DNA from: Stenotrophomonas sp. MMGLT7
GTDB taxonomy: Bacteria; Pseudomonadota; Gammaproteobacteria; Xanthomonadales; Xanthomonadaceae
Direction: 5' to 3'
Length of the DNA stretch: 64,000 bases
Assembly: GCF_021168555.1 (NCBI RefSeq)
Contig: NZ_JAJOZS010000006.1
Location: forward strand, 166,593-230,592
Numbering within the stretch: the stretch's first letter is position 1; each line of letters opens with the position of its first letter. A model generated the notes under the pieces. The model did no database searches, was not told the DNA's origin, and was given only the letters and a program-made list of their open reading frames with translations. Positions 1-64,000 of this stretch are shown in pieces. The translations under genes and the position numbers were made by a program.

Positions 1-272
1 CCGCGCACCACCAGGCCCTGTCCAACCGCTTCGCCAACGCGACCGAGGCCGCCACGCGCTTCGAACATGATCGCTGGACCGTGTTGACCACTGGCGCACC
101 GGTGCTGGCCGATGCCGGCGCCTCCCTGGATTGCCGGGTCGGCCAGGTGACCGACGTGGGCACGCACAGCGTGTTCTTTTGCGAGGTCGTCGGCGTGGCA
201 ACCAGCAAGCAGGCTGGCGGGCTGGTGTGGTTCGATCGTGGCTACCATCCGCTGGGTCCGGGGGCGGGCTGA
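1..272 (+). CDS. flavin reductase-like protein (HpaC type), 3' part only
   Basis: The gene enters from the left edge; reading from base 3 gives about 89 residues to a TGA at 270-272. The visible part has the C-terminal half of the FMN-binding split-barrel flavin reductase fold, with NRFANA near the start, the stretch LDCRVGQVTDVGTHSVFFCEV and the terminal WFDRGYHPLG. Proteins of this family give reduced flavin to two-component monooxygenases such as 4-hydroxyphenylacetate 3-monooxygenase. Its place at the head of a catabolic gene set suggests that an oxygenase component may lie to the left of the window; that is inference. The N-terminus is not visible, so exact subfamily and cofactor cannot be given. 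Confidence 0.75.
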   Translation, partial: AHHQALSNRFANATEAATRFEHDRWTVLTTGAPVLADAGASLDCRVGQVTDVGTHSVFFCEVVGVATSKQAGGLVWFDRGYHPLGPGAG

Positions 273-594
273 ACTGGTGAGGGGCAGCGCATCTTCCGGA
301 GTGCATGCACCGGGATTGTGCGTGCAATGTGCGGGTTGCTGCGCTCCGGTGCGAATCGGCGGTGATTGCGCCGCGGGCAACGATCTCCCCTCGACGTGTT
401 ATCGACCTGACAACGGGCCGTAAACAGTATGCGGATGGACGGGAGCTTGACGGCCCCGTCGTCACCGCGGTCTGGTCATCGTCAGCCTCCGCGTTCTTGG
501 GGGAGGGATTGCTGGATCCGGTTCATGGGCCGGTGCCGACCGGTCCATCCTGTTTTTGCCTGCTTCGCCGTCGTTCCCACTCTCAAGGAACCCC
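273..594 (+). promoter_or_regulatory. upstream region of first TonB receptor gene, with block shared with 5645-5709
   Basis: No credible gene is seen in these 322 bases. Bases 366-430 align without gaps (constant offset 5279) to 5645-5709 upstream of the second TonB receptor gene. The shared parts are a TTGC-N7-GCAA dyad (366-380), TGTTATCGAC (397-406) and CAGTAT (425-430). A shared GTGCGTGCAA lies further upstream at 318-327 and 5600-5609. The palindromic parts look like operator half-sites, but the binding protein is unknown. The receptor start has CAAGGAACCCC in front of the ATG. Confidence 0.5.
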
Positions 595-2895
595 ATGAAT
601 CCGCAAGCCTCCCATCGCCAGCCTTGTTCCCTGCCGAAGGTTTCGTGCCTTCATCGAGCGATTCTGCACGGCATGGCGTCCTTCGCGCTGTCGCTCCCGG
701 CCCTGGCCGTCGCCGCCCCCGACACGCCGGAACCGGCCGGCGACGTCACCGGCAAAGCGCCCACCACGCTGGGCAACGTCACGGTCACGGCGAGCAAGAT
801 GTCGGCCGCCAGCACCGTGCAGGACACCCCGCTCGCAGTGCAGGCGATCGGCCAGGAGGACTTCGAGCGCAAGGCCGCATTGGATTTCTCCGACTTCTAC
901 CACCAGATCGACGGGCTGTCGGTGCAAGACAATGGCCCGGGCGACAAGCGCTACATCATCCGCGGCATCACCTCCAACGGAGCCGGCACCGTCGGCGTCT
1001 ACCTGGACGACGTGGTCATCACCGGCTCCAACGAGCAGGACGGCGGAGGCCAGCAGGCCGACGTCAAGCTGTTCGACCTGGACCGCGTCGAGGTGCTGAA
1101 GGGGCCGCAGGGCACCACCTTCGGCTCCGGCTCGCTGGCCGGCACCATCCGCTACCTCACCGCCCAGCCGGACCTGAGCCGGTTCTCCGGCAGGATCAAC
1201 AGCTCGGTACGCGCGACCAAGGGCGCCGAGCTCGGCTACCAGAGCGACTTCGCGATCAACCTCCCGGTCGTCAAGGACACGTTCGCGATCCGCATCGCCG
1301 GCTACGGCAGCGAGTTGCCCGGCTGGATCGACAGCAGGTTCGAGCAGGACGTCAATGGCGAAACCAGCAAGGCCGGCCGCATCTCCGCGCTGTGGAAGCC
1401 CAGCGACAACCTGAGCATCACTGCGATGGCGATGCAGCAGAGCACCGATCAGGATGGCAAGAGCTACTACAACCTCACCGACTATGCCGGCAACACGATC
1501 TCCGGCGGCAGCGACTACCGCCAAGCCGACCTGACCCGCAACCCCTGGAACGAGAACACCCACCTGTACAACTTCAAGGTGGAATACTGGCAACCGTACG
1601 GCACCTTCACCGCAACCGCTTCGCGCTACGACCGCCAGACCCTGTACAGCCGCGATGCCTCCTACGTGGCCGGCCTGTACTTCGGCCTGGACCCGTACAG
1701 CGACGGCCTGAGCAGCCTGCGCCAGCCCAACAGCCGCTCGGTCAACACCTACGAGGCACGCTTCGCCTCCGCCTTCGACGGCCCGCTGCAGCTGCTGGCC
1801 GGCCTGTACCAGCAGAACCAGAACCGCGAGTTCCGCAGCGTGTGGCCCTATGCCGATGCCGAGGGCAACGCGCAGACCGACGGACCTTCCCTGTTGGAGC
1901 GGACCCTGCAGACCGGCCTCGAGGAGCAGGCCGCGTTCACCGAACTGTCCTGGGACGTCAGCGAAAGGCTGAACCTCACGGTCGGCGGCCGCTACTACAA
2001 GTTCGACCTGGAGTCGCTGCCGCGCAGCATCGTCGGCGCCGGGGGCGGCAGCGGCAGCGGCTACGGCCTCAAAGGCAGCTCGTCGGACAACGGCTTCATC
2101 GGCAGGTTCAACGCCAGCTACAAGTTCACCTCCGACGCAATGGGCTACGTGCAGGTCGCGCAGGGCTTCCGTCCCGGCGGCGTCAACGACCAGACCGCCG
2201 CGGAACTGGCCAACGTCGCCATCCCCGCCGGCTACTCCGCAGACTCGCTGGTCAACTACGAGCTCGGCTTCAAGAGTTCCTGGCTCGACGAGCGCCTGAT
2301 CTTCAACACCGCGCTGTACTACATCGACTGGAGCGACATCCAGGTCACCGCGCAGGCGACCTCCGGTACCACCTCGTTTCCCTACACCGCCAACGGCGGC
2401 GGCGCGGAGGTGAAGGGCATCGAGTTCCAGTTGCAGGCCGAACCGGTGGACGGTCTGACCCTGGGCGTGTCCGGCAGCTACAGCGACTCCAAGCTCAGCA
2501 AGGACAACCCGGCCCCGAGCGACGGCGACAAGGGCGACCGCCTTCCCTACGTGCCCAGGTGGACCGCTTCGGCCAACGTCGACTACGCCTTCTCGCTGGC
2601 CGGCTGGAGCGAGGGCCTGGAGGGTGGTGTCGGCGTGGACTACTCCTATACCGGCGCGCGTGCGACCGACTTCAACGCGACCGTCAATACCTACCTGCCA
2701 CTGGACGCGTACTCGCTGCTGGGCGCGCACGTCAGTGTCGGCAAGGGGCCGTGGACGGTCACGCTGGCGGCTTCCAACCTGACCAACGAGGACACCGCGA
2801 TCAACTACGACGCGGTGGCCTATGGCGCCACGCCGTGGAATGTCTACGTCAACCGGCCGCGTACCTTCATCCTGAGCTTCTCCTACAAGCTGTGA
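595..2895 (+). CDS. TonB-dependent outer-membrane receptor
   Basis: A 766-residue outer-membrane receptor for energy-coupled uptake of a large or scarce ligand. The ATG at 595 follows an AAGGA-like site and gives a long signal peptide (hydrophobic core near residues 27-41, cleavage after LAVAA). A TonB-box-like stretch LGNVTVTAS follows near residue 60. The plug domain shows GVYLDDVV and RVEVLKGPQGTTFGSGSLAG, the family hallmark; the rest is aromatic-rich beta-barrel ending in SFSYKL. The gene precedes a secreted GH3 glycosidase by 67 bp in the same direction and resembles the second receptor at 5875 in size and promoter. This suggests uptake of a plant- or microbe-derived glycoside rather than iron, but the ligand is not deducible. 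Confidence 0.93.
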   Translation: MNPQASHRQPCSLPKVSCLHRAILHGMASFALSLPALAVAAPDTPEPAGDVTGKAPTTLGNVTVTASKMSAASTVQDTPLAVQAIGQEDFERKAALDFSDFYHQIDGLSVQDNGPGDKRYIIRGITSNGAGTVGVYLDDVVITGSNEQDGGGQQADVKLFDLDRVEVLKGPQGTTFGSGSLAGTIRYLTAQPDLSRFSGRINSSVRATKGAELGYQSDFAINLPVVKDTFAIRIAGYGSELPGWIDSRFEQDVNGETSKAGRISALWKPSDNLSITAMAMQQSTDQDGKSYYNLTDYAGNTISGGSDYRQADLTRNPWNENTHLYNFKVEYWQPYGTFTATASRYDRQTLYSRDASYVAGLYFGLDPYSDGLSSLRQPNSRSVNTYEARFASAFDGPLQLLAGLYQQNQNREFRSVWPYADAEGNAQTDGPSLLERTLQTGLEEQAAFTELSWDVSERLNLTVGGRYYKFDLESLPRSIVGAGGGSGSGYGLKGSSSDNGFIGRFNASYKFTSDAMGYVQVAQGFRPGGVNDQTAAELANVAIPAGYSADSLVNYELGFKSSWLDERLIFNTALYYIDWSDIQVTAQATSGTTSFPYTANGGGAEVKGIEFQLQAEPVDGLTLGVSGSYSDSKLSKDNPAPSDGDKGDRLPYVPRWTASANVDYAFSLAGWSEGLEGGVGVDYSYTGARATDFNATVNTYLPLDAYSLLGAHVSVGKGPWTVTLAASNLTNEDTAINYDAVAYGATPWNVYVNRPRTFILSFSYKL

Positions 2896-2962
2896 TCCGC
2901 CCTGTGGGGGGCCGCCGACCGGCAGCCTCGCAGGCCTTGCCGATCGACCAAGAGAAAACGCG

Positions 2963-5521
2963 ATGACCCGACGCCCTCTGTGCCTGGCCCTGATCCTCTT
3001 CTTGCTGCCCCTGGCCGCCGTCGCCCAGCCCCGCCCGTGGTTGGATCCGACCCTGCCGGCCGATGCGCGTGCACGCGCGGTGCTGGCGCAGATGAGCCTG
3101 GAGGAGAAGCTCAAGCTCCTCAATGGCGACGTGGAACTGGACGACATCGGTACCGGCGTCAATCCCTGCATCGGCCACATCGCGGCCAACCCGCGCCTGG
3201 GCCTGCCCGAGCTGTGCATGGCCGACGGGCCGGCCGGCGTGAGCAACGGCATGACCGGTGTCACGGTGTTCCCGGCACCACTGCTGGGCGCGGCCAGCTG
3301 GAACCCGGAGCTGATGCGCCGCTACGGCGAGGCGCTCGGCGCCGAGCATGCCGCCAAGCGCCACAACGTGGTGCTGGCGCCGACCATCAACATCGCCCGC
3401 TCGGTCCGCTGGGGCCGGCTGGCCGAGACGCTCGGCGAGGACCCGCTGCTGACCTCGACGCTGGGAACCGCGATCATCCAGGGCGTGCAGTCGCACCCGA
3501 TCATGGCCGACGCCAAGCACTTCGCTGCCTACAACCAGGAGACCGACCGCTTCGGCGATGCGCCGGGCTACGACGCGGTCAACATCGAGGTCGGCGAGCG
3601 GGCGCTACACCAGATCTACTTTCCCGCGTTCAAGGCTGCGGTGCAGGAGGGCAAGGTCGGTTCGGTGATGTGCGCCTACAACCGCATCAACGGCCGCTAC
3701 GCCTGCGAGCAGCCGGATACCTTCGCCGTGCTGCGCAAGGATTGGGGCTTCGACGGCTTCATCGTGGCCGACTGGTACTTCGGTCATCGCAGCCTGCTGT
3801 CGGCGGTCAGGGCCGGAATGGATATCTCGATGCCCGGCGGCAAAAACCCGTTCGGGTTCGAAGACTTCTACGGCGAACCGCTGGCCCGGGCCGTGCGTGA
3901 GGGCACGGTGTCCGGCGACGAGATCGACGCGATGGCGCTGAACGTGCTCACGCCGATGTTCCGGCTGGGGCTGGTGGACCATCCGCTGCCGCACACCGTG
4001 CAGGCCGACGTGCGCACGCCGGCGCACAGCGCGCTGGCGCGCGAGCTGGCCGAGCAGGGCACGGTGCTGCTCAAGAACGCCGGCGGCGTACTGCCGCTGT
4101 CGGCGGAGCTGAAGACACTGGCGGTCATCGGCGACGATGCCGGTGCGAACGTCAGCGCCACCCAGCGCTACGGCGGCTTCGTCAACTATCCCGGCATGCG
4201 GATCGTTACTCCGCTGGAGGCGCTGCGGCGGCGCGTGCCCAAGGCCACCTGGCTCATCTACGAGGCCGGTACCGCCGGCATCGCGCCCCTGCCATTGATG
4301 GACGCGTCGGAACTGGCGGGAGCAGGCTGGACCGCGCGCTACTACGACAACGGCGGCTTCCACGGCGAGCCGAAGATCACTCGCGTCGAACCGGGCATCG
4401 ACATCATCGACAAGGTGCCCGATGGCCTGGGGACACCGTGGTCGGCACGCTGGACCTCCACGCTGGTGCCGAAGAGCACCGGCCTGTACCGGTTCTCGGC
4501 CACGGGCGGCAGCGATATCCGCCTGTTCGTCGCTGGTCGTGAGATCGCCACGACCTGGAAGCAGAGCTTCAGCGGCACCGCCCACGGCGTGGCGGAGCTG
4601 CAGGCCGGCGTGCCGGTGCAGCTGCGGCTGGACTACGCCAGCGCTGCCGGACTGGCGCATCCGGGTGTGCGCCTGGGCTGGCAGCGTGCGCAGGATTCGC
4701 GGATCGCGGCCGCCGTCGAGGTCGCACGCCAGGCCGACGTCGCCCTGGTGTTTGTCGGCGACCACGTGTCCGAAGGCGCCGACCGCACCTCGCTGGCGCT
4801 GCCCGGCGACCAGAACGCCTTGATCGAGGCGGTGGCGCGCGCCAACCCGCGAACGGTGGTGGTGCTCAACACCGTCGGCCCGGTGGCGATGCCGTGGTTG
4901 GAGCAGGTAGCTGGGGTGGTGCAGGGCTGGTACCCGGGCGAACAGGCGGGCAACGCCATCGCCGCGGTGCTCTACGGCGACGTCGATGCCCGCGGCCGCC
5001 TGCCGCTGACCTTCCCGCGTGGCGAGGACCATCCGCTGCTGCTGCCTGCCGCGCGCTTTCCCGGGATCGGTAACGAGGCCGCCTACGACGAGGGCCTGCT
5101 GGTCGGCTATCGCGGCTACCACGCCACCGGCGACACGCCGCTATTTCCGTTCGGCTTCGGCCTGTCCTACACCCGCTTCGCGCTCGACCGGTTCCAACTG
5201 GTGCCGCGCGCCGGCCGGGTCGTGCCCGGGGCTACGGTGCGGGTGACGAACACCGGCGAACGCACCGGCACGCAGACCGTGCAGCTCTACCTGACCTGGC
5301 CGGAAGACGCTGGCGAGCCGCCGCGGCAACTGGTCGGCTTCGCCCAGGCCACTCTGGACGCCGGCGCCAGCGCGGTGCTGGACATCCCGGTCGCGGCATC
5401 GGCCGGGCAGGTGTGGGACGTGGAAAGCAGGGCCTGGAAGTACCTGCCGGGGCGCTACCGGCTCGAGGTCGGCACCTCGTCCGCCGACATGGTCGCCGGT
5501 CTGGAGTTCGTGCGCGACTGA
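2963..5521 (+). CDS. exported glycoside hydrolase family 3 beta-glycosidase with PA14 insert
   Basis: An 852-residue enzyme expected to release sugar from a beta-glycoside in the periplasm or outside the cell. Residues 1-21 form a signal peptide (LALILFLLPLAAVAQ). The GH3 N-terminal barrel spans about 40-340, with KHFAAYNQE and the nucleophile Asp270 in GFIVADW, where most relatives have SDW. A PA14-like module lies near 452-550 (WTARYYDNGGF), inside the C-terminal alpha/beta domain. A fibronectin-III-like domain ends the chain, preceded by FPFGFGLSYT. The size and layout match bacterial beta-glucosidases of the PA14 subgroup. The gene lies between two TonB receptor genes, so it probably trims a glycosylated ligand handled by them. 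The start has AAGAGA 8 bases upstream. Confidence 0.92.
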   Translation: MTRRPLCLALILFLLPLAAVAQPRPWLDPTLPADARARAVLAQMSLEEKLKLLNGDVELDDIGTGVNPCIGHIAANPRLGLPELCMADGPAGVSNGMTGVTVFPAPLLGAASWNPELMRRYGEALGAEHAAKRHNVVLAPTINIARSVRWGRLAETLGEDPLLTSTLGTAIIQGVQSHPIMADAKHFAAYNQETDRFGDAPGYDAVNIEVGERALHQIYFPAFKAAVQEGKVGSVMCAYNRINGRYACEQPDTFAVLRKDWGFDGFIVADWYFGHRSLLSAVRAGMDISMPGGKNPFGFEDFYGEPLARAVREGTVSGDEIDAMALNVLTPMFRLGLVDHPLPHTVQADVRTPAHSALARELAEQGTVLLKNAGGVLPLSAELKTLAVIGDDAGANVSATQRYGGFVNYPGMRIVTPLEALRRRVPKATWLIYEAGTAGIAPLPLMDASELAGAGWTARYYDNGGFHGEPKITRVEPGIDIIDKVPDGLGTPWSARWTSTLVPKSTGLYRFSATGGSDIRLFVAGREIATTWKQSFSGTAHGVAELQAGVPVQLRLDYASAAGLAHPGVRLGWQRAQDSRIAAAVEVARQADVALVFVGDHVSEGADRTSLALPGDQNALIEAVARANPRTVVVLNTVGPVAMPWLEQVAGVVQGWYPGEQAGNAIAAVLYGDVDARGRLPLTFPRGEDHPLLLPAARFPGIGNEAAYDEGLLVGYRGYHATGDTPLFPFGFGLSYTRFALDRFQLVPRAGRVVPGATVRVTNTGERTGTQTVQLYLTWPEDAGEPPRQLVGFAQATLDAGASAVLDIPVAASAGQVWDVESRAWKYLPGRYRLEVGTSSADMVAGLEFVRD

Positions 5522-5874
5522 GCGCTGCCGGGCCGGAGTTGCGCGGGAAAGCGTTGTCGTCGACGTATTGGCTCGGTGGGAGAGGCCCATACCACGATAG
5601 TGCGTGCAACGAAGCCGGTGGATGGAATCGGACATTCATAGCAGTTGCACCGCAAGCAACGAACTTCCCGCCGGCTGTTATCGACGTGTCGCTATACGGA
5701 AACCAGTATCGGTCCGTGGCCGCGACAGATGGTCGCATCCGCCGCGCGGCGTCCTCGGGCGGGACGTGCCCGGAGTTGTCAGGTTATTCAGGCCAGGGGT
5801 CGGCCACAGGGTTCTGTCTTGCTAACTGCGCAATTGCGCATCAGCCAACCGCTCCATCCTCCACGGGGTACTCC
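5522..5874 (+). promoter_or_regulatory. upstream region of second TonB receptor gene, with repeated block
   Basis: No gene is supported in these 353 bases. Bases 5645-5709 are the partner of 366-430: TTGC-N7-GCAA at 5645-5659, TGTTATCGAC at 5676-5685 and CAGTAT at 5704-5709, all in the same spacing as in the first copy. A shared GTGCGTGCAA (5600-5609) and GAATCGG (5625-5631) lie just upstream. This suggests that the second receptor and the genes after it have their own promoter under the same control as the first receptor. Confidence 0.5.
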
Positions 5875-8181
5875 ATGAATCCGAAGTCCATCCGTTGTCC
5901 GGGTCGCCATCCTGCCTCGGACCCTATGCCATCCAGGCTCGGTCGCGCCGTTTCGCTCGGGCTGGCGGGGCTGGTGCTGTCATGGTCACAGGCGGCCATG
6001 GCCGCGGACGAACCGGCCGAGGAGGAAGCGCAGCCGGCTTCCAAGGCGCCGGTCCAACTGGACAACGTGGAGGTCACCGCGCAGCGCCGCAGCGAATCGA
6101 TCCAGAAGGTGCCGGTGGCGGTCACCGCGATCACCGGGCAGGACATCGAGAAGAGCAACATCACCGGCATCGAGGGCTATCTTTCGCAGACGCCCAACGT
6201 CAGCTTCGCCAGTAACGGCTCGCGCGACCGCAAGGAGATCAGCGTCCGCGGCATCAGCAACCAGCTCGATCCCTACAGCGACGTGCGCCCTTCCGCCTAT
6301 GGCTTCTACATCGACGACTTCAGCGTGGCCTCGGCCACCTCCAACCCGGAAGTGGTGGACCTGGAGCGCATCGAGGTCCTGCGCGGCCCGCAGGGCACCT
6401 ACTTCGGCCGCAACGCCATCGGCGGCGCGATCAATATCACCACCCACAAGCCCGAGGACAGCTGGTACGGCCAGGTCGATCTCAGCTACGCCAGCCACAA
6501 CACCCGCAGCGCCACCGCCATCCTCAACATACCGGTGGCGCCGGGGCTGTTCGACCTGCGCCTGTCGGCCCGGCAGGAGAAGAGCGATGGCTACATCGAG
6601 AACGTCAACCCGATCGGCGGCGGCAACGATTCGGACTACAGTACCGCGCGCATCATCGCGCGGTTGACGCCCAGCGACCGGCTGACCTGGGACAACACGC
6701 TCAGCTATACCTCCGAGGAGGTCGGCATGCGTTCCGGCGTGCCGACCGGCTATCTGACCAGCACCTGGCGCTCGGTGTACTACGGCGGCGCCACCGGATT
6801 CATCGCCGACGACGATGGCGTGGGTTTCTATCCGGACAATACCGACCGGGTGAACTTCAACCGTCCCCAGAGCGTGGGCACGCGCTGGTGGTACGCCACC
6901 AGCCACCTGACCTATGACTTCGATGCGGCCACCTTGACCGCGATAGCGGGCTACCTGGACAACGACAGCTGGAACCGGGGAGATGTCGACGGCGGCAGCT
7001 ACGACTATTTCTACGAGACCGACAACATGACGCGCCGCTCCACCAGCGGCGAGCTGCGCCTGCAATCCAGCGGCGAACGGCTGATCGACTGGAGCGTGGG
7101 CGCGATGGGCGGCAAGGACAGCGGCAGCACTTTCCAGGAGACCTACTACGGCACCGACAACACCTTCGGCAAGAACGATGGCGATGTCATCACCGGCGTC
7201 TACGGCGATGCTTCCACTCGCTACGCGGCGGTGTTCGGCCAGGGGACCTGGAATTTCAGCGAACGCGCAAAGCTGATCCTGGGGGGGCGCTACTCCTACG
7301 AGAAAGTCCAGTACCACCAGATCCGCGCTTCCAACGGAGCCGTGAGCAGCGACAGCGATCGCAGCAAGGCATTCAACGATTTCTCGCCGAGGGTCACGCT
7401 TTCCTGGCAGGCGAGCGAGAACACGATGTACTACGCCACGATCTCGCGGGGATTCAAGTCCGGTGGCGTGCAGACCGCCCAAGCCTCGCTCAAGGATTCC
7501 TACGATCCGGAGACGCTGTGGAGCTACGAGATCGGCGGCAAGTGGGATCTGTTCGATCACCGCCTGCGCCTGGATGCCTCGGCCTTCTACATGGACTGGA
7601 AGAACGTCCAGCAGTCCACCCGCTTCTACATCAGCACCAGCGGCAGCCTGGTCAGCGTGACCGGCATCGACAACGCCGCCAGCGCCCGCAGCTTCGGCTT
7701 CGACGGCAGCGCCACCATGCGCATCACCAGCGACCTGACCGCCTCGCTGCAGGTCGGCTACCTCAACGCAAAGTACCTGAACTATCAGAACGCGCTGATC
7801 GACGGTGCGGTCATCGGCGCCAGTGGCATGCCGATGATCAATGCGCCGCGCTGGACGGCATCCACCCAGCTGGAGTACCGCCGCCCGGTGTCCGGTAACT
7901 ACGAAGGATTCGTGCGCGGGGAATGGTCCTTCCGCGACCAGGCGCTGACGTCTTCGTACGGCCTGCGCTATGACCAGTATCCGTTCGTCGCGCCCAGCTA
8001 CACCAATACCAACCTGCGCTTGGGCATCGAGTCGGGCAAGCTGACCGTAACCGCCTACGTCGAGAACCTGTTCGACAAGCACTACTTCACCAACGTCTAC
8101 GAGAAGGCTTTCTACTCGGGGGTGCAGGCCGAGCCGGCGTACCGTTCGGTCGGGCTGAAGCTGTCGTATCGTTTCTATTGA
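5875..8181 (+). CDS. TonB-dependent outer-membrane receptor (second copy in locus)
   Basis: A 768-residue receptor. The start at 5875 gives a signal peptide ending near WSQAAMAADE. The TonB-box-like segment LDNVEVTAQRR follows, then the plug with YGFYIDDFSV and RIEVLRGPQGTYFGRNAIGG, and a barrel that ends in LKLSYRFY. The plug motif differs from that of the receptor at 595, so the two are relatives, not a recent duplication; their upstream control region is nevertheless similar. The gene is followed after 37 bp by hyuA in the same direction, which ties the imported ligand to the Hyu enzymes. Earlier in-frame starts exist back to 5413 but would run through the non-coding control region. Confidence 0.93.
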   Translation: MNPKSIRCPGRHPASDPMPSRLGRAVSLGLAGLVLSWSQAAMAADEPAEEEAQPASKAPVQLDNVEVTAQRRSESIQKVPVAVTAITGQDIEKSNITGIEGYLSQTPNVSFASNGSRDRKEISVRGISNQLDPYSDVRPSAYGFYIDDFSVASATSNPEVVDLERIEVLRGPQGTYFGRNAIGGAINITTHKPEDSWYGQVDLSYASHNTRSATAILNIPVAPGLFDLRLSARQEKSDGYIENVNPIGGGNDSDYSTARIIARLTPSDRLTWDNTLSYTSEEVGMRSGVPTGYLTSTWRSVYYGGATGFIADDDGVGFYPDNTDRVNFNRPQSVGTRWWYATSHLTYDFDAATLTAIAGYLDNDSWNRGDVDGGSYDYFYETDNMTRRSTSGELRLQSSGERLIDWSVGAMGGKDSGSTFQETYYGTDNTFGKNDGDVITGVYGDASTRYAAVFGQGTWNFSERAKLILGGRYSYEKVQYHQIRASNGAVSSDSDRSKAFNDFSPRVTLSWQASENTMYYATISRGFKSGGVQTAQASLKDSYDPETLWSYEIGGKWDLFDHRLRLDASAFYMDWKNVQQSTRFYISTSGSLVSVTGIDNAASARSFGFDGSATMRITSDLTASLQVGYLNAKYLNYQNALIDGAVIGASGMPMINAPRWTASTQLEYRRPVSGNYEGFVRGEWSFRDQALTSSYGLRYDQYPFVAPSYTNTNLRLGIESGKLTVTAYVENLFDKHYFTNVYEKAFYSGVQAEPAYRSVGLKLSYRFY

Positions 8182-8218
8182 TCCGGCAAACCCGGAAACA
8201 TCCACAGGAAACCGCAAG

Positions 8219-10309
8219 ATGAGCCTGCGCGTGGGGATCGACGTCGGTGGCACCTTCACCGATTTCGTGCTGTCCGATTCCAGCAGCGGCAAGCTGGCCT
8301 ATCACAAGCAACCCAGCACGCCGGACGATCCGTCGCGGGCGATCGCCGCCGGGGTCGGCCCGCTGCTGGCCGCCGCGCAGGTGCGGGCCGACCAGGTCGA
8401 CAGGGTGGTGCACGGCACCACCATGTCGTTGAACGCGATCCTGCTGCGCCGATTCGCACGGGTGGCGCTGGTTGTCTCGCCGGGCAACCGCGACATCCTG
8501 GAGATCGCACGGGTACGCATGAGCGACCCCTACGGGTTCTTCGCGATGCCGGAGGAGCCGCTGGCGCGGCGCGACCGGGTGTTCGAGTTCCCGGCTCGCC
8601 TGGGTGCGGACGGGAGCGTCGTGGCGACGCCCTCTGAAGCGGACTACCGGCAGCTGCAGGCGCGGATCGTGGCCGCGCAGGCGGACGCGGTGGCGGTGGT
8701 CCTGCTCAACGCCTGCGCCAACCCGGCCTTCGAGCAGGAGGTCGCGGTCGCGCTGCGTGGACGACTGGCGATCCCGGTGGCGGCTTCGACCGAGGTCTGG
8801 CCCGAGATCCGCGAGTATGAGCGTGCGGTGGTGGCGGTGATGAACGCAGGCATCGGGCCGCTGATGTACCGCTACTACGGCCAGCTGGCCGAGCGCCTCA
8901 ATTCGCAGGGGCTGGCTTGCCCGCTGACCATCACCACCAGCAACGGCGGCAGCGTGGACCTGGCCACGGCCCATGCCCGTCCCATCGACAGCATCCTGTC
9001 CGGACCCGCCTCCGGCGTCGTCGCCGCGATCTCGGTGGCACGCGAGGCCGGCGTGGAGCGGATCGTCACGTTCGACATGGGTGGGACCTCGGCCGACATC
9101 GCTCTGGCCGAAGGCGACGCGCCGGAGATCACCACACAGGTGATGCTGGGCGAGATCCCGGTGATCCTGCCGGTGGTCAACGTCAACGCCATCGGCGCCG
9201 GCGGCGGCTCCATCATCCGCGTGGACGATTCCGGCTTCCTCAAGGTGGGTCCGGGCAGCGCCGGTGCGGTGCCTGGACCCGCCTGCTTCGACAGGGGAGG
9301 AGATGAGCCGACCATCACCGACTGCTACCTGCTGTGCGGTTTCGTCACCGCGGACGGCTTCGCGGGAGGCAGCATGCGGCTTTCCATCGAGCGGGCAGAG
9401 CGCGCGCTGGAAGGTATCGCCCGGGCGCTGGGGTTGCAGGGTACGGATGCCACGGTGCGCGCGGCAGAGGCCGCGCTGCGCGTGGCCAGCTCGATGATGG
9501 GCACCGAAGTGCGCAAGACGCTGGCACGGCGGGGCTGCGACCCGGCGGACTTCACTTTGCTCGCGTACGGCGGGGGCGGCGCCACGCATGCCGCGCTGCT
9601 CGCCAATGAGGCCGCGCTGGAGCACATCCTGGTGCCGGTCCGTCCGGGCGTGCTGTGCGCACTGGGCGCGTCGCTGGCGGATTTGCGGCGCGATTTCGTG
9701 CGCAGCTGCAGGCTGGCGTTCGCCAGTGACGTGCCGGATGAGACCCAGGTCGCGCGTCTGGCCGCGGTGCTGCGGGAACTGCGCATGGAGGGCGATGCCT
9801 GGATGGCGGGCGTGACCGGCACCGGCGACCGTGTCCGTCGCTACAGCCTGTCGGCCGACATGCGCTACCGCGACCAGGCCTTCGATCTGTCGGTGACATT
9901 GCCTGATGCGTCCCTCGAGGGCGACGTGACCCGCGCCCTGCTGGAACGCTTCCATGCCGACCACCTGCGCCTGTACGGATTCAACGAGCCGGCCGCACCG
10001 ATCGAGATGAGCCGGGTATCGCTTTCGCTGATTGCCCCGACCGAGCGCACCGATTCGCCGGGACCGGCCGGGCGCGACCGGTCCGGGCCGCTCGCAGTCG
10101 CGAGAAGACCGCTGTTCTTCGCTGGGCGATGGCACGATGGCGCGGTGGTCCAGCGCAGCGAACTGGTCGCCGGGGATGCGGTGGAAGGGCCGGCGGTCGT
10201 CGAGCAGACCGACACCAGCGTGGTGGTGCCACCTCTCTGGCGCGCGACCTGGCTGGCCAGCGGCAGCCTCTCCATGCGCAGGTGCGCTCCGGAAGGAGCG
10301 CCGGCATGA
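8219..10309 (+). CDS. HyuA-type subunit: hydantoinase/oxoprolinase/carboxylase family
   Basis: A 696-residue protein with the actin-like ATP-binding opening GIDVGGTFTDFV (residues 6-17), which identifies the HyuA/OplA/acetone-carboxylase beta family. Further motifs are GTTMSLNA, the phosphate-binding FDMGGTSADIAL in the middle, NAIGAGGGSI, and the C-terminal LLAYGGGGATHA. Members pair with HyuB and use ATP to open a cyclic amide (5-oxoproline, N-methylhydantoin, caprolactam) or to carboxylate a ketone. Which of these applies here cannot be told. The stop codon overlaps the start of hyuB (ATGA). The protein has no export signal, so it acts in the cytoplasm. Confidence 0.9.
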   Translation: MSLRVGIDVGGTFTDFVLSDSSSGKLAYHKQPSTPDDPSRAIAAGVGPLLAAAQVRADQVDRVVHGTTMSLNAILLRRFARVALVVSPGNRDILEIARVRMSDPYGFFAMPEEPLARRDRVFEFPARLGADGSVVATPSEADYRQLQARIVAAQADAVAVVLLNACANPAFEQEVAVALRGRLAIPVAASTEVWPEIREYERAVVAVMNAGIGPLMYRYYGQLAERLNSQGLACPLTITTSNGGSVDLATAHARPIDSILSGPASGVVAAISVAREAGVERIVTFDMGGTSADIALAEGDAPEITTQVMLGEIPVILPVVNVNAIGAGGGSIIRVDDSGFLKVGPGSAGAVPGPACFDRGGDEPTITDCYLLCGFVTADGFAGGSMRLSIERAERALEGIARALGLQGTDATVRAAEAALRVASSMMGTEVRKTLARRGCDPADFTLLAYGGGGATHAALLANEAALEHILVPVRPGVLCALGASLADLRRDFVRSCRLAFASDVPDETQVARLAAVLRELRMEGDAWMAGVTGTGDRVRRYSLSADMRYRDQAFDLSVTLPDASLEGDVTRALLERFHADHLRLYGFNEPAAPIEMSRVSLSLIAPTERTDSPGPAGRDRSGPLAVARRPLFFAGRWHDGAVVQRSELVAGDAVEGPAVVEQTDTSVVVPPLWRATWLASGSLSMRRCAPEGAPA

Positions 10310-12339
10310 ACATGAGCTCCACCAGCATCGACACCATCGCGCTGGAGTTGATGTACCACAAGTTCAAGGCGACCACCGAGGAGATGGGCATCGCCCTGGG
10401 CCGGACCGCGTGCAGTTCTTACGTGCGCGAGACCCACGACTTCGCGACTGCCCTGTGCACGCCGGAGGGGCGCTTCTTCGCCTATCCGGCGGAGACCGGC
10501 ATCGCCCTCGGCATCGACCAGGATTGCAGCGCTTTCATCGCAGCTGTCGGCGAGATCGAGGAAGGCGACGTACTGGTGACCAACCATCCGTACCTGGCGC
10601 CGGGCGTGGGCAGCCATCTGCCCGACATCAACCTGCTCAAGCCGTACTTCTACGACGGCAGGCTGGTCTGCTACGGCTGGAGCTTCGCCCACTGCGCCGA
10701 CATCGGCGGCGGCGTTCCCAGCTCGATCAGTCCTGCGTTCGACACCCTGTTCCAGGAGGGGTTGCAGATCCCGCCGATGAAGCTGGCGCGGCGCGGGGTC
10801 GTCGATGAGGGCTTCATGGCGCTGTTGCGTGCCAACAGCCGTATCCCCGACATCGTCGCCGGCGACCTGCGTGCGCAGCTGAGCGCGCTGGCCGTGGGCG
10901 AGCGCCGGGTGCGCGAGCTGATCGCCCAGCACGGACTGCACACGGTGCTGGCCGCGCAGCGTGGCCTGGTCGAGTACGGCAAGTCGCGCGCCCGCGCGGT
11001 GGTGCGCCGGCACCTGCCGGACGGGGTGTACGAGTTCCACGACTACATGGACGACGACTACAACACGCGCATCCCGGTACGCCTGCGCTGTCGCATGGAA
11101 GTCAGCGACGGCAAGATCCACCTGGACCTGGCCGGCACCGATCCGCAGTTGGCGGCACCGTTCAACGTCCCCACCGGCGGCGTGCGCCATCCCTACCTGA
11201 CCAGCAAGCTGATGCACATGCTGTTCACCTACGATCCGGGGCTGCCGCTCAACTACGGCATCTTCGAGAACGTCACGGTGAACGTGCCGGCTGGTACGGT
11301 GATGAATCCGCAGATGCCGGCAGCGGTCGGCATCCGTCATGCCGGCGCGATCCGCTTCAACGACGCGGTGCTGGGATGCCTGGCTCTGGCCGATGCCGGG
11401 ATGGCGCCGGCCGCCAGCGGCGGCACGGTAATCCCGCTGGTGGTCTCGCAGACCAGTGCCGACGGCGGCAGCCGGCGCGTGGCGGTGGTCCAGGCACTGG
11501 CCGGCGGCGCGGGCGCGACCGGGCGCGGCGACGGCGCCAATGGCCGCGACCGCAGCCTGGCCAACATCAACAACACGCCCAGCGAGCGCAGCGAACTGGA
11601 ATTGAAGGTGCGTGTGGAGCAGTACGCGCTTTGCCGCGACAGCGGCGGCACCGGCTGTTTCCGCGGCGGCGTCGGGGTGGCGTACACGCTGCGGATGCTG
11701 GAGGAGGGCATGGAAATCATGGGACGTGGCCTGGAACGCTTCGATTTCCAGCCCTGGGGCGTGGCCGGCGGTGGCGCCGGTAATCCCTCGCAGGTCTGGC
11801 TCAATGCCGGTACGCCGGAGGCGCGCGACATCGGCAAGTTCGATCGCCTGCGACTGAAGGCCGGCGATACCCTGACCATCGTCACCCCGGGCGGTGGCGG
11901 CTACGGCCATCCCCATGACCGCGATCCGCAGCGCGTGTTCGAAGACGTGCGGCTCGGCCTGGTCTCACTGGAGTCCGCTCGCGAGGAGTACGGCGTGGCG
12001 CTGACCGCCGACGGTCTGGAGGTCGATGGCGAAGGCACCGCCGCCCTGCGCGCGAGACGTCCCGAGCGAGGCGAGGAAGTCCGGCTGGGTAGGGTCCGTC
12101 ATGCCTGGGAGCGGGTGTTCGACGATGCGCTGATGACGCGGATGGCCATCGCCCTGCTGGACGTGCCGGCCAGCGTGCGTCCTGCCGTGCGCCGCGAACT
12201 GTTCGAGACCGCCGTTCCCGGGGTGTCCACACATGGTGCACGGCTGCTGTGCGCGCCGGACCTGGACGCTGCCGCGGCGCGTGCGCGGCTGGAACAGGCC
12301 CTGGACGCACTCGATCGAAGCGGGAGGCGGGCCGGATGA
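10306..12339 (+). CDS. HyuB-type subunit: hydantoinase B/oxoprolinase family
   Basis: A 677-residue partner of the preceding HyuA. The ATG at 10306 shares ATGA with the hyuA stop, giving MNMSSTSIDTIALEL; the family typically begins this way, with TIALELMYHKFKATTEEMG. Other family marks are SSYVRETHDFATALC, DVLVTNHPYLAPGVGSHLPDI, HCADIGG and the glycine-rich C-terminal half ending GDTLTIVTPGGGGYG. HyuA and HyuB form a hetero-oligomer that performs ATP-dependent hydrolysis or carboxylation. The 4-base overlap means translational coupling and fixed subunit ratio. The last about 120 residues after the GGGGYG motif extend beyond the usual end and carry no motif I recognise. Confidence 0.9.
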   Translation: MNMSSTSIDTIALELMYHKFKATTEEMGIALGRTACSSYVRETHDFATALCTPEGRFFAYPAETGIALGIDQDCSAFIAAVGEIEEGDVLVTNHPYLAPGVGSHLPDINLLKPYFYDGRLVCYGWSFAHCADIGGGVPSSISPAFDTLFQEGLQIPPMKLARRGVVDEGFMALLRANSRIPDIVAGDLRAQLSALAVGERRVRELIAQHGLHTVLAAQRGLVEYGKSRARAVVRRHLPDGVYEFHDYMDDDYNTRIPVRLRCRMEVSDGKIHLDLAGTDPQLAAPFNVPTGGVRHPYLTSKLMHMLFTYDPGLPLNYGIFENVTVNVPAGTVMNPQMPAAVGIRHAGAIRFNDAVLGCLALADAGMAPAASGGTVIPLVVSQTSADGGSRRVAVVQALAGGAGATGRGDGANGRDRSLANINNTPSERSELELKVRVEQYALCRDSGGTGCFRGGVGVAYTLRMLEEGMEIMGRGLERFDFQPWGVAGGGAGNPSQVWLNAGTPEARDIGKFDRLRLKAGDTLTIVTPGGGGYGHPHDRDPQRVFEDVRLGLVSLESAREEYGVALTADGLEVDGEGTAALRARRPERGEEVRLGRVRHAWERVFDDALMTRMAIALLDVPASVRPAVRRELFETAVPGVSTHGARLLCAPDLDAAAARARLEQALDALDRSGRRAG

Positions 12340-13637
12340 GCCTTGCATCGCAACCGGCGGCGACGGCCGCTTCTCCGTCGCGGCTCAAGCCGATGCTGGT
12401 GGCTGCCGCCGCGGTGGCACTGGAGGGCTACGACCTGGCGATCTATGCCCTGTTCGCCAGCACCATGGCCGAGGCGTTCTTTCCCACGCACGATCCGACC
12501 AGTTCGCTGTTGCTGGCGGTCGGGGCACTGGGCGTGGGCTACCTGATGCGCCCGCTTGGCGGACTGGTGCTCGGCCGCTATGCCGACCGCAAGGGCCGCA
12601 AGGCCGCGCTTGCATTGACCGTGCTGCTGATGTCGCTGAGTACCGGCGCGATCGGCTTGGTCCCGACCTACGGCACGATCGGCCTGGCCGCGCCGGTACT
12701 GGTGGTGCTGGCACGGTTGGTGCAGGGGTTCTCCGCTGGCGGCGCGGCCGCCGGCAGCATCGCCTACCTGTCCGAGTCGGCGCCGCCGCACCGGCGCGGT
12801 TTCTTCGCCAGCTGGCAGCAGGCCGCGCAGATGGGCTCGTTCCTGCTGTCGGCCGGCATCGCCGCGATCGTGTCGGCGCGGCTGGGCAGTGGCGGCGAAG
12901 GGCATGGCTGGCGTCTGCCGTTCCTGCTGGCGCTGGTGCTGGGGCCCTTGAGCCTGTACATCCGCCGCTACCTGCCGGACCCGGAGGTATTCCTGAAGGA
13001 GCGCGCCGCCGCGCCGGAGGAAAGCCTGGGCAAGGCGATCGGTTCCAACGCGCGCGCGATCGCGGTGGGTTTCGGCCTGAGCTGCCTATGGAATATCGCC
13101 GCCTTCATCCTGTTGTTTTTCATGCCGACCTTCGCCCAGCGCCAGTTCGGCATCCCGCTGGCCGACGCATTCCAGGCCAGCGTGATCGGCGGTGCGGTGG
13201 TGTTCGTGCTGTGCCCGCTGGTGGGCTGGTGGTCCGATCGCGTCGGCAGGCGGCTGCCGATGCTGCTCTCGGCGCTGGGGCTGCTGGCGACGATCTATCC
13301 GCTACTGGCCTGGCTCGGCCGCAGTCCGGTCCTGGGTACGCTGGTCGTGGTGCAGGCGGTGCTGGGCGTGATGATCGCCGGCTATACCGCACCGGTCTCG
13401 GCACTGCTGGCCGAGCTGTTCCCGACCCGCTCGCGCTCGATCGGCCTGTCGGTGGCCTACAACCTGTCCACGCTGCTCCTGGGTTCGTTCGGGCCGCTGA
13501 TCGTGACCTGGCTGATCGCCGTCAGTGGCAATCCGCTGGCGCCGGCGTTCTACGTGATGGCCGGTGCGATGGTCAGCAGCGTCGCGCTGGCCTTCAGCCG
13601 CGACCGCACCGGCCAGGCGCTGGAGGATCCGGCGTGA
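12336..13637 (+). CDS. MFS transporter of the metabolite:H+ symporter type
   Basis: A 433-residue inner-membrane protein with about 12 hydrophobic spans. LEGYDLAIYALFAS in the first span, GYLMRPLGGLVLGRYADRKGR between spans 2 and 3 and RLVQGFSAGG in span 4 are typical of the KgtP/ProP-like MHS group of proton symporters for small carboxylates, betaines and related compounds. A second RVGRR loop lies near the middle. The start ATG at 12336 shares ATGA with the hyuB stop. Earlier in-frame starts from 12249 would lie inside hyuB. The operon position suggests that it imports the Hyu substrate across the inner membrane after a TonB receptor has brought it into the periplasm. Confidence 0.88.
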   Translation: MSLASQPAATAASPSRLKPMLVAAAAVALEGYDLAIYALFASTMAEAFFPTHDPTSSLLLAVGALGVGYLMRPLGGLVLGRYADRKGRKAALALTVLLMSLSTGAIGLVPTYGTIGLAAPVLVVLARLVQGFSAGGAAAGSIAYLSESAPPHRRGFFASWQQAAQMGSFLLSAGIAAIVSARLGSGGEGHGWRLPFLLALVLGPLSLYIRRYLPDPEVFLKERAAAPEESLGKAIGSNARAIAVGFGLSCLWNIAAFILLFFMPTFAQRQFGIPLADAFQASVIGGAVVFVLCPLVGWWSDRVGRRLPMLLSALGLLATIYPLLAWLGRSPVLGTLVVVQAVLGVMIAGYTAPVSALLAELFPTRSRSIGLSVAYNLSTLLLGSFGPLIVTWLIAVSGNPLAPAFYVMAGAMVSSVALAFSRDRTGQALEDPA

Positions 13638-14485
13638 CGCCGGACCCAGCCATGGCAAATCCGCAGGCCGACGCCTATGCGGCGCGTTGCCTGCAGCTGT
13701 CCGGCAGGGTCGAATCGGCGTGCCCGTCGCTGCGTGTCGTGCGAGACCTGTGTTACGGCGATGGCGTTCGGCAGACGCTCGATCTGTTCGTACCCGAGGC
13801 GGCCGGCCTGCTGCCAGTGGTCGTGTTCCTGCACGGTGGCGGCTTCACGCAGGGCGACAAGGCGTGGTCGGGCTTCCTCGCGCCGGTGCTGGCGCAGGTG
13901 CCGGCGATCCTGGTCTGCGCCAGCTATACCTTGCAGCCTGCAGGAGGCGTTTTCGCCGATGCGCCACTGGCTGATGCGGCCACGCTGCTGGAGTGGGTCC
14001 GTGCGCGGATCGCACCGTACGGCGGCGATCCCGACGCGCTCTACCTGGGCGGACATTCGGCCGGCGCGGCGATCGTGGCCGAAGCGGCGGTCAATCCGCA
14101 GCGACTGTCCACGGCGGCACGCGCCGCCTTGAATGGCGTATTCGTCTTCAGTGGATCACTGCATCGCTATGCGCTGACCGGTACTGCTGGCGCCGGCTAT
14201 GTCTTGCCGGAAGGGCCGCTCCCGGTCGATCCCGGTTCGCCGCTGGAGCTGTTGCGCCGGTACGGAACATCGGTCCCACTGCTGTTCGCCTGGGGTGGGC
14301 AGGAGCGCCAGCGCGCACGTGTCGAGCGCTCCAGCCTGGCGATGATCGTCGAACTGCAGGAACGCGGTGCCGAGGTGGCCTGGCATTTCATTCCCGAGGC
14401 CGATCACTTCGACACGCACCTGTGCCTGGCGGATAGGGAACACCCGGCAACTAAAACATTGGTGGCGTGGCTACAGCGGCCGTGA
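13634..14485 (+). CDS. cytoplasmic alpha/beta hydrolase (esterase/lipase group)
   Basis: A 283-residue serine hydrolase. The GTG at 13634 overlaps the transporter stop (GTGA) and has GGAGG seven bases upstream; the ATG at 13652 has no such site, so I prefer GTG. VVFLHGGGFTQGD forms the oxyanion hole, GGHSAGA carries the nucleophile serine, and the acid/base residues are probably in PEADHFDTH near the C-terminus. The family resembles carboxylesterases of the hormone-sensitive-lipase/BD-FAE kind. It is the last gene of the coupled hyuA-hyuB-transporter set, so it may cleave an ester or amide product after ring opening. Confidence 0.85.
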   Translation: MTPDPAMANPQADAYAARCLQLSGRVESACPSLRVVRDLCYGDGVRQTLDLFVPEAAGLLPVVVFLHGGGFTQGDKAWSGFLAPVLAQVPAILVCASYTLQPAGGVFADAPLADAATLLEWVRARIAPYGGDPDALYLGGHSAGAAIVAEAAVNPQRLSTAARAALNGVFVFSGSLHRYALTGTAGAGYVLPEGPLPVDPGSPLELLRRYGTSVPLLFAWGGQERQRARVERSSLAMIVELQERGAEVAWHFIPEADHFDTHLCLADREHPATKTLVAWLQRP

Positions 14486-14532
14486 TCATGTGATCTGCGG
14501 CCGTGCCACGGAGCGTACGGTCGGGGCGATCG

Positions 14533-16110
14533 CTATGCCCGGAGTACCCCGTCCCACAGCATTCGTTCGGCCGCATCCGGGTCTGCGACCACCCTGCTGT
14601 GCGTATCGAGCAGCAGGGTCTCGCGTGCCGTGCCGTAGGTCGGCCAGAACGGGGCGATGCCTGGGCCGGCATCCGGTACGCCGTTGCGGATGAAACCGTG
14701 CCACAACGCGCCGACCAGACCGGAGAGCCGATCCGCCTGCGGTCCCGTGGGGCCCAGCGCATCGGCGGTGCCGTCGCCCAGGTTGCCGAAGGTGAAAGCC
14801 AGTTCTGAGCCATGCACCGAGTAGCCGACGTGTGGCGGATTGCGTGTCGGCAGGTCGAAGCGATAGGCATAGCTCGCACCACCGGCCATGGCCTGCGCTT
14901 CGCAAAGCCGGATCGAGGGAATCCAGTATTCCTCGGCGGTCAGTGCGGCGTAGCGCAGGTCGATCGCGTTCTTGTCCGGGTACAGCGCCGCATAGCGTGC
15001 ATAGATCGGTTCGAACTGTGCCGGCGTCAGGTTTGCCAGGTCGTTGCGTACCACTGTCCCATCGCGGGTCTTGTTGGGGCCGAAGAATGCAACCTCGTCG
15101 CGCGCGCTGCCGATGATCAACGGGATATCACGTGCCGCGCCCTCGGCCACGGCCTGCAACGGCGTGCGCAGCAGGTGGCGCCCATCAACCACGGCGCGGA
15201 ACGGATACTTGAACGGATAGTCGGGGATCACGGCATGCTGCGCCTGCAGGATCGCCTCGGCGGGCAGTTCGAGCAGGCGGCCAGCCGAGGCCGCGTTCAA
15301 CCCGAGCCTGGCCAGCATGCGTCCGGCCAATTCGTGGGCCATGTCGAGATCGGCCACGGTCTGGCCGCCGCCGCTCTGGCTGATGGCGCGCTGGAACAGT
15401 CCGCGCGCGGACCGCATTGCCAGCAGCGACACCACGTTCTTGGCCCCCGCGCTCTGTCCGGCGACGCTCACCCGGTCCGGATCGCCGCCGAAGCCGGCGA
15501 TGTTGCCGCGCACCCAGGCCAGGGCGGCGACCTGGTCCAGCAGCCCGTTGTTGCCGCTGCCGAGGAAGTCCTCGCCGAGCGCGCCGCCCAGTTCCAGAAA
15601 GCCCAGCGCGCCCACGCGATAGCCCACCGACACCGCGACGATGCCGGCGCGCGCTAGCGACGCCCCGTCGAACACCGGCATGCGGGTGGTGCCCGCCACG
15701 TTGCCGCCGCCGTGGACCCATACATGCACCGGATGCGGGCCGGTCGCCACCGGCGCCCACACGTTGAGGTACAGGCAGTCCTCCGAATAGTCGACCGGGA
15801 ATGGCACGTAGCGGCTGGGGCCGATCGGCGCCTGGATGGCCGAAGCGGCGTAGCGGGTGGCATCGCGCATGCCGTGCCAGCGCGGCAACGGCTGCGGAGG
15901 GCGGAAGCGCAGCGGCCCCACCGGCGGCCGTGCGAAGGGAATGCCGAGGAAGCGGTGCACGCCGTCGGTCCGGGTGCCGGCGAGCGCACCGCAGGGCGGC
16001 GTGAGCGTGACGCCTTCGGCCGTCTGCGCCCGCGCCGCAGGCGCCAGGCACCAGGCCAGTCCGGCACTGCCGGCGGCGCGCAGGAAGCCTCGGCGGTCGA
16101 TCGCGGTCAT
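14533..16110 (-). CDS. type-B carboxylesterase with Tat signal
   Basis: A 525-residue esterase of the carboxylesterase type B/para-nitrobenzyl esterase family. The start ATG at 16110 gives a twin-arginine leader (DRRGFLRAAG, then an apolar stretch ending PAARAQ), so it is exported folded to the periplasm. Family marks in order: GIPFARPPVGPLRF, EDCLYLNV, VHGGGN, NNGLLDQVAAL, the nucleophile motif GQSAG, and a late HGSELAFTFG with the expected His. Its ATG overlaps the stop of the NTF2-like gene (ATGA), so the two are made together. It ends 47 bp from the convergent alpha/beta hydrolase gene. It probably removes an ester group from the imported compound. Confidence 0.9.
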   Translation of the reverse strand: MTAIDRRGFLRAAGSAGLAWCLAPAARAQTAEGVTLTPPCGALAGTRTDGVHRFLGIPFARPPVGPLRFRPPQPLPRWHGMRDATRYAASAIQAPIGPSRYVPFPVDYSEDCLYLNVWAPVATGPHPVHVWVHGGGNVAGTTRMPVFDGASLARAGIVAVSVGYRVGALGFLELGGALGEDFLGSGNNGLLDQVAALAWVRGNIAGFGGDPDRVSVAGQSAGAKNVVSLLAMRSARGLFQRAISQSGGGQTVADLDMAHELAGRMLARLGLNAASAGRLLELPAEAILQAQHAVIPDYPFKYPFRAVVDGRHLLRTPLQAVAEGAARDIPLIIGSARDEVAFFGPNKTRDGTVVRNDLANLTPAQFEPIYARYAALYPDKNAIDLRYAALTAEEYWIPSIRLCEAQAMAGGASYAYRFDLPTRNPPHVGYSVHGSELAFTFGNLGDGTADALGPTGPQADRLSGLVGALWHGFIRNGVPDAGPGIAPFWPTYGTARETLLLDTHSRVVADPDAAERMLWDGVLRA

Positions 16111-16604
16111 GCGCGGCAGGCCGGGTCGCCTTCCGGTCCCACCGGCTCCTCGGCGCGGGTGAGGTGGATCGTGGCGATCCTGCCGTCGCGAAGATCGGCA
16201 TAGCCCATCGCACGCATGCATACCGGGCCGTTAGGCGAGAGGCTGCGTATGAAGTGGTAGGTGAAGATGCGTCGGCCGTCGGCGGAGACGAAGCCGTCGC
16301 GGAACGGCAGCACGATGCGGACGCTGTCGGTCCGTGCCTGGATCCGGCGGAAGTGCGCGGTCAGCGCGGGAATGCCCTGTGCGCTGAGCTTGCCGTTGAT
16401 GACGAGACGCGCATCGTCGGTGAACCAGCGGGCGAAACCGGCCTCGGTGAAGCCGTCCGGGTGCTGGATGGCCTCGTTCCACCATTCGAACATGCCGGTC
16501 AGCACGTTGGCCTGCGCTCCGGAGATGGGGATCGCGGACGCCGCTGCTGCCTGCAATGGCATGGACGGAGCCAGGAGACTGGCGATGAGCGCGGTTCTGT
16601 ACAT
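16107..16604 (-). CDS. exported NTF2/SnoaL-like protein
   Basis: A 165-residue protein. The ATG at 16604 has GGAGG nine bases upstream and gives a signal peptide (MYRTALIASLLAPSMPLQAA). The mature part has the cone-shaped SnoaL/NTF2-like pattern: MFEWWNEAIQHPDGFTEAGF, then FARWFTDDARLVINGKL, and the final strand pair HFIRSLSPNG...RDGRIATIHLTR. Such proteins are small-molecule isomerases, hydratases or binding proteins; no catalytic role can be assigned here. The stop overlaps the start of the exported esterase, so the two probably work on the same periplasmic compound. Longer in-frame starts (to 16763) would run into the transporter gene. Confidence 0.7.
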   Translation of the reverse strand: MYRTALIASLLAPSMPLQAAAASAIPISGAQANVLTGMFEWWNEAIQHPDGFTEAGFARWFTDDARLVINGKLSAQGIPALTAHFRRIQARTDSVRIVLPFRDGFVSADGRRIFTYHFIRSLSPNGPVCMRAMGYADLRDGRIATIHLTRAEEPVGPEGDPACRA

Positions 16605-16674
16605 CGGCAGGAACCTCCGGTGGTGGAACGGACACGAGTGCGTGATGGCGCGGGTGTGCCGGGACATCGGGAAG

Positions 16675-18045
16675 CTACCCCTGGATCGAAACGAACACGA
16701 CCAGCACCCCGGCCGGCACCACGTAGCGCACCGCGAATCGCCACAGCTTGAACAGCCTGGCATTGCCCATGCGCAGCTCGCGCGCGACCGTCTCGCCGGA
16801 CAGCGCCCAGCCGGCGATCAACGCCACCATCAGCCCGCCGAGCGGCATCATGATGTTGGATGCCAGGTAGTCGATCAGGTCGAACGGCGTCCTGCGCGAG
16901 TCGATGCCGATCCAGGTCAGCGGATGCACGTCCTTCCAGCGGTTGAAGGAGAACACCGTGACGAATCCGGCCAGCCAGATCGCCAGGCCCGACAGCCAGA
17001 CCAGTGCACGGCGGCCCAGGCGCGAGCGTTCCTCCAGCCACGCCACGATGGATTCCTGCATGACGATGGTGGCGGTCAGTGCGGCGAAGGAGAGCAGCAT
17101 GAACAGCAGTGCGCCGAACACCGCACCGCCGGGCATCTGCGCGAAGGCCACCGGCAGGGTGACGAAGATCAGGCCGGGGCCCTGCGCCGGTTCCAGCTGG
17201 AAGTGGAACACCAGCGGGAAGATCGACATGCCGGCCAGCAGCGCCACCAGGCCCTGCGCGAAGGCCACGGTCAGCACCGCCTTGGCGATGGAGTATTCCG
17301 GCTTCATGTAGGCGCCCATGGTCATCATCACGCCGACACCGATGCCCAGCGAGAAGAACGCCTGGCCGACCGCGGCGATCACCACCTGCCAGCTGATCTG
17401 CGAGAAGTCCGGCACGAACAGGAAGCGCGCAGCGGCGCCTGCATCGGCGAAGGCGAGCGCGAACACCAGCAGTCCGATCAGGATCAGGAAGCGCAGCGGC
17501 GTCAGCACGCCGGCCACCCGCTCGATGCCCTTGTTGACGCCGAAGCCGAGGACCAGGGCGGTGACGGCCACGAAGAAGCCCGAGCAGGCCAGCATTGCCA
17601 CGGGGTTGCCCATCATCGTGGCCTGCACCTGCGCGGCGCTCTCGGCGGTCATCCCGGCGAAGCCGCGGGTGACGGACAGCACGAAGTAGTACAGCATCCA
17701 GCCGCACACCACGAAGTAGAAGCTCAGGATCAGGAAGATGCAGGTCAGGGCCAGCCAGCCGAACCCTTTCCAGGCCCGGGCGATGCCGTAGCGGTCCACC
17801 AGCACCTGCATGTTGCCCATCACGCTGCGGCCGCCGAGGCGGCCGAGCAGCATCTCCGCCATCAGCGCCGGGATCGCCAGCACCAGCAGCGCGATGAAGT
17901 ACAGCGCGACGAACAGGCCGCCGCCGTTGACCCCCGCCAGGTAGCTGAATTTCCAGACGTTGGCGATGCCGGCCTCGGTGCCGATGGCCGCGATCAGGAA
18001 CAGCAGGTTGGAGGACCAGGTACGAGGGGCGGTCGCGGTGCTCAT
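16675..18045 (-). CDS. neurotransmitter:sodium symporter (NSS) family transporter
   Basis: A 456-residue inner-membrane protein with 11-12 predicted spans. The first span region, AAIGTEAGIANVWKFSYLAGVNGGG, is the unwound sodium- and substrate-binding helix of NSS/LeuT proteins, in which bacterial members have GxGNxWRFP; here it reads GIANVWKFS. Bacterial NSS proteins import amino acids or tryptamine-like amines with sodium. The gene starts 4 bp after the aldo/keto reductase stop and is followed by the NTF2-like gene, so it belongs to the leftward operon and is a second inner-membrane route for the island's substrate or product. Confidence 0.88.
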   Translation of the reverse strand: MSTATAPRTWSSNLLFLIAAIGTEAGIANVWKFSYLAGVNGGGLFVALYFIALLVLAIPALMAEMLLGRLGGRSVMGNMQVLVDRYGIARAWKGFGWLALTCIFLILSFYFVVCGWMLYYFVLSVTRGFAGMTAESAAQVQATMMGNPVAMLACSGFFVAVTALVLGFGVNKGIERVAGVLTPLRFLILIGLLVFALAFADAGAAARFLFVPDFSQISWQVVIAAVGQAFFSLGIGVGVMMTMGAYMKPEYSIAKAVLTVAFAQGLVALLAGMSIFPLVFHFQLEPAQGPGLIFVTLPVAFAQMPGGAVFGALLFMLLSFAALTATIVMQESIVAWLEERSRLGRRALVWLSGLAIWLAGFVTVFSFNRWKDVHPLTWIGIDSRRTPFDLIDYLASNIMMPLGGLMVALIAGWALSGETVARELRMGNARLFKLWRFAVRYVVPAGVLVVFVSIQG

Positions 18046-18049
18046 CGGC

Positions 18050-19435
18050 TCACTTGTGCAGGTCGTACTTCATGATGCGGCCGTGGCGGCCCTCGATGTC
18101 GCGTTCGAGTACGTAGACGTCGCCGGGCGGACCGCGGCGACGCGAGGTGACCGCCTCGATCGCCGCCAGGTCCTGCGCGTCCAGCGCCAGCGCGCCGATG
18201 CGGCGGTGCGCGGGCAGGTGCGCGGCACTGGTGGCGCCGACGATGGCGGCGGCGACAGCGGGGCGCATCAGCACCGCGGCGCTGGCGACGGTGGCGATGT
18301 CGCAGTCGTGGCGATGGGCGATCGCCGCCAGCGCGCGCAGCAGCTCCTGGAACAGTGTCCAGCCGCCGAAGTCCTCGATGATCAGCTTGTACTTGGTCAG
18401 CGAGCGGTTGCCGAAGGGAGCGGCCGGCTCGGGCTGGCCCAGCCAGCGCTCGGACAGGAAGCCGCCGGCGACCGTGCCGTAGCACAGCAGGGCGATACCG
18501 TGGCGTTGGCAGAAATCCGCCATGCCGTGCTCGGGCCGGTCGTCGAGCACCGAGTACTGCACCTGGTGGCTGAGCACGCGCACGCCGGCGTCAGTCAGTT
18601 CGCGCAGGTGGGCGAGGTCGAAGTTGGTCGTGCCGATGTGGAGGATTTTGCCGGCCTGCTGCAGGCGCTGCAGTTCCAAGGCCGCCTCGACGTAGCCGGG
18701 AATTTCGAAGTTCCACCAGTGGAACTGCACCAGATCCAGCGCTTCCTGCTTGAGGCGGCGCAGCGAGCGGTCGATGCTGGCCTCCACTCGCTTGCGCTCC
18801 AGCGAGGCCAGTTCGGCCAGGTCCGGCACGAACTTGGTGTGTACGCGGACCGAGCGGGCCAGGTCCGGATAGGCTGCGCGGAAGTCGCCGATCATCTCCT
18901 CCACGCCGGTGTAGATGTCGGCGCAGTCGAAGGTGGTGATGCCAGCCTCGACGAAGCTGGCCATGTCGCGCAGGGCCTGTCCCCGGTCGATCGCGCCGTG
19001 GTCGCCGGACAGGTGCCAGCCACCCTTGATCAGGCGCGAGATCCGGTAGCCCGGTGCCAGTGTGGTCTGCGGGATCGAAGCCGGCGCGGACTCTGGCAGC
19101 GCCACCGCAGTGGTCTCGGAGCGGTTGAAGCGGCGCTTGCCGGTGCGGGTGATCCTCAGGCGCACGGGGCAGTTCGGGTCCGGGTTGGCGATTTCCTCGT
19201 CGGAGCTCATCCAGTCCAGCACGTCGGTCTCGCGCTGCTTGGCCGCCAGCAGCGGCAGCACTGCGGCGAGCGAGTAGATGGAGAATCCCTGGCCCGGCGG
19301 CAGGTACAGCATCTCGCCGCGCAGTTCGAAGTAGTCGCCCGGGCGGGCGCCGCTGTAGACCTTCGCGCCCGGTGGCGCCACGGCCTCGACCCTGAGGTCG
19401 TAGAGTTCAAAGCTGTCGTTCTGTTCTGCAGCCAC
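18050..19435 (-). CDS. two-domain protein: TIGR04076-like N-terminus plus aldo/keto reductase
   Basis: A 461-residue protein starting at GTG 19435 (AAGGAG 12 bases upstream); an ATG at 19519 would add an Arg-rich 28-residue stretch without a ribosome site. Residues about 8-105 (FELYDLRVE, PGDYFELRGEMLYLPPGQGF, LPLLAAKQR, DWMSSDEEIANPDPNC) resemble, from memory, the uncharacterised TIGR04076 family. Residues about 130-440 form an aldo/keto reductase barrel with the full tetrad: Asp and Tyr in DCADIY, Lys in VHTKF and His in VQFHWW. It is therefore probably an active NAD(P)H-dependent oxidoreductase. It is the first gene of the leftward operon, downstream of the LysR gene. Confidence 0.8.
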   Translation of the reverse strand: MAAEQNDSFELYDLRVEAVAPPGAKVYSGARPGDYFELRGEMLYLPPGQGFSIYSLAAVLPLLAAKQRETDVLDWMSSDEEIANPDPNCPVRLRITRTGKRRFNRSETTAVALPESAPASIPQTTLAPGYRISRLIKGGWHLSGDHGAIDRGQALRDMASFVEAGITTFDCADIYTGVEEMIGDFRAAYPDLARSVRVHTKFVPDLAELASLERKRVEASIDRSLRRLKQEALDLVQFHWWNFEIPGYVEAALELQRLQQAGKILHIGTTNFDLAHLRELTDAGVRVLSHQVQYSVLDDRPEHGMADFCQRHGIALLCYGTVAGGFLSERWLGQPEPAAPFGNRSLTKYKLIIEDFGGWTLFQELLRALAAIAHRHDCDIATVASAAVLMRPAVAAAIVGATSAAHLPAHRRIGALALDAQDLAAIEAVTSRRRGPPGDVYVLERDIEGRHGRIMKYDLHK

Positions 19436-19583
19436 GGGTATCGGTTGCTCCTTGGGGACGGATCGCCGCCGCCGGCGCGCCGATGTCGGTTCCGGGAGGA
19501 TGCGATGCCGCAGAAGCATCGTGGAATTGGGTTGGCATTGGGGGATGACTTAGTTGCCGCCGCCGCAACGGTCGGGGGTGCCG

Positions 19584-20549
19584 TCAGGTGTGGCGCGCCT
19601 TGTCCAACGGCGGCAGGCCGCGCAGGTAGGCGTCCAGAGTGGTCATCAACAGCGACGGGCCCGGCGGCAGCCGGCGGCCGATCCGGCGGATCACCGATAC
19701 CGAGGTGCTTTCGCGGAACGCCGGGTTGTCCAGTGGGATCGCGACGAACTGGCCCTTCGACAGTTCCTTGGACGCGGCCAATACCGAGAACAGGGTGATG
19801 AACTGCCCGGAATGCAGCAGGTCGCGGATCATGTTGATCGAGTTGGAGGTGACACTGGGCTCCAGCGTGATCTGCTCGGCCGCCTCGCCCTGGCGCAGCA
19901 GCTGGCGGGTGCGGTTGGACGGCTCGGGCAGACACAGGTTGTAGGCGCCGAGGTCGGCCAGCTTGAGGCTCTCGCGGCCGGCGAGGGGATGGTTGTGCTT
20001 CATCACCACCCGCAGCGGTTGCGGGACCGACACCTGTACGCGGATGCGCGGGTCCTCGACCGGGCCGTAGACCAGGCCGAGATGGGCCTCGTCCTCGGCC
20101 ACCATGCGCGTGACCTCGTTGGACGAGACGACCATCTGCACGCTCAGGGTGATGCCGCCATGCTTGCGGCTGAAGGCAGCAATCACCTCGGTCAGTCCCT
20201 TGCCGATGAAGCCCTCGCCGAGCGCGAGCTTGATGCGCCCGGAGCGCAGCGACTTCAGGTCGGCGAGCTGGGCCTCGAAGGCTTCGCTATGGCTCATCTG
20301 CTCCTGGTAGTAGCGCATGCCCAGTTCGCCGGCTTCGGTCAGGATGATGTTGCGGCGGCCGTGCTCGATCATCGTCACTCCGGCCTCGGCCTCCAGCTGC
20401 GCGATCTGCCGGCTGATCGAGGAAACCGCCACGCCCAGCTTGTCCGCAGCGGCGCGCATCGAGCCAAGCCGGTACGACTCGTACAGGTAGCGAAAGTTCA
20501 GGCCGTTCATGGCAATGTCGATGACGTGGGGGGAGTCCGTCTTTAGCAT
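19584..20549 (-). CDS. LysR-family transcriptional regulator
   Basis: A 321-residue regulator. The winged helix-turn-helix lies at about residues 16-75 (SMRAAADKLGVAVSSISRQIAQLE, then ITLTEAGE-like IILTEAGELG), followed by a two-lobe effector domain (SGRIKLALGEGFIG ... DEAHLGLVYGP). ATG 20549 is used; a second ATG at 20510 would shorten the N-terminus by 13 residues. It lies at the outer end of the leftward catabolic operon, 148 bp before the reductase gene, and is the only regulator in the island, so it is the best candidate to control it. It is divergent from the photolyase gene. Confidence 0.9.
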   Translation of the reverse strand: MLKTDSPHVIDIAMNGLNFRYLYESYRLGSMRAAADKLGVAVSSISRQIAQLEAEAGVTMIEHGRRNIILTEAGELGMRYYQEQMSHSEAFEAQLADLKSLRSGRIKLALGEGFIGKGLTEVIAAFSRKHGGITLSVQMVVSSNEVTRMVAEDEAHLGLVYGPVEDPRIRVQVSVPQPLRVVMKHNHPLAGRESLKLADLGAYNLCLPEPSNRTRQLLRQGEAAEQITLEPSVTSNSINMIRDLLHSGQFITLFSVLAASKELSKGQFVAIPLDNPAFRESTSVSVIRRIGRRLPPGPSLLMTTLDAYLRGLPPLDKARHT

Positions 20550-20672
20550 GTGCCGATCGGCGAGGGCAAATGGTCGCACCCGGCGGCGGGGCTGGGCCGC
20601 CGCGCGGGGCGCATGCATGGCTTGCACGATGGCCGGCCTATGATGCGCGGCCGTTCCAACCCGTGTCCGTGC

Positions 20673-22109
20673 ATGAGTCAAGCTCTCGTATGGTTCCGGC
20701 GCGACCTGCGCCTGGACGACAATCCGGCCCTGCACGCGGCGCTCGCCGCCGGCCACAGGCCGATCCCCGTGTACATCCATGCGCCGGAGGAAGAGGGCGA
20801 GTGGGCGCCGGGGGCGGCTTCGCGGGCCTGGCTGCGGCGTTCGCTGCTGGCCCTCGATGCATCGCTGCGCCAGCGCGGGTCGCGGCTGCTGGTGCTGGCC
20901 GGCCCGAGCGCGCAGCGGCTGCACGAACTGGCCGCCGGCAGCGGCGCGGCGGCGGTGTACTGGAACCGCGACTACACCCCGGCCGCACAGGCGCGCGATA
21001 CCGGGATCAAGCGTTCGCTGCGCGAAGCCGGCGTCGAGGCGCACAGTTTCAACGGCTCGCTGCTGCTGGAGCCGTGGGCGCTGGCGACCGGGCAGGGCAC
21101 GCCGTACAAGGTGTTCACCCCGTTCTGGCGCAACGCGCTGACGCGCCTGTCGTTGCCGCCGCCGCTGCCTGCGCCGGCGTCGTTGCCATCCCCGCCGGAT
21201 GCGCTGCAGGGCGTGGAAATCGCTGCACTCGGGCTGCAGCCGAGCCCGGCATGGGACTCGGGCTTCTGGGAACGCTGGCAACCGGGCGAGGCCGGCGCAC
21301 AGGAGGCGCTGCAGGTCTTCGCCGAAGGCGCGCTGCAGGACTACCGGCAGCAGCGCGACCGTCCCGACCGCGTCGGCACCTCGCAGCTGTCGCCGCACCT
21401 GCACTTCGGCGAGATCGCGCCATGGCGGATCGTGGCCGGGCTGCAGCGCCACCGCCGCGCCGCCAATGCCGCCGACATCGACGGCTATGTGCGCGAGCTG
21501 GGCTGGCGCGAGTTCGCGCATCATCTGCTGTACCACTTCCCGCACACAGCCGATCGCAACCTCAACGCGCGCTTCGACCGCTTCGCCTGGGCGGCGCCGG
21601 AGCCGGCGCTGCTCGATCGCTGGCGCCATGGCCGCACCGGCGTGCCGATCGTCGATGCCGGCATGCGCGAGCTGTGGCACACCGGCTTCATGCACAACCG
21701 CGTGCGCATGATCGTGGCCAGCTTCCTGTGCAAGCACCTGCGCATGCACTGGCGCGAAGGCGCGCGCTGGTTCTGGGACACGCTGGTGGATGCGGACCTG
21801 GCCAACAACACGCTGGGCTGGCAGTGGGTGGCCGGCACCGGTGCCGATGCGGCGCCGTACTTCCGCGTGTTCAACCCGGTGACGCAGGCGCGCAAGTTCG
21901 ACCCGCAGGCCGGCTACATCGGCCGCTGGGTGCCGGAACTGGCCGTGCTGCCGCTGCCGGCCCGGTTCGCGCCATGGCAGTTCCCCCAGCATCTGGCCGC
22001 GTTGGCCGAGACCGGATACCCGCTGCAGCCCTGTGTCGACCTGGCGACGGGCAGGGAACAGGCGCTGGCGGCATACGGCCGCCTGGGCAAGGCTGTGCCG
22101 GTTTCCTGA
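20673..22109 (+). CDS. phrB: deoxyribodipyrimidine photo-lyase / cryptochrome family
   Basis: A 478-residue flavoprotein that repairs cyclobutane pyrimidine dimers with light. The N-terminal antenna domain starts SQALVWFRRDLRLDDNPAL. The FAD-binding half shows TSQLSPHLHFGEI, GRTGVPIVDAGMRELWHTG, MHNRVRMIVASFLCKHL and DADLANNTLGWQWVAGTGAD, all diagnostic of class I CPD photolyases. ATG 20673 gives the family's normal N-terminus; two in-frame ATGs lie just upstream (MMRGRS) in the probable leader. A TATGAT box lies at 20639-20644. Confidence 0.95.
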   Translation: MSQALVWFRRDLRLDDNPALHAALAAGHRPIPVYIHAPEEEGEWAPGAASRAWLRRSLLALDASLRQRGSRLLVLAGPSAQRLHELAAGSGAAAVYWNRDYTPAAQARDTGIKRSLREAGVEAHSFNGSLLLEPWALATGQGTPYKVFTPFWRNALTRLSLPPPLPAPASLPSPPDALQGVEIAALGLQPSPAWDSGFWERWQPGEAGAQEALQVFAEGALQDYRQQRDRPDRVGTSQLSPHLHFGEIAPWRIVAGLQRHRRAANAADIDGYVRELGWREFAHHLLYHFPHTADRNLNARFDRFAWAAPEPALLDRWRHGRTGVPIVDAGMRELWHTGFMHNRVRMIVASFLCKHLRMHWREGARWFWDTLVDADLANNTLGWQWVAGTGADAAPYFRVFNPVTQARKFDPQAGYIGRWVPELAVLPLPARFAPWQFPQHLAALAETGYPLQPCVDLATGREQALAAYGRLGKAVPVS

Positions 22110-22222
22110 ATAGGGACCTTCCGGGTCGGCTGGTGTTCAGCGCTTCATCATCCTGGTATCGCGCCGCGGCGTTTATTCTCTGCCCCCGTTCAGGCGCATC
22201 CGGCGTCCAAGGAGAGCAGACC

Positions 22223-22942
22223 ATGTCACCGACCGCAATCAAGGCAACCACCCTCGCACTGGCCAGCGCGCTGGTGCTCTCGGCCTGCGCCACCGGCGGC
22301 TCGTACGTGCAGCAGGACCAGTACGGCAACCAGAGCGAGCAACAGAACCGCACCGGCCGTGGTGCGCTGATCGGCACCGCCATCGGCGTGGCGGCGGGCC
22401 TGCTCAGCGGCGACAGCGCCACCGAGCGCCGCCAGCACGCGATGGTCGGCGCCGGTATCGGCGCGCTGTCGGGTGCGGCCATCGGCAACTACCAGGATCG
22501 CCAGGAGCGCGCACTGCGCGAGCGCACCGCCAATACCGGCATCGACGTGCAGCGCCAGGGCGACAACATCACCCTGAACCTGCCCGACGGCATCACCTTC
22601 GACTTCAACAAGGCCACGCTCAAGCCGCAGTTCTATACCTCGCTCAACGGCGTGGCCAGCACCCTGCGCGAGTACAACCAGACCATGATCGAGGTGGTGG
22701 GGCACACCGACAGCATCGGCAGCGACGAGGTCAACCTGCGCCTGTCCAAGCAGCGCGCCGATGCCGTGGCGGCCTACCTGGAAGCGCAGGGCGTGCAGCA
22801 GGTGCGCATCCAGACCCTGGGCGCGGGCAAGGCCTATCCGATCGCGGACAACGGCACCGAGGCCGGTCGCGCGCAGAACCGCCGCGTGGAGATCCGCGTG
22901 GTGCCGCTGACCAACGATGGCAGCGCCACCGGCATGAACTGA
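22223..22942 (+). CDS. OmpA-family lipoprotein with glycine-zipper segment
   Basis: A 239-residue envelope protein. A lipoprotein signal ends at LVLSAC; then a glycine-rich segment (about 48-90: GALIGTAIGVAAGLLSG ... GAGIGALSGAAIG) forms two glycine-zipper helices. The OmpA/MotB peptidoglycan-binding domain follows at about 115-232, with GHTDSIGSDEVNLRLSKQRA and AQNRRVEIRV. The layout is that of YiaD/YfiB-like lipoproteins, which tether the outer membrane to the cell wall. AAGGAG stands nine bases before the ATG. It forms its own transcription unit, closed by the hairpin at 22974-22996. Confidence 0.92.
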   Translation: MSPTAIKATTLALASALVLSACATGGSYVQQDQYGNQSEQQNRTGRGALIGTAIGVAAGLLSGDSATERRQHAMVGAGIGALSGAAIGNYQDRQERALRERTANTGIDVQRQGDNITLNLPDGITFDFNKATLKPQFYTSLNGVASTLREYNQTMIEVVGHTDSIGSDEVNLRLSKQRADAVAAYLEAQGVQQVRIQTLGAGKAYPIADNGTEAGRAQNRRVEIRVVPLTNDGSATGMN

Positions 22943-22973
22943 GCCTGCGGCACGCTGCCCGCAGGACCGAACG

Positions 22974-22996
22974 AAGGCCGCCTCCGGGCGGCCTTT
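22974..22996 (+). terminator. rho-independent terminator after OmpA-family gene
   Basis: AAGGCCGCC-TCCG-GGGCGGCCTTT forms a near-perfect GC stem with a short loop and a T-run, 32 bp after the stop codon. Confidence 0.8.
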
Positions 22997-23064
22997 GTCG
23001 TGTCCGGTTCCCCATCGGTCATATCCCGAACTAAGTTCAATGCGAAGGCGCAGCTCGACAACTC

Positions 23065-23132
23065 GTAGGAGCGACTTCAGTCGCGATGGGGATTTACCGG
23101 TAAATCCCCATCGCGACTGAAGTCGCTCCTAC
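23065..23132. repeat. 68-bp perfect palindrome, REP-like
   Basis: Two 34-bp arms, each the exact reverse complement of the other, meet at ACC|GGT with no loop. The outer part is GTAGGAGCGACTTCAGTCGC. A diverged copy is at 63818-63880. It lies between the convergent OmpA-family and LysR genes. Such elements are common and dispersed in Xanthomonadaceae and are usually moved by RAYT transposases; none is in the window. Confidence 0.85.
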
Positions 23133-23176
23133 AAAAACCCGGTTGTGCGTTGCAATGGACGCGACGCGCGCGCCGG

Positions 23177-24178
23177 CTACTGCGCCGTGGCGCTTTCGAG
23201 GATGCGCTTGCCCTCCGCGATCAGGCTGGCCTCGGCCCGCGCCGCCGGGCACTGCGCCAGCATGTAGTTGGCGTCGAAATTCAGCTTCTCCACCAGGAAG
23301 TCGACGAACGCGCGCACCTTGGGCGAGACCAGCCGGCCGCCGGCGAACACCGCGTTGAAGTCGTAGTCCGGCCCGGTCCAGCCGGCCAGCACGCGCCGCA
23401 CCAGGCCGGTCTGCACGAACGGCTTGGCCATCACGTCGCCGGTGAGCATCAGTCCTTCGCCGCACAGCATCGCCCCGTTCAGGGCGGTCGGGTCGTTGGC
23501 CACCATCAACGGGTTGACCGGGAAATCGCGCAGCTCGCTGCCATCGGTCAGCGACCAGTGGAAGCGCTGGTTGCCGGCCCCGCCGGTGCGGGTCTTGCGC
23601 ATGGCCAGGGTGCGGTGGAACTGCAGTTCGTCCGGATGCAGCGGCTCGCCGTAGCGCTCGATGTAGGCCGGGCTGGCGAACACCTGGCTGCGCAGGCTGC
23701 CGAGCTTGCGCGCCACCAGGTTGGAATCGGGCAGCGAGCCGACACGCAGCGCCAGGTCCGCCTCGCCCGCGATCAGGTCCAGCTTCTCGTTGCCCAGGTG
23801 CATGTCCAGCTGGATCTCCGGGTACTGCGCATGGAAGTCGCCGAGCAGCGGCGCGATCCAGGTGATGCCGATGGAATAGGGCACGGTGAAGCGCAGCCAG
23901 CCGCGCGGTCCCGACTGCAGCTGGCCTACCGCGCTTTCTGCCTCGTCCAGCTCGCGGGCGATGCGCTGGCAGTGCTCGTGGTAGATCGTGCCGGCCTCGG
24001 TCAGGCCGATGCGGCGGGTGGTCCGGTGCAGCAGGCGTGCGCCCAGGCGCTGTTCCAGCTCCTGCACCTTGCGGCTGACGGTGGTCTTGGGCAGGCCGAG
24101 GGCATGGGCGGCGGCGATGAAGCTGCCCTGTTCGACCACCTTGACGAAGATCAGGCTGTCGTTGAGATCGTGGGCCAT
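23177..24178 (-). CDS. LysR-family regulator divergent from RND efflux operon
   Basis: A 333-residue regulator opening MAHDLNDSLIFVKVVEQGSF, with helix-turn-helix at about 18-60 (FIAAAHALGLPKTTVSRKVQELEQRLGARLL) and the typical RRIGLTEAG wing. The effector domain (about 95-300) contains PRGWLRFTVPYSIG. It is of the AaeR/DhcR-like group rather than the MexT group, judged by the N-terminal sequence. It is divergent from the SDR-pump operon with a 343-bp shared upstream region, so it probably controls that operon. Confidence 0.9.
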   Translation of the reverse strand: MAHDLNDSLIFVKVVEQGSFIAAAHALGLPKTTVSRKVQELEQRLGARLLHRTTRRIGLTEAGTIYHEHCQRIARELDEAESAVGQLQSGPRGWLRFTVPYSIGITWIAPLLGDFHAQYPEIQLDMHLGNEKLDLIAGEADLALRVGSLPDSNLVARKLGSLRSQVFASPAYIERYGEPLHPDELQFHRTLAMRKTRTGGAGNQRFHWSLTDGSELRDFPVNPLMVANDPTALNGAMLCGEGLMLTGDVMAKPFVQTGLVRRVLAGWTGPDYDFNAVFAGGRLVSPKVRAFVDFLVEKLNFDANYMLAQCPAARAEASLIAEGKRILESATAQ

Positions 24179-24521
24179 GGGGAGGGGCTCCTGGGGATTG
24201 GACCGGGGACGGGACGATTATTCCCCTAAATCAGGACTAATCAAGTGCGGGTTTGCGGCCTAACGTGGCGTCATTCCGATCCTGCAGGTGCCCGGCCATG
24301 CTCAGGCGTGTTTTGCACGAGGAGCTCGAATCCCAAGTCTTTCCTGGCGACTTCAAGGTGGATGGCATCTCTTTGCCGTCCACTGCCTTGCATTGCCGGG
24401 CTTTGCGTGGGCTCGTATCGTCGGCTCGGCACCTGGCTGCACGGCCGGCGGGCATGCAATCCGGGCTCATTGCGTGGCGACCGATTTTCGGGATTATCCC
24501 GTCACCGGGAGTAAAAGTCCC
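24179..24521. promoter_or_regulatory. divergent control region of LysR gene and efflux operon
   Basis: No gene is seen. An inverted repeat GATTA-N17-TAATC lies at 24216-24242, and inside it TCC-N9-GGA; this is the sort of dyad that LysR proteins bind, and it lies 38-64 bp from the LysR start. The rest up to 24521 shows nothing I can name. The SDR gene start has GGGAG 11 bases upstream. Confidence 0.35.
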
Positions 24522-25295
24522 ATGAGCGGGATGCTGCAGCCGGAGGTCCTGGTGCTGGGCAGCGGCCACGTGGTGACCTGCGGCGTGGTCAGCGCGCTGC
24601 TGGAGGCCGGCAGCCCGGTGCTGGTGGTCGACCGCGACCCGCAGGCGCTGGCCAGGATGCAGGCCGAGTACGCGGCCGAACCGGCCTTCGCCACGCTGTG
24701 CGGATCGGTCGCCGACGAACAGGCCGCACTGGCCCTGGCCGCCCGGGTGGCGCAGCGGCCGCGGCCGCTGGCGGCGGTGGTCGCCCACCTGCAGGGCCCG
24801 TCCGAGCGTGGCCGCCTGCTGGACCGCGGCGGCGCGGCGCTGCAGCGGATGCTGGAGCACGACCTGCTGCCGCACCTGCATGCGGTCCGCCACCTGCTGC
24901 CGCTGCTGGTGGAAGCCGACCTCGGCGGGCGCTACGTGATGATCGGCAGCCCGTGCGCGCTGCGTGCCTGGTCCGGGCACGGCGCCCGCTCGGTCGCCGC
25001 CGCGGCCACCCGGATGCTGGCGCAGGTACTGCACGAGGAAGCGCAGTCGCTGGGCGTGCGCGTGCAGTCGCTTTCGGTCGAGCAGCCGGTCAGCGATCCG
25101 GACCACATCGCCGATGCCTGCCCGGAGTGGATCAGCGCGCTGGCGGTGGGACGCGCCGCGGTACGGCTGATCGCCGGCCGCGGGGTGCCCGGCAAGGCGC
25201 TGGTGGCCGCCGACCGGCAGCTCGCCTCGCACCCCGTCGCCGGTCTGATGAACCCGATTCCCTTCCCCCTTCACCCCTTCGAGGTTTCCCGATGA
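24522..25295 (+). CDS. SDR-like Rossmann protein lacking catalytic Tyr-Lys
   Basis: A 257-residue protein at the head of the efflux operon. The N-terminus VLVLGSGHVVTCGVVSALLEAG and VLVVDRDPQAL form a nucleotide-binding Rossmann unit, and the overall order (LCGSVADEQAA, AAVVAHLQG, GRYVMIGS) follows short-chain dehydrogenases. Where active members have Tyr-x3-Lys, this one reads WSGHGARSVAAAATRM, so the catalytic pair is missing. The stop overlaps the start of the membrane-fusion gene (ATGA), so it is co-translated with the pump. It may bind a nucleotide cofactor or ligand rather than catalyse a reaction. Confidence 0.7.
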   Translation: MSGMLQPEVLVLGSGHVVTCGVVSALLEAGSPVLVVDRDPQALARMQAEYAAEPAFATLCGSVADEQAALALAARVAQRPRPLAAVVAHLQGPSERGRLLDRGGAALQRMLEHDLLPHLHAVRHLLPLLVEADLGGRYVMIGSPCALRAWSGHGARSVAAAATRMLAQVLHEEAQSLGVRVQSLSVEQPVSDPDHIADACPEWISALAVGRAAVRLIAGRGVPGKALVAADRQLASHPVAGLMNPIPFPLHPFEVSR

Positions 25296-26485
25296 ATCCC
25301 ATTCTTTCCAACATCCGCCTGCGCTGGCCGCGCGTGCTGGCGCCCACCGTGCTGGCAGTGGCGCTGGCCGGCTGCGGTTCGCAGGCGGCCGAGCAGGCCC
25401 CGCCCGCGCCGCAGGTCGGCGTCGCCCCGGCGCTGCAGCGCGAAGTCAGCCAGTGGGATGAGTTCAGCGGTCGCATCGAGGCGGTGCAGAACGTCGAGCT
25501 GCGCCCGCGCGTATCCGGCTACATCGACCAGGTGAACTATGTCGAGGGCCAGGAGGTGAAGAAGGGCGACGTGCTGTTCACCATCGATGCGCGCAGCTAC
25601 CGCGCCGAGCTGGCGCGCGCCAATGCCGAGCTGGCCCGCGCCCGCACCCAGGCCGAACTCGGCCGCAGCGAGGCGGCGCGGGCGAAGAAGCTGGCCGAGC
25701 AGCAGGCCATCTCCACCGAGAGCTGGGAGCAGCGCCGCGCCGCCGCCGACCAGGCGGTCGCCGACATGCAGGCGGCGCAGGCCGCGGTGGACAGCGCCCG
25801 GCTCAACCTGGAGTTCACCCAGGTGCGCGCGCCGATCGACGGCCGCGCCGGCCGCGCCATGGTCACCGCCGGCAACCTGGTCAGCGCCGGCGACAGCGCC
25901 AGCGTGCTGACCACGCTGGTGTCGCAGGACACGGTGTTCGTGTACTTCGACGCCGACGAGGGCACCTTCCTGCGCTATGCGCAGATGGCGCGCGACGGCT
26001 CGCGGCCGAGCGAGCGCGGCGGCGCGCTGCCGGTGCGCATCGGCCTGGTCGGCGAGCAGGGCTACCCGCACCAGGGCAAGGTCGATTTCCTCGACAACCA
26101 GGTCGCCCGCAGCACCGGCACCATCCGCGTGCGCGCGCTGCTGGACAACCGCGAGCGGCTGTTCACGCCCGGCCTGTTCGCACGCGTGCAACTGCTCGGC
26201 AGCGGCCGCTTCGACGCGGTGCTGGTGGACGACAAGGCGGTGCTGACCGACCAGGACCGCAAGTACGTCTATGTCGTGGACAAGGACGGCAAGGCGCAGC
26301 GCCGCGACGTGCGCCTCGGCCGCAGCGCCGAGGGCCTGCGCATCGTCGAGCAGGGCCTGGCGGCGGGCGACCGGGTGGTGGTGGACGGCGTGCAGAAGAT
26401 CTTCATGCCGGGCATGGCGGTCGATGCCAGGCCGCTGGCGCAGGCATCGCCGCCGCCCGGCCGCGAGAGCGCGGCGTTGAACTGA
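25292..26485 (+). CDS. RND efflux periplasmic adaptor (membrane-fusion) lipoprotein, MexE/AcrA type
   Basis: A 397-residue adaptor. A lipoprotein signal ends at VALAGC (Cys near residue 24). The barrel-sandwich/lipoyl half-motif VSGYIDQVNYVEGQEVKKGDVLFTID follows, then an alanine-rich coiled-coil hairpin (about 100-165), the second lipoyl half VRAPIDGRAGRAMVTAGN and the membrane-proximal domain ending GVQKIFMPGMAV. It joins the inner-membrane pump to the outer-membrane channel. ATG 25292 overlaps the SDR stop. Sequence favours the MexE-like rather than the AcrA-like branch. Confidence 0.93.
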   Translation: MNPILSNIRLRWPRVLAPTVLAVALAGCGSQAAEQAPPAPQVGVAPALQREVSQWDEFSGRIEAVQNVELRPRVSGYIDQVNYVEGQEVKKGDVLFTIDARSYRAELARANAELARARTQAELGRSEAARAKKLAEQQAISTESWEQRRAAADQAVADMQAAQAAVDSARLNLEFTQVRAPIDGRAGRAMVTAGNLVSAGDSASVLTTLVSQDTVFVYFDADEGTFLRYAQMARDGSRPSERGGALPVRIGLVGEQGYPHQGKVDFLDNQVARSTGTIRVRALLDNRERLFTPGLFARVQLLGSGRFDAVLVDDKAVLTDQDRKYVYVVDKDGKAQRRDVRLGRSAEGLRIVEQGLAAGDRVVVDGVQKIFMPGMAVDARPLAQASPPPGRESAALN

Positions 26486-26498
26486 CCGCCCCGTCATT

Positions 26499-26629
26499 CC
26501 CTTCCCCCGCTTGCGGGGGAAGGTGGCGCGCAGCGCCGGATGGGGGCGCTCCGGGAGGCCAGGCTTGGCTGCCGTCTGACACTTCCCCCATCCGCCTTCG
26601 GCACCTTCCCCCGTGAACGGGGGAAGGGA
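26499..26629. repeat. 131-bp inverted-repeat element inside efflux operon
   Basis: Outer arms CCCTTCCCCCGC.. and ..GGGGGAAGGG, with GGATGGGGGC opposite ..CCCCCATCC inside, fold as one long imperfect hairpin with nested small stems. A related copy lies at 43871-43995. It separates the adaptor and pump genes and is followed by a run of ten T. Confidence 0.8.
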
Positions 26630-26673
26630 GAGGCTTTGTTTTTTTTTTGATTACCTTCCAGGAAATCCACCCC

Positions 26674-29600
26674 ATGGACTTTTCGCGTTTCTTCATCGAC
26701 CGGCCGATCTTCGCCGCGGTGCTGTCGATCGTCATCTTCGCCGCCGGCCTGATCTCGATCCCGCTGCTGCCGGTCAGCGAGTACCCCGAGGTGGTGCCGC
26801 CCAGCGTGCAGGTGCGGGCGGTGTATCCGGGCGCCAACCCCAAGGTCATCGCCGAGACCGTCGCCACGCCGCTGGAGGAGGCGATCAACGGCGTCGAGGA
26901 CATGATGTACATGAAATCGGTGGCCGGCTCGGACGGCGTGTTGATCGTCACCGTGACCTTCAAGCCCGGCACCGACCCGGACCAGGCGCAGGTGCAGGTG
27001 CAGAACCGCGTCAGCCAGGCCGAGGCGCGCCTGCCCGAGGACGTGCGCCGGCAGGGCGTGACCACGCAGAAGCAGTCGCCGACGCTGACCATGGTGGTGC
27101 ACCTGACCTCGCCTAACGGCAAGTACGATTCGCTGTACCTGAGCAACTACGCCACCTTGAAGATCAAGGACGAACTGTCGCGCCTGCCCGGCGTGGGCCA
27201 GATCAACATCTTCGGCGCCGGCGACTACGCCATGCGCATCTGGCTGGACCCGGACAAGGTCGCCGCGCGCGGGCTCACCGCCGCCGACGTGGTCGCCGCG
27301 GTGCGCGAGCAGAACGTGCAGGTCTCGGCCGGCCAGCTCGGCGCCGAGCCGATGCCCAGCGCCAGCGACTTCCTGCTGTCGATCAACGCCCAGGGCCGGC
27401 TCGCCAGCGAGGCCGAGTTCGGCAACATCATCGTCAAGAGCGGCGACGACGGCGAGATCGTGCGCCTGTCCGACGTGGCGCGGCTGGAGCTGGGCGCCGG
27501 CAACTACACGCTGCGCTCGCAGCTGGACAACAAGAACGCGGTGGGCATGGGCGTGTTCCAGGCGCCCGGCGCCAACGCCATCGACCTGTCCAACTCGGTG
27601 CGCGCGAAGATGGCCGAGCTGCAGCAGCAGTTCCCCGAGGGCGTGAGCTGGACCGCGCCGTACGACCCGACCGTGTTCGTGCGCGACTCGATCAAGGCGG
27701 TGGTGCAGACCCTGCTCGAGGCGGTGCTGCTGGTGGTGCTGGTGGTGATCCTGTTCCTGCAGACCTGGCGCGCCTCGATCATCCCGCTGCTGGCGGTGCC
27801 GGTGTCGGTGGTGGGTACCTTCGCCGCGCTGTACCTGCTGGGCTTCTCGATCAACACGCTGACGCTGTTCGGCCTGGTGCTGGCGATCGGCATCGTGGTC
27901 GACGACGCGATCGTGGTGGTGGAGAACGTCGAGCGCAACATCGAGGAGGGGCTGGCGCCACTGGCCGCCGCGCACCAGGCCATGCGCGAGGTGTCCGGGC
28001 CGATCATCGCCATCGCCCTGGTACTGTGTGCGGTGTTCGTGCCGATGGCGTTCCTGTCCGGGGTGACCGGGCAGTTCTACAAGCAGTTCGCGGTGACCAT
28101 CGCCATCTCCACGGTGATCTCGGCGATCAATTCGCTGACCCTGTCGCCGGCATTGGCGGCGATGCTGCTCAAGTCCGGCGACGCGCCCAAGGACGGGCCG
28201 ACGCGGCTGATCGAGCGCCTGTTCGGCTGGCTGTTCCGGCCGTTCAACCGCTTCTTCGGCGCCAGCTCGCACCGCTACCAGGGCGCGGTCTCGCGCATCC
28301 TCGGCCGCCGCGGCGCGGTGTTCGCGGTGTATGCGCTGCTGCTGCTGGCCACCGGGCTGATGTTCAAGGCGGTGCCGGGCGGCTTCATCCCCACCCAGGA
28401 CAAGCTGTATCTGATCGCCGGCGCCAAGCTGCCCGAGGGCGCCTCGCTGGAGCGCACCGACGCGGTGATCCGCAAGATCAGCACGATTGCCCTGCAGACC
28501 GAGGGCGTGGACCATGCCATCGCGTTCCCGGGGCTGAACCCGCTGCAGTTCACCAACACCCCCAACACCGGCACCGTGTTCCTGACCCTCAAGCCGTTCG
28601 GCGAACGCAAGCGCAGTGCCGAGGAGATCAACGCCGAGATCAACGCCCGCATCGGGCAGATCCGCGAGGGCTTCGCGTTCGCGATCATGCCGCCGCCGAT
28701 CCTCGGCCTGGGGCAGGGCTCGGGCTACTCGCTGTACGTGCAGGACCGCGCCGGGCTGGGCTACGGGCAACTGCAGGACGCGGTCAACGCCTTCTCCGGC
28801 GCGATCGCGCAGACCCCGGGCATGCAGTTCCCGATCGGCACCTACCAGGCCAACGTGCCGCAGCTCGACGCCCAGGTCGACCGCGACAAGGCCAAGGCGC
28901 AAGGGGTGCCGCTGGGCAACCTCTTCGACACCCTGCAGACCTACCTGGGCTCGACCTACGTCAACGACTTCAACCGCTTCGGCCGCACCTACCAGGTGAT
29001 CGCCCAGGCCGACGGCCGCTTCCGCGACAGCGTCGAGGACATCGGCAACCTGCGCACCCGCAACGCCAATGGCGAGATGGTGCCGATCGGCAGCATGGTC
29101 ACCATGGGCCAGACCTACGGCCCGGACCCGGTGATCCGCTACAACGGCTATCCGGCCGCCGACCTGGTGGGCGAGGCCGACCCGCGCCTGCTGTCCTCAA
29201 CCCAGGCGATGCAGTCGCTGGCGGCGCTGGCGCCACAGGTGCTGCCCAACGGCATGAGCATCGAGTGGACCGACCTGAGCTACCAGCAGTCCACCCAGGG
29301 CAACGCGGCGCTGATTGTGTTCCCGATGGCGGTGCTGCTGGCGTTCCTGGTGCTGGCCGCGCTGTACGAGAGCTGGACGCTGCCGCTGGCGGTGATCCTG
29401 ATCGTGCCGATGACGCTGCTGTCGGCGCTGCTCGGAGTGTGGCTGACCGGCGGCGACAACAACGTGTTCGTGCAGGTCGGCCTGGTGGTGCTGATGGGCC
29501 TGGCGTGCAAGAACGCGATCCTGATCGTCGAGTTCGCCCGCGAACTGGAACTGCAGGGCAAGAGCACGATCGCCGCGGCGCTGGAAGCGTGCCGGCTGCG

Positions 29601-29844
29601 CCTGCGCCCGATCGTGATGACCTCCATCGCCTTCATCGCCGGCACCGTGCCGCTGCTGCTCGGCCATGGCGCCGGCGCCGAGGTGCGCGCGGTCACCGGC
29701 GTCACCGTGTTCGCCGGCATGGTCGGCGTGACCCTGTTCGGCCTGTTCCTCACCCCGGTGTTCTACGTGGCGCTGCGCAAGCTGGCGCGGCGGCCGCTGG
29801 TCAACCACCAATCCTCTCCCGGCGCCGCCGGCGTGCACGCCTGA
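26674..29844 (+). CDS. RND multidrug efflux pump, inner-membrane transporter (HAE1, MexF/AcrB type)
   Basis: A 1056-residue proton-driven pump. The start MDFSRFFIDRPIFAAVLSI is the standard N-terminus, preceded by AGGAAA. Span 4 carries the proton-relay pair in LAIGIVVDDAIVVVENV, and span 10 has the partner lysine in LMGLACKNAILIVEF. Both large periplasmic loops and about 12 spans are present, so the gene is intact. It works with the adaptor at 25292 and the channel at 29974. Drugs or metabolites exported cannot be read from sequence. Confidence 0.96.
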   Translation: MDFSRFFIDRPIFAAVLSIVIFAAGLISIPLLPVSEYPEVVPPSVQVRAVYPGANPKVIAETVATPLEEAINGVEDMMYMKSVAGSDGVLIVTVTFKPGTDPDQAQVQVQNRVSQAEARLPEDVRRQGVTTQKQSPTLTMVVHLTSPNGKYDSLYLSNYATLKIKDELSRLPGVGQINIFGAGDYAMRIWLDPDKVAARGLTAADVVAAVREQNVQVSAGQLGAEPMPSASDFLLSINAQGRLASEAEFGNIIVKSGDDGEIVRLSDVARLELGAGNYTLRSQLDNKNAVGMGVFQAPGANAIDLSNSVRAKMAELQQQFPEGVSWTAPYDPTVFVRDSIKAVVQTLLEAVLLVVLVVILFLQTWRASIIPLLAVPVSVVGTFAALYLLGFSINTLTLFGLVLAIGIVVDDAIVVVENVERNIEEGLAPLAAAHQAMREVSGPIIAIALVLCAVFVPMAFLSGVTGQFYKQFAVTIAISTVISAINSLTLSPALAAMLLKSGDAPKDGPTRLIERLFGWLFRPFNRFFGASSHRYQGAVSRILGRRGAVFAVYALLLLATGLMFKAVPGGFIPTQDKLYLIAGAKLPEGASLERTDAVIRKISTIALQTEGVDHAIAFPGLNPLQFTNTPNTGTVFLTLKPFGERKRSAEEINAEINARIGQIREGFAFAIMPPPILGLGQGSGYSLYVQDRAGLGYGQLQDAVNAFSGAIAQTPGMQFPIGTYQANVPQLDAQVDRDKAKAQGVPLGNLFDTLQTYLGSTYVNDFNRFGRTYQVIAQADGRFRDSVEDIGNLRTRNANGEMVPIGSMVTMGQTYGPDPVIRYNGYPAADLVGEADPRLLSSTQAMQSLAALAPQVLPNGMSIEWTDLSYQQSTQGNAALIVFPMAVLLAFLVLAALYESWTLPLAVILIVPMTLLSALLGVWLTGGDNNVFVQVGLVVLMGLACKNAILIVEFARELELQGKSTIAAALEACRLRLRPIVMTSIAFIAGTVPLLLGHGAGAEVRAVTGVTVFAGMVGVTLFGLFLTPVFYVALRKLARRPLVNHQSSPGAAGVHA

Positions 29845-29869
29845 GCGCGTGCCCAATCTGGAGAATCCA

Positions 29870-29980
29870 ATGCACGATCCTTCCGCGACCGCCGTCGTCA
29901 CCACCGCACCGTCGCAGCCGACGGGCAGCGACGGCACGAATCCTTCTCGCACCACGAACGGGCAGGTGCTGCCATGGTGA
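29870..29980 (+). CDS. 36-residue ORF coupling pump and channel genes
   Basis: MHDPSATAVVTTAPSQPTGS starts a 36-residue ORF with GGAG seven bases before its ATG. Its TGA (29978-29980) lies inside the start of the channel gene (ATG 29974), so the two overlap by 7 bases in different frames. The product is Ser/Thr/Pro-rich with no signal or motif. It may be a leader whose translation opens the channel gene's start region rather than a functional protein. The channel gene has no obvious ribosome site of its own. Confidence 0.4.
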   Translation: MHDPSATAVVTTAPSQPTGSDGTNPSRTTNGQVLPW

Positions 29981-31419
29981 GGAACCTGCTCGCCGCGGCG
30001 CTGGTGCCGGTATTGCTCGCCGGCTGCGTCACCGTAGGCCCGAACTACGCCGCGCCCGAGCCGGGGCCGGTACAGGTGGCTGGGGCCGGCGATGCCGTCT
30101 TCAGTACGCAGTCGCCGGTCGGGGCCTGGTGGTCGCAGTTCGGCGATCCGGTGCTGGAGCAGCTGGTGGCGCAGTCGCTGTCGGCCAACCACGACCTGCG
30201 CATCGCCCTGTCGCGGGTGGCGCAGGCGCGCGCGGTGTTCGTCGAGCGCCGCCTCGACCAGGCCCCGCACGTCACCGCCGGCGGCGACTACGACCGTCGC
30301 CGCCAGCCGGACCTGGAGGTCGGTGGCGAGCGGGTGACCAGCGAAAGCTACAGCCTGGGATTCGACGCGGGCTGGGAACTGGACCTGTTCGGCCGCCAGC
30401 GGCGTGCCGCCGAAGCCGCGCGTGCCGACCTGGAGGCCGAACAGGCCGGGCTGGCCGACGCCCAGGTCACCGTGGCGGCCGAGGTGGCGCGCAACTACTT
30501 CGAGTTGCGCGGCGCGCAGAAGCAGCTGGAAGTCGCGCGACAGACCCTGCGCAACCTGCGCGATACCCAGCAGCTCACGCAGACGCGCTGGGAGCTGGGC
30601 GCGGGCAGCGAGCTGGACGTGCAGAGCAGCCGTGCCCGGCTGAAGGCGATCGAGGCCGACATCCCGCTGCTGGAGGTGGACGAGGCGCGCGCGCGCCATC
30701 GCCTGGCGGTGCTGCTGGGGCAGCGGCCGCAGGCGCTGGACTCGCTGCTGGCGGCACGCGCCACGCCTACCTACGCCAAGCCGCTGCCGCTGGGCGACGT
30801 GGGTGGACTGCTGCGGCAGCGCGCGGACGTGCGCATCGCCGAACGGCGCCTGGCCGCGGCCACCGCCCGGGTCGGCGTGGCCACTGCGGACCTGTTCCCG
30901 CGGGTCAGCCTGAGCGGCTTCGTCGGCTTCCTCTCCGGCGATTCCGGCGGCCTGTTCGACGGCGCCAGCAAGGCCTGGTCGCTGACGCCCTCGATCAGCT
31001 GGGCGGCGTTCGACTTCGGCAGCGTGCGGGCGCGCCTGCGCGCCAGCAAGGCGCAGGCCGACGGCAGCCTGGCCGAGTACGAGAAGACGGTGCTGCTGGC
31101 GCTGGAAGACACCGAGAACGCACTGACCGCCTACGCCAAGCAGCAGTCGCGGCTGGCGATCGTGGCCGAGCAGGCCACCGCCGCCCGCCGCGCCGAGGCG
31201 CTGGCGCAGATCCGCTACCGCGAGGGCTCGGAGGATTTCCTGACATTGCTCGATGCCCAGCGCACCCAGCTGGCCGCCGACGATGCGCTGGCCCAGGCCG
31301 AGGCCTCGGTCAACGTCGGCGTGGTCGCGGTGTACAAGGCACTGGGCGGGTTGGGGCAGGCGCCGCAGGCTGCGGTTGCCGGCCTTGACGTGCAGGAGGG
31401 CGCGCCGCTGAGCCGTTGA
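29974..31419 (+). CDS. RND efflux outer-membrane channel lipoprotein (NodT/OprM family)
   Basis: A 481-residue trimeric channel protein. The lipobox is in VPVLLAGC, followed by TVGPNYAAPEP, the common mature N-terminus. The two efflux-channel repeats are visible (ANHDLRIALSRVAQARA at about 70 and the second around 270-290 with DVRIAERRLAAATARVGVATADLFP), along with LDLFGRQRRA. It completes the tripartite pump encoded just upstream. The start overlaps the 36-residue ORF. Confidence 0.94.
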   Translation: MVRNLLAAALVPVLLAGCVTVGPNYAAPEPGPVQVAGAGDAVFSTQSPVGAWWSQFGDPVLEQLVAQSLSANHDLRIALSRVAQARAVFVERRLDQAPHVTAGGDYDRRRQPDLEVGGERVTSESYSLGFDAGWELDLFGRQRRAAEAARADLEAEQAGLADAQVTVAAEVARNYFELRGAQKQLEVARQTLRNLRDTQQLTQTRWELGAGSELDVQSSRARLKAIEADIPLLEVDEARARHRLAVLLGQRPQALDSLLAARATPTYAKPLPLGDVGGLLRQRADVRIAERRLAAATARVGVATADLFPRVSLSGFVGFLSGDSGGLFDGASKAWSLTPSISWAAFDFGSVRARLRASKAQADGSLAEYEKTVLLALEDTENALTAYAKQQSRLAIVAEQATAARRAEALAQIRYREGSEDFLTLLDAQRTQLAADDALAQAEASVNVGVVAVYKALGGLGQAPQAAVAGLDVQEGAPLSR

Positions 31420-31540
31420 GGAAGGCATCGGCAGCCCTGCATGCGCATACCTTGCGGGCAATCTTGTCAGAGGAAGCGGCCAAGCTCGTCGTGCGGCCGA
31501 CCTCGGCTCTACGACGGGCGGGGCGCGTCATCACGGAAGC

Positions 31541-31586
31541 GGGCACGAAAAAGCCGGAACCCTGCGGTTCCGGCTTTTTCGTGCCC
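31541..31586 (-). terminator. terminator of tmRNA (works in both directions)
   Basis: Two perfect 21-base arms (31541-31561 and 31566-31586) around a 4-base loop contain GCCGGAACC and a run of five A on one arm and five T on the other. It lies 17 bp beyond the tmRNA 3' end and 122 bp beyond the convergent channel gene, so it can serve both. Confidence 0.85.
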
Positions 31587-31602
31587 CTTACGGGACGTTT
31601 TT

Positions 31603-31954
31603 TGGTGGAGCTGGCGGGAATCGAACCCGCGTCCGAAGGCACTCCATCCCCGGCACTACATGCTTAGCTCATCGTTGGATCTCACCCCTGGACAGCACGA
31701 TGTGCGAAGCGCATCCAGGGGCCAGCCTGCTTTATTTAGCCTATGGCTGACAGGCAGCCACCACCGGCGATTCCGTGATAATGACCCTACGTCGCGAGCA
31801 CGGACACAAGCGATTTCGGGGCTAGGCCTTAAGCGGCCAGTGCGTAGTTGTCGTCGTTGGCAACTATAAGTTTGCGGCTGGATTTACGAGGAAAGCTGCC
31901 CCCTCGGCATGCGCCAAGCGACTTCACAACCCCCGTCGAAACCAGTGCAGCCCC
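31603..31954 (-). ncRNA. ssrA: transfer-messenger RNA (tmRNA)
   Basis: The 352-nt RNA starts GGGGCUGCACUGGUUUCGACGG at 31954 and ends in the tRNA-like GCGGGUUCGAUUCCCGCC stem, then CAGCUCCACCA at 31603. The seven-base acceptor stem pairs. The tag reading frame at 31829-31861 encodes ANDDNYALAA after the resume GCC codon, then UAA. The RNA rescues stalled ribosomes with SmpB, whose gene is 2.7 kb to the right. Only the alpha/beta hydrolase-protease gene lies between. Confidence 0.97.
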
Positions 31955-31980
31955 GGGGAAAGCTTTACGCTGACCCATGC

Positions 31981-32009
31981 AGTGTAGGGGCCGCCCGCGC
32001 CGGTCACAA
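31981..32009 (-). promoter_or_regulatory. sigma-70-like promoter of ssrA
   Basis: Reading leftward: TTGTGA (32009-32004), 17 bp, TACACT (31986-31981). The start of transcription would be about 20 nt before the mature 5' end, fitting RNase P processing. Confidence 0.5.
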
Positions 32010-32106
32010 GCGTTGAGACCGGCGCGGCTTAGCCTGGCTTCATCGGAACCGTGCGGCCGGGCCGGGCTGCGGGACTCGTTGTCGGCAGAACCAAGGAGGA
32101 TGGGCG

Positions 32107-34551
32107 ATGGCAACCAAGAAGCGTGGCGGCGTCGGCGGCACGAGCCGCCCGGCCGCGAACAAGGGCCGGACCACGGCTGCCGGGTCCGGGCCGGCCAGGA
32201 CCCGGCCGGCCGCGGCGAAGGCGCAGGCAGCCGCACCGGCCGATACCCCCGCGCAGGGCAAGGCGCTGACCGTGGTCTACGTCCACGGCATCGGCAACAA
32301 GCCGACGCCGGAAGTGCTGCGCTGCCAGTGGGACCGGGCGCTGTTCGGCCGGGCGATGGGCGAGCGCACGCGCCTGGCCTACTGGGTCAACCGCGAACGC
32401 TATCCCTCGCCCGAGCCGGGGACCTGCGGCGATCGCGACCAGGGGCCGGCGCTGAACCAGGCCGAGCAGCGCATCCTCAACGCGATGGGCGTGCCGCCGA
32501 CGATGGCCGACCTGCATGCGCTGGCCGACACCCTGGCGAGCACCCCGGAACAGCGCCTGCAGCTGCAACGCCTGCTCGAGGAACTGGAGCGGGCCGCGCC
32601 GGCGCCGGGACAACTGCAGGCCAAGGGGCCGCTGGATGCCATCAACCGCATGCTGCTGAAGCTGGTCTCGGCCGCGCTGCTGCAGGACGTGCACGACTTC
32701 TTCCATGTGCCGGCGCGCGCCGAGGCCATGCGCGAGAGCCTGCTGCAGCGGCTGCGCGCCGGCGGCGGGCCGTTCGTGGTGATCGGCCACAGCCAGGGCT
32801 CGATGATCGCCTACGACGTGCTGCGCGGCCTGGATCCGGCCGAGTTCGACATCCCGCTGTTCGTGACCCTCGGCTCGCCGCTCGGTCTGCCTGCGGTGCG
32901 CAGCATGTTCAAGCAGTGGACCGGTACCGGCAAGCTGCCGTTCCCGCCGTGCGTGCGGCGCTGGCTCAACGTCGCCGAGCGGCGCGACCCGGTGGCGCTG
33001 GACCCGGACCTGGGCGACGACATCAAGGATGCGAAGGGGCGCTTCCACAACATCGCCGGCGATCGCATCAACCCGGACTGGCGCAGCAATCCTCATTCCG
33101 GCTCGGGCTACCTGTCGATCGCGCAGGTACACGAACAGGTACGCGCCTGCGTCGGCGCCGGCTTCGACCAGCCGGTCTCCAATACCGTGCTGCTAAAGGA
33201 CCTGTCCGACCAGCTGGAGGCGCGCGATGCCGGCTACCGGCACGAGGTGCTGATCGAGCTGGGCAAGCTGGGCGAAGGGCAGGACGCGACGCCCGTGCGG
33301 CAGGCGCTGGTCGCAAGGCTGCGCCAACTGGCGGGCGCCTCCACCGGGCTGCGCGGCGAGCCGCTCGATGCCGCCATCGAGCTGGAGGACGGCCTGCAGC
33401 GCTACGTCTCCGCACGGCTGACGCGCTACGAGATCGAATCGCTGCGCAGCCAGTACGCGGCGCTGGGGCTGCGGCGGCTATGGCGCGATGCCGGCAAGCG
33501 CGCGCTGATCGCCCAGTCGCGCAGCGCGATCCAGGTCGACGCGGCGCAGGTGTCCTACCGCGCGCTCGGCCAGCGCATCGGCTGGGCGGTGCTCGATACC
33601 GGCATCGCCGCCTCGCATCCGCACTTCCTGGGCGAGGGGCGCGACGTCGTCGCCGCGCAGTGGGACTGCACCGAACGGGGCGCGCCCCGGCGCTTCGTGC
33701 GCGCCGACGGCGAACGTTTCGAGCGCATGGACGGCAACGGCCACGGCACCCACGTGGCCGGCATCATCGCCGGCCAGTGCCGCGCGCCGCTGCCGGGTGC
33801 CGCCGGCGAGGCGGTGGAGTTCTCGGGCATGGCGCCGCAGGCGCAGCTGTACGGGTTCAAGGTGCTCGACGACGAAGGCAACGGCCGCGACTCGTGGATC
33901 ATCAAGGGCATCCAGCAGGTCGCCGAGATCAACGAGCGCGCCGGCGGACTGGCGATCCACGGCATCAACCTGAGCCTGGGCGGCTGGTTCGACCCGGAGA
34001 GCTACGGCTGCGGCTTCACCCCGCTGTGCAACGAGCTGCGCCGGCTGTGGCGGCAGGGCGTGGTGGTGGTGCTGGCGGCCGGCAACGAGGGCCAGGCGTG
34101 GATCGTGCAGGGCGACGGCGAGGCCTATCCGATGAGCATGGACCTGAGCATCGGCGACCCGGCCAACCTGGAGGAGGCCATCGCCGTCGGCTCGGTGCAC
34201 AAGAGCAACCCGCACAGCTACGGCGTGTCCTACTTCTCCTCGCGCGGTCCCACCGCCGACGGCCGGCGCAAGCCCGACGTGGTGGCGCCGGGCGAGAAGA
34301 TCGTCTCGGCGCACTACCGCTACCGCCCGGACGATCCGTCCAGCTGGATGGTGGAGATGAGCGGCACCAGCATGGCCGCCCCGCACGTGTCCGGGCTGAT
34401 CGCCGGCTTCCTGTCGGTGCGGCGCGAGTTCATCGGCTTCCCGGACCGGGTCAAGCAGCTGCTGGCGGAGCACTGCATCGACCTGCGGCGCGATGCCTAC
34501 TTCCAGGGCAACGGCCTACCCAACCTGATGCGCATGCTCGGGGCGACGTGA
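32107..34551 (+). CDS. fusion protein: alpha/beta hydrolase plus subtilisin-like (S8) protease
   Basis: An 814-residue protein without signal peptide or membrane span. Residues 1-50 are Lys/Arg/Ala-rich and probably disordered. Residues about 52-330 form an alpha/beta hydrolase or lipase-like domain (TVVYVHGIGNKP, then GHSQGS with Ser229). After a helical linker (about 340-490) comes a subtilase with the full set: Asp497 in VLDTGI, His546 in GHGTHVAG, Asn660 in AAGNEG and Ser755 in GTSMAAP. AAGGAGG stands seven bases before the ATG. The gene lies between ssrA and smpB, whose products act together, but no functional link is proven. The lack of a secretion signal and propeptide suggests an intracellular enzyme. 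Confidence 0.88.
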   Translation: MATKKRGGVGGTSRPAANKGRTTAAGSGPARTRPAAAKAQAAAPADTPAQGKALTVVYVHGIGNKPTPEVLRCQWDRALFGRAMGERTRLAYWVNRERYPSPEPGTCGDRDQGPALNQAEQRILNAMGVPPTMADLHALADTLASTPEQRLQLQRLLEELERAAPAPGQLQAKGPLDAINRMLLKLVSAALLQDVHDFFHVPARAEAMRESLLQRLRAGGGPFVVIGHSQGSMIAYDVLRGLDPAEFDIPLFVTLGSPLGLPAVRSMFKQWTGTGKLPFPPCVRRWLNVAERRDPVALDPDLGDDIKDAKGRFHNIAGDRINPDWRSNPHSGSGYLSIAQVHEQVRACVGAGFDQPVSNTVLLKDLSDQLEARDAGYRHEVLIELGKLGEGQDATPVRQALVARLRQLAGASTGLRGEPLDAAIELEDGLQRYVSARLTRYEIESLRSQYAALGLRRLWRDAGKRALIAQSRSAIQVDAAQVSYRALGQRIGWAVLDTGIAASHPHFLGEGRDVVAAQWDCTERGAPRRFVRADGERFERMDGNGHGTHVAGIIAGQCRAPLPGAAGEAVEFSGMAPQAQLYGFKVLDDEGNGRDSWIIKGIQQVAEINERAGGLAIHGINLSLGGWFDPESYGCGFTPLCNELRRLWRQGVVVVLAAGNEGQAWIVQGDGEAYPMSMDLSIGDPANLEEAIAVGSVHKSNPHSYGVSYFSSRGPTADGRRKPDVVAPGEKIVSAHYRYRPDDPSSWMVEMSGTSMAAPHVSGLIAGFLSVRREFIGFPDRVKQLLAEHCIDLRRDAYFQGNGLPNLMRMLGAT

Positions 34552-34560
34552 GTAGGGGGC

Positions 34561-34638
34561 GGGGATTCGGGATTGGGGATTCGCAAGAGCGGTTTCCCGC
34601 ACGGCTTTCCCAATCCCGAATCCCCAATCCCGAATCCC
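34561..34638. repeat. intergenic inverted repeat, GGGATTCGGGATT family
   Basis: GGGGATTCGGGATTGGGGATTCG pairs with CGAATCCCCAATCCCGAATCCC in reverse across a short spacer. It lies between the convergent protease-fusion and smpB stops. Confidence 0.8.
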
Positions 34639-34644
34639 TGCCCC

Positions 34645-35148
34645 TCAAGCATCCCGGTTGTGGCGGCGCATGATGCGCTGCTTGTCGCGCGCCCAGTCGC
34701 GATCCCTGGCCGCGTCGCGCTTGTCGTGGTCCTGCTTGCCCTTGGCCAGGGCGATCTCCAGCTTGATGTGGTTCTTGCTCCAGTACATCGCGGTGGGCAC
34801 CACGGTATAGCCGTCGCGCTCGACCCGGCCGATCAGCTTGTCGATCTCGTGCTTGTGCAGCAGCAGCTTGCGGGTGCGGCGGTCGTCGGCCACCACGTGG
34901 GTGGAGGCCTGGATCAGCGGGGTGATCTGCGCCCCGAACAGGAACAGCTCGCCCTGGCGCACGAAGGCATAGCTCTCGCCGATGTTGGCACGGCCGGCGC
35001 GGATCGCCTTGACCTCCCAGCCCTGCAGCGCCAGGCCGGCCTCGTAGCGGTCCTCCAGGTGGTACTCGTGGCGCGCACGCTTGTTCAGCGCGATGGTCTT
35101 GTGGGCCGTCGCGCCGTTTGCTTTATCCTTGCCGGGTTTCTTGCTCAT
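34645..35148 (-). CDS. smpB: SsrA-binding protein
   Basis: A 167-residue RNA-binding protein that delivers tmRNA to stalled ribosomes. The start at 35148 is [12 protein letters not shown]; family marks are [42 protein letters not shown] and the basic tail [23 protein letters not shown], which enters the mRNA channel. It is divergent from ratA by 61 bp, the normal arrangement in this bacterial group. The longer in-frame start at 35274 would overlap ratA. Confidence 0.97.
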
Positions 35149-35209
35149 TGCGCCATTGTCTCCGATTCGGGCTTCCCGAACGATCTTTCCGCTCTTTCGT
35201 ACACGCTCA

Positions 35210-35641
35210 ATGCCCATCATCCGCCGCAGCGCACTGGTCGAACACGGTGCCCAGTACATGTTCGACCTGGTCAACGACGTCTCCGCCTATCCGCGCCGCT
35301 TCAGCTGGTGCGAGGCGGCCGAGGTGATCGAGCAGGGGCCGCGGCGCATGGTGGCGCGCCTTGACCTGGGCGTGGGCTCGTTCAGCACGTGGTTCACTAC
35401 CGAGAACCTGCTCGACCCGCCGCACGGCATCGATATGCAACTGCGCGACGGGCCTTTCAAGCGCCTGCAGGGGCGCTGGCAGTTCCAGTCGCTGGGCGCC
35501 GATGCCTGCAAGGTCAGCCTGAGCCTGGATTTCGAGTCCAAGACCCGCCTGCTGGGACCTGCGCTCGCGCTGGGGCTGCAGGCGCTGGCCGACCGCATGG
35601 TCAACGATTTCGTGCGCGTCGCCGACCGCGGCGAAGGCTGA
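35210..35641 (+). CDS. ratA: RatA/Coq10-like START-domain protein
   Basis: A 143-residue protein of the polyketide cyclase/START fold: [34 protein letters not shown] is the family signature, and the C-terminal helix [23 protein letters not shown] is typical. In E. coli the homologue is described as a toxin that interferes with ribosome subunit joining, while others regard it as a Coq10-like quinone-binding protein. It is adjacent to smpB and rnfH, the classic order. Confidence 0.92.
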
Positions 35642-35645
35642 ACCG

Positions 35646-35906
35646 GTGCGCGTCGAGGTGGTGATGGCCTGGCCGGACCATTTCCGCAGCGCCCGGCTCG
35701 ACCTGCCCGAGGGTGCCACCGTGGCGCAGGCGGTGGCCGCGGCGGCGCTGCCGGACATGCAGGGCGTGGTCGGCTATGCCGTCCACGGGGTCAACGCCAG
35801 CGGCGGGCAGCGCCTGCTGGACGGGGACCGGGTGGAACTGCTCAGGCCGTTGTCGATCGATCCCAAGCAGGCCCGGCGGCGGCGCGCGCAGTCGGGTCCG
35901 GGCTGA
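35646..35906 (+). CDS. rnfH: RnfH/RatB-family ubiquitin-like protein
   Basis: An 86-residue beta-grasp protein starting at GTG 35646 (RVEVVMAWPDHF), five bases after the ratA stop. LDLPEGATVAQAVAAA and GDRVELLRPLSIDPKQARRRRA are the UPF0125/RnfH signatures. An ATG at 35664 would remove the first strand, so GTG is preferred. Its role is not established beyond co-occurrence with ratA. Confidence 0.9.
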   Translation: MRVEVVMAWPDHFRSARLDLPEGATVAQAVAAAALPDMQGVVGYAVHGVNASGGQRLLDGDRVELLRPLSIDPKQARRRRAQSGPG

Positions 35907-35925
35907 GGGGCCGGGCCCTGGCCGC

Positions 35926-36321
35926 TCAGCGGCCGCGCTGGTTCTTCTTGTCCTTGGCCAGGTTCGGGCCGAACTGCTTGCGCGCGTTCCTGGCCAGCTG
36001 CTCGTCCTGGCCGGCGAAGTAGTCGCCTTCCCAGCGCGTCACCACGTCGTTCTCGAAGAACACGGTGAAGTTCTTCTTCTCGACGGTGCCGACGCGGTTG
36101 GTGCGCTGGGTGGAGGTGTAGTCCCAGCGCTGGTCGTGGAACGGGTCGGCGATCGACGGCGTCCCCAGCAGCGCCATGACCTGCTGCTTGCTCTGGCCCA
36201 CCTGCAGCTGCTCGACCGCGCCCTGCTTGATCAGGTTGCCCTGGTAGATGGGCTGCTTGTAGATGATGCCGCAGCCGGCGGTGGACAGGACGACAGCGGC
36301 GAGCAGCAGGAGATTGCGCAT
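35926..36321 (-). CDS. bamE: outer-membrane assembly lipoprotein BamE
   Basis: A 131-residue lipoprotein of the BAM complex. The signal ends VVLSTAGC, then IIYKQPIYQGNLIKQGAVEQLQVGQSKQQVMALLGTP, the SmpA/OmlA domain, and WEGDYF near the end. The C-terminal basic tail (KDKKNQRGR) is longer than in E. coli. It is divergent from fur, as in related genomes. Confidence 0.95.
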   Translation of the reverse strand: MRNLLLLAAVVLSTAGCGIIYKQPIYQGNLIKQGAVEQLQVGQSKQQVMALLGTPSIADPFHDQRWDYTSTQRTNRVGTVEKKNFTVFFENDVVTRWEGDYFAGQDEQLARNARKQFGPNLAKDKKNQRGR

Positions 36322-36337
36322 TGGGACCAGGGAGTGG

Positions 36338-36365
36338 TTAGAGAAAATCACGGCGATGATACACT
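36338..36365 (+). promoter_or_regulatory. possible fur promoter
   Basis: TTAGAG, 16 bp, then TACACT preceded by TGA (an extended -10). It lies in the bamE-fur divergent interval, about 65 bp before the fur ATG. The -35 is weak. Confidence 0.35.
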
Positions 36366-36429
36366 CCCGACCGCCGCCGCGACCCACCCCCTGGCAGCTG
36401 GCGCTAAACCGCCAATGAACGGAGAAGGC

Positions 36430-36837
36430 ATGGAATCCCACGACCTGCGCAAAGTCGGACTGAAGGTCACGCATCCGCGGATGCGCATCCTGGAGCTGCT
36501 GGAAAGCAAGACGCCGCAGCACCACATGACCGCCGAGGACATCTATCGCCACCTCATGGAGCGCGGCGACGAGATCGGCCTGGCCACGGTGTACCGGGTG
36601 CTGACCCAGTTCGAGGCGGCGGGGCTGGTGCTCAAGCACAACTTCGAAAGCGGCCAGGCGGTCTACGAGCTGGACCGCGGCGGCCACCACGACCACATGG
36701 TGGACGTGGACACCGGCAAGATCACCGAGTTCGAGAGCCACGAGATCGAGGAGCTGCAGCGCAAGATCGCCGCCGCCCACGGCTACGAGCTGGAAGAGCA
36801 CTCGCTGGTGCTGTACGTGCGCAAGAAGCGGCGCTGA
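36430..36837 (+). CDS. fur: ferric uptake regulator Fur
   Basis: A 135-residue iron-responsive repressor. The winged helix is in KVTHPRMRILELLE and EIGLATVYRVLTQFEAAGLV; the metal sites are in GGHHDHMVDVDTGKITEF and HEIEELQRKIAAAHGYELEEHSLVLY. The Cys-x2-Cys zinc site found in some Fur proteins is absent. GGAGAAGG precedes ATG 36430. A start at 36415 would add MNGEG. Confidence 0.96.
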   Translation: MESHDLRKVGLKVTHPRMRILELLESKTPQHHMTAEDIYRHLMERGDEIGLATVYRVLTQFEAAGLVLKHNFESGQAVYELDRGGHHDHMVDVDTGKITEFESHEIEELQRKIAAAHGYELEEHSLVLYVRKKRR

Positions 36838-36840
36838 AAA

Positions 36841-36930
36841 GCTGGGATTGGGGATTCGGGATTGGGGATTGGCAAAGCGCAGCGGTCCCGCTTTTACGAA
36901 TCCCCAATCCCGAATCCCTAATCCCGGCTG
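36841..36930. repeat. intergenic inverted repeat overlapping the recN stop codon
   Basis: GCTGGGATTGGGGATTCGGG and its inverse ..CCCGAATCCCTAATCCCGGC flank a short spacer. The right arm runs into recN and supplies its stop (TAG, 36920-36918) and last residues. Confidence 0.8.
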
Positions 36931-38588
36931 TCCTGCAGTAACTTGCGCGCCGCCGCGCGGGCTTCCTTGCTGACCTCCACGCCGCCGAGCATGCGCGCCA
37001 GTTCCTCCTGGCGCTGGCGCGGGTCGAGCAGTTCCACCGCGCTCTGGGTCATGCCGTCAACCGGCGCCTTGCTGACCCGGTAGTGGGCGTGGCCCTTGGC
37101 GGCCACCTGCGGCAGGTGGGTCACGCACAGCACCTGGCAGCGCTCGCCCAGCGCCCGCAGCTTCTGCCCGACGATGTCGGCCACCGCGCCGCCGATGCCC
37201 GAGTCGACCTCGTCGAACACCATCGTCGGCACCGCGTCCACGCCCAGCGCGGCCACCTCGATCGCCAGCGAGATGCGCGACAGTTCGCCGCCGGAGGCGA
37301 CCTTGCGCAGCGGGCGCGGCGGCTGGCCGGCGTTGGCGGCGACTAGGAACTCGACGCGCTCGGCGCCGTTGGGATCGGGGCGGCCGCCCGGCTGCGGCTC
37401 CAGCTCCACCCGGAACTGGCCGCCGCCCATGCCCAGTTCGCCGATGATCCGGCTGGTCTGGTCCGACAGCGCCGCCGCCGCCTCGCGGCGGGTCGCGCTC
37501 AGGGCCTCCGCGGCCCGCGTCCAGTGCGCATCGGCCTGGGCTATCTCCGCATCCAGCCGTTCCAGCCGCACGCTGGCGCCCTGCAGCTGCTCGACCTCCT
37601 GTTCCAGCGCATCGCGGTGCCCGCCCAGCTGGGCCGGGGTGGTGCGGTGCTTGCGCGCCAGGTCGTGCAATCGGCCCAGGCGGCGCTCGGCCTCCTCGAA
37701 CTGCGCCGGGTCGGCATCGAGGTCGTCGCGGATGCGTTCCACCAGCGCCAGCGCCTCGTCCAGCTGGATCGCGGCGCTGTCCACCAGCGCATCGACCTCG
37801 GCCAGCCGCGCCTCGTGCTCGCCCACCCGCGCCAGTTCGTGCCGGCTCTGGCGCAGCAGGTCCAGCGCCGAAGGGCCGTGGTCCCCGCCCAGTTGCTGCG
37901 CCACCTGCTCGCAGGCGGCGATCAGCGCGGCGGCGTGCGCCTGGCGGCGGTGGCTGGCGTCGAGCGCCTCGATCGCGGCCGGGTCCAGGTCCTCGCGCCG
38001 CAGCTCGGCGAGCTGGTGCTCCAGGAAGCCGATGCGGTCGCTGACGTCGCCCTGCCGCTGCAGCGCGTCGCGCTCGTCCAGCAGCGCCTGCCAGCGCGCC
38101 GCGGCCTCGCGTACGGCGCCGCGCTCGGCCTCGTTGCCGGCGAAGGCGTCGAGCAGGCCCAGCTGGCTGGCGCGCGAGAGCAGCGCCTGGTGCTCGTGCT
38201 GGCCATGGATCTCGACCAGGTGGCCGGCCAGCTGCGCCAGTTGCGACAGCGTGGCCGGGCGGCCGTTGATCCAGGCGCGCGAGCCGCCGTCGGCGCGGAT
38301 GACGCGGCGCAGCTGGCACGCCTGGTCTTCGTCCAGTTCGTTGTCGCGCAGCCATTGCCGCGCCGGGCTGGCGTCGGCCGGCGCGAACTCGGCACTCAGC
38401 TCGGCGCGCTCGGCGCCATGGCGGACCACGCCGCTGTCGGCGCGCAGCCCGGACAGGAAGCCCAGCGCATCGACCATCAGCGACTTGCCGGCACCGGTCT
38501 CGCCCGAGACCACGGTCATGCCCGGCCCGAACTCCAGTTCGGTGGCGCGGACGACGGCGAAATCCTTGATCGACAGGTGCTTGAGCAT
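36918..38588 (-). CDS. recN: DNA repair protein RecN
   Basis: A 556-residue SMC-like ATPase for double-strand break repair. Walker A is GETGAGKS (about 31-38), the middle is coiled coil, and the C-terminal ATPase half has SGGELSRISLAIEV and the Walker B FDEVDSGIGG. Full length matches the family. The C-terminus LLQDSRD and the stop codon lie in an inverted-repeat arm. It is divergent from hrcA. Confidence 0.96.
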   Translation of the reverse strand: MLKHLSIKDFAVVRATELEFGPGMTVVSGETGAGKSLMVDALGFLSGLRADSGVVRHGAERAELSAEFAPADASPARQWLRDNELDEDQACQLRRVIRADGGSRAWINGRPATLSQLAQLAGHLVEIHGQHEHQALLSRASQLGLLDAFAGNEAERGAVREAAARWQALLDERDALQRQGDVSDRIGFLEHQLAELRREDLDPAAIEALDASHRRQAHAAALIAACEQVAQQLGGDHGPSALDLLRQSRHELARVGEHEARLAEVDALVDSAAIQLDEALALVERIRDDLDADPAQFEEAERRLGRLHDLARKHRTTPAQLGGHRDALEQEVEQLQGASVRLERLDAEIAQADAHWTRAAEALSATRREAAAALSDQTSRIIGELGMGGGQFRVELEPQPGGRPDPNGAERVEFLVAANAGQPPRPLRKVASGGELSRISLAIEVAALGVDAVPTMVFDEVDSGIGGAVADIVGQKLRALGERCQVLCVTHLPQVAAKGHAHYRVSKAPVDGMTQSAVELLDPRQRQEELARMLGGVEVSKEARAAARKLLQDSRD

Positions 38589-38639
38589 AGGGAGCGAAGC
38601 TTAGAGGGCCTGCGGCGGTTGCGGAATAGGGGCGGCGGC

Positions 38640-38668
38640 TTGCCATCCCGTCAGGCAGGCATTATCTA
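38640..38668 (+). promoter_or_regulatory. sigma-70-like promoter of hrcA
   Basis: TTGCCA (38640-38645), 17 bp, TATCTA (38663-38668), ending 25 bp before the hrcA ATG. No CIRCE element (TTAGCACTC-N9-GAGTGCTAA) is visible here. Confidence 0.45.
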
Positions 38669-38693
38669 ATGTCCGGTCTCACTGGCTGATTAC

Positions 38694-39755
38694 ATGCGCT
38701 CGTCCTCTCCGTCCATGCTCGATCCCCGTGCCCGGCAGCTGCTGCGGACGCTGATCTCGCGCTATATCCGCGACGGCGAGCCGGTCGGCTCCAGGACCCT
38801 GGCCCAGCACGCCGGCCTGGATGTCAGCCCGGCCACCATCCGCAACATCCTGTCCGACCTGGAGGACATCGGCCTGCTCAGCTCGCCGCACACCTCGGCC
38901 GGGCGGGTGCCCACCGCGCACGGCTATCGGGTGTTCGTCGACAGCCTGGTGCAGATGCAGCCGCCGGCCGAGGGCGAGATCGCGCGGCTGCGCGCCGAGC
39001 TGGCCTGCGGCAGCGGCACCCAGGCCCTGCTGGGCAGCGCCTCGGAACTGCTTTCGGCGATGAGCCACTTCGTCGGCGTGGTCAGCGCGCCGCGGCGCGA
39101 GCAGTTCGCCTTCCGCCACATCGACTTCGTGCCGCTGGATGCCGGCCGGGTGCTGGCGATCCTGGTGTTCTCCGACAATGAGGTGCAGAACAAGGTCATC
39201 GAGCCGCGCCGGGCCTACGAGCCCGCCGAGCTGGAGCGGGTGGCGAACTACCTCAATGCGCATTTCGCCGGGCGGCCGCTGGCCGATATCCGCGCCACCC
39301 TGCTGCACGAGCTGCGCAATGCCAAGGACGCGATGGAGCGGCTGCTGTCGCAGAGCGTGGAGCTGGCCGGGCAGGCGCTGGCGCCGGTGGCCAGCGACGA
39401 CGTGGTGCTGGCCGGGCAGACGCGGCTGATGGGCGTGCAGGACCTGTCCGACCTGGACCGGCTGCGCGAACTGTTCGAACTGTTCGCCAGCAAGCGCGAG
39501 ATCCTGCAGTTGCTCGAGCGCACCATCGAGGCGCCGGGCGTGCGCATCTTCATCGGCGAGGAGACCGGGATGGTGCCGCTGCAGGGCGTGTCGCTGGTCA
39601 CCGCGCCGTATGGCGTCGGCGGCAAGGTGCTCGGCGTGCTGGGCGTGATCGGCCCCAAGCGCATGGCCTACGACCGCATGATCCCGCTGGTGCAGGCGGC
39701 CGCCGGGGTGCTGGGCGACGCCCTGGGGCAGGCGGACACGCCGCCGCTGCCGTAG
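38694..39755 (+). CDS. hrcA: heat-inducible transcription repressor HrcA
   Basis: A 353-residue repressor of the CIRCE regulon. The DNA-binding half has [29 protein letters not shown] and [30 protein letters not shown]; the C-terminal GAF-like domain has IFIGEE and [19 protein letters not shown]. It is first of hrcA-grpE-dnaK-dnaJ. Since no CIRCE site is seen before any of the four genes, its targets probably lie elsewhere, such as groESL. Confidence 0.96.
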
Positions 39756-39884
39756 CCATCCGTTGCTGCCCCGGCGCCGCGGCCCGGGCAGGCGCAGCGT
39801 TCGACCTGGTCCGGGCGTTGGCCCCGCCATGCCGGACCATGGCGCGCAAACGCCGCCGGCGAGGATGGATGCGGCCGGCCGGCG

Positions 39885-39910
39885 CTTGAAACGCGCCATC
39901 GCGCCCACAT
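39885..39910 (+). promoter_or_regulatory. sigma-32 (RpoH) promoter of grpE
   Basis: CTTGAAA (39885-39891), 12 bp, CCCACAT (39904-39910), close to the RpoH consensus CTTGAAA-N12-14-CCCATNT and 44 bp before the grpE ATG. Confidence 0.65.
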
Positions 39911-39954
39911 TGGTTCAGGGAGAGGCGGGTGCATCTCCCGCCAGGGAACCGGAA

Positions 39955-40476
39955 ATGAACCAAGAACACCCCGAATTCGACTCGGAAGACCCATCGCAGA
40001 ACCAGCCGCCGGCCGATCCGGCCCAGGCCGAGATCGAGGCCCTGCGCAGCGAGATCGCGTTGATGAAGGCCGATTCGCTGCGCGAGCGCGCCGACCTGGA
40101 GAACCAGCGCAAGCGCATCGCCCGCGACGTCGAGCAGGCGCGCAAGTTCGCCAACGAGAAGCTGCTCGGCGAACTGCTGCCGGTGTTCGACAGCCTTGAC
40201 GCCGGCCTGACCGCGGCCGGGACCGAGCCGAGCCCGCTGCGCGACGGCCTGGAGCTGACCTACAAGCAGTTGCTCAAGGTGGCCGCCGACAACGGCCTGG
40301 CCCTGCTCGATCCGGTCGGGCAGCCGTTCAATCCCGAGCACCACCAGGCCATCAGCCAGGTCGACGCGGCCGACGGCGCGGCGCCGGGCAGCGTGGTGCA
40401 GGTGTTCCAGAAGGGCTACCTGCTCAACGACCGCCTGCTGCGCCCGGCGCTGGTGGTGGTCGCGCGCCACGACTGA
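39955..40476 (+). CDS. grpE: nucleotide exchange factor GrpE
   Basis: A 173-residue co-chaperone that exchanges ADP on DnaK. An acidic N-terminus is followed by a long helix ([29 protein letters not shown]), then [19 protein letters not shown] and the beta domain ending HHQAISQ...[20 protein letters not shown] 39955 gives the usual length. It lies 200 bp after hrcA and 134 bp before dnaK, each gap with its own RpoH promoter. Confidence 0.96.
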
Positions 40477-40518
40477 GCGGCCGCGGCCGCGCGGGCAGCC
40501 GATTCACGACATCGATGG

Positions 40519-40546
40519 CTTGAATGGGTTCGGGCCATCCCCACAT
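40519..40546 (+). promoter_or_regulatory. sigma-32 (RpoH) promoter of dnaK
   Basis: CTTGAA (40519-40524), 14 bp, CCCCACAT (40539-40546), 64 bp before the dnaK ATG. The -10 shares CCCACAT with the grpE promoter. Confidence 0.7.
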
Positions 40547-40610
40547 CGGTTCCAGCAGCCGGCCAAGGCCGGATGGAATCTTCAGGAAAAACCTTTTCAG
40601 GAGTCAGACA

Positions 40611-42545
<1,935 letters not shown>

Positions 42546-42549
42546 GCCG

Positions 42550-42701
42550 TGATTCGGGAGTCGGGATTGGGGATTCGCACGGCAACGCGCCTCGGATCCT
42601 CCTCTCCCGGCATCCTGTGCGCAGTGCCGGCAAAGGCGGAAGGGCGCAGGCCCTCCGCTTTTGCGTTTGACCCATCCCGAATCCCGAATCCCCAATCCCG
42701 C
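42550..42701. repeat. inverted repeat between dnaK and dnaJ, abutting the dnaJ start
   Basis: GATTCGGGAGTCGGGATTGG at the left and ..CCCGAATCCCCAATCCCG at the right frame about 85 bp. The right arm ends three bases before the dnaJ ATG, so no purine-rich ribosome site is left there. Confidence 0.75.
42630..42668 (+). terminator. terminator-like hairpin between dnaK and dnaJ
   Basis: GCAAAGGCGGAAGGGC and GCCCTCCGCTTTTGC pair with one bulge and one G-T pair around a GCAG loop; a TTT follows three bases later. It could end part of the dnaK transcripts before dnaJ. Confidence 0.45.
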
Positions 42702-42703
42702 CC

Positions 42704-43825
42704 ATGAGCAAACGCGACTACTACGAAGTGCTGGGTGTCGAGCGCACCGCCAGCGACGACGAATTGAAGAAGGCCTATCGCCGCTGCGCGATGAAGTACC
42801 ACCCCGACCGCAATCCTGGCGACGCCCAGGCGGAGGCGGCCTTCAAGGAGTGCAAGGAAGCCTACGAGGTGCTGTCCGACGGCAGCCGCCGGCGCATGTA
42901 CGACGCCCACGGCCATGCCGCGTTCGAGCACGGCATGGGCGGCATGGGCGGCGATGGCGGCCCCGACATGGGCGACATCTTCGGCGACATCTTCGGCAAC
43001 ATCTTCGGTGGCGGCGGGGCGCGCGCGGCCCGCCGCGGTGCCGACATCGGCTACGTGATGGAGCTGGACCTGGAGGAAGCCGTCGCCGGCGTGGAGCGCA
43101 AGATCGAGATCCCCACGCTGGGCGAATGCGACCTGTGCCACGGCAGCGGTTCGGAGGACGGCAAGGTCGAGACCTGCAGCACCTGCCTCGGGCGTGGACA
43201 GGTACGCATGCAGCGCGGCATCTTCGCCATGCAGCAGAGCTGCCCGCATTGCGGCGGGCGCGGGCAGATCATCCAGAACCCGTGCAAGGCCTGCCATGGC
43301 GCGGGCAGGGTGGAAGAGGAGAAGGTGCTGTCGGTGAAGGTGCCGGCCGGCGTGGACAGCGGCGATCGCATCCGCCTGGCGGGCGAGGGCGAGGCCGGCC
43401 CTGCCGGCACGCCGCCGGGCGACCTGTACGTGGAAGTGCGCGTGCGCGAGCACCCGATCTTCCAGCGCGACGGCGACGACCTGCACTGCGAGGTGCCGAT
43501 CCGCATCTCCCAGGCGGCGCTGGGCGATACCGTGCGCGTGGCCACGCTGGGCGGCGAGGCGGAGATCCGCATTCCCGCCGAGACCCAGACCGGCAAGCTG
43601 TTCCGCCTGCGCGGCAAGGGCGTGCGCTCGGTGCGCAGCCGCAGCGAGGGCGACCTGTACTGCCGCGTGGTGGTGGAAACGCCGATCAATCTCACCGCCG
43701 AGCAGCGCAAGCTACTGGAACAGTTCGAGGCCACCTTCATCGGCGAGGAGGCGCGCAAGCATTCGCCCAAGTCGGCCACGTTCCTGGACGGGGTCAAGAG
43801 CTTCTGGGACCGGATGACGTCCTGA
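42704..43825 (+). CDS. dnaJ: co-chaperone DnaJ (Hsp40)
   Basis: A 373-residue class I J-protein. The J domain (1-70) has HPD at 33-35; a Gly/Met/Asp-rich segment (about 75-105) follows with three repeats of GDIFG. Four zinc-finger repeats are present: [24 protein letters not shown] and CKACHGAG. The C-terminal substrate-binding domain ends FWDRMTS. It stimulates DnaK ATP hydrolysis. Directly before the ATG there is only the arm of an inverted repeat (CCCAATCCCGCCC), not a Shine-Dalgarno site. Confidence 0.97.
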
Positions 43826-43870
43826 AGATCCCCGCATTGGGGTAGGGTGCGTAAGCCGCGACCGATTCGT

Positions 43871-43995
43871 CTCCTTCTCCCGCTTGCGGGGGAAGGTGGC
43901 GCGCTGCGCCGGATGGGGGGCTGTCCGCTTTCCCATGCTCCGGACAGCCCCCATCCGCCCTTCGGGCACCTTCCCCCGCAAGCGGGAGAAGGGAG
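43871..43995. repeat. 125-bp inverted-repeat element, second copy
   Basis: CTCCTTCTCCCGCTTGCGGG at the left mirrors CCGCAAGCGGGAGAAGGGAG at the right; inner arms GGCTGTCCG and CGGACAGCC close the hairpin. It is related to 26499-26629 and lies between dnaJ and pdxY, where it may end dnaJ transcription. Confidence 0.8.
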
Positions 43996-44045
43996 CTGCC
44001 GTTCGAGATCGTCGCGGACTCGCGCGCGCGGTACCGCGCCGGACG

Positions 44046-44051
44046 TAGAAT
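44046..44051 (+). promoter_or_regulatory. possible -10 box of a leaderless pdxY transcript
   Basis: TAGAAT ends six bases before the pdxY ATG, so transcription would start at or next to the start codon. No -35 and no ribosome site are visible. Confidence 0.3.
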
Positions 44052-44057
44052 GCGCGG

Positions 44058-44966
44058 ATGAATACGACCCAAGACAGCCACATGGTGCATGGCCGCCGGC
44101 TGCGGCCCGACGGGCCCTCGCCGGTGGACGTGATTTCGGTGCAGTCCCAGCTCGTGTACGGCTACGCCGGCAACAGCGCGGCGGTGCCGCCGCTGCGCCA
44201 GCTCGGCTTCCGCGTGGCGGAAGTGCCCACCACCTTGCTCAGCAACGCGCCGTTCTACGACACCCTGCGCGGCCGCGTGCTGCCGGCCGACTGGTTCGCC
44301 GACCTGCTGCTCGGGGCCAGCGAGCGCGGCCTGCCGCAGCGCGCCGGCGCACTGGTGTCGGGCTACTTCGGCAGCGTCGCCAACGGCGCCGCCTTCGCCG
44401 ACTGGCTGGATGCCACGCTGCCGCAGGCGCCCGGGCTGCGCTTCTGCCTGGACCCGGTGATTGGCGACACCCATACCGGTCCCTACGTCGAGGCCGGGTT
44501 GGAACGGATCTTCGTCGAGCGGCTGCTGCCGCGGGCCTGGCTGGTGACGCCCAACGCCTTCGAGCTGGGACGGCTGACCGGGCTGCCGGCGCTGGAGCAG
44601 GACGAGGCCATTGCCGCGGCAAGGGTACTGCTCGAGCGCGGCCCGCAGTGGGTGCTGGCGCACAGCGTGGCCGGCGCCAGCGGCGAGCTGGTGACGCTGG
44701 CGATCGGGCGCGAGGGCGTCTGGCGCTGGACCTCGCCGTACCTGCCGGTGGACGTGGCCGGTACCGGCGACGTGCTGATGTCGCTGCTGGTGGCGTTCCT
44801 GCTGCGCGGCGAGTCGTTCGAGCTGGCCACCGGCCGCGCGATCGCCGGCGTGCACGCGGCGCTGGAGGCGACGCTGCAGGCCGGCCATGAGGAATTCGAC
44901 GTGACCGCCGCCGCGCCGGCCGCGCTGGAGCAGGCCACGCGCTTCCGCGCCGAGCGCCTGGCGTGA
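44058..44966 (+). CDS. pdxY: pyridoxal kinase PdxY
   Basis: A 302-residue kinase of the PfkB/ribokinase superfamily for vitamin B6 salvage. VISVQSQLVYGYAGNSAAVPPLRQLGF is the pyridoxal kinase N-terminal signature; CLDPVIGD(T) and TPNAFEL follow, and the catalytic/ATP site is in VAGTGDVLMSLLVAF, where Asp of GTGD is the base. The first about 20 residues before PVDVISVQ are extra compared with E. coli PdxY. The stop overlaps tyrA (GTGA). Confidence 0.9.
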   Translation: MNTTQDSHMVHGRRLRPDGPSPVDVISVQSQLVYGYAGNSAAVPPLRQLGFRVAEVPTTLLSNAPFYDTLRGRVLPADWFADLLLGASERGLPQRAGALVSGYFGSVANGAAFADWLDATLPQAPGLRFCLDPVIGDTHTGPYVEAGLERIFVERLLPRAWLVTPNAFELGRLTGLPALEQDEAIAAARVLLERGPQWVLAHSVAGASGELVTLAIGREGVWRWTSPYLPVDVAGTGDVLMSLLVAFLLRGESFELATGRAIAGVHAALEATLQAGHEEFDVTAAAPAALEQATRFRAERLA

Positions 44967-46078
44967 CGTTGCAGCGTCCGCTCGTCGGCATCGTCGGCAG
45001 TGCCGGCGCCTATGGCCGCTGGCTGCGCACGTTCTTCGAAAAACGCATGGGCCTGCAGGTGGTCGGCCACGATCCGGCCGATCCGGACTCGCTCGATGTC
45101 GATGCGCTGATCGACCGCGCCGAGGTGCTGATCTTCTCCGCGCCGATCCGCCAGACCCCGGCGCTGATCGCCGACTACGCCGCCCGCGCGGCCGGGCGCG
45201 AGCGCGGTCGCCTGTGGCTGGACATCACCTCGGTCAAGAGCGCGCCGGTGGCGGCAATGCTGGCCTCGCAGGCCGAGGTCGCCGGCCTGCACCCGATGAC
45301 CGCGCCGCCCAAGTCGCCCACGCTCAAGGGCCGGGTGATGGTGGTGTGCGAGGCCCGCCTGCAGCACTGGCAGCCCTGGCTGCAGGCGCTGTGCGACGCG
45401 CTGGAGGCGCAGTGCGTGCGCACCACGCCGGAGTACCACGACCGGGTGATGGCGCTGGTGCAGGCGATGGTGCATGCCTCGCACCTGGCGCAGGCCGGCG
45501 TGCTGCGCGACTACGCGCCTGTGCTGGGCGAGCTGCCGGCGCTGATGCCGTACCGCTCGGCCTCGTTCGAACTGGACACGGCGATCGTCGCCCGCATCCT
45601 GTCGCTGAACCCGGCGATCTACGAGGACATCCAGTTCGGCAACCCGCACGTGGCCGAGATGCTGGACCGGTTGCTGCAACAGCTCGGCCACCTGCGCGAG
45701 CTGGTGCGCCAGGGCGACGATGCCGCGCGCAGCGAGTTCCGCGTGCGCTACCTGCTGGAGAACCGCAAGGCGCTGGGCGAAGCCGCGGTGGCCGACGGCA
45801 ACTACAGCTTCGAACGCCTGGGCTACCTGCTGGCCGACCTGACCGAGACCAGCGCATTGAGCGTCTACCTGCCCGAGGACCGCCCCGGCTCGCTGCGCGA
45901 GCTGCTGCACGTGTTCGAGCGCCACCGGGTCAACCTGTCCTCGATCCACTCATCGCGCACGCAGGCCGGCGAGCTGCACTTCCGCATCGGCTTCGACCAC
46001 GGCAGCGATGCCGGCGCGATGGCCGCCGCCGCGCGCGAGATCGACGACAGCGGCATCGGCCGGGTGCTGGTTCGCTAG
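44963..46078 (+). CDS. tyrA: prephenate dehydrogenase with C-terminal ACT domain
   Basis: A 371-residue enzyme of tyrosine synthesis (prephenate to 4-hydroxyphenylpyruvate). The N-terminal NAD site reads VGIVGSAGAYGRWLRTFF. DITSVKSAPVAAM and GLHPMTAPPKSPTLKG carry the substrate residues, and the ACT domain starts about residue 295 (SALSVYLPEDRPGSLRELLHVF). There is no chorismate mutase domain. The GTG start at 44963 overlaps the pdxY stop, so the two are translationally coupled. ACT implies feedback by tyrosine or phenylalanine. Confidence 0.9.
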   Translation: MTLQRPLVGIVGSAGAYGRWLRTFFEKRMGLQVVGHDPADPDSLDVDALIDRAEVLIFSAPIRQTPALIADYAARAAGRERGRLWLDITSVKSAPVAAMLASQAEVAGLHPMTAPPKSPTLKGRVMVVCEARLQHWQPWLQALCDALEAQCVRTTPEYHDRVMALVQAMVHASHLAQAGVLRDYAPVLGELPALMPYRSASFELDTAIVARILSLNPAIYEDIQFGNPHVAEMLDRLLQQLGHLRELVRQGDDAARSEFRVRYLLENRKALGEAAVADGNYSFERLGYLLADLTETSALSVYLPEDRPGSLRELLHVFERHRVNLSSIHSSRTQAGELHFRIGFDHGSDAGAMAAAAREIDDSGIGRVLVR

Positions 46079-46086
46079 GCGGCCTG

Positions 46087-46121
46087 CGCCATCCATCCAC
46101 AGCCGGTGTGGATGGATGGCG
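46087..46121. terminator. strong hairpin between tyrA and the 68-residue gene
   Basis: CGCCATCCATCCACA and TGTGGATGGATGGCG are perfect 15-bp arms around GCCGG. It lies nine bases after the tyrA stop and before a convergent gene. No T-run follows, so termination is likely but not certain. Confidence 0.5.
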
Positions 46122-46201
46122 GACAAACATGTGGATAACCGCGCGGCACCCGCGCCGCGTCGGCCTGTCCGACGGTTTGGCGAAAAAAACGCCAGGCCGG
46201 G

Positions 46202-46408
46202 TCAGATCGTCAGCGTGGTCTCGCCGTTGACGGTGCGGAACATGCGGCCGTCGCGCAGCAGCGGGCGGCCGTCGTCGAGTTCGTAGCGCACCGGCTCGGC
46301 GGGCTGGCGGTCGGCGCTGGGCACGAGCGGCGCGTTCTTGTCGCGGAACTCGATGATCACGCGCATGGCGCCGTTGGCATCGGTGGCCGGGAACTGGCGG
46401 AAGGACAT
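46202..46408 (-). CDS. conserved-looking 68-residue protein of unknown function
   Basis: MSFRQFPATDANGAMRVIIE starts a 68-residue ORF with AAGGAGG seven bases before the ATG, the best ribosome site in the region. The sequence reads as a small beta-rich domain (RVIIEFRDK, VRYELDDGRPLLRDGRMFRTVNG), with no signal, membrane span or cysteine. I do not recognise the family. It lies 85 bp after the ABC transporter gene in the same direction and converges on tyrA. Confidence 0.65.
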   Translation of the reverse strand: MSFRQFPATDANGAMRVIIEFRDKNAPLVPSADRQPAEPVRYELDDGRPLLRDGRMFRTVNGETTLTI

Positions 46409-46493
46409 CGCTGCACCTCCTTGGGAGTGGCTCGATGCCGGCGAAGGTGCCGGCACGGCGGAGGATCGGCAGCTGCGCGTTAGCGCGGCGTGG

Positions 46494-48251
46494 TCAATCG
46501 ATGAACTGCAGCCGCGCCAGTTCGGCGTACAGCCCGCCCTGGGCCAGCAGTTCGGCGTGGGTGCCCTGGGCGACGATGCGGCCATGGTCCATCACCACGA
46601 TGCGATCGGCCTTGAGCACGGTGGCCAGGCGGTGCGCGATCACCAGCGTGGTGCGGCCGGCCATCAGCCGTTCCAGCGCCTGCTGCACGTCGTGTTCGCT
46701 CTGTGCGTCCAGTGCGCTGGTGGCCTCGTCCAGCAGCAGGATCGGCGCGTCCCGCAGCAGCGCGCGGGCGATGGCGATGCGCTGCTGCTGGCCGCCGGAC
46801 AGGCGCGCGCCGCGCTCGCCCAGTTCGCTGGCATAGCCCTCGGGCAGGGCGCGGATGAAGCCGTCGGCCTCGGCGGCGCGGGCGGCGGCCTCGACCTCGG
46901 CCGGGCTAGCGTCCAGGCGGCCGTAGCGGATGTTCTCGGCGGCGCTGGCGGCGAACAGCGTCGGCTGCTGCGGCACCAGCGCGATGTGGCGGCGCAGTTC
47001 GGCCGGGTCGAGGGTGCGGATGTCGACGCCGTCGATGGCGATGCGGCCGTGCTGCGGATCGTAGAAGCGCATCAGCAGCGACAGCACCGTGCTCTTGCCG
47101 GCCCCGGACGGGCCGACCAGGGCGACGGTTTCGCCCGGCGCCACCTGCAGGTCGAAGCCGTCGAGGGCGGCCTGGTCCGGCCGCTGCGGGTAGCGGAATC
47201 CCACCTGCTCGAAGGCGATGGCGCCGCGCAACGGCACCGGCAGCTCGGCCGGGCGCTGCGGTGCGGCGATCGTCGGCGCCTCCTGCAGCAGTTCGGCGAT
47301 GCGGCCCATGCCGCCGGCCGCGCGCTGCAGCTCGTTCCACACCTCGGCCAGGGCTCCGACCGAACCGCCGCCGATCAGTGCGTAGAGCACGAACTGGCCG
47401 AGGGTGCCGGCGGTCATGCGTCCGTCGATGACGTCGTGCGCGCCGGACCACAGCACCAGCACGATCGCGCCGAAGATCAGCACGATGGCACCGGCGGTCA
47501 CCCAGGCCTGGGCGCCGATGCGCCTGCGCGCAGTCGCCACTGCCTCGGCCAGCGCCTGCGCGAAGCGTCCGCGCTCGTAGCGCTCCTGCGCATGCGCCTG
47601 CACCGTGCGCACCGCGCCCAGCGTCTCGGCCGCCAGGGTATTGGCGTCGGCGACGCGGTCCTGGGCGGCGCGCGAGACCTTCTGCAGCCGGCGCGCGCCG
47701 AGCACGATCGGCAGCACCGCCAGCGGAATGCCGATCAGCGAGTAGGCCGCCAGCCGCGGGCTGGTGACGAACAGCATCGCCAGTGCGCCGACCATCGTCA
47801 CCGTGCTGCGCAGCGCCACCGACATGGTCGAGCCGATCACCGAGCGCAGCAGCTCGCTGTCGGCGGTCAGTCGCGAGACCAGCTCGCCGCTGCGGCTGCG
47901 GTCGTGGAACTGCGCATCCAGGCCGATCAGGTGCGCGTACAGGCGCGAGCGCAGGTCGGCGACGACCTTCTCGCCCAGCACCGAGACGAAGTAGAAGCGC
48001 GCCGCCGTGGCCAGTGCCAGCACCACCGCCACCAGGAACAGCAGCGCGAAGGCGCGGTTGATCTGGCCGCCGCCGGAGAAGCCGTGGTCGATCATCTGCT
48101 TGACCGCCGCCGGCAGGCTCAGGGTGGCGGTGGAGGACACCGCCAGCGCCGCCAGCCAGGCCACGAACAGGCCCATGTGCCTGCGCACGAACGGCCACAG
48201 CGTGCGCAGGCTGCCCAGCTTGCGCAGTGCGCCGGTGCGGGAATCGGTCAT
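46494..48251 (-). CDS. ABC exporter, fused permease and ATPase (MsbA/LmrA-like)
   Basis: A 585-residue half-transporter that works as a dimer. Six membrane spans lie at about 20-310; the ATPase follows with Walker A GPSGAGKS, signature LSGGQQQR, Walker B ILLLDEATSALDA and switch His in LVIAHR. It resembles exporters of lipids or hydrophobic drugs, but differs from true MsbA by context (no lpxK beside it). ATG 48251 overlaps the stop of the YigZ gene, so it is translated with it. Confidence 0.93.
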   Translation of the reverse strand: MTDSRTGALRKLGSLRTLWPFVRRHMGLFVAWLAALAVSSTATLSLPAAVKQMIDHGFSGGGQINRAFALLFLVAVVLALATAARFYFVSVLGEKVVADLRSRLYAHLIGLDAQFHDRSRSGELVSRLTADSELLRSVIGSTMSVALRSTVTMVGALAMLFVTSPRLAAYSLIGIPLAVLPIVLGARRLQKVSRAAQDRVADANTLAAETLGAVRTVQAHAQERYERGRFAQALAEAVATARRRIGAQAWVTAGAIVLIFGAIVLVLWSGAHDVIDGRMTAGTLGQFVLYALIGGGSVGALAEVWNELQRAAGGMGRIAELLQEAPTIAAPQRPAELPVPLRGAIAFEQVGFRYPQRPDQAALDGFDLQVAPGETVALVGPSGAGKSTVLSLLMRFYDPQHGRIAIDGVDIRTLDPAELRRHIALVPQQPTLFAASAAENIRYGRLDASPAEVEAAARAAEADGFIRALPEGYASELGERGARLSGGQQQRIAIARALLRDAPILLLDEATSALDAQSEHDVQQALERLMAGRTTLVIAHRLATVLKADRIVVMDHGRIVAQGTHAELLAQGGLYAELARLQFID

Positions 48252-48844
48252 GCGGGGTCTTCCGGGGTTTCGATGCGTATGCGATTGCGTGTGGCGTCGC
48301 GCAGGCGGGTTTTCAAGGCCTCGGCCCGCTCGGCGGGCAGTTGCAGCTCCAGTTGCACGCCGTCGGCGCGGTAGTCCTCGCGCCGTTTCTCGGCCGCGTG
48401 CGCTGCCAGCGCCGCATGCACGATGCCGATGTCGTCGAAGCCGCAGTTCAGCACCAGCGTGGCCATCGGCAGCAGCGGCAGCCTGGGCGCCAGCCGCAGG
48501 CACTCGGCGGCGGTGCCGCCGTAGGCGCGGACCAGCCCGCCGGCGCCGAGCTTGATGCCGCCGAACCAGCGCGTGACCACGACCACGACGCGGTCGAACC
48601 CCTGGCCGTCGATCGCCGCCAGGATCGGCCGGCCCGCGGTTCCCGCCGGCTCGCCGTCGTCGCTGGAACGGTACTCATCGCCATGGCGCCAGGCCCAGCA
48701 GTTGTGGGTGGCATCGGCCGCGGACACCTGCTGCACGAAGGCCGCCGCCGCCGCGCTCTCGGCGATGGGGGCGGCATGGGCCAGGAAGCGGCTGTGCTTG
48801 ATTTCCAGCGCGTGGCTGACGGGTGCGGCGAGCGTATCGGGCAT
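48248..48844 (-). CDS. yigZ: YigZ/IMPACT-family protein
   Basis: A 198-residue protein. The N-terminal UPF0029 domain has EIKHSRFLAHAAPI, ATHNCWAWR, SDDGEPAGTAGRPILAAI and VVVVTRWFGGIKLGAGGLVRAY, all diagnostic; a C-terminal DUF1949-like ferredoxin fold follows. The eukaryotic homologue IMPACT modulates translation control; the bacterial role is unclear. Start 48844 (MPDTLAAPV) is chosen over the longer form at 48925. Confidence 0.92.
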   Translation of the reverse strand: MPDTLAAPVSHALEIKHSRFLAHAAPIAESAAAAAFVQQVSAADATHNCWAWRHGDEYRSSDDGEPAGTAGRPILAAIDGQGFDRVVVVVTRWFGGIKLGAGGLVRAYGGTAAECLRLAPRLPLLPMATLVLNCGFDDIGIVHAALAAHAAEKRREDYRADGVQLELQLPAERAEALKTRLRDATRNRIRIETPEDPA

Positions 48845-49019
48845 TGCCACGATTCTAGGGCGTGCCGTCGATTCCCGCGATCCGCACGGGGCGATGACCT
48901 TCGCTGCGCACGTGCGCACATGCACGCAGGCAACCGGAGTTCATGCAAACGCCGCGGCGGGGTTTTATGCTTTCACGACTGGGGAGGCATCGGGTCACCC
49001 GGGCCAGAAAGGAACCAGT

Positions 49020-51887
49020 ATGCTTCCCAGTCATTGCGCGAGCGGCGGCGATGACACCGGGCCGTCGGCGGTTGCCGCATGCCTGGCGCAATTCCTGCAA
49101 AGCATCGACGCAGACGCCCAGGTCGCGTTTGCCTGGCACGATCCACGGCTGGGCCGGGCCGCGGCGGGCTGCCCTGAGGCAGCGGCCGATGTGGCGATCG
49201 CGGCACTGGCCGCGGCCGCGCCGGCCGGAAACGAGGATTGGAACGTCCGCCGCTGGGAGCGCGCCGGCGAAGATGCGCAGCTCGTGCTTGCGTGGCGTTG
49301 CCGCCCGTGCGCGCTGCCGGCGTGGCAGCCCATGGCCATGGCCCTGATCGAGTCGGTACTGGCGACCGAGGGCATGCGTGCGCGGGTCGGCAAGCTGGAG
49401 AAGTCCCAGCGGCTGCAGCAGGCGCTGTACGAGATCGCGGACCTGGCCGGGACCGACCTGGAGATGCCGCAGATGCTGCGCCGTATCCACCAGGTGCTGG
49501 GATCGCTGATGTACGCCGAGAACTGCTACATCGTCGAGTACGCGCCGCACGACGAGAGCATGCGCTTCCTGTATTTCGCCGACCAGCACGACGACTTCAT
49601 CGCCGACGCCGGCCGCCGCTACCAGTCCAGGGAGGTGGCCAACAGCCTGACCCTGGCGCTGCTCAGGCACGGCAGGCCGATGCTGGGCCCGTCGCATCGC
49701 GTGCGCGAGCAGCTGAACGTGCCGCCGGACAGCAGCCAGGGCCCCGACAGCCTGGACTGGCTGGGCGTGCCGATGCTGCGCGACGGCCAGGTATGCGGGG
49801 CGATCGTGGTGCAGAGCTACGAGCGCGGTGCCGGCTACGACGAAGCCGACCGGGTACTGCTGGGCTACGTCGCCCAGCACGTGCTCACCGCGCTGGACCG
49901 GCGCCAGGCCAAGGCGCGCCTGGAGTCGCGGGTGCAGGAGCGTACCGGCGAGCTGTGCGAGGCCAACCGCGTGCTGCAGGAGGAAATCGCCGAGCGCCGC
50001 CGCGCCGAGCAGTTGCAGCGGGCGCTGTTCGACATCTCCGAACTGGCGATCAGCGCGGCAAGCCTGGACATCTTCTATGCCCAGGTGCACGCGGTGGTCG
50101 GCAAGCTGCTCGATGCGCGCAATTTCTACATCGCCTTGGTCAATGCCGCCGGAGACGGGCTGGAATTCGCCTATTCGGTCGACGAACACAGCCCGGTGCG
50201 GCCGCCGCGCCGGTTCAGCAACGGCCTCACCGAGTACGTGATCGCGCGGCGCGAGCCCATGCTGGCCAGCCGCGAGGAACTGGAGCGGCTGGCCGAGCAG
50301 GAGGTGGCGCATGGATTCGGCGCGCGCGCGCACAGTTGGCTGGGCATCCCGCTGGCCATCGGGGACGATGTGGTGGGAGCGATCGTGGTGCAGAGCTATT
50401 CGCCTGCCGTGCACTACAGCGCCGACGACCAGCGGCTGTTGCTGTTCGTTGCGCAGAACATCGGCAACGGGCTGGCGCGCCAGCGCGGCCAGGAGCAGCT
50501 GCGCCGCGCCCATGCCCAGCTGGAGCAGCGGGTGCAGGAGCGTACCGGCGAGCTCGCCGCGCTGAACCAGCAGTTGCGCGACCAGATCGGCGAGCGCCTG
50601 CTTGCCGAGCGCAGGCTCACCCACCAGGCCTTGCACGATGCGCTCACCGGCCTGCCGAACCGCACCCACCTGCTCGACTGCATGGCCACGGCCATCGCCC
50701 GGGCCGCGCTGGACCCGGGCGCCGGCTTCGCGGTGCTGTTCCTGGACCTGGACCGCTTCAAGCTGGTCAACGACAGCATCGGCCACGCCGCCGGCGACCA
50801 GATGCTGGTCAAGGTCGCCAAGCGCATCGTTTCCACGGTGCGCGCCGAGGACGTGGTCGCGCGCCTGGGCGGCGACGAATTCGCGATCCTGGTCAGCCGC
50901 ACCGCCGTCGTCGGCGATGTCCGCGAACTGGCGTCGCGGCTGCAGGACGCGCTGGGCAAGCCGATGTGGATCGCAGGGCGCGAGCTGTTCCCCGCCGGCA
51001 GCCTGGGCATCGCCATGTGGAATCCACGCTACTGTACCGGCGAGGAACTGCTGCGCGACGCCGATGCCGCGATGTACCGGGCCAAGGCACTGGGCCAGGA
51101 CCGCTGCGCGGTGTTCGACGAGGCCATGCGCGAGGCCGCGCTGCGCAGCCTGGACCTGGAGTCGGACCTGCGCCGGGCGATCAACGCCCGCCAGTTCGTC
51201 GCCCACTACCAGCCGATCGTGCGCCTGGCGGACGACGCGGTGATCGGGCACGAGGCGCTGCTGCGCTGGGAACACGAGAGCCGCGGATTGCTGCTGCCCG
51301 GCGAGTTCATCGAGCTGGGCGAGGAGAGCGGGCTGATCGAGCAGGTGGACTGGCTGCTCTACGAGCAGGTGGTGCAGCGGTTGGCGGCGGCGCCGGAAGA
51401 AGCCGGCTACCTGGCGGTCAATGTGTCGCCGCGACATTTCCGCAGCAGCGGCTTCGCCCCGCGCCTGCTGGCGATGCTGGCGCGCGCGGGTGCCGACCCG
51501 CGCCGCCTGCGCGTGGAGATCACCGAAGTGGCGCTGATGGACGACAGCGCCGACACGATGTACGCGCTGAGGATGCTGCGCGAGCACGGCGTCCTGATCC
51601 AGCTGGACGATTTCGGCACCGGCTACTCGGCGTTGTCGTACCTGCACCGCTTCCCGATCTCGGTCCTCAAGGTGGACCGAAGCTTCGTCGCCGGGCTGCA
51701 CCGCGCCGACCAGAACACCCAGGTGCTGGTGAGCGGAGTGCTGGCGCTTGCCGCCACGCTGGGCCTGGAGACGATAGGCGAGGGCATCGAGACGGCGCAG
51801 CAGCGGCAGGTGCTGCACGAACTCGGATGCCACTATGGCCAGGGCTACCTGCTCGGACGCCCGGCGCCGCAGCCGCTGTGCGGCTAG
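49020..51887 (+). CDS. dual-GAF diguanylate cyclase/phosphodiesterase (GGDEF-EAL)
   Basis: A 955-residue cytoplasmic signalling protein for cyclic-di-GMP. AAAGGA stands six bases before the ATG. Two GAF sensor domains lie at about 135-295 and 340-490, each followed by a coiled coil with the same RVQERTGEL motif, which suggests an internal duplication. The GGDEF domain (about 530-690) has RLGGDEF (617-621) and an inhibitory site RAED five residues before it. The EAL domain (about 710-950) has GHEALLRW (EAL 745-747) and LDDFGTGYSAL. Both active sites look intact. No membrane span is seen, so the signal is intracellular. Confidence 0.94.
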   Translation: MLPSHCASGGDDTGPSAVAACLAQFLQSIDADAQVAFAWHDPRLGRAAAGCPEAAADVAIAALAAAAPAGNEDWNVRRWERAGEDAQLVLAWRCRPCALPAWQPMAMALIESVLATEGMRARVGKLEKSQRLQQALYEIADLAGTDLEMPQMLRRIHQVLGSLMYAENCYIVEYAPHDESMRFLYFADQHDDFIADAGRRYQSREVANSLTLALLRHGRPMLGPSHRVREQLNVPPDSSQGPDSLDWLGVPMLRDGQVCGAIVVQSYERGAGYDEADRVLLGYVAQHVLTALDRRQAKARLESRVQERTGELCEANRVLQEEIAERRRAEQLQRALFDISELAISAASLDIFYAQVHAVVGKLLDARNFYIALVNAAGDGLEFAYSVDEHSPVRPPRRFSNGLTEYVIARREPMLASREELERLAEQEVAHGFGARAHSWLGIPLAIGDDVVGAIVVQSYSPAVHYSADDQRLLLFVAQNIGNGLARQRGQEQLRRAHAQLEQRVQERTGELAALNQQLRDQIGERLLAERRLTHQALHDALTGLPNRTHLLDCMATAIARAALDPGAGFAVLFLDLDRFKLVNDSIGHAAGDQMLVKVAKRIVSTVRAEDVVARLGGDEFAILVSRTAVVGDVRELASRLQDALGKPMWIAGRELFPAGSLGIAMWNPRYCTGEELLRDADAAMYRAKALGQDRCAVFDEAMREAALRSLDLESDLRRAINARQFVAHYQPIVRLADDAVIGHEALLRWEHESRGLLLPGEFIELGEESGLIEQVDWLLYEQVVQRLAAAPEEAGYLAVNVSPRHFRSSGFAPRLLAMLARAGADPRRLRVEITEVALMDDSADTMYALRMLREHGVLIQLDDFGTGYSALSYLHRFPISVLKVDRSFVAGLHRADQNTQVLVSGVLALAATLGLETIGEGIETAQQRQVLHELGCHYGQGYLLGRPAPQPLCG

Positions 51888-52545
51888 GCCATTCCGGTGG
51901 CCGGCCTGATCGCGGCCGGGTCCGGCAACGGCGGGCAGCTCAGAGTGTCTCCAAACGCATCTTCGTGCAGGGCGGCGTGCGCGACGCCTTCCCGGGCATG
52001 GGTTTACGGAAGACTCGATGCCGTTGCTCCCGTGCAGGCGGGAGCCTGGGGCCGGGTCGCGACTGGCGCCGATAGCGCCAGGTACTTGTCGCGTGCATTG
52101 CCGTCGGGGAAACCGTCGTACCGGCAAGGACAGTGCGCAGCCCGGGCAAGGCCGGAGGCCGCACCCGGGATGGCATGACACGCCGGCCTTTTGCCCCGGG
52201 TGCGCTGTGCTTATCCGGCTTGCCTCGCTACCGTCCGGCAAGTTCTCCGGGTTGGTCGGTGGAGGCCTGCGCCAGCACTGCCACGGTATCCGCCTGGCCA
52301 TGGCATGGCTTGGATCGAGGCGCCGACATGCGTTTGCCCGTCGTCCCGGAGGAGGCGGGGAGATCCAGTGCCTTTTCTTGCAAGACCCGGGAACGAAGGG
52401 ACTTGACGCTTGATTCCACTGCACGAGTCGCTGCGTCCCCGCCTTCGCGGGGACGACGCGTTCATGTCTTCCCTGTGCACATCCCGCTGCTGTGGCTGGA
52501 GGCTGCGCCCGGGGCAGCCCACGCCGGATCACGGGTGTGCGCGGT
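51888..52545. other. gene-free stretch with small palindromic repeats
   Basis: No ORF here has convincing coding character. It contains CCCGGGCAAGGCC..GCACCCGGG (52141-52169), CCCCGGGTGCGCTGTGCTTATCCGG (in two parts) at 52195-52219 and a GTCCCCGC-CTTC-GCGGGGAC hairpin (52435-52454). These are of the REP kinds common in Xanthomonadaceae. The last lies between the two convergent genes and may act as a terminator. Confidence 0.55.
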
Positions 52546-53139
52546 TCAGCGCAGTGCGGCGCTGCGCTTCTCGTCGATCCACTTCGACGCCTGCGCCGGC
52601 CGGTAGCTGCGCATCCATTCCAGCATCTGGTCGATGTCCTCGCCGTACCACAGGTCGGTGCGCTGGTCCGGGTGCAGGAACCGCTCGGCCACCATGCGGT
52701 CGATCATACCGATCAGCGGCGCGTAGAAGCCGTCCACGTCGAGAAACGCGCACGGCTTGTTGCCGATGCCGAGCTGGCGCCAGGTCAGCATCTCGAAGAT
52801 CTCCTCCATCGTGCCGAAGCCGCCGGGCAGGGCGACGAAGCCGTCGGACAGGTCGAACATGCGCGACTTGCGCTGGTGCATCGAATCGACGATCTCCAGT
52901 TCGGTCAGGCCGCGGTGCGCGACCTCCCAGTCCGCCAGCTGCTTGGGGATCACGCCGGTGACCTGGCCGCCGGCGGCCAGCACCGCATTGGCCACGGTGC
53001 CCATCAGTCCGACGTTGCCGCCGCCGTAGACCAGGCGCAGCCCCTCGCTGGCCAGGCGATCGCCCAGGGCGATGGCACGTTCGGTGTAGACCGGCTTGCT
53101 GCCGGCATTGGAGCCGCAATAGACGCAGATGCTTTTCAT
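52546..53139 (-). CDS. LOG-family protein (cytokinin riboside monophosphate phosphoribohydrolase-like)
   Basis: A 197-residue Rossmann-fold protein: CVYCGSNAGSKPVYTERA, LVYGGGNVGLMGTVANAVLAAGG and the signature ALPGGFGTMEEIFEMLTW (PGGxGTxxE). Members cleave AMP-type nucleotides to base and ribose phosphate. The size matches. The leader before the ATG consists of the tandem GGGATTC repeat, with no ribosome site. Confidence 0.92.
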   Translation of the reverse strand: MKSICVYCGSNAGSKPVYTERAIALGDRLASEGLRLVYGGGNVGLMGTVANAVLAAGGQVTGVIPKQLADWEVAHRGLTELEIVDSMHQRKSRMFDLSDGFVALPGGFGTMEEIFEMLTWRQLGIGNKPCAFLDVDGFYAPLIGMIDRMVAERFLHPDQRTDLWYGEDIDQMLEWMRSYRPAQASKWIDEKRSAALR

Positions 53140-53149
53140 TGGGATGAGA

Positions 53150-53298
53150 TTGGGGATTCGGGATTCGGGATTCGGGATTCGGGATTCGTAAAAGCCGACG
53201 CCGGGCTAGAAGCCCGGCGCCGGTGTTTCGCAGGCGGGAAGGGTACAGGGGGGGCGATCGCGGTTGCGAATCCCCAATCCCGAATCCCCAATCCCGGC
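53150..53298. repeat. inverted repeat with tandem GGGATTC units between LOG gene and lpd
   Basis: Five tandem GGGATTC units at the left (53153-53189) oppose CGAATCCCCAATCCCGAATCCC at 53268-53290; an inner GCCGGGCTAGAAGCCCGGC hairpin is also present. It lies between lpd and the LOG gene, both leftward. Confidence 0.75.
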
Positions 53299-53302
53299 CC
53301 CG

Positions 53303-54748
53303 TCAGTTCGCCTTGTGGATGGCGCGCTTGTTCACCGCCATGGCGGCGTCGTGCACCACTTCCGACAGGGTCGGGTGGGCGTGGCAGATGCGTGCCAGGT
53401 CGTCCGAGGAGCCGTTGAACTCCATCGTCAGCACGCCCTCGTGGACCAGCTCGGAGACCACCGGGCCGACCAGGTGCAGGCCGAGTACGCGGTCGGTCTC
53501 GGCATGCGCCAGCACCTTGACGAAGCCGACCGGCTCGTCCATCGCCACGGCGCGGCCGTTGGCGGCGAACGGGAAGCTGCCGGCCTTGTACGGGATGCCC
53601 TCGGCCTTGAGCTGCTGCTCGGTCTTGCCGACCCAGGCCACTTCCGGCTCGGTGTAGATCACGTACGGGATGGTCTCGAAGTTGACGTGACCCGGCAGGC
53701 CGGCGATCAGCTCGGCCACCGCGACGCCTTCCTCGAAGCCCTTGTGCGCCAGCATCGGCCCGCGCACGCAGTCGCCGATCGCCCACACGCCGTCCACGCC
53801 GGTATGGCAGTGCTCGTCGACCACGATCTGGCCGCGCTCGTTGACCTGCACGCCGGTACCTTCGGCAAGCACGCCCTTGGTCGCGGCACGGCGGCCCACG
53901 GCCACCAGCAGCTTGTCCACGGTCAGGGTCTTCTCGCCTTCGGCATCGCTGTAGGTGACGAGGACCTGGTCCTTCTTGCCCTTGCCCTTGCCCGCCACGA
54001 CCTCGGTCTTGGAGACCTTGGCGCCCAGGCGGATATCCAGGCCCTGCTTCTTGTATTCCTTGGCCGCCGCCTTGGCGACCTCGGCATCGGCGGCCGGCAG
54101 GAAGTCCGGCAGCGCTTCGAGGATGGTGACCTCGGCGCCCAGGCGCTTCCACACGCTGCCCAGCTCCAGGCCGATCACGCCGGCACCGATCACCACCAAG
54201 CTCGCCGGGACTTCTGTGAAGTCCAGCGCACCGACGTTGTCGACGATGTTCTTGCCGTCGAACTTGGCGAACGGCAGCTCGATCGAATCCGAGCCGGCAG
54301 CGATGATGACGTTGGTGCCCTTGAGCTCGACCTCGTCGCCTTCGTGCGGCTTGATCTTGACGATGTTGCCCGGCTGCAGCTGGGCGAAACCGTAGTAGGT
54401 GGTGATCTTGTTCGCCTTGAACAGCATCGCGATGCCGCCGGTGAACTGCTTAACGATCTTGTCCTTGCGATTGATCATCGCCGGGACGTCGATCTCGGCG
54501 TCCTTGAAGCTGATGCCGTGGTCGCCGAACTGGTGGTGCATGTTCCAGAACTGGTGGGACGAGTCCAGCAGCGCCTTGGACGGGATGCAGCCGACGCGCA
54601 GGCAGGTGCCGCCCAGCGCCGGCTTGCCGTCCTTGCCCAGCGCGGCGTCCACGCAGGCCACCTTCATGCCCAGCTGTGCGGCGCGGATGGCGGCGTGGTA
54701 GCCGGCCGGGCCGGCACCGATGACGACGACGTCGAATTGTTCGCTCAT
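53303..54748 (-). CDS. lpd: dihydrolipoyl dehydrogenase (E3)
   Basis: A 481-residue FAD enzyme that reoxidises the lipoyl group of 2-oxoglutarate dehydrogenase. FAD site VVIGAGPAGYHAA; redox disulfide Cys49/Cys54 in GGTCLRVGC; NAD site VIGAGVIGLELGS; second FAD motif WAIGDCVRGPMLAHK; catalytic His in HAHPTLSE. It is third in sucA-sucB-lpd, all leftward; a variant inverted repeat separates it from sucB. Confidence 0.97.
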   Translation of the reverse strand: MSEQFDVVVIGAGPAGYHAAIRAAQLGMKVACVDAALGKDGKPALGGTCLRVGCIPSKALLDSSHQFWNMHHQFGDHGISFKDAEIDVPAMINRKDKIVKQFTGGIAMLFKANKITTYYGFAQLQPGNIVKIKPHEGDEVELKGTNVIIAAGSDSIELPFAKFDGKNIVDNVGALDFTEVPASLVVIGAGVIGLELGSVWKRLGAEVTILEALPDFLPAADAEVAKAAAKEYKKQGLDIRLGAKVSKTEVVAGKGKGKKDQVLVTYSDAEGEKTLTVDKLLVAVGRRAATKGVLAEGTGVQVNERGQIVVDEHCHTGVDGVWAIGDCVRGPMLAHKGFEEGVAVAELIAGLPGHVNFETIPYVIYTEPEVAWVGKTEQQLKAEGIPYKAGSFPFAANGRAVAMDEPVGFVKVLAHAETDRVLGLHLVGPVVSELVHEGVLTMEFNGSSDDLARICHAHPTLSEVVHDAAMAVNKRAIHKAN

Positions 54749-54764
54749 ATCATTTGCTCACGGG

Positions 54765-54899
54765 AATGGGGAATAGGGAATAGGGAACGAGGGAGACGCA
54801 TGCGGCACCCGGTTCCCCATCCAGGTCCAGGCGGGAACGGGGAGGGGAATGGGAGCATGTTCTTCCCATTCCCGAGCCACCATTCCCGATTCCCGGCTC
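54765..54899. repeat. variant inverted repeat between lpd and sucB
   Basis: GGGAATGGGGAATAGGGAAT at the left and CCCATTCCCGAGCC..CATTCCCGATTCCCGG at the right form a diverged member of the GGGATTC family. It separates co-directional sucB and lpd. Confidence 0.65.
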
Positions 54900-56108
<1,209 letters not shown>

Positions 56109-56297
56109 GCGGGAGTGTCCTAGTTTTCTTCAGATTAGTGAGGGGATGGAGGCAACTTTTTTCTCCCCGGCAACCGGGGAGATTCGCGGATCGGGAGGTG
56201 CCAATGAGCTTTCCCGATCTCGATGAAGCGACTTCAAGAGCGTTTGTGTGGGGGAGCTCGGGGCTCCCCCGGCAAGGCCGGGAGAACCCCGCGCGGA
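56109..56297. other. sucA-sucB interval with two hairpins
   Basis: CTCCCCGG-CAA-CCGGGGAG at 56163-56181 and GGGGGAGC-TCGGG-GCTCCCCC at 56250-56270. Neither is followed by a T-run in the direction of transcription, so they may stabilise or process the mRNA rather than end it. Confidence 0.5.
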
Positions 56298-59126
56298 CTA
56301 CTCCGCAACCAGGTCGTTGAACGGGTTGACCAGTGCATCGGCGATCAACTGCTTCTGCTGGGTGTTGTGATCGTTCAGGTGACCGGCGGCAGGAGCGGGC
56401 GAGCGGGCGCGGCCGGCGTAATGCAGGCTCTGGCCCGGCTGCAGGCAGGCCTGCAGGTGGTGGCGGATCTGGTACCACGCGCCCTGATTCTGCGGCTCTT
56501 CCTGGGTCCACACCACGTCCGGGGCCTTGCCGAAGCGCTTGAGCTCCTCGACCAGCAGGTCACGCGGGAACGGATACAGCTGTTCCACACGAACGATTGC
56601 CGCGTCGTCCTGACCGCGCTTCTGCGCGTCTTCCAGCAGGTCGTAGTAGACCTTGCCGGTGCAAAGCACCACGCGCTTGACCTTCTTCGGATCGGCGGCC
56701 TTGTCCGGGATCACCTGCTGGAACTCGCCGTCGGCCAACTCCTCCAGGGTGGACACGGCCAGCTTGTGGCGCAGCAGCGACTTGGGCGACATCACCACCA
56801 GCGGCTTGCGCGTGGTGCGCTTGAGCTGGCGACGCAGCATGTGGAAGCACTGCGCGGGCGTGGTCGGCACGACCACCTGCATGTTGTCCAGTGCGCACAG
56901 CTGCAGGAAGCGCTCCAGGCGGGCGGAGCTGTGCTCCGGACCCTGGCCTTCCTGTCCGTGCGGGAGCAGCAGCACCAGGCCGCTGATGCGTCCCCACTTG
57001 GCCTCGCCGGAGGACACGAACTGGTCGAACACCACCTGCGCGCCGTTGGCGAAGTCGCCGAACTGGGCTTCCCATATCGTCAGGGTGTTGGGATCGGTGG
57101 TGGAGTAGCCGTACTCGTACGCGGCCACGGCTTCCTCCGACAGCAGCGAGTCGTAGATCGACACGTCGTCAGGCTTCTCCACCAGCTGCCGCAGCGGCAG
57201 GTAGTAGGTGTCGGTCTTCTGGTCGTGCAGGATCGCGTGGCGGTGCGAGAAGGTGGCGCGGCCGACGTCCTCGCCGGTCAGGCGCATGCGGTAGCCTTCG
57301 TTGAGCAGGGTGGCATAGGCCAGGTTCTCGGCGAAGCCCCAGTCGGCCAACTGCTGGCCGGCGGCCATCTTGCGGCGGTCGTCGTAGACCTTGGCCACGC
57401 GCGAATGCAGCTCGATCTCCGCGGGAATCGTGGTGATCGCCTGGGCCAGGCGATCCAGGGTCTTGCGCTCCACCTTGGTGTCGACCGGGTCGTGCAGGGT
57501 GCCGGTGAGGTACTTGGACCAGTCGATGGCGAACTCGTCCACGCTGCGCTCGGCCAGCTCGGTGGTGAGTTCGCCGGCGTCCAGCTTGGCACGATAGCCA
57601 TCCACCAGGGCCTGTGCCTCGCCCGACTGCAGCACGCCTTCCTTCTCCAGCTGCTCGGCATACAGCTCGCGGGTGGTCTTCTGGTCGCGGATGACCTTGT
57701 ACATCAGCGGCTGGGTCACCGACGGCTCGTCGGCCTCGTTGTGGCCCCAGCGGCGATAGCAGACCAGGTCGACGAAGACATCCTTCTTGAACTGCTGGCG
57801 GAAGTCGTAGGCCAGCTCGGTGACGTAGGCCACCGCGTCCGGATCGTCGCCGTTGACGTGGAACACCGGGGCATCAATCATCTTGGCGATGTCGGTGCAG
57901 TAGCGGGTGGAGCGCGCGTCGAGCGGGTTGGAGGTGGTGAAGCCGACCTGGTTGTTGATGACCACGTGCACCGTGCCGCCGACGGTGAAGCCGCGCAGCT
58001 GCGACATCTGCAGCAGTTCCATGACCACGCCCTGGCCGGCCAGCGAGGCATCGCCGTGCACCAGGATCGGCACGACCCGCTCGCGGGAGGTATCGCCGAA
58101 GCGCTCCTGGCGCGCACGCGCGCTGCCGGCGACCACCGGGTCGGCGATCTCCAGGTGCGACGGGTTGAAGGCCAGCGCCAGATGGACCGGGCCGCCCGGG
58201 GTGGCCACGTCGGCGGAGAAGCCCATGTGGTACTTGACGTCGCCGTTGACGGCCAGATCGCCCTCTACGTGCTCGAACTTGCCTTCGAACTCGTTGAACA
58301 GCGTGCGCGGGTTCTTGCCCAGGGTGTTGACCAGCACATTGAGGCGGCCGCGGTGGGCCATGCCGATCACCACGTCCTTGACCCGGTCGGCGCCGGAGCG
58401 GCGGACCAGCACGTCCATCAGCGGGATGAAGGAGTCGCCGCCTTCCAGCGAGAAGCGCTTCTGGCCGACGTACTTGGTGTGCAGGTAGCGCTCCAGGCCC
58501 TCGGCCGCGGTCAGGCGCTCGAGCAGGCGCTTGCGGGTCTCCTTGTCGGCCTTGACGTTGCCGCCGTCGGCCTCGAGGCGCTTGTAGACCCACTGGCGCT
58601 GCTCGGCATCGGAGATGTGCATGAACTCGGCGCCGATGCTGCCGGTGTAGGTCGCCTGCAGGCGGGCGAACAGGTCGCGCAGGACCATGCGGGCCGGGCC
58701 GCCGACGCCACCGGTGCTGAACTCGTCGTTCAGGTCCTGCTCGGACAGGTGGTTGGCCGCCAGGGTCAGTTCCGGCGGATTGAGCGGCGGGACCAGGCCG
58801 AGCGGATCGAGCTTGGCGCCCAGGTGACCGCGTGCGCGGTAGGCGGTGATCAGGCGGCCGACGTTGCGCTCGCGCTCGTCGGCCACGGCGACGCCGGTGC
58901 CGCCGCCGTTGGCGGCCTGGCGTGCGGCCTCGGTGATGTGGGCGATCACGCCGGAGTGCGGGATATCGCCGGCTTCACGGCCCTTGAAGGTGTCGAAGTA
59001 GGACTTCCACTTGGGATCCACGCTCTCGGGCGAGACCAAGTACTGTTCGTACAGGTCCTCGATATAGGAGGCATTGCCGCCGGCAAGCTGCGAAGTTTGC
59101 GCAAACTGCTTGAGTACATTATCCAT
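56298..59126 (-). CDS. sucA: 2-oxoglutarate dehydrogenase E1 component
   Basis: A 942-residue thiamine-diphosphate enzyme that decarboxylates 2-oxoglutarate. The N-terminus (SYIEDLYEQYLVSPESVDPKWKSYF) is the E2-binding segment typical of OdhA. VVIGMAHRGRLNVLVNTLGK and the ThDP/Mg site GDASLAGQGVVMELLQMSQ ... INNQVGFTT are present, and the C-terminal part ends with TQEEPQNQGAWYQIRHHLQ. Full length. Confidence 0.97.
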   Translation of the reverse strand: MDNVLKQFAQTSQLAGGNASYIEDLYEQYLVSPESVDPKWKSYFDTFKGREAGDIPHSGVIAHITEAARQAANGGGTGVAVADERERNVGRLITAYRARGHLGAKLDPLGLVPPLNPPELTLAANHLSEQDLNDEFSTGGVGGPARMVLRDLFARLQATYTGSIGAEFMHISDAEQRQWVYKRLEADGGNVKADKETRKRLLERLTAAEGLERYLHTKYVGQKRFSLEGGDSFIPLMDVLVRRSGADRVKDVVIGMAHRGRLNVLVNTLGKNPRTLFNEFEGKFEHVEGDLAVNGDVKYHMGFSADVATPGGPVHLALAFNPSHLEIADPVVAGSARARQERFGDTSRERVVPILVHGDASLAGQGVVMELLQMSQLRGFTVGGTVHVVINNQVGFTTSNPLDARSTRYCTDIAKMIDAPVFHVNGDDPDAVAYVTELAYDFRQQFKKDVFVDLVCYRRWGHNEADEPSVTQPLMYKVIRDQKTTRELYAEQLEKEGVLQSGEAQALVDGYRAKLDAGELTTELAERSVDEFAIDWSKYLTGTLHDPVDTKVERKTLDRLAQAITTIPAEIELHSRVAKVYDDRRKMAAGQQLADWGFAENLAYATLLNEGYRMRLTGEDVGRATFSHRHAILHDQKTDTYYLPLRQLVEKPDDVSIYDSLLSEEAVAAYEYGYSTTDPNTLTIWEAQFGDFANGAQVVFDQFVSSGEAKWGRISGLVLLLPHGQEGQGPEHSSARLERFLQLCALDNMQVVVPTTPAQCFHMLRRQLKRTTRKPLVVMSPKSLLRHKLAVSTLEELADGEFQQVIPDKAADPKKVKRVVLCTGKVYYDLLEDAQKRGQDDAAIVRVEQLYPFPRDLLVEELKRFGKAPDVVWTQEEPQNQGAWYQIRHHLQACLQPGQSLHYAGRARSPAPAAGHLNDHNTQQKQLIADALVNPFNDLVAE

Positions 59127-59189
59127 GTTGGTGACCTGTCGCTTGGGTAAAGGCTTCGGAGGGATTGGGCCGCTGCAAGCGCGGCCCTG

Positions 59190-59218
59190 ATCGGGCGACG
59201 TCGAATCGCCCGATTATA
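59190..59218 (-). promoter_or_regulatory. possible sucA -10 box and leader hairpin
   Basis: Reading leftward, TATAAT (59218-59213) is followed directly by ATCGGGCGA-N7-TCGCCCGAT (59214-59190). The leader to sucA would be about 80 nt. No good -35 is seen. The hairpin may equally end roxA transcription. Confidence 0.35.
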
Positions 59219-59321
59219 AGCGCGGGCATGGCCCGGTTCGTCTGGCTGCGCGGCCCGTCGGGGCGGCGCAATTCATGCACGTTCGGTGGGGTGCGCGGGT
59301 GCGGACCGGGTGCGGGAGTTC

Positions 59322-60566
59322 TCATGCGGGCTCCTCGTCCTGGTCTGCGGAAACGGGCTGGTAATGGCCGCTGCGCACCAGTTCCCAGACGGCGTCGCGG
59401 CCCTTGGCCGACAGGCGCGCGTACAGCGCCCCGTCGAGGGTTTCGGCCGCGGCCAGCGCGCGTGCGTCGGCGATCGGCATGGGGAACTGCAGGCCGCTGC
59501 AGAACAGCGTGGCCCCGCGGCGGGCGCGACGCCAGGCCAGGCGCGACCAGGGAAAGCGCTGCAGCGCCAGGCCGTCGCCGAGGGCAGACTCGATCTCCTG
59601 GCGCGACGGCAGCTGCGGCGGCGGCATGACCTCGCCGGAGGCGCGGTAGGTGGTGACAAAGCGTCCGAACCAGTCTCCCAGCATGTCGGCGTCGTTCATG
59701 CGCAGCGCGTTCAGCGCCTCGACCGCGCGGCCCATCGCCGCCGTGTCGATCTCGTACGGGTCCGCGGCTGTCGCCAGGTCCTCGTCGTGGTAGCGCACGG
59801 CCTCGTCTGCGCCTTCGATCAGCGTGTCGAGGTAGTCGGCGATCAGTTCGGCCGAGGATGGCGCGCGCATGCCCACCGAGAAGGTCAGGCAAGCGTCCTC
59901 GGCGATGCCGTGGTGCGGCACCAGCGGCGGCAGGTAGAGCATGTCGCCCGGCGCCAGCACCCAGTCGTGGGTGGGGGCGAAATGACGCAGCAGCTTGATG
60001 TCGACGTCGTCGCGGAAGCCCAGGTCCGGGGCCTTGCGGCCGAGCGCCGCGCTGGCGTCGATCTGCCAGCGGCGATGGCCCTGGGCCTGCAGCAGGAACA
60101 CATCGTAGTGGTCGACGTGCGCCCCGACCGAGCCGCCGGTGGCGGCGAAGCTGATCATGATGTCGTCGATGCGCCAGCGCGGCAGGAAGCGGAACTGCTC
60201 CAGCAGCGCGCGCACGTCCGGGTCCCACTTGTCCACGTCCTGCACCAGCAGGGTCCAGTCGTGGTCGGGCAGGCCGGGGAAGTCCTCTTCCTGGAACGGG
60301 CCGCTGCGCACGTTCCAGCGCCCGCTGCTGCGATCCAGGCTGATCAGCCGTGCCAGCACGCCGTCCTCGCAGGCCAGGCCCGCCAGGTCCTCGGGCGCCA
60401 CCGGCGACTGGAAGCCGGGAAAGGCGTTGCGAATCAGCAGGGGGCGCTTGTGCCAGTAGTCGCGCAGGAACCGGTCCGCCGGCATGCCGAGGGGGTGACG
60501 CGATGTCGCCTCGATCTCGAGGGTCAGTGTCTTGGCGGCGCTGGCGGTCTTGGCGGTCTTGGTCAT
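59322..60566 (-). CDS. roxA: cupin/JmjC-type ribosomal oxygenase (RoxA/YcfD-like)
   Basis: A 414-residue Fe(II)/2-oxoglutarate/O2-dependent protein hydroxylase; YcfD of E. coli hydroxylates an arginine of ribosomal protein L16. The opening GMPADRFLRDYWHKRPLLIRNAFPGF is the family signature. The iron site His-x-Asp is in VGAHVDHYDVFLLQAQGHRRWQ, the distal His in LVPHHGIAED, and a winged-helix C-terminal part follows. Start 60566 is chosen; a TTG-started form at 60590 adds eight residues. Downstream genes sucA-sucB-lpd consume the same cosubstrate, 2-oxoglutarate. Confidence 0.88.
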   Translation of the reverse strand: MTKTAKTASAAKTLTLEIEATSRHPLGMPADRFLRDYWHKRPLLIRNAFPGFQSPVAPEDLAGLACEDGVLARLISLDRSSGRWNVRSGPFQEEDFPGLPDHDWTLLVQDVDKWDPDVRALLEQFRFLPRWRIDDIMISFAATGGSVGAHVDHYDVFLLQAQGHRRWQIDASAALGRKAPDLGFRDDVDIKLLRHFAPTHDWVLAPGDMLYLPPLVPHHGIAEDACLTFSVGMRAPSSAELIADYLDTLIEGADEAVRYHDEDLATAADPYEIDTAAMGRAVEALNALRMNDADMLGDWFGRFVTTYRASGEVMPPPQLPSRQEIESALGDGLALQRFPWSRLAWRRARRGATLFCSGLQFPMPIADARALAAAETLDGALYARLSAKGRDAVWELVRSGHYQPVSADQDEEPA

Positions 60567-60645
60567 GGGGTGGATCGTAGGCGTCTGCAATGGTCCGGCG
60601 CGGTGCGATTGGCCGTCAGGATCGGATCTGGCGCGGATTCATGCA

Positions 60646-60659
60646 TTGATGTCGATCAA
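60646..60659 (-). promoter_or_regulatory. perfect FNR/ANR-type box upstream of roxA
   Basis: TTGAT-GTCG-ATCAA matches the FNR/ANR consensus TTGAT-N4-ATCAA with no mismatch, 80 bp before the roxA start codon. A CRP-like protein with a different signal could also bind. Confidence 0.55.
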
Positions 60660-60693
60660 AACCATTTGATTCCGCGACCGAATAGGCCATCCC

Positions 60694-60763
60694 TGCGCTA
60701 CTTTGTCGCAGGTTTCGGCCGCCCGCGCACGTATTTTGCGCGCAGGTGCGTCAATTTGTCGCA
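60694..60763. promoter_or_regulatory. two 17-bp repeats spaced 53 bp between purB and roxA
   Basis: TGCGCTACTTTGTCGCA (60694-60710) and TGCGTCAATTTGTCGCA (60747-60763) share TGCG-N5-TTTGTCGCA. Start-to-start distance is 53 bp, five helical turns, so both lie on one face of the helix. Probably operator sites of an unknown regulator. Confidence 0.45.
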
Positions 60764-60799
60764 TGGTAAGGGCCCGGCCAACCGGGCGCCTGCGGCATT

Positions 60800-62305
<1,506 letters not shown>

Positions 62306-62336
62306 TCACCCGACAGATAGCATGCGGAGATTTCCA

Positions 62337-63734
62337 ATGAGCGACAGCTACAGGATCGAACACGACAGCATGGGCGAGCTGCAGGTGCCCGCCGAGGCGC
62401 TGTGGGGCGCGCAGACCCAGCGCGCGGTCGACAACTTCCCGGTGTCCGGGCAGAAGATGCCGCGCGGCTTCATCCGCGCGCTGGGACTGGTCAAGGCCGC
62501 CGCGGCCGGGGTCAACGCCGAACTGGGGCTGTTGCCCAAGGGCGTGTCCAGGGCGGTGCAGGCCGCCGCGCTGGAGGTGGCCGACGGCCGCTACGACGAC
62601 CATTTCCCGATCGACGTCTACCAGACCGGCTCGGGCACCTCATCGAACATGAACGCCAACGAGGTGATCGCCACCCTCGCCAACCGCAGCGACAAGGCCG
62701 GCAAGGTCACGGTGCATCCAAACGACCACGTCAACCTGGGCCAGAGTTCCAACGACGTGATCCCCACCGCGATCCGGGTGGCGGCGCTGCTGGCCACCCA
62801 CGAGCAGTTGCTGCCGGCGCTCAAGCACCTGCGCAAGACCATCGACAGGCGCGGCCGCTCGCTGGGCAAGGTGGTCAAGACCGGCCGCACCCACCTGATG
62901 GACGCGATGCCGCTGACCTTCCAGCAGGAGTTCGGCGCCTGGTCGGCGCAGCTGGCCTCGGCCGAGGACCGCATCGCCGACAGCCTCAAGCGCCTGCGCC
63001 GGCTGCCGCTGGGCGGTACCGCGATCGGCACCGGCATCAATGCCGACCCGCGCCTTGGCGGCAAGGTCGCGCGGGCGCTGTCGGCCACCACCAAGGTCAG
63101 GTTCGAGAGCGCCGACAACAAGTTCGAGGGGCTGGCCGCGCAGGACGACCTGGTCGAGCTGTCCGGCCAGCTCAACGCGCTGGCGGTGGCGCTGATCAAG
63201 ATCGCCAACGACCTGCGCTGGATGAACTCGGGGCCGCTGGCCGGGCTGGGCGAGATCGAGCTGCCGGCGCTGCAGCCCGGTTCCTCGATCATGCCGGGCA
63301 AGGTCAACCCGGTGATCCCGGAAGCCACGGTGATGGTCTGCGCGCAGGTGATCGGCCACCACACCGCGATCACCGTGGCCGGGCAGACCGGCAACTTCCA
63401 GCTCAACGTGAGCCTGCCGCTGATCGCGCTCGACCTGCTGGATTCGATCGGCCTGCTGGCCAACGTCTCCACGCTGCTGGCCGACAAGGCCATCGCCGGG
63501 CTCAAGGTGCGCCAGGACCGGGTCAAGCAGGCGCTGGCGCGCAACCCGATCCTGGTCACCGCGCTGAACCCGATCATCGGCTACGAGAAGGCCGCGGCCA
63601 TCGCCAAGCGGGCCTACAAGGAAGGCCGGCCGGTGCTGGAGGTGGCGGTGGAGGACAGCGGACTGGCCGAGTCCGAGCTCAGGCAGCTGCTCGATCCGGT
63701 GGCGCTGACCGCCGGCGGTATCCACGGCGGCTGA
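62337..63734 (+). CDS. fumC: class II fumarate hydratase
   Basis: A 465-residue oxygen-stable, iron-free fumarase. Start MSDSYRIEHDSMGELQVPAEALWGAQTQRAV has GGAG eight bases upstream. TGSGTSSNMNANEVIA, HPNDHVNLGQSSNDVIPTA, KTGRTHLMDAMPLTFQQEF and the signature GSSIMPGKVNP are all present. It completes fumarate to malate next to genes for 2-oxoglutarate oxidation. Confidence 0.97.
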   Translation: MSDSYRIEHDSMGELQVPAEALWGAQTQRAVDNFPVSGQKMPRGFIRALGLVKAAAAGVNAELGLLPKGVSRAVQAAALEVADGRYDDHFPIDVYQTGSGTSSNMNANEVIATLANRSDKAGKVTVHPNDHVNLGQSSNDVIPTAIRVAALLATHEQLLPALKHLRKTIDRRGRSLGKVVKTGRTHLMDAMPLTFQQEFGAWSAQLASAEDRIADSLKRLRRLPLGGTAIGTGINADPRLGGKVARALSATTKVRFESADNKFEGLAAQDDLVELSGQLNALAVALIKIANDLRWMNSGPLAGLGEIELPALQPGSSIMPGKVNPVIPEATVMVCAQVIGHHTAITVAGQTGNFQLNVSLPLIALDLLDSIGLLANVSTLLADKAIAGLKVRQDRVKQALARNPILVTALNPIIGYEKAAAIAKRAYKEGRPVLEVAVEDSGLAESELRQLLDPVALTAGGIHGG

Positions 63735-63764
63735 GGTTCGCTGCCGCGGCCGGGGAGCCGGCGA

Positions 63765-63790
63765 GGAAACGGGCCGCAGGGCCCGTTTCC
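63765..63790 (+). terminator. rho-independent terminator after fumC
   Basis: GGAAACGGGCC and GGCCCGTTTCC pair perfectly around GCAG, 30 bp after the stop. Confidence 0.75.
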
Positions 63791-63817
63791 ATGTCTGCCT
63801 TGGCCTGGAGCTTTCCT

Positions 63818-63880
63818 GTAGGAGCGACTTCAGTCGCGATCAGGCTTTACCGGTAGAGCCTCATCGCGACTGAAGTCGCT
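63818..63880. repeat. REP-like palindrome, diverged copy
   Basis: GTAGGAGCGACTTCAGTCGC at the left and GCGACTGAAGTCGC at the right around CTTTACCGGTAGAG; same family as 23065-23132 but with mismatches and a truncated right end. Bases 63881-64000 hold nothing I can name. Confidence 0.8.
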
Positions 63881-64000
63881 TGTGTCTTTCCAGCCGTTAG
63901 ATTTGGAGGCGAGAGCGGAGTGCGGCAGCCCGTTCAGTCGCAGTGCCTGAGCACGTGTAGGAGTCAGGGGCGCCGCACTCCCTGCTCCCATCGCAGCCCG

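Follow-up and report, generated by a model that had tools for sequence, protein, structure and literature searches.

Several bacterial defence systems encode an activating protease together with a hydrolytic partner. In the protease-gated nuclease pairs of Hachiman (HamM), AVAST, Lamassu, DRT and Canu, as covered by the available sections of PMC12799240, the proteases are of the trypsin or caspase type. MBL nucleases of Hachiman and AVAST gain activity only once a trypsin-like partner has cleaved them, and Lamassu and DRT are named as further hosts of the nuclease–protease pair. Relatives of these nucleases are also said there to occur with 'other diverse' protease families, with subtilases unnamed in the main text. 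Related arrangements appear in the available parts of further reports. In NTP-dependent conflict systems, a caspase domain never occurs without a gene for an alpha/beta hydrolase, and an S8 domain may flank a NucA nuclease within one polypeptide (Kaur et al. 2020, PMC7159879). Phospholipase or endonuclease effectors can replace gasdermin in CARD–NLR anti-phage systems (PMC13236601), and in fungi the S8 protease HET-Q2 activates a co-encoded death effector, the gasdermin HET-Q1 (PMC10989679, PMC12881547). Finally, the anti-phage system IetAS contains a subtilase, IetS. The titles and abstract openings covered by our literature search, with most subscription journals outside it, held no description of a lipase–subtilase fusion.

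Here we analysed a 64,000-nt stretch of the Stenotrophomonas sp. MMGLT7 genome (the window), in which such a fusion is encoded between ssrA and smpB. The gene spans 32107..34551 on the + strand (814 aa plus stop; ORF and translation) and is preceded by an AAGGAGG ribosome-binding site at 32093..32099 (+), with the ATG 7 nt further on. It is divergent from ssrA (tmRNA; 31603..31954, − strand; ARAGORN and Rfam RF00023, 209.5 bits) and convergent with smpB (34645..35148, − strand; ORF, 99% match of the query). This agrees with the sequence-only reading, which had placed a signal-less 814-residue protein between the two genes. The further neighbours look housekeeping-like, as judged by eye from their translations: an RND transporter and an outer-membrane factor lie on one flank, and RatA-, RnfH-, BamE-, Fur-, RecN- and HrcA-like genes on the other. 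None of the four window neighbours scanned with PADLOC gave a match.

Each of the described systems differs from this locus. The protease-gated pairs use a trypsin or caspase protease (PMC12799240, available sections), whereas the protease here belongs to family S8, its partner is a predicted lipase-like hydrolase on the same chain and no sensor gene lies beside it. According to the available text on the NTP-dependent conflict systems, it is a caspase, not a subtilase, that accompanies the alpha/beta hydrolase, and the genes form MoxR–vWA and other multi-gene operons (PMC7159879). An NLR-like ATPase is the core of the CARD–NLR systems in the sections available to us (PMC13236601), with none noticed beside the window gene, and the fungal HET-Q2 has a pore-forming gasdermin as its partner (PMC10989679, PMC12881547, available sections). 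The S8 domain is shared with IetS, and the window protein matched it in PADLOC (E 1.1e-10), but it reached 26.6 bits against an NCBIfam IetS cut-off of 900, and no IetA ATPase was recognised among the ORFs adjoining the gene. The protein also matched the PADLOC 'subtilase' model PDLC03014 (E 1.2e-71, residues 299–807), a match that gave no link to a named system.

Domain organization of the fused protein

The protein begins with a poorly conserved, low-confidence tail (residues 1–47, 32107..32247, +; pLDDT <50 at residues 1–48, conservation 0.23), followed by a predicted alpha/beta hydrolase domain (residues 48–355, 32248..33171, +). A GHSQGS nucleophile elbow at residues 227–232 (32785..32802, +) contains Ser229, which was present in 74/74 aligned proteins, as was the complete Ser229–Asp294–His330 triad. 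Together with the predicted fold, this triad places the domain in the alpha/beta hydrolase superfamily. The Pfam hydrolase models stayed under their curated cut-offs (Abhydrolase_6, E 9.1e-5, 23.7 bits vs 26.3; Thioesterase, 18.9 vs 26.4), and the hydrolase half modelled alone was a confident alpha/beta hydrolase in the predicted structure. We predict the N-terminal half to be an alpha/beta hydrolase of the phospholipase A2/LCAT-like kind. Low-confidence inserts were seen inside the domain at about residues 111–130 and 161–180 (block means 53–63).

The C-terminal part is an S8 protease domain (residues 468–814, 33508..34548, +; Pfam, structure and alignment), with a Pfam Peptidase_S8 match of E 1.1e-45. 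Its catalytic residues Asp497, His546, Asn660 and Ser755 lie in a subtilisin fold, as expected of family S8; the Ser755 codon is at 34369-34371 (+), within SGTSMAAPH (translation). This set was likewise invariant in 74/74 proteins. PHROGs matches to the window protein fell in the S8 half only. The sequence-only reading was thus right about a GHSQGS hydrolase domain fused to a complete S8 domain. It had also named secreted homologues, or an N-terminal half without the hydrolase fold, as observations that would speak against it; we found a confidently predicted hydrolase fold and no signal-peptide-like stretch in 74/74 aligned proteins (hydropathy averaged over 15 residues peaks at ≤1.55 within residues 1–60). 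The latter also led us to reject a secreted exoenzyme. Three cysteines of this enzyme without a secretion signal are conserved, namely Cys521 (74/74; window 33667-33669), Cys635 (72/74; 34009-34011) and Cys641 (74/74; 34027-34029).

Between the two enzymes lies a predicted I9-type subtilisin propeptide (residues 377–467, 33235..33507, +), assigned from the alignment of predicted structures, from its strands and helices and from a region common to the unfused relatives described below (fused proteins against unfused proteases: probability 95.0, E 4.1e-8). From residue 375–377 onwards, the predicted structure aligns with pro-subtilisin E and pro-Tk-subtilisin, with propeptide and catalytic domain in equal order and of equal fold; the pro-subtilisins differ in lacking an N-terminal hydrolase, and the window protein differs in lacking a signal peptide. 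An I9-type propeptide ahead of the catalytic domain is what is expected of a zymogen and, because the predicted structure places one between hydrolase and protease, the S8 protease looks like a propeptide-bearing zymogen. A low-confidence loop at residues 466–474 (33502..33528, +) is the predicted autoprocessing region, where cleavage may take place; Lys464 is conserved in 74/74 and Leu467 in 71/74 proteins.

The alignment of 74 proteins was hand-picked from 240 rows of two relative listings, plus P0001 and P0122. Query coverage was ≥86% in 120/120 matches listed of 2426 in the first relative search and ≥99% in 120/120 matches listed of 2821 in the second. With listed matches aligned over almost the full protein, and no substitution at either catalytic set in 74/74 proteins, the fusion is more than a chance event. 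Pairwise comparisons further indicated purifying selection on the fused gene (2/210 pairs outside the filters; the L021 copy frameshifted).

Distribution and genomic context

Close copies were present in 22/198 genomes of the Xanthomonadaceae-level family sample, of which 20 were intact, one was frameshifted and one was a remnant. The frameshifted copy, L021 (G174:C11), is split over two frames near residue 117, or reflects an error in an assembly of about 410 contigs. The remnant, L026 (G138:C11), lies between ssrA and smpB and has kept the hydrolase half, with the S8 part not found. ARAGORN detected a tmRNA within 1.5 kb of 22/22 ssrA-locus copies. The tags encoded by these tmRNAs vary in the family, being of the ANDDNYGSDFAIAA type rather than ANDDNYALAA at L010, L011, L013–L015, L018, L019, L021 and L026.

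Beyond the family, 1/369 genomes of the class sample and 1/398 of the phylum sample matched at E 1e-80, in both cases the window's own genome. A search of genome contigs was also made, in which the matches listed give a lower bound on the distribution. Of the fused loci examined, six lay away from ssrA (L022–L025, L031 and L032). ARAGORN found no tmRNA in the 1.5 kb around L022–L025, which are remoter loci of the same family, and the ORF lists of the Microvirga (L031) and acidobacterium (L032) loci held no recognised adjacent trans-translation gene. We also scanned 30 smpB loci. Fifteen carried the gene, ten were free of it with a tmRNA in reach, at a distance of 99 to 1071 bp from smpB, and five were free of it without a tmRNA in reach. 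Given this survey and the other fused loci without this neighbourhood, the position between ssrA and smpB is best read as one lineage-specific insertion. The smpB survey and the lack of a tmRNA at L022–L025 also led us to set aside a link to trans-translation as a functional clue. In treating the separation of ssrA and smpB as such a clue, the sequence-only reading went too far, as 0/6 of the other fused loci show this neighbourhood. It had also proposed asking whether homologues lie beside ssrA/smpB or in defence islands: the former holds for the 22 copies beside a tmRNA, and the fused loci are mostly outside defence neighbourhoods.

By eye, an IS5-type transposase gene neighbours the fused gene at L023, and a HigA-like gene at L025. 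At L024/L218, a SIR2-like gene lies 3 bp downstream of the fused gene (SIR2_2 1.9e-4, under the cut-off); the two genes are at L218:7209-8276 and 8280-10535 (also L024), and a protein from that genome is named Aquimonas voraii. SIR2 aside, the scanned neighbours of the six other fused loci were without a PADLOC match. Mobile cargo was considered and set aside: at least two IMG/VR contigs (L111, L112) bear the gene, at their extreme end, which is likelier to be a prophage edge than phage cargo. Among plasmid and phage records, none reached 80% coverage of the relative P0102 used as query.

Unfused S8 relatives and their partner genes

Similarity searches also revealed 35 loci with unfused S8 relatives, comprising 24 plasmid records (tblastn with P0102) and 11 chromosomal loci. 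Of the latter, L033–L036 were among the matches listed in the genome-contig search, and L210–L216 came from two family searches around two of the genome-contig loci, which gave matches in 4/149 and 5/151 genomes. A hydrolase gene lies directly downstream of the unfused S8 gene in 31/35 loci, and the gaps between S8 gene and partner were 1–52 bp in the 15 loci for which they were computed. The partner is an alpha/beta hydrolase in 24/35 loci (17 plasmid records, L034, L035, L210 and L213–L216), most of these 24 pairs being Rhizobium near-copies, and an MBL-fold protein in 7/35 (L194–L196, L211, L212, L266 and L269). Neither partner was found in the remaining four. No partner gene was recognised at L036 and L267, and L268, from Bacillus, has a remote S8 (32%) and may fall outside this group of relatives. 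At L033:3880-8655, the S8 gene lies 6 bp downstream of a gene for a 1136-aa GMC-oxidoreductase/alpha/beta-hydrolase protein, with a metallophosphatase downstream of S8. Among 74 generic S8 loci taken as a control, 0/74 had these partner families, the control covering these families only and not hydrolases generally.

Some loci carry additional genes or irregularities. The hydrolase gene of L256 is annotated as two pieces, and L196 additionally has a Tle1-like hydrolase (9.2e-61). A patatin-like gene lies 3 bp upstream of S8, followed by the MBL gene, on a Sinorhizobium meliloti plasmid (L266:1341-5608), and a patatin gene is also found upstream of the S8–MBL pair at L195. In two genomes of the family of Mycobacterium colombiense (L213 and L214), a gene for a 1230-aa protein comes after those for S8 and hydrolase; the scanned copy, that of L213, has LysM domains.

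All seven MBL partners matched the PADLOC models LmuA (E 1e-43 to 7e-53), Avs1a (1e-25 to 2e-37) and RTasMBL. From the shared system names, we infer that these models cover the same MBL family as the nucleases of PMC12799240. On Methylorubrum plasmid pCMU01 (L194:3725-10400), Pycsar genes (PADLOC: PycC 2e-220, E2 1e-85, PycTIR 4.5e-92) are followed after 288 bp by S8 and an Avs1a/LmuA-type MBL gene. On a Rhizobium phaseoli plasmid (L269:1108-7756), FRG, S8, MBL, DUF3616 and SIR2 genes stand in a row; the FRG gene there matched PDC-S15 (6e-66), and the SIR2 gene matched models for SIR2 proteins associated with Argonaute (3.4e-38). The Rhizobium copies paired with an alpha/beta hydrolase are mostly beside thiamine genes, and PADLOC matched 0/3 scanned separate hydrolases. 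Partners of the unfused type were absent from 27/27 fused loci in the stretches fetched (1.5 kb each side for L001–L021), and an adjacent MBL pro-nuclease gene was found in 0/27, the window gene included.

In a tree of 62 S8 domains, the fused proteins and their unfused relatives stood apart from 28 controls (100/100). The MBL-partnered enzymes grouped with L036 (100/99), and the fused proteins formed one clade (100/100) inside the hydrolase-partnered branch (95/90), beside operon-paired S8 enzymes (92/71). The tree is without L034, L043 and L063 (short or no ORF) and 18 later plasmid loci, and the first 30 of the 74 control loci were taken. Comparison of the fused with the separate downstream alpha/beta hydrolases detected no common family, with the nucleophile elbow alone aligned (probability 10.9), and homology between them was dropped on this basis.

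A candidate protease–effector module

We give about an even chance to the explanation that the window gene encodes a single-chain protease–effector module of hydrolase, propeptide and S8 protease. It builds on the order of these parts, the invariant active-site residues of both enzymes and the S8–hydrolase pairing of the unfused relatives, and on a lipase-like fold and a propeptide that are both predicted. By analogy, the gene likely unites in one piece what other bacteria encode as a pair of genes, for a protease and its partner. The effector reading follows from the unfused S8 enzymes paired with LmuA/Avs1a-type MBL proteins, as such pro-nucleases are activated by proteases in the available sections of PMC12799240, and we read the lipase-like domain as probably taking the place of the nuclease. 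In such a module, the propeptide would inhibit the protease until a trigger, perhaps during infection or stress, frees it, possibly with autocleavage near Leu467. The freed protease, perhaps through cleavage within the hydrolase's low-confidence inserts, could then release or activate that domain, which might act on a lipid or ester. An intracellular protein with a plausible role in regulated proteolysis, as proposed from the sequence alone, is supported; that reading missed the propeptide and the relatives paired with separate hydrolases or MBL proteins.

The roles of the two enzymes could also be reversed, with the hydrolase as sensor or tether and the protease as the effector, such that a lipid or acyl ligand, bound or turned over, frees the protease to degrade cell or phage proteins. 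We consider this rather unlikely. A position N-terminal to the propeptide is a natural spot for a regulatory domain, and a bound ligand would be plausible for the predicted lipase-like pocket; however, a mere binding domain need not keep the hydrolase triad invariant in 74/74 proteins, and the Avs1a/LmuA-kind MBL partners of the unfused relatives look like effectors. Vertical inheritance of the gene at a core locus beside ssrA/smpB in its own lineage argues against an effector module, and so does the rarity of recognisable defence neighbours around fused or alpha/beta-hydrolase-paired copies. Such inheritance would fit a physiological role equally well.

One such role, that of an esterase-bearing intracellular protease for quality control or stress, with a possible link to ribosome rescue through its position, would agree with the tmRNA beside 22/22 ssrA-locus copies (one remnant, one frameshifted), with purifying selection and with the absence of a recognised defence gene beside the window gene. 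Against it, the position is not shared outside the lineage, a single insertion accounts for the adjacency at the 30 smpB loci, and patchy presence with two broken copies fits an accessory gene, so that we regard this role as unlikely. Far less probable is a protease-bearing Tle-type lipase effector of type VI secretion, although the signal peptide is absent, a T6SS sheath gene is present in the genome of the window and the Tle3 Pfam model scored just over its cut-off in 2/6 relatives scanned, three of which had been chosen for an already-listed Tle3 match. The sheath gene was present in 10/21 genomes with the ssrA-locus gene (one of these copies frameshifted) and absent from 11/21 (family rate 44/198), the window protein has no Tle match and no secretion gene was recognised among its adjoining ORFs; we set this candidate aside as unlikely, given the carriers without a sheath gene and the missing Tle match.

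For the protease–effector module, phage defence by the fused family is possible. More tentatively, the S8 enzymes might serve as immune fuses: one subtilase clade could have exchanged one effector for another, with an Avs1a/LmuA-type pro-nuclease in some members and lipase-like hydrolases in others, and the window lineage could have welded protease, inhibitor and lipase into a self-contained zymogen that would lyse or poison its own cell once the protease is freed. Research on bacterial immunity has recently turned to proteases that activate co-encoded effectors, which the available sections of PMC12799240 show for trypsin-like and caspase-like enzymes. If the module reading is true, the fused family would add subtilases, lipase-like partners and a one-chain version to the protease-activated effectors, the latter with two active sites and a predicted cleavage region that are open to single inactivating substitutions.
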